A stretch of 22,806 nucleotides of DNA from a virus. A program made the translations under genes and the position numbers. The stretch is taken from positions 1 through 22,806 of IMG/VR virus record IMGVR_UViG_3300004097_002589; one strand, written 5' to 3'. The notes under the pieces were generated by a model. That model ran no database searches, was not told the DNA's origin, and saw only the letters and a program-made list of their open reading frames with translations. This document shows, in pieces, positions 1-22,806 of the stretch. Every line of letters starts with the position of its first letter. Position 1 is the stretch's first letter.

Positions 1-2
1 GG

Positions 3-1280
3 TATAAAGAACTAACAGAGTTTTTCATTAGACATATGGGCAAGGGAAAAGATAGTTCTAAATATTTAGTAGACAGAACTATCAATGGTGTCTTAGATAA
101 AGCATTAGAAAAAGGGTATGATTACTGTGTAGTAATGGCTGTGGGACATTTTTTGCAAGATTCTCGGTTTTTTGAGTATATAGAAGCTTGGATAAGTAAA
201 TTAGATTTTTTCGTAACTGGACATATTATTGATAAGCAGTCTAATAATTCACAAGCTGATAGCGATGGCAATTATTGGGGACTACATAATCAGTGTATGG
301 TTATAAATTTAAAATACTATAAACAATTTGGGCAACCAAACTTTGGAAGTAAAGACACAAGTACTATGGTTGAAGTAGCCAAAGCTAGAAGATCTCTTCA
401 TGATGTTCACGATGACTATACTCCTATATTTTTAGCTCCTACAGAAGAAACTCAAGTATGCACTACATATGTAGATGGATGGAATTTTATTAATGTATCA
501 TTAGAAAATAATCTAACAGTATATAATTTTCATTCTAAAATTAGAAATACAAAAAGGTACACTTATCCAAAAAAATCTATAGAAGAACTAAAAACTCAAC
601 TTACTTGGATTAATAATATTTTAAGTGCTGCTACAGATTGTGTATTTTTCTGGAATACAGAAAACTATACAGATACTACGAAAGCAGAACTAAAGCCTAT
701 TAAAAGATTTTATTCTGTAGCTGCGGGATTTAAGCCTAATTTTATTTTAAATAAATATGGATTTTTTAAAGATACAGAGATTCTATACTTTGACTATAGT
801 AAGCAAGCACTAGCTTTTAAAAGAATGTTAGTAGAACACTGGGATGGCGAAGACTACCCTGCTTTTTTAAGATGGGCTAAGAAAAAATATAAAATTAATG
901 AAACATTTGGCGCATCAACAGAAGGAAAATCTTATGAAGACTTATGGGAGCTAGAGTTAGAAAACTGGGGCAGTGCAGATAATCTAAAAGCTCATTGGAC
1001 TGACTATAAAAAGTTAAAACATCATTTTATATATTGTGATATATTAAAAAATCCAGAAAAAGTAACTAACTGCGTAAATGGTACAGAAGATAGTGTAATT
1101 TGGTGGAGCAATGCTTTTCATACAGTTACTGCGCATTATACACAAAGTTTAGAAGAACTTACTAATCATTACAATAATAACTGGATTAAAGCATTACAAG
1201 ATAAAAATCCAACTCTAACAGTTTTTGGGGCAGATCATTTAAATAATAGAATTAGGGGTCAAAGTATTAATGAATTATAA
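3..1280 (+). CDS. Unknown phage protein, 5'-truncated by the window edge
   Basis: The reading frame is open from the first complete codon at 3. The first in-frame ATG is at 36, but no Shine-Dalgarno sequence precedes it, so the gene most likely starts outside the window. The visible part is about 425 residues, soluble, with no signal peptide or membrane helix. From the ATG at 36, residues 30-110 (hydrophobic strand CVVMAVGHFL, then FFVTGHIID, then YWGLHNQCMVINL) look like an alpha/beta Rossmann or GT-A-like core. The C-terminal half is rich in Trp and Tyr (for example WWSNAFHTV near residue 355). I do not recognise a characterised family; a glycosyltransferase-like or nucleotide-sugar-handling fold is only a guess. 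The stop overlaps the start of the oxygenase-like gene by 11 bases, so the two are probably co-translated. Confidence 0.7.
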   Translation, partial: YKELTEFFIRHMGKGKDSSKYLVDRTINGVLDKALEKGYDYCVVMAVGHFLQDSRFFEYIEAWISKLDFFVTGHIIDKQSNNSQADSDGNYWGLHNQCMVINLKYYKQFGQPNFGSKDTSTMVEVAKARRSLHDVHDDYTPIFLAPTEETQVCTTYVDGWNFINVSLENNLTVYNFHSKIRNTKRYTYPKKSIEELKTQLTWINNILSAATDCVFFWNTENYTDTTKAELKPIKRFYSVAAGFKPNFILNKYGFFKDTEILYFDYSKQALAFKRMLVEHWDGEDYPAFLRWAKKKYKINETFGASTEGKSYEDLWELELENWGSADNLKAHWTDYKKLKHHFIYCDILKNPEKVTNCVNGTEDSVIWWSNAFHTVTAHYTQSLEELTNHYNNNWIKALQDKNPTLTVFGADHLNNRIRGQSINEL

Positions 1281-1812
1281 AATTCTTGACCAAAAAGTAG
1301 AAATAGGTGATCTTTGGGCTTTACTATTATGGACTATTCCATATTTTAAATGTAATGATTATGATCTTAAAGATGCTATTACTGCAACTGCAATAAAAAG
1401 TGCAGATGGAGAGATAAATAATTTATATAAAAGTACAAAGACAGACTCTCCAGAAAACTATCAATATACAAAACTATATAGTATAAAAGAAGTAAAAGAG
1501 CTTGTAGATTATTTTAAGATGGAGACTACAAGAATAAGAATATTCAAACAGTCTCCAAAAAATAGTACGCCTTTACACATAGATAAAGACGATAAAGATA
1601 TTATTAGACTTTGGGCGGCATTAAATGAAGACGATAATTTTAAATTTTATTTTGGAAAAGAAAAAGAAGAAGTTATCTTAAAAAAAGGGCAAATACTGGT
1701 TTTTAACCCTAACTATCCTCATGGAGCCGCAAATCTAGGAAACACTGATAGATATACATTAAATATAGTAGGTAAACCTAATAAATGGCTAAAGGAGCAG
1801 ATTTATGTTTGA
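1270..1812 (+). CDS. 2-oxoglutarate/Fe(II)-dependent oxygenase-like (Asp/Asn beta-hydroxylase type)
   Basis: A protein of 180 residues. The C-terminal half has the signature of a double-stranded beta-helix dioxygenase. His103 and Asp105 form the HxD pair in PLHIDKD, His151 is the distal metal ligand in NPNYPHGAANLG, and Arg161 in DRYTLNIVG sits ten residues further on, where the 2-oxoglutarate-binding Arg is expected. The spacing and the wording around the distal His (LVFNPNYPHGAANLG) resemble aspartyl/asparaginyl beta-hydroxylases and phage prolyl-hydroxylase-like proteins. Known members hydroxylate protein side chains or nucleobases using Fe(II), O2 and 2-oxoglutarate; the substrate here is unknown. 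Its start overlaps the upstream gene by 11 bases and its end overlaps the PC4-like gene by 8. The family call rests on motifs, not on a search. Confidence 0.72.
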   Translation: MNYKILDQKVEIGDLWALLLWTIPYFKCNDYDLKDAITATAIKSADGEINNLYKSTKTDSPENYQYTKLYSIKEVKELVDYFKMETTRIRIFKQSPKNSTPLHIDKDDKDIIRLWAALNEDDNFKFYFGKEKEEVILKKGQILVFNPNYPHGAANLGNTDRYTLNIVGKPNKWLKEQIYV

Positions 1813-2089
1813 ATGTGAGGTATTTAGAAAGCCAAATGGAAATGTAGTAAAAATTACTATGAATGAGTTTAGAGGACTGGTCTACACTCATATTAGAGAA
1901 TATCAAATGGATGGGGATACAGGATTTTGGTATCCTACTAAAACAGGTTATGCTTTTGATGCAGGAGAAATTGATTCGGTAATCGAAGGACTCGAACTTG
2001 CTAGTGAAACATATGCAAAGTATTCTAGGTTTATAGAATATGATGAAAACCAACTGGAATTTGACCTTAAGGGAGACACAGACGAATGA
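1805..2089 (+). CDS. PC4/p15-like single-stranded-DNA-binding protein
   Basis: A protein of 94 residues. Residues about 14-66 match the pattern of the PC4 (transcriptional coactivator p15) fold: a beta-strand with VVKITMNEFRG, then HIREYQMDGDTGFWYPTKTGYAF, then a helix from about 53 onward (GEIDSVIEGLELASETY). The IREY...W.PTK.G core is the most characteristic part. PC4-like proteins are known in bacteria and phages and bind single-stranded or melted DNA as dimers through the curved beta-sheet. By inference this one could act in replication, recombination or late transcription. A ribosome-binding site (AAAGGAG) lies just upstream inside the preceding gene. The ATG overlaps that gene by 8 bases, and the TGA overlaps the next start by 4 (ATGA), typical of translational coupling. 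Confidence 0.68.
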   Translation: MFECEVFRKPNGNVVKITMNEFRGLVYTHIREYQMDGDTGFWYPTKTGYAFDAGEIDSVIEGLELASETYAKYSRFIEYDENQLEFDLKGDTDE

Positions 2090-2400
2090 GTATTAAAGCA
2101 TGGTCTGATGAACAAGAAGCAAAACTAATTAGATTATATACGGAAGAAAACACTAAAGATGTACACGATCTAGCTAGAATTTTTGGAAAAGGATACCGAT
2201 CAGTAATCAGTAAACTCGTTCAATTAAAAATATATCAAAAACCAGATGCAGAAGAAGAAGGCAAAACTAAAACCGTCAAGACAATGCTAAGAGAAATTGA
2301 AGATTTATTAGGCATTGAGATTGAAGGTATTAATCTTAATAAGAAAGAAAACTTAGTAAAGTTAGTAGATGCACTAAATGATAGACTGGGTAATTCTTAA
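2086..2400 (+). CDS. Small helix-turn-helix (Myb/SANT-like) DNA-binding protein
   Basis: A protein of 104 residues. Residues 5-50 (AWSDEQEAKLIRLY, then DVHDLARIFGKGYRSVISKL) form a predicted three-helix unit of the homeodomain/Myb type. The second and third helices have the spacing of a helix-turn-helix, and the opening Trp is typical of SANT/Myb repeats. The same unit, with a WS/YT/FT-D/E opening, recurs several times in the 226-residue protein at 4780-5460, so the two are probably related. Residues 62-104 form a second short helical domain (MLREIEDLLGIEIEGINL, then LVKLVDALNDRLG) of unknown role, possibly for oligomerisation. It overlaps the PC4-like gene by 4 bases. A sequence-specific regulator or an architectural DNA-binding role are both possible. 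Confidence 0.65.
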   Translation: MSIKAWSDEQEAKLIRLYTEENTKDVHDLARIFGKGYRSVISKLVQLKIYQKPDAEEEGKTKTVKTMLREIEDLLGIEIEGINLNKKENLVKLVDALNDRLGNS

Positions 2401-2824
2401 CTACCTTAATAAACAAAAATACAAACGAAGCTTGTTAATAGTAAAAAATAAAGCGCAAGTAGAAAAATTTATAACTAACCCTAAAATTACTCTGATTGAA
2501 GAAAATAATTTTCTTGAACATTATCCTGAAAAAGCGTATCATATAATTTCTACGTGGGAAATACTTTCAGAGGGGACTGCGTTAGAAATCTACACATATC
2601 TTGCAAAGATGAACCATAATCTACGAGATGATGGGGAAGTTTTTGTAAGAGTCTTAGAAAATCAGTCTTATACAGAAGAATTTACTATACCTCCATTTTG
2701 TTGGAGCGTTGAAAGAGTTTCGTCTATAGGGCACGCAAAAGCTTTTGTGCGCTCGGGAACTTGTGAACATATCAAAACTAAAAGAGCAGATTTTCTAAGA
2801 TTTAAATACATTCCCTCCTTTTAA
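2378..2824 (+). CDS. Unknown protein, possible class I methyltransferase-like fragment
   Basis: A protein of 148 residues starting inside the preceding gene (23-base overlap). Residues 18-105 alternate strands and helices: SLLIVKNKAQVEKF, then AYHIISTWEILSEG, then ALEIYTYLAKMNHNLRDDGEVFVRVLE. The last segment resembles the post-motif region of class I SAM-dependent methyltransferases, where a helix with an L..dG turn is followed by a strand. A glycine-rich SAM-binding motif I is not visible, so it would be a degenerate or truncated member, or an unrelated Rossmann-like protein. No good Shine-Dalgarno precedes the ATG, so expression probably depends on coupling with the gene before it. Its stop is followed directly by the promoter of the ligase gene, so it ends an operon. 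The methyltransferase idea is weak. Confidence 0.5.
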   Translation: MIDWVILNYLNKQKYKRSLLIVKNKAQVEKFITNPKITLIEENNFLEHYPEKAYHIISTWEILSEGTALEIYTYLAKMNHNLRDDGEVFVRVLENQSYTEEFTIPPFCWSVERVSSIGHAKAFVRSGTCEHIKTKRADFLRFKYIPSF

Positions 2825-2838
2825 AAATCAATTAAAAA

Positions 2839-2868
2839 TTGCATAACACCCAAAAGTTTTTGTATAAT
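2839..2868 (+). promoter_or_regulatory. Sigma70-like promoter for DNA ligase
   Basis: The sequence shows TTGCAT (2839-2844), an 18-base spacer and a perfect TATAAT (2863-2868). Transcription would start near 2875, about 22 bases before the ligase ATG. It lies in the 72-base gap after the previous gene. Confidence 0.65.
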
Positions 2869-2879
2869 GATTTATACAA
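2860..2879. promoter_or_regulatory. Inverted repeat over the -10 box of the ligase promoter (candidate operator)
   Basis: TTGTATAA (2860-2867) and TTATACAA (2872-2879) are perfect 8-base inverted arms separated by TGAT. The element covers the -10 hexamer and the predicted start point, as expected of a repressor site. A related TTGTAT...ATACAA pair overlaps the promoter at 6619-6647. AT-rich sequence makes chance symmetry possible. Confidence 0.4.
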
Positions 2880-2896
2880 TTAACGGATAACTATCT

Positions 2897-4633
2897 ATGA
2901 CATACGAAGAACTTAAAAACATTGTTGCTCACCACTGTCACCTGTATTATGACGTAAACCGTCCAGAAATTAGTGATAGTGAGTTTGATCAATTATATGA
3001 TAAGCTTCTCAAGGTAGAAACAGATCAAGGGTGGCACGATTCTGACTCCCCAACCATGCGTGTTGGAGGGGTATCAGGAAAAGTGCGTCATCCTTTTCCT
3101 TTGTATTCACTTCGCAAAGTTTATGATGAAGCTGAAGTAGAGGATGATTTTATTGTTGAGACTCCAAAAATTGATGGAGCTAATCTTACGTTAATCTATA
3201 AAGATAGTAAGTTATATATGGCACTAACTCGTGGTAATGGCGAGTTCGGTGAAGATGTTACACATCTCACACCAGGAATCAAAGGTCTACCAGATTATAT
3301 GTCTGGCGATTATGTGATTAATGGAGAGTGTGTAACTGATAATGATGTAGAAAATTTTAGAAACTACGTCAGTGGAGCACTTGGGTTACTTGACCTAGAA
3401 GAGTTTCACTCTCGTAATATTCTATTCATCGCTCACGAATTACTAGGTGTTGAGATGAATTACTCTACAAAAATGAAAGTTCTAAAAGCAGCAAGCTTTA
3501 AAACTGTTTTTGATGAGGACTTTTGCGCTAAATACCCTCAAGACGGTTTAGTATACCGAATTGATGAGTGGGAAAAGTGCAAAAAGCTTGGTTATACTTC
3601 TAAGTATCCACGCTTTGCTGTCGCTCTGAAAGAAAAAGAAAGTTTAACTGCTGTTACAACACTACAAAATGTGATTTGGGTTGTTGGTAGAACTGGGACT
3701 GTCAATCCTACTGGTATAGTAGAACCAGTCGAGCTTGACGGTGCGACTGTAAGTCGTGTTACTCTTCACAATATGGAATTTATGGAAAGCCATGACTTGG
3801 GCCTTGGCGACCTGATACAAATTGAACGTGCAGGTGGTGTAATTCCAAAGTTTAACAGAGTTATCCAGCACTCACAACATAATCTCAAAGTTAAACAAAG
3901 ACATGCCGAAGAAGCTGTTGGACACGCTCTTCGAAGGGTCGGCCCAAAATTGTTTGTGACTGATGTATCGCAGCATAGCACAATCAAATTGTTAGAACAT
4001 TTTATCAAGACTCTTGATATCAAGGGGCTTGGGCCTGCGTCTGTGTCTAAGATGCAGCTGAAACATCCGGTTGATTTATATCAATCTCACGATTGGAGTA
4101 CGCTCGGGGCAAATGGCGAAAAGGTTTTAACAGAAATACAACGTAGCAAGACAAAACCATATGAGTTAGTTCTTGCATCTTTAGGTATCCCTGGTGTTGG
4201 AAAATCAGCTGCAAAGCTGATCGTAAAGCACATACCTTCGTTCGGTCGGTTGCGAGAGATCGAAACGGTACAGATACACGGAATTGGGCCAAAAACCGTA
4301 GAAAATCTACTTAGTTGGCTTGACACAAATGAAGAATGGGTCTATGACCTTCCTCTTCAACTAGAGCAGAGTCAAAGCATAGACTTCGAGAGTAATTCCG
4401 ACGAAGTTAAGAAAGTCTGTATAACAGGGAAATTAGACATGACTCGTAATGATCTTGCTGAAATACTAGAAAGCAAGGGATTTAAAGTCACTAACACAGT
4501 CACAAAAGACTGCTATGCTTTGATTACTGACGGAGATAATAGTAGTAGCAAATATAAAAAAGCTATAGCAAATAACACTAAAGTCGTAGACTATTGGGAA
4601 AATAGAACTGAAGTGTTAAGAGGTGCTTTTTAA
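2897..4633 (+). CDS. ligA: NAD-dependent DNA ligase (LigA-type), zinc-finger cysteines lost
   Basis: A protein of 578 residues with the LigA domain order. The Ia-like N-terminus (YYDVNRPEISDSEFDQLYD, about 17-35) binds NAD. The adenylation domain has the catalytic Lys91 in PKIDG, TRGNGEFGEDVT (111-122), the NGE motif (142-144), QDGLVYRID (215-223) and AVALKE (241-246). The OB fold (VGRTGTVNPTGIVEPV, 263-278, to TLHN) follows, then helix-hairpin-helix repeats (GIPGVGKSAAK, HGIGPKTVENL) and a C-terminal BRCT domain (about 503-575). It seals nicks by transferring AMP from NAD. It is shorter than the bacterial enzyme (about 670 residues). The region that normally holds the four-Cys zinc finger (about 320-365) has no cysteine at all. 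It has its own promoter and sits apart from the replication operon. The start is the first ATG after the promoter. Confidence 0.93.
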   Translation: MTYEELKNIVAHHCHLYYDVNRPEISDSEFDQLYDKLLKVETDQGWHDSDSPTMRVGGVSGKVRHPFPLYSLRKVYDEAEVEDDFIVETPKIDGANLTLIYKDSKLYMALTRGNGEFGEDVTHLTPGIKGLPDYMSGDYVINGECVTDNDVENFRNYVSGALGLLDLEEFHSRNILFIAHELLGVEMNYSTKMKVLKAASFKTVFDEDFCAKYPQDGLVYRIDEWEKCKKLGYTSKYPRFAVALKEKESLTAVTTLQNVIWVVGRTGTVNPTGIVEPVELDGATVSRVTLHNMEFMESHDLGLGDLIQIERAGGVIPKFNRVIQHSQHNLKVKQRHAEEAVGHALRRVGPKLFVTDVSQHSTIKLLEHFIKTLDIKGLGPASVSKMQLKHPVDLYQSHDWSTLGANGEKVLTEIQRSKTKPYELVLASLGIPGVGKSAAKLIVKHIPSFGRLREIETVQIHGIGPKTVENLLSWLDTNEEWVYDLPLQLEQSQSIDFESNSDEVKKVCITGKLDMTRNDLAEILESKGFKVTNTVTKDCYALITDGDNSSSKYKKAIANNTKVVDYWENRTEVLRGAF

Positions 4634-4678
4634 TGAATTTCACAAAAGACCAAAAGACTAAATACTGTCACATTAATC

Positions 4679-4707
4679 TTGCTATATCATGTTTTAACTG
4701 CTATAAT
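4679..4707 (+). promoter_or_regulatory. Strong extended -10 sigma70-like promoter for the HTH-repeat gene
   Basis: TTGCTA (4679-4684), a 17-base spacer and a perfect TATAAT (4702-4707) are present, with TG at 4699-4700 forming a TGnTATAAT extended -10. Transcription would start near 4714, giving a leader of about 65 bases. The 146-base gap after the ligase gene otherwise holds only the stem-loop at 4719-4739. Confidence 0.75.
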
Positions 4708-4718
4708 CCTTTTATAAC

Positions 4719-4739
4719 GTTGAGAAAAAAACTCTCAAC
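4719..4739 (+). other. 5'-leader stem-loop upstream of the HTH-repeat gene
   Basis: GTTGAGA (4719-4725) pairs with TCTCAAC (4733-4739) around a 7-base A-rich loop. It begins about 5 bases after the predicted start of transcription and is not followed by a T-run, so it is not a standard terminator. A stem near the 5' end can protect an mRNA from decay, which would fit a highly expressed gene; that role is inferred. Confidence 0.5.
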
Positions 4740-4779
4740 CATTTAAAAACTTAAACTTTAATACAAATAAGGAGAAAAA

Positions 4780-5460
4780 ATGTCTAAGTTCGAATATACA
4801 GATGAAATGGTCACCCGCATGGAAGGCGTATGTGGTAGTGGCGTAACCGAGGACGTAATCGAGTCACTTTGTGACGAATTCGGTTATCCTCGTCGTTCAG
4901 TAACCGCAAAGCTTCGTAAGCTAGGTTACGACGTTCCTAAGAAGCCAGGTGCAGCCCCTGTCTTCACATCAGAAGAGACTGATGCACTTGCTGCTTATCT
5001 TGAGGCAAATTCTGGTAATCAGACCGCTGAAGAGATTTCTGCAGGTTTCGCTGACGGTAAGTTCACCGCTCGTCAGATCAATGGTAAGGCTCTCTCACTT
5101 GAGATGACCTCACACATTAAGCCAGCTGAGAAGAAGATTACCCCACGTTCTTACACAGAGGACGAGGAGAGCCAGATCTCTTCTATGGTTGAAGACGGTG
5201 CGTTCCTTGAGGACATCGCAGAAGCTGTTAGCAAGACTGTTAACTCAGTTCGTGGTAAGCTTCTAAGCATGGGCCTAAAGGCTGACCAGCGTGATAAGAA
5301 GGGCACAAAGGCCGATCCTTACGAGGGTATCGAGGATATGCTTGGCCAGACTGTTGAAGAGATCGCTGATCACTTCGGTAAGACAGTTCGTGGTGTTAAG
5401 ACAGTTCTAACTCGTCGTGGTCTTTCTGCATCAGATTACACACCAAAGACCGCTGAGTAA
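4780..5460 (+). CDS. Highly expressed protein of repeated HTH (Myb-like) DNA-binding units
   Basis: A protein of 226 residues built of about four helical DNA-binding units. They start near residue 5 (YTDEMVTRMEGV to SVTAKLRKLGY), 62 (FTSEETDALAAYL to QINGKAL), 124 (YTEDEESQISSM to SVRGKLLSMGL) and 179 (DPYEGIEDMLGQ to GVKTVLTRRGL). Each ends in a recognition-helix-like stretch, joined by Pro/Lys-rich linkers. Codon use differs sharply from the neighbours: Arg is CGT/CGC and Lys almost always AAG, with many C-ending codons, as in very highly expressed genes. It has its own consensus promoter, a clear AAGGAG site 5 bases before the ATG, a leader hairpin and a strong 3' hairpin. Together this suggests an abundant genome-coating or nucleoid-type protein, or a multi-domain regulator. 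The function is inferred; I know of no characterised homologue. Confidence 0.8.
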   Translation: MSKFEYTDEMVTRMEGVCGSGVTEDVIESLCDEFGYPRRSVTAKLRKLGYDVPKKPGAAPVFTSEETDALAAYLEANSGNQTAEEISAGFADGKFTARQINGKALSLEMTSHIKPAEKKITPRSYTEDEESQISSMVEDGAFLEDIAEAVSKTVNSVRGKLLSMGLKADQRDKKGTKADPYEGIEDMLGQTVEEIADHFGKTVRGVKTVLTRRGLSASDYTPKTAE

Positions 5461-5480
5461 TTCAGTAGCTAAGGTAAAAA

Positions 5481-5516
5481 TTATAGAGAGGGGTAGGCAA
5501 CTACCCCGCTCTATAA
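5481..5516 (+). terminator. Long GNRA-capped hairpin after the HTH-repeat gene
   Basis: TTATAGAG (5481-5488) pairs with CTCTATAA (5509-5516), and GGGGTAG (5490-5496) pairs with CTACCCC (5501-5507). There is one A/G mismatch between the two helices and a GCAA (GNRA) tetraloop at 5497-5500. It lies 20 bases after the stop codon. There is no T-run after it, so it could be an unusual terminator or, equally, an RNA-stabilising or processing element at the 3' end of an abundant mRNA. Confidence 0.65.
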
Positions 5517-5520
5517 GTGT

Positions 5521-5841
5521 ATGTATATGGCAGTAGTAAAACCCCTTATTTTGAGTGAAGTAGATGAAAACAAAATTGATGCAGTTTTAACTCTTTCTGA
5601 TACAGCTAAAATAAAAATTTTTGGTGAGATAATATCTAATTATTATCCTCAAGCTATGGAAGACGAAAAAAGATTTACAGAACTTCAACGAGCTTATAGA
5701 GATTGTTGGATGATGGAAAAATTATATCGTAATAATATATTTTTAAAAGAGTCATTTACTATGGTATACACACAAACTGGTTTAATAAGAAACATTTGGA
5801 TGGATATGTATTATACCGACGACGATTTAATAATACATTAG
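5521..5841 (+). CDS. Unknown small phage protein
   Basis: A protein of 106 residues, or 104 if translation starts at the second ATG (5527, giving MAVVKPLILSEVDE). It is predicted soluble and mainly helical, with no recognised motif. The region around residues 40-100 is rich in Tyr, Met and Trp (YYPQAMEDEKRFTELQRAY, then IWMDMYYTDDD). No Shine-Dalgarno sequence is visible, and the start lies only 4 bases after the strong hairpin at 5481-5516. Translation is therefore either inefficient or depends on the hairpin being opened or cleaved. It ends 9 bases before the cytidylyltransferase fusion gene. Codon use returns to the AT-rich pattern of the rest of the window. Confidence 0.6.
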   Translation: MYMAVVKPLILSEVDENKIDAVLTLSDTAKIKIFGEIISNYYPQAMEDEKRFTELQRAYRDCWMMEKLYRNNIFLKESFTMVYTQTGLIRNIWMDMYYTDDDLIIH

Positions 5842-5850
5842 GAGAGTAAC

Positions 5851-6615
5851 ATGAGAATAGTTGTAGTAACTGGAGGTTTTGACCCTATTCACTCAGGACA
5901 TATTTCCCTATTTCAAGAAGCAAAGAAGCTGGGAGATGTTTTAATTGTTGGTTTAAATTCTGATTTATGGCTTGCCCGGAAAAAAGGCAAGCCATTTATG
6001 TTATGGGATGAACGTGCCTGTGTTTTAGAAAATTTAGAAATGGTAGATCATGTTATTGCTTTTGATGACAGAGATGGAACTGCTATAGATGCTATTAAGC
6101 AAGCTATGATAAAATATCCTAATAGAAAAGTAATTTTTGCTAATGGAGGAGATAGAACAGTAGAGAATATACCAGAACTAGAGGCTTACAGACTTGATGA
6201 TAGCGTTAGCTTTGTTTTTGGTATTGGGGGAGAAGATAAGAAAAATTCTAGCTCTACACTATTAAAAAACTATTCTCGTCCAGAAGTAGAAAGACCTTGG
6301 GGCAAATATATAATTTTATCTCATGGAGAAGGATTCCTTACAAAAGAAATTATAGTTAATCCTAAATCAAGTTTGTCTATGCAAAAACACAAAGATAGGT
6401 CAGAACATTGGGTTGTAGTCTCTGGAAAAATATTTATTAATACTATAAATATAGCAAGTGACTATGAGCGTGAGAAGGTATTAGTGGCAGGACAAAGCGC
6501 TTTTATTCAAAAAGGTGACTGGCACCAGCTACAAAACCCAACAGATACAGAAGTTAAAATTATTGAAACCTGGATTGGTGATAACTTAACAGAACTGGAT
6601 ATTGAAAGAAAATAA
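5851..6615 (+). CDS. Cytidylyltransferase-like / mannose-6-phosphate-isomerase-type cupin fusion
   Basis: A protein of 254 residues with two joined domains. Residues 1-140 are a nucleotidyltransferase of the TagD/RfaE C-terminal type: GGFDPIHSGH (8-17) carries the HxGH nucleotide-binding motif, and SSSTLL (133-138) matches the SST-type motif near the end of this fold. Residues 147-250 match the C-terminal cupin of bifunctional GDP-mannose pyrophosphorylase/isomerases: ERPWGKY (147-153), QKHKDRSEHWVVVSG (178-192) with His180 and His186, and GDWHQLQNP (222-230) with His225. Known members activate sugars with CTP and isomerise sugar phosphates. The combination suggests nucleotide-sugar or polyol activation for a glycan or DNA decoration, but the substrate is unknown. 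A clear TAGGAGAG site precedes the ATG. The gene ends just before the promoter of the UV endonuclease. Confidence 0.8.
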   Translation: MRIVVVTGGFDPIHSGHISLFQEAKKLGDVLIVGLNSDLWLARKKGKPFMLWDERACVLENLEMVDHVIAFDDRDGTAIDAIKQAMIKYPNRKVIFANGGDRTVENIPELEAYRLDDSVSFVFGIGGEDKKNSSSTLLKNYSRPEVERPWGKYIILSHGEGFLTKEIIVNPKSSLSMQKHKDRSEHWVVVSGKIFINTINIASDYEREKVLVAGQSAFIQKGDWHQLQNPTDTEVKIIETWIGDNLTELDIERK

Positions 6616-6618
6616 GAT

Positions 6619-6647
6619 TTGACTATTACTCTCACTTATTGTATACT
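6619..6647 (+). promoter_or_regulatory. Sigma70-like promoter for the UV-damage endonuclease
   Basis: TTGACT (6619-6624), a 17-base spacer and TATACT (6642-6647) lie between the fusion gene and the endonuclease. Transcription would start near 6654, leaving an 18-base leader with TAGGAGA (6661-6667). The arms TTGTAT (6639-6644) and ATACAA (6654-6659) form an imperfectly spaced inverted repeat over the -10, similar to the one at 2860-2879. Confidence 0.72.
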
Positions 6648-6671
6648 TATAAAATACAAGTAGGAGATAAT

Positions 6672-7769
6672 ATGTATTTTAACCAATCACAAACAGATTG
6701 GCGGCTGTCTCAATGCTGCCAATTTCATGACCCAAAACTTGCAAAACGATATAATTTTGGCACAACTACTAAAACTTATGCTCTTAAAGATGGAGGTAAA
6801 GAACGTGTTCAATCCAAAGCTATTGAAAATTGCACAAAACTAGTAGATATTCTTTCTACATATTTTACAAAACAACCTAAAAACTTACGTAGTTTCAGAA
6901 TCTCTTCTGAGCTGTTCCCTTGCTATACCCTAGAATTTACAGAACCTTGGTACGAAGAAATCATGCCAGAGATTGCTAAACTTCTAAAACAAGCAGGTGA
7001 CATTGCTAAAGAGCATGAAATTCGTTTATCTGTTCATCCAGGGCAGTATACAGTTCTTGCGTCTAATAACCCACAGGTAGTTGAAAACTCCGTTAAAGAT
7101 CTAGAATATCATGCTTTATACGGTATTCTGATGGGTATCCCTGCTAAAGATTTTGCAATGAATATTCACCTTCAAGGGCTATATGGGGGCAAACACATTG
7201 ATGGTATTAAGCGTTTCGCCACACATTTCGACTATCTTTCAGACTATGCTAAAGAATGTCTCACTGTTGAAAATGAAGACAAACCAAACGGATACGATAT
7301 TGAACATACACTAGAGCTTGCCCAACGAGTTCCTATTAGAACTTGCCTAGACATTCATCATTATGCTTGCCATCGTATGCGTACCTCTGAAAAAGCTATC
7401 AATTCATCAGGTAAAAAAGTTAATAAAAAGATTAGGGATGAAGTTACCCATATTACTGTGAATGATGATTTCTTCAAAGAAGCAGTAAAAACATGGGGTG
7501 ATGTACGTCCTCTATTTCATAAATCTCAGTCTTTTACAATAGATAATGAAAATTACTGGATGAAGCCAAATGCACACTCTGATATGTATCATGATGAAGA
7601 GTTGATGTCATTGGCTATTCCAATGCTTGAGTATGCAGATTTTGAAGTAGAAGCTAAAAACAAAGAAGTTGCAGTGCAACACTTTTACAAATTTATTCAA
7701 GAAGAAGAAACTATGGCAGGAGAGTCACTAACATGCAAAAAATTTGGGAATACTGGTGTAAAGCAATAG
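6672..7769 (+). CDS. uvsE: UV-damage endonuclease (UVDE/UvsE family)
   Basis: A protein of 365 residues from the ATG at 6672, which follows TAGGAGA by 4 bases. An in-frame TTG at 6639 lies inside the promoter and is rejected as a start. The protein has the UVDE TIM-barrel motifs: FRISSELFP (75-83), VHPGQYTVLASNN (121-133), NIHLQG (164-169), LTVENED (197-203) and DIHHYACH (227-234), whose His, Glu and Asp residues bind the metal cluster in known enzymes. Family members nick DNA 5' of cyclobutane dimers, 6-4 products and other distorting lesions, starting a photolyase-independent repair route. It has its own promoter and is followed, overlapping by 37 bases, by a small membrane protein. A repair gene of this kind suits a phage of sunlit water, but that link is inference. 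Confidence 0.9.
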   Translation: MYFNQSQTDWRLSQCCQFHDPKLAKRYNFGTTTKTYALKDGGKERVQSKAIENCTKLVDILSTYFTKQPKNLRSFRISSELFPCYTLEFTEPWYEEIMPEIAKLLKQAGDIAKEHEIRLSVHPGQYTVLASNNPQVVENSVKDLEYHALYGILMGIPAKDFAMNIHLQGLYGGKHIDGIKRFATHFDYLSDYAKECLTVENEDKPNGYDIEHTLELAQRVPIRTCLDIHHYACHRMRTSEKAINSSGKKVNKKIRDEVTHITVNDDFFKEAVKTWGDVRPLFHKSQSFTIDNENYWMKPNAHSDMYHDEELMSLAIPMLEYADFEVEAKNKEVAVQHFYKFIQEEETMAGESLTCKKFGNTGVKQ

Positions 7770-7891
7770 GGAGTAAAGCATATGAAGAGGACGATAAAGC
7801 TGACCGAGTTGCGATCATTCGCAGCATTTGGGTAGTATTACACATTCTTACTTGCTTTGCTATCATAGCAAACGCACTACGCCATTGGTGA
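7733..7891 (+). CDS. Small single-helix membrane protein
   Basis: A protein of 52 residues overlapping the 3' end of the endonuclease by 37 bases in another frame. It has a good Shine-Dalgarno (AGGAGAG, 7718-7724) 8 bases before the ATG. Residues 1-26 are polar and start with MQKIWEYWCKAIG. Residues 27-48 (VAIIRSIWVVLHILTCFAIIAN) form one clear membrane helix, and the end is short and basic (ALRHW). The pattern, a short Trp-rich amphipathic N-terminus, an acidic stretch, one helix and a NALRHW-like end, looks like a conserved small protein of marine phages as I recall it, but I know of no assigned function. A holin or a membrane adaptor is possible without direct support. It is the last gene before the replication operon promoter. 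Confidence 0.68.
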   Translation: MQKIWEYWCKAIGSKAYEEDDKADRVAIIRSIWVVLHILTCFAIIANALRHW

Positions 7892-7910
7892 TAAGTAAGT
7901 AATATTTTAT

Positions 7911-7939
7911 TTGACAGGTGATTTTCTTTATGATAAAAT
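7911..7939 (+). promoter_or_regulatory. Consensus sigma70-like promoter of the replication operon
   Basis: A perfect TTGACA (7911-7916), a 17-base spacer and TAAAAT (7934-7939) precede the DNA-binding-protein gene. Transcription would start near 7946, leaving a leader of about 15 bases with TAGGAGA (7949-7955). No other convincing promoter was seen between here and 21750, so this one may serve a very long operon. Confidence 0.75.
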
Positions 7940-7947
7940 AAAGAAAA
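7922..7947. promoter_or_regulatory. 10-base perfect inverted repeat over the -10 of the replication promoter
   Basis: TTTTCTTTAT (7922-7931) and ATAAAGAAAA (7938-7947) are perfect inverted arms around GATAAA. They enclose the -10 hexamer and reach the start point, so a dimeric repressor bound here would block the promoter. The protein encoded just downstream has helix-turn-helix units and is a candidate autoregulator. Confidence 0.5.
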
Positions 7948-7960
7948 ATAGGAGATTGAT

Positions 7961-8737
7961 ATGGCTAGAAAACCAGCCGCAACTGAAATATCAGAAACAA
8001 AGATTAGACAAGCAATTTGGATGGTAAAAGCAAATAAGACTAAAAAGTCTATTTGTGAACATCTTGGTATTGCTTATAATACAAAACGTCTTGATACGAT
8101 TTTACAAGAGTTTCAAGACAAAGAAACTCGCCTAAAAGAGCTAAAGAAAAAACGTTCTAAAACTCCTTTTACAGAGGCAGAAAAAGTAGCAATCGTAAAC
8201 GACTATAACAATGGTGAGAGTCAGTCTGCTATTGCTACACGTTTATATGCGTCACCCCAACGTATTAAGAATGTTCTTATTGAAATGAATGTTCCTATTC
8301 GTGCTCGATCAAAAACTGGTGCAGCACAGGTAGATCACGTTGTTCAAGACTTAGATGTAATTTTTTCAAAAGGTGATAGAGTTTTTATTCCTAAGATTAA
8401 CTCTTTTGGTAAAGTAAAACAGATTTTTGATGAAGAATGGATTGATTATCATCGTCAGCCAGATCGTCGTCGTTATGTAGAATTACACGGATTTGTTGCC
8501 GCTAGAAAAAAGTACGGACCAGAGTTTGAAGGACGTGAAGATGTTCATTGGAATATATATTGGCAGTATGAAGACGGCAGTGAATGGAAAGAAATGGCAA
8601 TTAAAGAAAAGATTAGATATACAGAAAGTGTAATTGAAGAAACTGGACGAGAATATTACAGAATCTTCGTAGAAGGAGACTATGGGCATTTTAGAGATGA
8701 ACTTAGAGAAAACTTATTTCCAGTAAAGGGTAGTTAA
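7961..8737 (+). CDS. DNA-binding protein with two HTH units, first gene of the replication operon
   Basis: A protein of 258 residues. Residues 10-50 (ISETKIRQAIWMVKANKTKKSICEHLGIAYNTKRLD) and 68-115 (PFTEAEKVAIVNDYNNGESQSAIATRLYASPQRIKNVLIEMNV) are two predicted helix-turn-helix units, joined by a Lys-rich stretch. Residues 130-258 form a different, beta-rich domain with many aromatic and charged residues. Its segment VIFSKGDRVFIPKINSFGKVKQIF resembles a small SH3-like barrel that might bind DNA or protein. I do not recognise the complete architecture. It starts 6 bases after a good AGGAGA site and its stop overlaps the helicase start (TAATG). Position and promoter symmetry suggest an operon autoregulator, an origin-binding protein or a helicase loader, all unproven. 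Confidence 0.7.
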   Translation: MARKPAATEISETKIRQAIWMVKANKTKKSICEHLGIAYNTKRLDTILQEFQDKETRLKELKKKRSKTPFTEAEKVAIVNDYNNGESQSAIATRLYASPQRIKNVLIEMNVPIRARSKTGAAQVDHVVQDLDVIFSKGDRVFIPKINSFGKVKQIFDEEWIDYHRQPDRRRYVELHGFVAARKKYGPEFEGREDVHWNIYWQYEDGSEWKEMAIKEKIRYTESVIEETGREYYRIFVEGDYGHFRDELRENLFPVKGS

Positions 8738-10137
8738 TGGCATTAGATTTACAAAAACTCGCTCTCAGAAGATTATTAGAGGGCAAAGACCCAGATTTGT
8801 ATTCAAAATTATCCTCCGTATATTTTACGGGGGCTAATTCTGCTTTATTTGATAGGGTTCAATCATTTTATAAAGCAAATATTAGAATACCAACTCTTGA
8901 TGAGTTTCAAGTTCTAAAGAAAGAATCTTCTTTACAAGAATATTTTGATACGCAAATCTTAGATGAAGATAATAAATACGATGAAGTTGCTGATGAATTT
9001 TTAATTGGGCAGCTACAGGATTACTATATCCGTGACGAAACAATATCCTTTCTAGATAAATTTATTGATAATCTATCAGATTTAGAAAAAGTAGAAATTG
9101 TTGATCAACTTCAAACACACTTACTAAATTTAAATAAAGCTCTTCCAATGACAGATGAGCTTTACGATGTTGCTGATTTAGACTTTTTTCCAAATCCAGA
9201 TGACTTTGTTCTATTTCCCTCTGGACTTAGTGCGGATTATGATTCTGCTAACGGGGGTCTTGCATTACAAGAACTGGTACTTCTTGGAGGCCGAAGAGGC
9301 TCTGGTAAGTCTATTATAAGTCTTAACTTAGCTATAAATAGATTTTTACAAGGCAATACTGTTGCATTCTTTACAATCGAAATGAGGTATAAAGAAGTTT
9401 ATGATCGTCTATTAAGTATTCTTAGTGGAGTTCCTTTTCTGTCTATTTTTAAGAATGAACTATCCAACGATCAGAAACTATCTCTCGTAAAAGCAAAGAT
9501 TGATAATTTTTATGATAAAGATTCAGTAATTGACGATTGGTATAAAGAACTGTATTCTACAAAAGATTTTAAAAAGTTTGAACGTAGAGTAAAATCTGAA
9601 AAACCAACTTTGAGAGAGAATAGATTTTTTATTATTGATGATGAGAGTCTTACACTAAATCGCATTGACCACTACTGTAATATGTTCTCTAATCAACATG
9701 CTAAATTTAATTTAGCAGTCGTAGATTATATTAACATTATTAAACACGATGATTCTAAAGACTGGAAAACTCAAATTGTATTAGCGGAAGCACTAAAAGG
9801 TATAAGCCGTAAGTTTAATCTTACAATGCTTTCTCCATATCAGATTGATGCAACTGGAGAAGCTAGATTTGCAAAAGGTATTCTTGATAGTGCAGATAGG
9901 AGTTTTGCGTTCTTTCCCGCCAAAGAAGGCGATGATAGAGCGCAAGAAAATAAACTACAGATTCATACAACAAAAATTCGTAATGGTAAACATATGAGCT
10001 TTGATGTTTATATGGATTGGGCGTGTGTCAAGGTTGACCCTACCCAAAGTGCGTTAATTAATGAAAAACCTCATAGAGTAGCTATGTACGGAGACGACGA
10101 GTCTAGTAAGTCATCAGAAGTGAGTCGTGACGTATGA
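8737..10137 (+). CDS. Replicative DNA helicase (DnaB/gp41 superfamily)
   Basis: A protein of 466 residues. The N-terminal 150 residues are helical, as in the DnaB-type collar. The RecA-like motor follows: Walker A GGRRGSGKS (184-192), the H1a-like strand FFTIEM (211-216), the Walker B strand LAVVDYINII (326-335) with Asp330, the sensor-like LSPYQID (365-371), and KIRNGKH near residue 412, where DnaB-type enzymes have their arginine-finger region. Family members form hexamers that unwind the fork 5' to 3' and partner a primase. The next gene encodes exactly such a primase and overlaps by 4 bases (ATGA-type). It is similar in length to T4 gp41, while the fork polymerase here is of family A. Confidence 0.88.
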   Translation: MALDLQKLALRRLLEGKDPDLYSKLSSVYFTGANSALFDRVQSFYKANIRIPTLDEFQVLKKESSLQEYFDTQILDEDNKYDEVADEFLIGQLQDYYIRDETISFLDKFIDNLSDLEKVEIVDQLQTHLLNLNKALPMTDELYDVADLDFFPNPDDFVLFPSGLSADYDSANGGLALQELVLLGGRRGSGKSIISLNLAINRFLQGNTVAFFTIEMRYKEVYDRLLSILSGVPFLSIFKNELSNDQKLSLVKAKIDNFYDKDSVIDDWYKELYSTKDFKKFERRVKSEKPTLRENRFFIIDDESLTLNRIDHYCNMFSNQHAKFNLAVVDYINIIKHDDSKDWKTQIVLAEALKGISRKFNLTMLSPYQIDATGEARFAKGILDSADRSFAFFPAKEGDDRAQENKLQIHTTKIRNGKHMSFDVYMDWACVKVDPTQSALINEKPHRVAMYGDDESSKSSEVSRDV

Positions 10138-11015
10138 ATATGATTGATGTTTTAGATCAGCACGGTCTAAAGTATGAAAAAACTAATAATCCTACAGAAG
10201 TAGTATTACAGTGTACTTCTGGAAATCATGCGGATAATCGACCAAGCATGATGTATAATCTTGATAAAGATATTTTTCATTGCTGGTCTTGTGGGTTTAG
10301 AGGCACAAAACGTAAGTTTTTACAGAGTATTGGTATTAATACAGATATACCCTTTGATAGTAAACAGCCCTTTAAAATACAAAAATTAAAAGATAAATTA
10401 AATGAAATAATTTATGAAGATAATATGGTTATGCCAGAAGATGCTAGACCTGTAAACGGAACATTTAAGAACATAAGCTCGGACACCTTAAAAAATTTCA
10501 ATGCTTTCTTTACTGAGAAGCTGGGGTTAGAAGATTATGTTTGCTTTCCTGTATCACAATTTGGTAAAATAAGATTTATAGAAGGTAGAAATCGCTTTAC
10601 AAAGTCTGAAAAGCCAAAATATTACCGGCGTCCTGCTAAAGCAAGATCAGTAGATATGTTATACCCATTAGATAAGATTAAAGATAAATCTCATTTAATT
10701 CTTGTAGAGGGCATATTCGATATGTTAAATATGTGGGATAAAGGATACGAGAATACCGTTTGTGTTTTTGGTGCTAATAATTTTAATAAGCCTAAACTGG
10801 AAATATTGGATAGAATTGGTACAACATTTGTAGAAATTCTATTTGATGGCGACGAGGCGGGAAAAAATGGTGCCAGAAAAATAGCTGATTTACTTGAAAA
10901 AAGGTTTATACAGTCTAAAATTATTAATTTAGCTCCAGGCAAAGACCCAGGAGACTTAAGTCAACCAGAATTAAATATGATATTACCAAAGGATAGATAT
11001 AAAAATGTCAAATAA
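10134..11015 (+). CDS. DNA primase (CHC2 zinc finger plus TOPRIM)
   Basis: A protein of 293 residues with Met1 and Met3 as alternative starts; the first is chosen because it overlaps the helicase stop. Cys27, His32, Cys50 and Cys53 form the CHC2-type zinc site (LQCTSGNHADNRPSM and FHCWSCGFRG). The TOPRIM core carries LVEG (190-193), with the catalytic-type Glu192, then FDGDEAG (237-243) and the Asp-containing PGKDPGDL (268-275). It would make RNA primers for the helicase and polymerase encoded on either side. At 293 residues it is much shorter than bacterial DnaG (about 580) and closer to phage stand-alone primases such as T4 gp61. Its 3' end overlaps the polymerase start by 11 bases. Confidence 0.9.
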   Translation: MNMIDVLDQHGLKYEKTNNPTEVVLQCTSGNHADNRPSMMYNLDKDIFHCWSCGFRGTKRKFLQSIGINTDIPFDSKQPFKIQKLKDKLNEIIYEDNMVMPEDARPVNGTFKNISSDTLKNFNAFFTEKLGLEDYVCFPVSQFGKIRFIEGRNRFTKSEKPKYYRRPAKARSVDMLYPLDKIKDKSHLILVEGIFDMLNMWDKGYENTVCVFGANNFNKPKLEILDRIGTTFVEILFDGDEAGKNGARKIADLLEKRFIQSKIINLAPGKDPGDLSQPELNMILPKDRYKNVK

Positions 11016-13236
11016 CGTAGCTTTTGTATTTGCATCAACATCAGAAAAAGACCCTAATATAATGGGTAAATACTTTAATGATAAGTTTGATGTTCATTTT
11101 TTGTGCTCAAAGCCAAAAGATAAAATTTTAAAGAAAGATATTGATCTAGATTTAACAGTTCTAGAAGATTACAAAGTTGTGTGCCCAGTTGGGGCAGAAC
11201 CTTTAAAGTACGTAGCTGGTCTAACTGGTATTACAAAATATAATGGTATGTTTATTGAGAAAAAATATGTTCCTTTCTTACATCCAAATATGACGGTATT
11301 TAAGCCCCAGTATGAAGATGAAATTGTAAAAGCGAGTAATACACTTCAAAAAGTATTATCTGGTGATATTGATTCTGATAAGAAAGAAAAAGACTACTTC
11401 TTTGTTGAAACTCAGCAACAGCTTGATCCTTTGATGGATAAGTTTATGAAAGCTAATCCATTGGTAGTCGATATTGAGACATCTAGCCTATCCCCTCGAA
11501 CTGGTAATGTGATTGGTATTGCTCTAGCTACTAAAGCTAATGAAGGATACTATATTCATTGTGATCTTGTAAGTAAAAATAAAGAATGGTTTCACGAACT
11601 ATTTAAGGGGCGCAAGTGTGTCTTACATAACGCTAAGTTCGATATGGGATTCTTAACCTATGAATTTGGTTTTGAGTTTCCAGATTTTGAAGATACTATG
11701 CTTATGCACTATTGTTTAGAAGAAGCAGTAGGGACTCACGGTCTAAAACCTCTTGCCTTAAGATTTACTGATCTTGGGGACTATGAGCGAGAACTTGATG
11801 AATATAAGAAAACTTTTGCTCGTAAGAGTAAAATCAAACTAGAAGACTTTAATTATAGTATGATTCCTACGGATATTCTCGCTCCATACGCTGAAAAAGA
11901 TGCTGATGCTACTTTTCAGTTATGGAATAAGTTTAATCCTCTAATCGAAAAGAATAAGTATTTTAATAATTTATATAATAAAATTCTAAAACCAGCTACT
12001 CTAGCTTTGATGAGGCTAGAACGTAATGGTGGTCCTATTGATATGGATAAACTATCGGCTCTTGAAAGTGACTATCAAATTGATATTGAAGAATGTTTAG
12101 CAGAAATTGAAATGCACGAAGATGTAAAAACCTTTGAGCGACTTCATAATAAAACTTTTAATCCAAATAGTACACAACAGCTTCAAGAACTATTCTTTAA
12201 GATTATTAAGCTAAAGCCAACTAAAAAGACCGCAACTGGTGCGTGGTCTGTTGACAAAGAAGTTTTAGCTGAACTAGAGCATCCACTGTCAAAAGCTATT
12301 CTTGACCTTCGTGAAAAGAATAAGCTTTTAAACACCTATATTTCTAGCATTAGAAAAGGTGTTGACGAAGACTTGCGGCTTCGTAGTGGTTTCAATATTC
12401 ATGGAACAACTTCTGGGCGTCTTTCTAGTTCTGGAGTTCTAAACTATCAAAACATTCCACGAGATAACAAAGACGTTAAAAAGCTGTTCAAAGCTAGACC
12501 AGGCTATAAAATTGTACAAGGAGACCTTGGAACCGCAGAAGTTTATATTGCTGCTGCATTAAGTAATGATAAGTTTCTAATGAAGGCTTTCCAAGAAAAG
12601 CTAGACTTTCACTCTTACGTTGCAAAACAAATTTTCAATTTACCGTGTGAAATTCATGAAGTTAAATCTCAGTTTCCAGATAAGAGACAGCACGCTAAGG
12701 CAATCACATTCGGGATCATGTATCAGGCAGGGCCTGCTAAAATTGCAGAAACAGCTGATGTTACAACCCCCGAAGCAAAAATGTTCATCAAAAAATATTT
12801 TAACGAAGCTTATGCTCTTAAGTCTTATATTGAGGACAGTAACTCTCAGATCGAGAATAACGCTTTTATTTATAGTTTCTTTGGACGTAAACGTAGACTT
12901 CCAGAGTCTCGTTCTACAAATCGTGGAGTTGCTCAACATGCAATTCGCTCTGGAGTCAACTTCTTAGTACAAAGTGTTGCTTCTGATATTAATATTCTTG
13001 GGCTAATTGATTTAATCAAATGGATTGATGATAATGGATACGAGAATGATATTCTACCTTTTACGGTAGTTCATGACTCTATTGTTGCAGAGGTTAAAGA
13101 AGACTTAGTTGACCTTTATATTTCTAAAACAAAAGAGTTTATTCAGACTGATAGAGGTTGTTCTATTACAGAGTGCCCAATTGGAATGGATTTTGAGCTT
13201 GGCGAAAGTTGGGGAGAACTTGATGAGGTTAGTTGA
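11005..13236 (+). CDS. polA: Family A DNA polymerase with 3'-5' exonuclease and UDG-like N-terminal segment
   Basis: A protein of 743 residues. Residues 1-125 resemble a degenerate uracil-DNA-glycosylase fold (VVCPVGAEPLKYVAGLTGI, then YVPFLHPNMTVF). The proofreading domain has DIE (156-158), HNAKFD (208-213) and YAEKDAD (295-301). The polymerase domain has TSGRLSSSGVLNYQNIP (469-485), motif A around Asp507 (GDLGTAEVYIAA), the O-helix R561, K565, F569 and Y573, and motif C VVHDSIVAEV (688-697). The Phe at the E. coli 762-equivalent position is the ancestral state. Motif C is HDS rather than HDE, and motif A lacks the usual Gln and Arg of SQIELR; both are seen in some phage enzymes as I recall. 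There is no 5' nuclease domain. It is the fork polymerase of the operon. Confidence 0.95.
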   Translation: MSNNVAFVFASTSEKDPNIMGKYFNDKFDVHFLCSKPKDKILKKDIDLDLTVLEDYKVVCPVGAEPLKYVAGLTGITKYNGMFIEKKYVPFLHPNMTVFKPQYEDEIVKASNTLQKVLSGDIDSDKKEKDYFFVETQQQLDPLMDKFMKANPLVVDIETSSLSPRTGNVIGIALATKANEGYYIHCDLVSKNKEWFHELFKGRKCVLHNAKFDMGFLTYEFGFEFPDFEDTMLMHYCLEEAVGTHGLKPLALRFTDLGDYERELDEYKKTFARKSKIKLEDFNYSMIPTDILAPYAEKDADATFQLWNKFNPLIEKNKYFNNLYNKILKPATLALMRLERNGGPIDMDKLSALESDYQIDIEECLAEIEMHEDVKTFERLHNKTFNPNSTQQLQELFFKIIKLKPTKKTATGAWSVDKEVLAELEHPLSKAILDLREKNKLLNTYISSIRKGVDEDLRLRSGFNIHGTTSGRLSSSGVLNYQNIPRDNKDVKKLFKARPGYKIVQGDLGTAEVYIAAALSNDKFLMKAFQEKLDFHSYVAKQIFNLPCEIHEVKSQFPDKRQHAKAITFGIMYQAGPAKIAETADVTTPEAKMFIKKYFNEAYALKSYIEDSNSQIENNAFIYSFFGRKRRLPESRSTNRGVAQHAIRSGVNFLVQSVASDINILGLIDLIKWIDDNGYENDILPFTVVHDSIVAEVKEDLVDLYISKTKEFIQTDRGCSITECPIGMDFELGESWGELDEVS

Positions 13237-13666
13237 TACAACCGAAGAAGTACTATACGAAAATTGTGTAGCAGTAGATAATCCAACGTCTCTAACAATA
13301 AAAATGTTCAGAGATAGAATGAAAAAGATTATGATAAAAGAACGAGGGATTGGATTAGCCGCTCCCCAAGTTGGAAAATCTATTGCTATGTTTCTTATGG
13401 TATTAGAAGGTAGAATTATTACATGTATTAATCCTTCTATTTCTTGGGAATCTGAAAATATTGTTGAAATGAAAGAAGGCTGCCTAAGTTTTCCAAATAC
13501 ATGGGTCAAGTTAAAACGCCCAGAGAAAATTATAGCAAATTGGGTAGATTTAAAAGGACGTAAAATTACAAAAACACTAGACGGAGTAGAATCACGTTGT
13601 TTTCAGCATGAGCTAGACCACTTAAGTGGAATAACTTTTATTCATAGACAAAATGAGCAAGTTTAG
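13223..13666 (+). CDS. def: Peptide deformylase
   Basis: A protein of 147 residues from the ATG at 13223, which follows GGGGAG by 6 bases and lies inside the last codons of the polymerase gene. An in-frame ATG at 13109 would add 38 residues read out of frame within the polymerase gene and is rejected. All three deformylase motifs are intact: GIGLAAPQ (42-49), EGCLS (85-89) with metal ligand Cys87, and QHELDH (128-133) with His129, catalytic Glu130 and His133. The enzyme removes the formyl group from nascent proteins. The protein ends shortly after the third motif, so the long C-terminal helix of many bacterial enzymes is missing, as in other phage deformylases. It overlaps the next gene by 14 bases. 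Confidence 0.92.
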   Translation: MRLVDTTEEVLYENCVAVDNPTSLTIKMFRDRMKKIMIKERGIGLAAPQVGKSIAMFLMVLEGRIITCINPSISWESENIVEMKEGCLSFPNTWVKLKRPEKIIANWVDLKGRKITKTLDGVESRCFQHELDHLSGITFIHRQNEQV

Positions 13667-14162
13667 TGCTATAAAATTTCCTGTATATGGTATTAAAAAC
13701 TATATAGAGTTTGATTTTACCTTAGACAAAATATTTACAACTATAAATGGTCAAAAATATATTGTTGACGATAGATCAATAAAAAATAACTCTTATTTGA
13801 GTAGGTTAATTGAGTTAGATAATAGAAAAAAGTATCAAAGACTTAAATTTGACTACACCATAAGAAATATGGAAGAGCTATTAAAGTCTAAGTGCGCTAT
13901 AGGAATTGACGATACTGGAGCTATTTATAGTTTTATTATAAAAGAGCAATTTCCTTACGCAGAAAGTCAAATTGTAAAAAATAGAAAGAAATATTTTTGG
14001 TTTAAAGATATAAGTTACCCTTTTGAAGTTAATTTAGAGAATATATCGCATATAGCAGAAAATAAACAATATTATTATGGGAAATTAGTATATATTGATA
14101 GAATTTGGTACTTTTTAGGGTTTACTGATACAAAATCATCAAAAAAAGATATTTGGTTATGA
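13653..14162 (+). CDS. Unknown phage protein
   Basis: A protein of 169 residues with very AT-rich codons and a high content of Tyr, Phe, Ile and Lys. No signal peptide, membrane helix or recognised catalytic motif is visible. The pattern is mixed beta, with repeated short aromatic strands (YIEFDFTLDKIFTTI, then AIYSFIIKEQF, then KKYFWFKDISYPFEV, then YYYGKLVYIDRIWYFLGF). It starts inside the deformylase gene (14-base overlap) and its TGA overlaps the ATG of the cysteine-rich gene by 4 bases, so it is almost certainly translated as part of the operon. No function can be proposed. Confidence 0.62.
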   Translation: MSKFSAIKFPVYGIKNYIEFDFTLDKIFTTINGQKYIVDDRSIKNNSYLSRLIELDNRKKYQRLKFDYTIRNMEELLKSKCAIGIDDTGAIYSFIIKEQFPYAESQIVKNRKKYFWFKDISYPFEVNLENISHIAENKQYYYGKLVYIDRIWYFLGFTDTKSSKKDIWL

Positions 14163-14332
14163 TTAATTATATTTTTTGTTTCACCTGTGGGCATTCATGC
14201 CACTGTAAAGAAAACTATTGCAAAAAAGAAGTTGGTATCGGAATGAGTGATAAATCGACCTATTGTGCGTGTGAAAAATGCGTTTGTGCACCATCACTAA
14301 ATAAGGAAAAAAATGATAATTTGGGGAGTTAG
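14159..14332 (+). CDS. Small cysteine-rich, metallothionein-like protein
   Basis: A protein of 57 residues with nine cysteines (7, 10, 14, 16, 21, 36, 38, 41, 43) and His12 and His15. The C-terminal cluster YCACEKCVCAP (35-45) has the CxCxxCxC arrangement, and nearly the wording, of the first metal-binding stretch of bacterial SmtA-type metallothioneins. The N-terminal cluster CFTCGHSCHC (7-16) adds CxxC and CxC pairs. The start overlaps the previous stop (ATGA) and the end overlaps the carbamoyltransferase start by 20 bases, so without it there would be a 150-base gap in an otherwise gapless operon. It probably binds several Zn or Cu ions for storage, detoxification or delivery. A small zinc-finger protein is the main alternative. 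The order of clusters differs from SmtA, so homology is not certain. Confidence 0.66.
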   Translation: MINYIFCFTCGHSCHCKENYCKKEVGIGMSDKSTYCACEKCVCAPSLNKEKNDNLGS

Positions 14333-15815
14333 TGCAGATAATCACGATGCAGCAATAGCAGTTTTTACTCTAAAATCTAGAGGGTTATTAAATATACCCA
14401 CTTTAAAACTAGAATTTGCTAGTCAAACTGAAAGATTTAGCGGTATCAAAGGTGATCAAAACTTAAATAAAGAAATTATTGAATATGCTACGCAAAATTT
14501 TGGCGAACCAGAGCAAATTATCTGGCACGAAAAACCATTATTAAAGATAGCTAGGCAAATATACGCAAAAGAACCTATAAATTTATTCTGTTACCCTAGA
14601 AAGTATATAGATAAGTACTTTAATAAGCGTATTCCAATAAAATATATTAAACATCACCACAGTCATGCTGCAAATGGATACTATACAAGTAGATTTTCAG
14701 AAGCCTGTGTAGTAACTCTTGATGCTATAGGAGAGTTTGAAACATTTACTATTTGGAAAGGAACTGGAGATACGCTAGAACAGGTATATTCAGAGGGTTA
14801 TCCCCATAGTTTAGGTCTTTGGTACTCTGCTATGACTCAAAGAGTAGGGCTAAAACCCAACGAAGAAGAATATATTCTGATGGGAATGGCTGCTATTGGA
14901 GACCCAGATAGATTTTATCATCAAATAAAGCGTGATTTTTTTACTACGTACAATAACCATAATATAATTGGTATGCACCATAATATTCATCAAGGGTGTT
15001 TAGAATGGATGCCTTCTTTAGAAGAAAAAGATTATTTTGATGTAGCAGCTGCTACACAAAAAATATACGAAGAGTACTTAGAAAAAGTATTAGAGCTAGC
15101 ACTACAAATGGTTCCCTCTAAGAATATAGTATTTTCTGGAGGATGCGCCTTAAACTGTGTTGCGAATAATCTTTTATTTAAATATTTTGAAGAGGTTTGG
15201 ATTCCCCCAAATCCAGGGGACGCTGGAAATGCAATAGGAGCCGTATTAGCTAAATATAAGATTAAAATTACGCCAACAAACTACCTTGGGTATGATTTAA
15301 ATAATAAAATTGATCCTGCAGAAGTAGCAAGATATTTAAATAAGTATAAAGTGTGTGGCGTTGCAACAGGAAAAGCAGAGTTTGGTCCTAGAGCATTAGG
15401 TAATAGAAGTTTATTAGCTGATCCTCGTGTATCAGATATTAAGAGTATTGTTAACTTAGTTAAAAATAGACAAACATTTAGACCATTTGCTCCTGTTATT
15501 CTTCAAGAAGACGCAACTCAGTATTTTGAATTTGAAGGACAACAGAAAAATTATATGTATATGCAATTTACAGCTACATGTAAGTACCCAGAAAAATATC
15601 CCGGTATTTGCCATATAGACGGGACAAGTAGAGTTCAAATGGTATCTAACGATTTTGACTCGCAAATAAAAGGTGTTTTAAAAGCTTGGAAAACACTTAC
15701 TGGCTGCCCAATGCTACTTAATACTAGCTTAAATGTTAAAGGAAAGCCAATAGTAAATACAAAAGAAGACTGTAAAAAGTTTTCTGAAACATATGGAGTT
15801 AAAATTTTCTCTTAA
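14313..15815 (+). CDS. Carbamoyltransferase (NodU/CmcH family)
   Basis: A protein of 500 residues. The N-terminal half has the ASKHA/Kae1-like core of this family: SADNHDAAIAVF (7-18), the His-rich IKHHHSHAANGYY (112-124), which in relatives holds the catalytic metal site, TLDAIGE (135-141) and the phosphate-binding SGGCALNCVANN (275-286). The C-terminal YrdC-like part has FGPRALGNRS (357-366), FRPFAPV (389-395) and NTSLNVKGKPIV near 467-478. Known enzymes transfer carbamoyl from carbamoyl phosphate, through carbamoyl-AMP, to a hydroxyl group on sugars, antibiotics or, in reported phage cases, 5-hydroxymethylcytosine in DNA. It is shorter than NodU (about 560-600). AAGGAAA precedes the ATG. 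The acceptor is unknown. Confidence 0.9.
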   Translation: MIIWGVSADNHDAAIAVFTLKSRGLLNIPTLKLEFASQTERFSGIKGDQNLNKEIIEYATQNFGEPEQIIWHEKPLLKIARQIYAKEPINLFCYPRKYIDKYFNKRIPIKYIKHHHSHAANGYYTSRFSEACVVTLDAIGEFETFTIWKGTGDTLEQVYSEGYPHSLGLWYSAMTQRVGLKPNEEEYILMGMAAIGDPDRFYHQIKRDFFTTYNNHNIIGMHHNIHQGCLEWMPSLEEKDYFDVAAATQKIYEEYLEKVLELALQMVPSKNIVFSGGCALNCVANNLLFKYFEEVWIPPNPGDAGNAIGAVLAKYKIKITPTNYLGYDLNNKIDPAEVARYLNKYKVCGVATGKAEFGPRALGNRSLLADPRVSDIKSIVNLVKNRQTFRPFAPVILQEDATQYFEFEGQQKNYMYMQFTATCKYPEKYPGICHIDGTSRVQMVSNDFDSQIKGVLKAWKTLTGCPMLLNTSLNVKGKPIVNTKEDCKKFSETYGVKIFS

Positions 15816-17107
15816 TGGAAAAACTTAATATTAAATCAGCTACTATTAGTGATAAAATTTATATCAAAGAAGAAGATATTGAGAATATTTCTTCTTTTGA
15901 ACAAGCCTACACATATCAAATAGTAGATGATTTTCACTACACATATGAATATGATGAAGATACAGGCACCTATTCAGTGCCTAGTAACTCATATTCTAAA
16001 CTAAAAATAGATTCTGTTGAAGATTTACGCAATTTTGACGACGCCACTCAAGAGTTTACATTTAGTGGTGAGTTAAGAGAAGAACAACAAGATATGGTAA
16101 ATACTTTTTTCCAAATAAACGACAGAGTTAGAAGCGGTCTATTCCAAGCACCCTGCGGGTGGGGTAAAACCTACGTTGGCTGTAATCTTTTAGCCCGTGC
16201 TAATAAACCTACTCTAATCTTGGTGCACACAAAACTACTTTTTAGACAGTGGATAGAAGAGTTAGAAAAACAGATTCCAAATGTTAAAATTGGCAAAATA
16301 GGAGATGGACTGTTAGATATACAAGAAATCACCGTTGGAATTTATAAAAGCGTATTAAATAATATTCCCCAACTACATGATCAATTTGGTCTTTTAATGG
16401 TAGATGAGGCGCATTTATGCCCTGCAGATATGTTTTCTCAGGCAGTAAATGCTATAAATTGTAGAGCAAAAATTGCTATTACAGCTACCCCTCGTAGAAA
16501 AGATGGAAAACACATTGTATTAGATGACTACTTTACTTCATTTAAATCATATGCGTATGACCCCAGAGTTTTAGCTGTGCCAAAAGTAGAAATATTACAA
16601 ACTGACATCAGATTTAATGTGCTTGACCCAAAACGTGATTGGAGCAGACAAACCAACAAATTAGCATCGAACTCGCAGTTGCGCCGGTTAGTTGCTGAAA
16701 ATGCCATATCGAAAGTGAGTGGAGGTCGATGCGTACTCATTCTAGGAGAACGTCTAGATTGGCTTCGTGAATTAAATAAAATTATACCTGACTCTGTTCT
16801 TTTAATTGGGGAAACTGGAGAAGAACAGAGAAAAGAGATATTAGACAATGTAGGTCCTAAGTATAAAGTAGTTCTCACTACAAAACTTTTTGATGAAGGA
16901 ATTAGTTGTCACAGACTTGACACTTTATTTTTAGTATTTCCATCAAATAATCCTATAAAACTAGAGCAAAGAATTGGTAGAATTATTAGAGAACACCCAG
17001 AGAAAAAACGTCCTTTAATATGCGATTTTTGGCTAACGGGACCGATAGTACGAAAACAACAAGAAAATAGGTTTAAGTGGTATGGGCAGAGAGGCTATAA
17101 GTTATGA
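15815..17107 (+). CDS. UvsW-like superfamily 2 helicase
   Basis: A protein of 430 residues with the SF2 motifs of UvsW/RAD25-type enzymes: a Q-like region LREEQQDMV (87-95), motif I APCGWGKT (112-119), Ia TLILVHTK (133-140), motif II VDEAH (196-200), motif III AITATP (221-226), motif V TTKLFDEGISCHRLD (about 352-366) and motif VI QRIGRIIR (385-392). T4 UvsW unwinds branched DNA and R-loops and controls the switch to recombination-driven replication, so the same job here is likely. The N-terminal 80 residues are acidic and probably the substrate-recognition domain. It overlaps the carbamoyltransferase by 1 base and the next gene by 4 bases. Confidence 0.87.
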   Translation: MEKLNIKSATISDKIYIKEEDIENISSFEQAYTYQIVDDFHYTYEYDEDTGTYSVPSNSYSKLKIDSVEDLRNFDDATQEFTFSGELREEQQDMVNTFFQINDRVRSGLFQAPCGWGKTYVGCNLLARANKPTLILVHTKLLFRQWIEELEKQIPNVKIGKIGDGLLDIQEITVGIYKSVLNNIPQLHDQFGLLMVDEAHLCPADMFSQAVNAINCRAKIAITATPRRKDGKHIVLDDYFTSFKSYAYDPRVLAVPKVEILQTDIRFNVLDPKRDWSRQTNKLASNSQLRRLVAENAISKVSGGRCVLILGERLDWLRELNKIIPDSVLLIGETGEEQRKEILDNVGPKYKVVLTTKLFDEGISCHRLDTLFLVFPSNNPIKLEQRIGRIIREHPEKKRPLICDFWLTGPIVRKQQENRFKWYGQRGYKL

Positions 17108-17571
17108 AAAAATATTATTTTAACTGGTGCGAACTTCTTAAAAAATCCAAAAAAGATTATGATTCAATTATCGTGTTGACATATGCTTCTACTTTTGGTT
17201 ATAATAAGAAAATTGCTAATGGCTCTCTTGATTTGATAAAGACACTTTACGTTGATAGAGTGCCGAGCTGGCTAAAAAATCAAATTAAAATAAACACTCA
17301 ATCATTTGAGTTATTTAATAACTATAAAACTGAGGAGCCTCAGAGCTACTTTTTAAATAAAGATTTTTTAACAACATATACAAAAGTAGAGCATAAAATA
17401 CAGTATTTATGGCTACTATCATATAGAAGAATTGATGAGGAGTCTCCTTATATAAAAAGAGACTACCTAAGACTAAAAGAAATAGATGGAATTAAAAGTA
17501 ATCCATTTATTAGTATTGAAGATGATAAGATTAATTTTATCTTTGAAAATACCTACACACAAAGAACATAG
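17104..17571 (+). CDS. Unknown phage protein between UvsW-like helicase and SSB
   Basis: A protein of 155 residues, basic and mostly helical, with many Lys, Tyr and Asn. It opens with MKKYYFNWCELLKKSKKDYDSIIVLTY and has HKIQYLWLLSYRRIDE in the second half. No signal peptide or membrane helix is visible and no motif is recognised. The start overlaps the helicase stop by 4 bases, and a 24-base gap with an AAAGGAAA site separates it from the SSB-like gene. Its place between two recombination/replication proteins hints at a loader or mediator role, as T4 gp59 has beside gp32, but the sequence itself does not show this. Confidence 0.6.
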   Translation: MKKYYFNWCELLKKSKKDYDSIIVLTYASTFGYNKKIANGSLDLIKTLYVDRVPSWLKNQIKINTQSFELFNNYKTEEPQSYFLNKDFLTTYTKVEHKIQYLWLLSYRRIDEESPYIKRDYLRLKEIDGIKSNPFISIEDDKINFIFENTYTQRT

Positions 17572-17595
17572 TTCAACAAGAAAGGAAAAACTAAA

Positions 17596-18252
17596 ATGGT
17601 CTCTTGGGACAAAACAAAAGGTAATACAGGCGGCGGAGGTCAACGCCGAGAAATTGAAAGATTAACTCTTCCAATTGGGGATACAAAAATTAGACTAATA
17701 GGAGAAGTTCTACCTAGATATGTTTATTGGGTAGTTACATCAGAAGGCAAGAAGATGCCGGTTGAGTGTCTACAGTTTGATCGTCAGACAGAAGGGTTTA
17801 ACAACAACGCAAAAGACCCTGTGAAAGAAATTGATGAGGATGTTTACTCTGATAAGCCACAGTTTGCCTATGTATGTAATGTTATTGATAGATCAGATAA
17901 CAAGATTAAGATTTTTGATCTTCGTTCAACTATCTATAAGCAAATTGTAGATTATGCTACAAATCCTGACTACGGTAACCCTGCCGATGATGACGCAGGA
18001 TATGATATCACAATTAAGAAGGAAAAGACAGGACCTTTACCACAGAATGTAAAGTATTCTGTCATCCCAGCTCGTTCAAATTCTGCATTGAGTGATGCAG
18101 AAAAGTCTGGTGATTTATTTGAGCTTGATAAGATTTACAAGCGTCAAAGCTACGAAGAGCAGAAAGAGTGGCTACTTCAAAACACAGCATATTTTGCTGG
18201 AGAAGCTAGCGACGAATTTCGCCCAGACGAAGAAGTTGAGGATCTAGATTAA
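17596..18252 (+). CDS. Probable single-stranded DNA-binding protein
   Basis: A protein of 218 residues. After a Gly-rich start (GNTGGGGQRRE, 9-19), residues 20-115 look like an OB fold: IERLTLPIGDTKIRLIGEVLPRYVYWVV, then AYVCNVIDRSDNKIKIFDLRS. The last part is strongly acidic and ends DEFRPDEEVEDLD, the kind of tail single-strand-binding proteins use to recruit replication partners. Residues 130-150 (DDDAGYDITIKKEKTG) recall the core of marine phage gp32-like proteins as I remember it. Codons such as CGT and AAG are more common than in the flanking unknown gene, consistent with high expression. A good AAAGGAAA site precedes the ATG. The call rests on fold pattern, tail and position beside the helicase. 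Confidence 0.68.
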   Translation: MVSWDKTKGNTGGGGQRREIERLTLPIGDTKIRLIGEVLPRYVYWVVTSEGKKMPVECLQFDRQTEGFNNNAKDPVKEIDEDVYSDKPQFAYVCNVIDRSDNKIKIFDLRSTIYKQIVDYATNPDYGNPADDDAGYDITIKKEKTGPLPQNVKYSVIPARSNSALSDAEKSGDLFELDKIYKRQSYEEQKEWLLQNTAYFAGEASDEFRPDEEVEDLD

Positions 18253-18254
18253 TA

Positions 18255-19076
18255 ATGGCTGGAATTAAGCTTAGTGATATTTCTACTTCAGAAGACTCAA
18301 CTGAAGTAGAAGCTCCTAATCCTCTTAGAATTGGGGGAGAAGGAGGAGAAGTAGACCTTGACTGGTTACGACAGCAAAGTATCTTCTTTGCTACTCCATG
18401 CTACGGAGGTATGATCACGGATCAATACTTCTTGAGTATGTTCAAGGCAAGCCAAAATCTTTCACGACACAATGTTAGCTTTCGTCTAACAACCCTCAGA
18501 AATGAAAGTCTTGTAACTAGAGCTAGAAACATTCTTACAGCAATGTTTTTAGCTACAGATGCAACTCATCTATTCTTTATTGACGCAGATATTGAGTTTG
18601 ATGAGGAATCTGTAATCAGAGCTGTAGCAATGGATAAACCTATTGTGGCAGCTGCGTATCCAAAAAAGGCGCTCCCTGTTCAATACGCTGTTAATTTTAA
18701 ATACGTAGACCCTGTTAAAAGACAGATTCGTATTGAAAATGGAGCGGTGGAAGTTTGGGATGCGTCAACAGGATTTTTCTGTATTAAACGTGAAGTTTTT
18801 GAAAGAATGATGATTGAGTACCCTGATCTTCATTATAAAAATGATAGTAATATTGATCCTTCCTTGCAGAAGTATTGTTATGCATTTTTTGATACCCTTA
18901 TTGACAGAGACGAAAATGGCGATAATAGGTATCTTTCTGAAGACTATGCTTTTTGTCGATTGTGGCAAAGGCTTGGTGGAGAAATTTGGCTAGACCCAAA
19001 TACAAAATTAAACCATGTTGGCTCGTATACTTTTGAGGGTGACATCGGTAAAATTATTAATTTAGCGAGACAGTAA
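18255..19076 (+). CDS. Glycosyltransferase-like protein (GT-A fold)
   Basis: A protein of 273 residues. From residue 42 it has the GT-A order: SIFFATPCYGGMITDQYFLSM (42-62), the conserved-looking LTTLRNESLVTRARNILTAMFLATDATHLFFIDADIEFD (78-116) with the DxD metal motif D110-A-D112, then VAAAYPKK and VWDASTGFFCIKREVFERM, and SEDYAFCRLW near 232. Relatives transfer a sugar from a nucleotide donor to a glycan or protein, and phages also use such enzymes on modified DNA. The first 40 residues are acidic, Ser-rich and probably a flexible lead. There is no membrane anchor. It follows the SSB gene after 2 bases and ends directly at the PurT start. The acceptor is unknown. Confidence 0.75.
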   Translation: MAGIKLSDISTSEDSTEVEAPNPLRIGGEGGEVDLDWLRQQSIFFATPCYGGMITDQYFLSMFKASQNLSRHNVSFRLTTLRNESLVTRARNILTAMFLATDATHLFFIDADIEFDEESVIRAVAMDKPIVAAAYPKKALPVQYAVNFKYVDPVKRQIRIENGAVEVWDASTGFFCIKREVFERMMIEYPDLHYKNDSNIDPSLQKYCYAFFDTLIDRDENGDNRYLSEDYAFCRLWQRLGGEIWLDPNTKLNHVGSYTFEGDIGKIINLARQ

Positions 19077-20252
19077 ATGAAAAAAATTCTACTTTTGGGG
19101 AGCGGTGAGCTTGGAAAAGAGTTTACTATTAGTGCAAAGAAATATGGATGCACAGTTATTGCATGTGATTCTTACGTAGGAGCACCTGCAATGAAAGTTG
19201 CGGACGACTTTGAAGTTTTAGATATGCTTGATGCAAGTCAGCTTGAGAAAGTTATCAGTTACTATAAACCTGATTTAATTGTCCCAGAAATAGAAGCGAT
19301 CAACACGGAGTTTCTAGTAGAGAAGGAACAGCAAGGATATAAAGTTGTTCCTTCCGCTAGAGCTGTAAATCTAACTATGAACCGTGATAAAATTAGAGAT
19401 CGTGCTGTCGAACTAGGGTTAAAAACAGCTAATTTTAGATATGCTGAAAACTTAGACCAACTAGAATCGGCAGCTAGACAAATTGGCTTCCCCTGCGTTG
19501 TAAAGCCAGTAATGAGTTCTAGCGGCAAAGGTCAGATGGTAGTTGATGATCAGAATGAAATTCAAGCTGCTTGGAAATATGCTATTGATAATATGAGAGG
19601 GGATAGGCATAGAGTTATAGTTGAAGAGTTTATTGACTTTAGTTATGAAATTACTCTTCTTACAGTAAGGCAAAAAGACGGTCCTACTTTATTTTGTCCA
19701 ATCATAGAGCATGAGCAAGAAAGAGGGGATTACCAAAGAAGCTGGCAAAGTAAGCAAGAGGAAACTTTTACTAATCATATTATAGAAACTCACGCACAAG
19801 AGATGGCTAAGATTATTACAGACGATCTCGGAGGAGAGGGTATTTTTGGTGTTGAATTTTTTGTAGACATAAGTACTGATAATCCAACTGTTATCTTTAG
19901 TGAGCTTAGTCCTCGTCCACATGATACAGGACTAGTAACTTTATATACTCAAAATTTAAGTGAATTTGATTTACATGCTCGTGCAATCTTAGGGCTTCCA
20001 ATTGATGAGATAAAAATTTTAAGAGAAGGGGCAAGTCAAGTTATTTTAGCAGACTGTACAAGTCCTGACTTTATTATTACTGGTATCCCAGCCGCAATGA
20101 AAATTACAGGCGTCGATGTTAGAATTTTTGGAAAACCAGTGGCAAGGCCTAATAGAAGAATGGGAGTAGTACTAGCTCCGACTGTAGGAAAGGCTAAAAA
20201 AGCTGCTAGTAAAATTATAATTTTCGATATTAGTACGCATGATGCTCCCTAA
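19077..20252 (+). CDS. purT: Formate-dependent phosphoribosylglycinamide formyltransferase (PurT)
   Basis: A protein of 391 residues, the same length as bacterial PurT (E. coli about 392). Diagnostic stretches are [10 protein letters not shown] (6-15), VPEIEAI (69-75), VMSSSGKGQ (145-153), GDYQRSWQ (217-224), the ATP-grasp metal region [13 protein letters not shown] (277-289) and NRRMGVVLA near residue 360. The enzyme makes formyl-GAR from GAR, formate and ATP, the third step of purine synthesis, without needing formyl-folate. As a phage gene it would raise purine supply during genome replication. Several purine genes are known in other marine phages. It overlaps the next small gene by 14 bases. 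An ATP-grasp enzyme with a changed substrate is possible, but motif conservation makes true PurT more likely. Confidence 0.93.
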
Positions 20253-20484
20253 AATAAGATCTAGATTTGCTGTCAGAATGGAAGGGCAACAAATAACAGA
20301 AACTATAGAAAAAATAGTTAAAATATTAGAAAAAAGTAATGAACCTGTAGAACTAGATATAATTATAGATAGTTTAGGTATAGAAAGAATACAAATTCCC
20401 TATGGTAATGACCTACCTTATTATTTAAATTTTCATAAAAATCAGAAGTATTATTTAGGATTAAAGAATGTTAACGAAAAATAA
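20239..20484 (+). CDS. Unknown small protein
   Basis: A protein of 81 residues if the first ATG is used; ATGs at 20242 and 20278 are alternatives, the latter giving a 68-residue form that starts [20 protein letters not shown]. The helical part at about 14-35 is followed by [20 protein letters not shown] and a Tyr-rich end ([19 protein letters not shown]). The helix plus short beta segment looks somewhat like a winged-helix unit, but the match is poor. It overlaps purT by 14 bases and the PP-loop gene by 17. Tight packing is the main argument that it is real. Confidence 0.55.
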
Positions 20485-21322
20485 TTGGCTACAAACTAAT
20501 ATTAAAAAGCGAGTACAAGAACGACAGCTATCTTTAGAAGTAACTTTAACTCCCGATATAATTAGTTCTACAGACTTTAATAGTGCAGCAGATAAAGTAC
20601 TAACAGAGTTATTAGACTTATCTGCCACAGAAAAATTTTATTTAGGTTTTAGTGGGGGCGCAGACTCAGATTTTGTATTTTACAAGTTAATTGAGTGGGG
20701 TATACCTTTTGAGCCTATTATTTGTTTTTTTGGAGGAAATTCAATAGAATACCAATACGCTTTGCACACTTGTAAAAAGTTTGGGATAACTCCTTATATT
20801 CATACTTTATCTGAAAAACAATTTATACAAATATTTATGCAAAAAGTAAAACCTTGGGGAGGTGACGGACTTTACAGTATACCTAGTATGGTTTTAGCTG
20901 AGTATGCAAAAAGTAGAGACGCAAAATTATTAACTGGACAAGATTTTATAACTGGTTCCCATGATCATTGTTCTATGGGATTTAACGTTTATGACTTTTA
21001 CGCTGATATCTATGATGAGTCAATAGAAATTCCATTCTTTTTATACAATACAGATATAGTTTACCACACTATAAAAAGATTCAACCCTAATATATCGGTA
21101 GGAGAATGGAAATACGAGTTATTTGAAATTCTAGACTATAGACCTAAAATTGAGTTCCATCATCTTAGTAGAGAATGTTGGGAAGTATTAGGACCTTATT
21201 TTTCTTATGCAGCTACACATTTTAATAACGAAGGGATTGATGTAATTAATAAGGAAAAAATCTTAAGAGCATTAGAAAACACAGGAGAAAAAATAGTATT
21301 AAATGCAAGCCATACTTATTAA
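20468..21322 (+). CDS. PP-loop ATP pyrophosphatase family protein
   Basis: A protein of 284 residues. YLGFSGGADSDFVFYKL (58-74) carries the PP-loop SGGxDS motif (62-67), which binds ATP pyrophosphate in asparagine synthetases, tRNA-thiolation and tRNA-lysidine enzymes, NAD synthetase and PAPS reductases. Downstream, PIICFFGGNSIEYQYALHTCKKFGI fits the second Rossmann strand and helix, and LLTGQDFITGSHDHC (about 155-169) the third loop. There is no CxxC pair of the TtcA type and no glutaminase domain, so it is not a full asparagine synthetase. It probably adenylates a carboxyl or carbonyl group for later attack, but the substrate is unknown. It sits between purT and a fatty-acid-hydroxylase-like gene, overlapping the latter by 20 bases. 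Confidence 0.75.
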   Translation: MLTKNNWLQTNIKKRVQERQLSLEVTLTPDIISSTDFNSAADKVLTELLDLSATEKFYLGFSGGADSDFVFYKLIEWGIPFEPIICFFGGNSIEYQYALHTCKKFGITPYIHTLSEKQFIQIFMQKVKPWGGDGLYSIPSMVLAEYAKSRDAKLLTGQDFITGSHDHCSMGFNVYDFYADIYDESIEIPFFLYNTDIVYHTIKRFNPNISVGEWKYELFEILDYRPKIEFHHLSRECWEVLGPYFSYAATHFNNEGIDVINKEKILRALENTGEKIVLNASHTY

Positions 21323-21749
21323 TATTGTGATGTTTTTATCATGGACCTTTATTCTTTATTGGTTTCATAGGGGTATTCACCATATTCCTAAATTTAAAGA
21401 AATTCATCAAGATCACCATGACTATGTGACCGATTATCAACCTAAATGGAACTGGAAAAATATATTTATTTGGGTAGATACTTGGAGGAGTACTGCTGAC
21501 CAATGGGTAACAGAAGTTATTCCAACAGTAGTTTTCTGTTATATAACTGGGTATTGGTGGATAGCAATATTTTATTGGGCGTGGTCAGCAATTATTCAAG
21601 AAGTAATTGAACATAACCCTAAATTTAATATTCCATTACTGACTAGTGGGCAGTGGCATTTAGTTCACCACAGGGATTGGACTAAGAATTTTGGTATCTT
21701 CTTCTCTATCTGGGATAGAGTATTTGGTACATACGAAGCAATAAAATAA
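21303..21749 (+). CDS. Fatty acid hydroxylase superfamily membrane protein
   Basis: A protein of 148 residues; an alternative ATG at 21330 would remove the first 9. It has the full set of di-iron histidine boxes of sterol desaturase/fatty acid hydroxylases: HRGIHH (22-27), HQDHH (35-39), EH (103-104) and HLVHH (119-123). Hydrophobic segments at about 3-20 and 73-98 would be membrane helices. Relatives hydroxylate or desaturate lipids, sterols or carotenoids using O2. It is short compared with the usual 200-300 residues but keeps every box, so it may be active. It is the last gene of the long operon and directly follows the PP-loop gene. The substrate is unknown; a role on host membrane lipid or a phage-made lipid-like decoration is speculation. 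Confidence 0.8.
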   Translation: MQAILINIVMFLSWTFILYWFHRGIHHIPKFKEIHQDHHDYVTDYQPKWNWKNIFIWVDTWRSTADQWVTEVIPTVVFCYITGYWWIAIFYWAWSAIIQEVIEHNPKFNIPLLTSGQWHLVHHRDWTKNFGIFFSIWDRVFGTYEAIK

Positions 21750-21762
21750 AGGCACAATTCTG

Positions 21763-21818
21763 ACGTAGCACTTCGTTACGGCACTCCGTGCCCCGGCTGC
21801 GTCTCTACGAGACTACGT
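21763..21818. other. GC-rich branched hairpin element
   Basis: ACGTAG (21763-21768) pairs with CTACGT (21813-21818) and encloses GGCAC-TCC-GTGCC (21780-21792) and GTCTC-TAC-GAGAC (21801-21813, sharing one base with the outer stem). The 60 bases 21761-21820 contain 35 G/C, far above the surrounding AT-rich sequence. Near-copies of GCACTTCGT occur at 21768, 21781 (GCACTCCGT) and 21832 (GCACTCGT). It begins 13 bases after the hydroxylase-like stop. It could be a terminator without T-run, a structured small RNA or an inserted mobile repeat. The 5-bp, 3-base-loop arms do not fit a tRNA. Confidence 0.5.
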
Positions 21819-21848
21819 TATTCAATATGGAGCACTCGTATTAAACAG

Positions 21849-21869
21849 CTTTTCACCTACGGTGTAAAG
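21849..21869. other. Stem-loop in the 21750-22044 gap
   Basis: CTTT (21849-21852) plus CACC (21854-21857) pair with GGTG (21861-21864) plus AAAG (21866-21869), with one T/T mismatch and a TAC loop. A weaker hairpin, GCTATT (21880-21885) with AATAGC (21894-21899), follows. Neither has a T-run. The TAC loop repeats that of the hairpin at 21801-21813, so they may belong to one structured region. The rest of the gap, 21900-21950, shows nothing I can name. Confidence 0.4.
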
Positions 21870-21954
21870 TTATTCACAAGCTATTAAACATAGAATAGCA
21901 TAAATTTCTCTCACCGTCAACTACAAAAAATTACAAAACCTCTTCGATAGATTC

Positions 21955-21988
21955 CTGTAATGAAATTGTAATATAAATGTAGTATAAT
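21955..21988 (+). promoter_or_regulatory. Pho box and -10 element upstream of the phosphate transporter
   Basis: CTGTAAT (21955-21961) and TTGTAAT (21966-21972), each followed by a 4-base A/T-rich spacer, form 11-bp direct repeats like the PhoB site CTGTCAT-N4-CTGTCAT. A third, weaker unit is ATGTAGT (21977-21983). A perfect TATAAT (21983-21988) lies exactly 10 bases after the 18-bp box, the spacing known for PhoB-activated promoters, and no usable -35 hexamer is present at the normal distance. The gene driven is PiT-like, which fits phosphate control. Confidence 0.7.
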
Positions 21989-21994
21989 ACTTAT

Positions 21995-22010
21995 TATACC
22001 ACGTGGTATA
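21995..22010. promoter_or_regulatory. 16-bp perfect palindrome at the predicted transcription start
   Basis: TATACCACGTGGTATA is symmetric over all 16 bases with the CACGTG core in its centre. It begins 6 bases after the -10 box, so it would form the first bases of the transporter mRNA. It may be a repressor site that overrides PhoB activation, or a 5'-terminal RNA stem that protects the message. Confidence 0.55.
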
Positions 22011-22044
22011 CTAATTAAAATTTATATAGAAAGAAGATATTTTA

Positions 22045-22806
22045 ATGGATATGTTAACTATCTGGATGGTACTAGGCTTTTTAATGGCTGCATATAGTGT
22101 TATCGCAAATGATTCAGTGCAAACTCTTGGCACTTGGGTCGCTTCTAACCACGAACGTTTTAGTTGGACTAAGCTCTGGGCCGCCGCTTCGGCGGTTTTG
22201 CTTTGGGCGCTATGGTATGGATGGTATGTCAACGGAGGAGACATTTCATACGGACGTTTAACTAAAATTCCTTTTCAAGAGATTCAATGGTATCACGCAG
22301 CGGCTCCTGCCGTACTCCTTGTGCTAACTCGCATTGGTGTGCCAGTCTCTACATCCTTCCTTGTTCTCTCAGCTTTTGCGTCAACCTTTGTGTTGGAAAA
22401 GATGCTGATGAAATCAATCATGGGTTATGCTGTAGCCGCTGTGGCAGCTTATGCTCTTTGGCACATCATTGCTAGATTAATTAACGAAAAGAAACCTATT
22501 GGTGATCATTGGAGCCGTCCTTATTGGCGGGTAGCACAGTGGGGAACAACAGGCTTGCTATGGTGGACTTGGTTATCACACGACATGGCTAATATTGCCG
22601 TGTTTTTACCTCGTCAAGTTCCCTGGGACTTAATGATTCTTATCTCTATTGTCTTTGTAGGCGGACTTGCTTTTATGTTTAGAGAGCAGGGCGGCAAGAT
22701 TCAAAATATTGTGTTGGAAAAAAGTACCACACGATATATTAGGTCAGCTACGTTAATTGATTTAGCGTATTTTATTATTCTCTACTTCTTCAAAGAACTT
22801 AATTCA
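22045..22806 (+). CDS. PiT-family inorganic phosphate transporter, 3' end outside the window
   Basis: The 254 visible codons are open to the window edge with no stop. The first segment GFLMAAYSVIANDSVQTLGTWVAS (11-34) matches the PiT signature, in which an AND motif in the first helix is followed by GT. RIGVPVSTSFLVLSAFAS (about 96-113) matches the GLPVST region, and SHDMANIAVFLPRQV (about 179-193) is a second copy of the D-ANA-type signature. Several membrane helices are evident. Relatives carry phosphate into the cell with Na+ or H+. The start is the first ATG (22045; a second at 22051) after a weak AAGAAG. Codons are richer in G and C than in the long operon before it, suggesting later acquisition from a host. 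The PiT call is based on motifs. Confidence 0.82.
   Translation, partial: MDMLTIWMVLGFLMAAYSVIANDSVQTLGTWVASNHERFSWTKLWAAASAVLLWALWYGWYVNGGDISYGRLTKIPFQEIQWYHAAAPAVLLVLTRIGVPVSTSFLVLSAFASTFVLEKMLMKSIMGYAVAAVAAYALWHIIARLINEKKPIGDHWSRPYWRVAQWGTTGLLWWTWLSHDMANIAVFLPRQVPWDLMILISIVFVGGLAFMFREQGGKIQNIVLEKSTTRYIRSATLIDLAYFIILYFFKELNS

Follow-up and report, generated by a model that had tools for sequence, protein, structure and literature searches.

We conclude that positions 21955-21988 of the window, by which we mean the whole stretch of 22,806 bases analysed here, probably constitute a phosphate-regulated promoter, where the PhoB protein of a starved host would activate a PiT-like gene and so raise phosphate import. 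The window is a virus record with phage replication genes (a DnaB-like helicase, a DNA polymerase and a single-strand-binding protein). The original prediction of a putative PhoB-type box at this place is supported by comparative tests, namely the enrichment of such sites upstream of PiT genes, their occurrence before phage pstS genes, the spacing of their units and their repeated changes on the tree of PiT proteins.

Organization of the promoter region

The elements of the region are as follows.

21955-21972, + strand: Pho-box-like tandem repeat CTGTAAT GAAA TTGTAAT, two 7-bp units 11 bp apart (sequence, pattern and matrix scans)
21960-21965, + strand: weak -35-like hexamer ATGAAA (4/6), within the box, 17 bp 5′ of TATAAT (promoter scan)
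21977-21983, + strand: ATGTAGT, a degenerate third unit that keeps the 11-bp register and shares one base with the -10 hexamer (sequence)
21983-21988, + strand: -10 hexamer TATAAT, 10 nt beyond the box (sequence)
21995-22010, no strand assigned: perfect 16-bp palindrome TATACCACGTGGTATA, covering the presumed transcription start (sequence)
22045-22806, + strand: gene for a PiT-like predicted phosphate transporter, 254 aa up to the contig end and incomplete (ORF, profile, fold)

A Pho box comprises at least two direct-repeat 7-bp units, 11 bp apart and separated by AT-rich 4-bp spacers, and 21955-21972 has this composition. The box furthermore takes the place of the -35 element about 10 nt before the -10, as it does in E. 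coli phoA, with the weak hexamer overlapping it. The PhoB-like tandem repeats and the 10 bp between them and a perfect TATAAT are thus as originally predicted, while the accompanying claim that no -35 hexamer is present has to be relaxed: there is no full -35, but ATGAAA matches four of the six positions at the 17-bp spacing. TATAAT is separated by 56 nt from the ATG of the PiT-like ORF. The intergenic sequence before the box (21750-21954) folds somewhat better than its shuffles (z -2.2).

The palindrome over the start could be imagined as the main switch, an operator bound by a repressor from either phage or host, with the repeats secondary to it. Indeed, it is perfect over 16 bp (0.06 matches expected in the window at up to three mismatches) and sits where a bound operator would block transcription. 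However, the full palindrome is found among the compared loci in L001 and L081 only, which are the window's own DNA or a near-identical record, and it was not seen upstream of other PiT relatives. Twelve IMG/VR stretches contain it, of which one is the near-identical record and five have it inside ORFs. We set it aside as the main operator and consider such a role extremely improbable.

Other parts of the window (14313-15815, 19077-20252 and 21303-21749) hold unusual cargo, encoding a carbamoyltransferase, a PurT-like ATP-grasp enzyme and a fatty-acid-hydroxylase-domain protein. In the record behind L001, some ORFs resemble, by eye, nucleotide-sugar and glycosyl-transfer enzymes.

The PiT-like protein

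The protein encoded at 22045 is, as judged from profile and structure comparisons, a distant PiT homologue and a predicted transporter. Since phosphate transport is only a predicted activity, we name it PiT-like. A profile of 25 family members matches TmPiT at E 3e-4, and PF01384 (PHO4) is touched by 18 of the 25 aligned members at E ≤1, with a best value of 3.8e-4. The predicted model (mean pLDDT 71.5) superimposes on TmPiT (6l85) with Z 11.9 and an rmsd of 4.5 over 237 residues, the next entry scoring 6.8; since unrelated helical models may score as high as Z 13-14, we count the sequence and fold evidence together. The family thus resembles the PiT/PHO4 transporters (PF01384) by its profile match and its best fold match, whereas TmPiT has 402 residues and the full-length phage relatives about 320.

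The original prediction placed a PiT-like gene directly downstream of the box, and this holds with the qualification that the relationship is distant and that the window protein by itself matches no Pfam family. Searched singly, it gave no Pfam family at E ≤1e-3 or ≤1 and no PF01384 at E ≤10, nothing at thresholds in PHROGs or NCBIfam (one chance-level NCBIfam row lay far under the cut-off), no PDB sequence with phmmer at E ≤1 and no PDB structure with plain Foldseek at E ≤0.001. The family has at least 598 stretches in IMG/VR; tblastn of the window protein found no match in 50,697 phage records, a set from which records very near the window may be excluded.

Pattern and matrix scores of the site

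The pattern YTGTAAYN4YTGTAAY, picked after reading the sequence, has a single match in the window, with no mismatch, where 0.34 would be expected at up to one mismatch. The strict form CTGTCATN4CTGTCAT differs from the site at three positions, which is not above chance in the window. The cyanobacterial-type Pho box (tandem PyTTAAPyPyT/A) has nine matches in the window at up to two mismatches, with 14.4 expected, and none of them falls in the PiT promoter.

Two matrices were used, both trained on bacterial promoters only. The E. coli PhoB matrix consists of nine sites from seven of the eight upstreams examined, psiF having been dropped, and it is imperfect: the leave-one-out scores of its boxes run from 19.7 to -1.0, mostly 12-19, with low values for one ugpB site (3.9) and for phnC (-1.0). 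The alphaproteobacterial matrix consists of seven sites (one sequence twice) from five of eight pstS upstreams, four of the eight (L479 and L481-L483) ending at the tblastn match instead of an annotated start. The three remaining upstreams were dropped for an E. coli score below 10, so that this second matrix was chosen with the help of the first.

The expectation that the site would stand out against a PhoB matrix was borne out in part. With both strands scanned, the 21955 site is the best of the window for the E. coli matrix (12.25, or about 12.3, a value near the bottom of the range of E. coli boxes; runner-up 10.1) as well as for the alphaproteobacterial one (13.5; runner-up 11.1), and its E. 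coli score was reached in 0.2% of 3000 shuffles of the 150 bp upstream of the gene, but 73% of 60 whole-window shuffles contain a site equal to it. Taken on its own, the site is modestly above chance.

These figures bear on the view that the region is an ordinary AT-rich sigma-70 promoter beside a chance repeat, with expression independent of phosphate. ATGAAA-17-TATAAT does score 10/12, the promoter scan of the region found no excess (10 promoters for 12.0 expected from shuffles), and an equal site is frequent in shuffled windows. Against this stand the rarity of the score in the upstream shuffles and the strong enrichment of such sites across PiT upstreams as a group, described below, and we regard a chance repeat as very unlikely.

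Pho-box-like sites in front of PiT and pstS in other phages

Three further scans enlarged the set of PiT relatives, and the 130 bp upstream of each of 404 PiT loci were compared, loci with less than 130 bp upstream being excluded. Because many contigs had been fetched repeatedly, these sequences were reduced to 105 dissimilar clusters; the upstreams of other ORFs in the same loci, treated as a control, gave 1183 clusters. An E. coli matrix score of at least 11 is found in 14 of the 105 PiT clusters and in 10 of the 1183 controls (p 2.4e-10), and 40 sets of shuffled PiT upstreams gave a mean of 0.125 and a maximum of 1. With the alphaproteobacterial matrix at a score of at least 10, the counts are 23/105 and 17/1183 (p 2.4e-16). 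Four of the ten high-scoring controls turned out to be one PiT missed by the motif, two pstS genes and one phage outer-membrane protein, all of which are still included in the control counts.

Exact matches to YTGTAAYN4YTGTAAY number six, one each in six of 18 PiT-bearing records (about 1.1 Mb), all of them 66-109 bp 5′ of PiT; the reversed pattern, used as a control, matches once. Over the range of 7-40 bp, pairs of YTGT(A/C)AY units in PiT upstreams are spaced by 11, 22 and 33 bp only (nine, two and one pairs), and in the controls by 11 bp (three) and 12 bp (one). The YTGTAAY pattern having been picked after reading the upstreams, its counts and the unit-spacing count are partly circular. 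The boxes of the relatives include TGTCA versions. Furthermore, the three phage pstS genes that we found (L032, L383 and L396) are each preceded by a box, the scores being, in ascending order, 9.7, 11.0 and 16.7, and each has PiT directly downstream.

The distance of 10 nt between box end and -10 is common to the window, two other clusters, the L383 pstS promoter and E. coli phoA, and four further clusters have the same 10 nt between the box and a TTGACA-like -35 hexamer that is followed by a 17-bp spacer. This 10-nt layout, to either hexamer, occurs in 7 of the 25 clusters scoring at least 6.4; with a lenient 4-of-6 match no distance stands out, 10 nt being found three times for the -10 and four times for the -35, and 5 and 6 nt four times each. 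TAAATA, which resembles the late promoter of T4-type phages, is present in 60 of the 105 PiT upstream clusters (for example L364, L075 and L217), sometimes within the spacer of a Pho-box-linked promoter.

When 104 PiT proteins, 23 of them with a box, are placed on a tree, the distribution of the box requires 20 changes, and it is therefore not a single inherited stretch. At an alphaproteobacterial score of at least 10 the box is absent from 82 of the 105 PiT clusters; the close relative L002 is without one, as are nine rows of the 14-row clade that contains the window. For some of the boxless PiT genes, transcription may come from a gene further upstream; L032, with the order box, pstS, PiT, is an example.

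The 11-bp repeats might instead respond to another stress through another OmpR-family regulator, either a host protein or one whose gene lies in another part of the phage genome. TGTAAC-like units are also known from the sites of other members of the OmpR family, the window units read TGTAA and not TGTCA, and a phage regulator could escape notice in virus records that are mostly fragments. Yet two matrices of Pho promoters fit the window site, the same box precedes phage pstS, and relatives have TGTCA versions of it. OmpR and CpxR sites have a 10-bp period, a mismatch to the 11-bp register seen here. The OmpR/PhoB DNA-binding domain PF00486 was found in none of 25 virus records, many or most of them fragments, which also speaks against a phage-encoded regulator. 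Another member of the family is thus an improbable reader of the repeats.

The same search for PF00486 makes host PhoB the likeliest activator of the proposed phosphate-regulated promoter, and a host regulator likelier than a phage-encoded one among these often fragmentary records. The window box resembles alphaproteobacterial pstS boxes. Close to PiT, an alphaproteobacterial-type tmRNA, also matched by the permuted-tmRNA model, was found in 3 of the 13 PiT-bearing relatives searched (L042:5702-6034, L045:2386-2764 and L069:3593-3867); as a pointer to an alphaproteobacterial host this is only a hint. The PurT-like gene of the window was also tried as a guide to the host, and its matches in two cell contigs at 55-56% identity (an uncultured bacterium and a Planctomycetota MAG) were uninformative.

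An RNA hairpin in the relatives

Many relatives of the window carry, immediately 5′ of the ribosome-binding site, a 27-nt element of the form TGAGC-(5 bp)-GGTAAA-(5 bp)-AARCA. Examples are found before PiT (L060:2604-2630), before a short secreted protein (L060:1975-2001) and, on the minus strand of L383, before pstS. A search that left most of the stem open found the element in at least 120 stretches. Among the 121 matches listed, 110 lie before a PiT start and three before one that the contig end truncates, two before pstS, five before short secreted proteins and one before none of these. The short secreted protein of L374 matches a phage outer-membrane-barrel family, and that of L060 matches none.

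Folding of the element into a hairpin agrees with its variation. In 26 distinct 27-nt cores, retained from 33 distinct regex matches after exclusion of five geneless chance matches and of two PiT leaders that differed in length, the five stem pairs always form and four of them have changed on both sides; the covariation is 0.732, compared with 0.213 in shuffles, and none of 500 shuffles is as high. A long RNA alignment took in 40 of 84 leaders. When 24 large records were searched with the covariance model, which necessarily recovers the sequences it was trained on, 14 copies turned up in 12 of them; 12 copies precede PiT and two precede pstS. Among the 105 PiT clusters, 44 have the hairpin only, 17 the box only, six both and 38 neither.

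The hairpin is absent from the window (best E 0.74). Comparison of the RNA leader with Rfam gave no match in one leader at E ≤5 and none at the gathering score in 13 loci, and the upstream region of the window itself gave one chance-level match, to Clostridium-PBP, at 21.8 bits for a cut-off of 94.4. Among the papers listed by literature searches, no title or abstract opening describes an element like it.

Discussion

The mechanism that we propose for the window's promoter begins with a two-unit Pho box replacing the -35 element 10 nt 5′ of TATAAT. When the infected host is starved for phosphate, phosphorylated PhoB would occupy this box and recruit the host sigma-70 RNA polymerase, leading to transcription of the PiT-like gene at 22045. 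The product would in turn increase phosphate import, if inward transport is indeed its activity, and could thereby feed phage DNA synthesis.

In its organization the site is close to the promoters of E. coli phoA, phoE and pstS and of alphaproteobacterial pstS genes, which similarly have 11-bp repeats with AT-rich spacers. The placement of the phoA and phoE boxes was read from the E. coli sequences, and both genes are PhoB targets; phoA has the same 10-nt gap to the -10 as the window, and the phoE box, CTGTAATATATCTTTAAC, has CTGTAAT in common with it. The TGTAA unit also recurs in the pstS box of one marine member of the Roseobacteraceae, CTGTCACAAAACTGTAAC. The known proteobacterial Pho promoters nevertheless have mostly TGTCA units, whereas the window has TGTAA twice.

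A viral precedent exists in the cyanophages, where, as reported (PMC10976474), the host PhoBR controls phage genes, among them pstS of P-SSM2 and genes of S-PM2d. As described there, these are likewise lytic marine phages with a Pho box under a host two-component system; however, their box is of the PyTTAAPyPyT/A type and precedes other genes, whereas that of the window is a TGTAA-type proteobacterial box before a PiT-like gene, and binding to the cyanophage box was demonstrated by gel shift, whereas PhoB binding to the window box is a prediction. The cyanophage logic of using the host's PhoB would thus recur here, although both the box, of proteobacterial type, and the transporter differ. Genes of the PiT/PHO4 type have also been described in phage DNA, in a phage-derived pho4 clone from the Pacific chlorophyll maximum, near the alphaproteobacterium HIMB59 (2012, PMC3429862), and as pit genes of soil phages (2024, PMC10987575). 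The passages of these two papers considered here mention no Pho box on the genes, and among the papers listed by literature searches no title or abstract opening describes one on a phage PiT gene.

As a more tentative proposal, which we consider possible and still rather doubtful, uncultured marine phages may carry a phosphate-uptake regulon of their own, comprising PiT-like, PstS and small outer-membrane proteins, with two layers of control. One layer would be the box for host PhoB, and the other the covarying hairpin UGAGC-stem-GGUAAA-stem-AARCA by the ribosome-binding site, which could be a riboswitch for phosphate status or control translation by binding a protein; the first layer alone would be present in the window's phage. 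The hairpin linked to PiT and pstS genes is in any event a concrete new element that can be tested.

In conclusion, a switch of the same type is present in some distant relatives of the window's marine phage, which suggests that phosphate import is imposed on infected cells when phosphate is scarce. If this is true, marine phosphate scarcity would directly shape gene expression in some uncultured phages.
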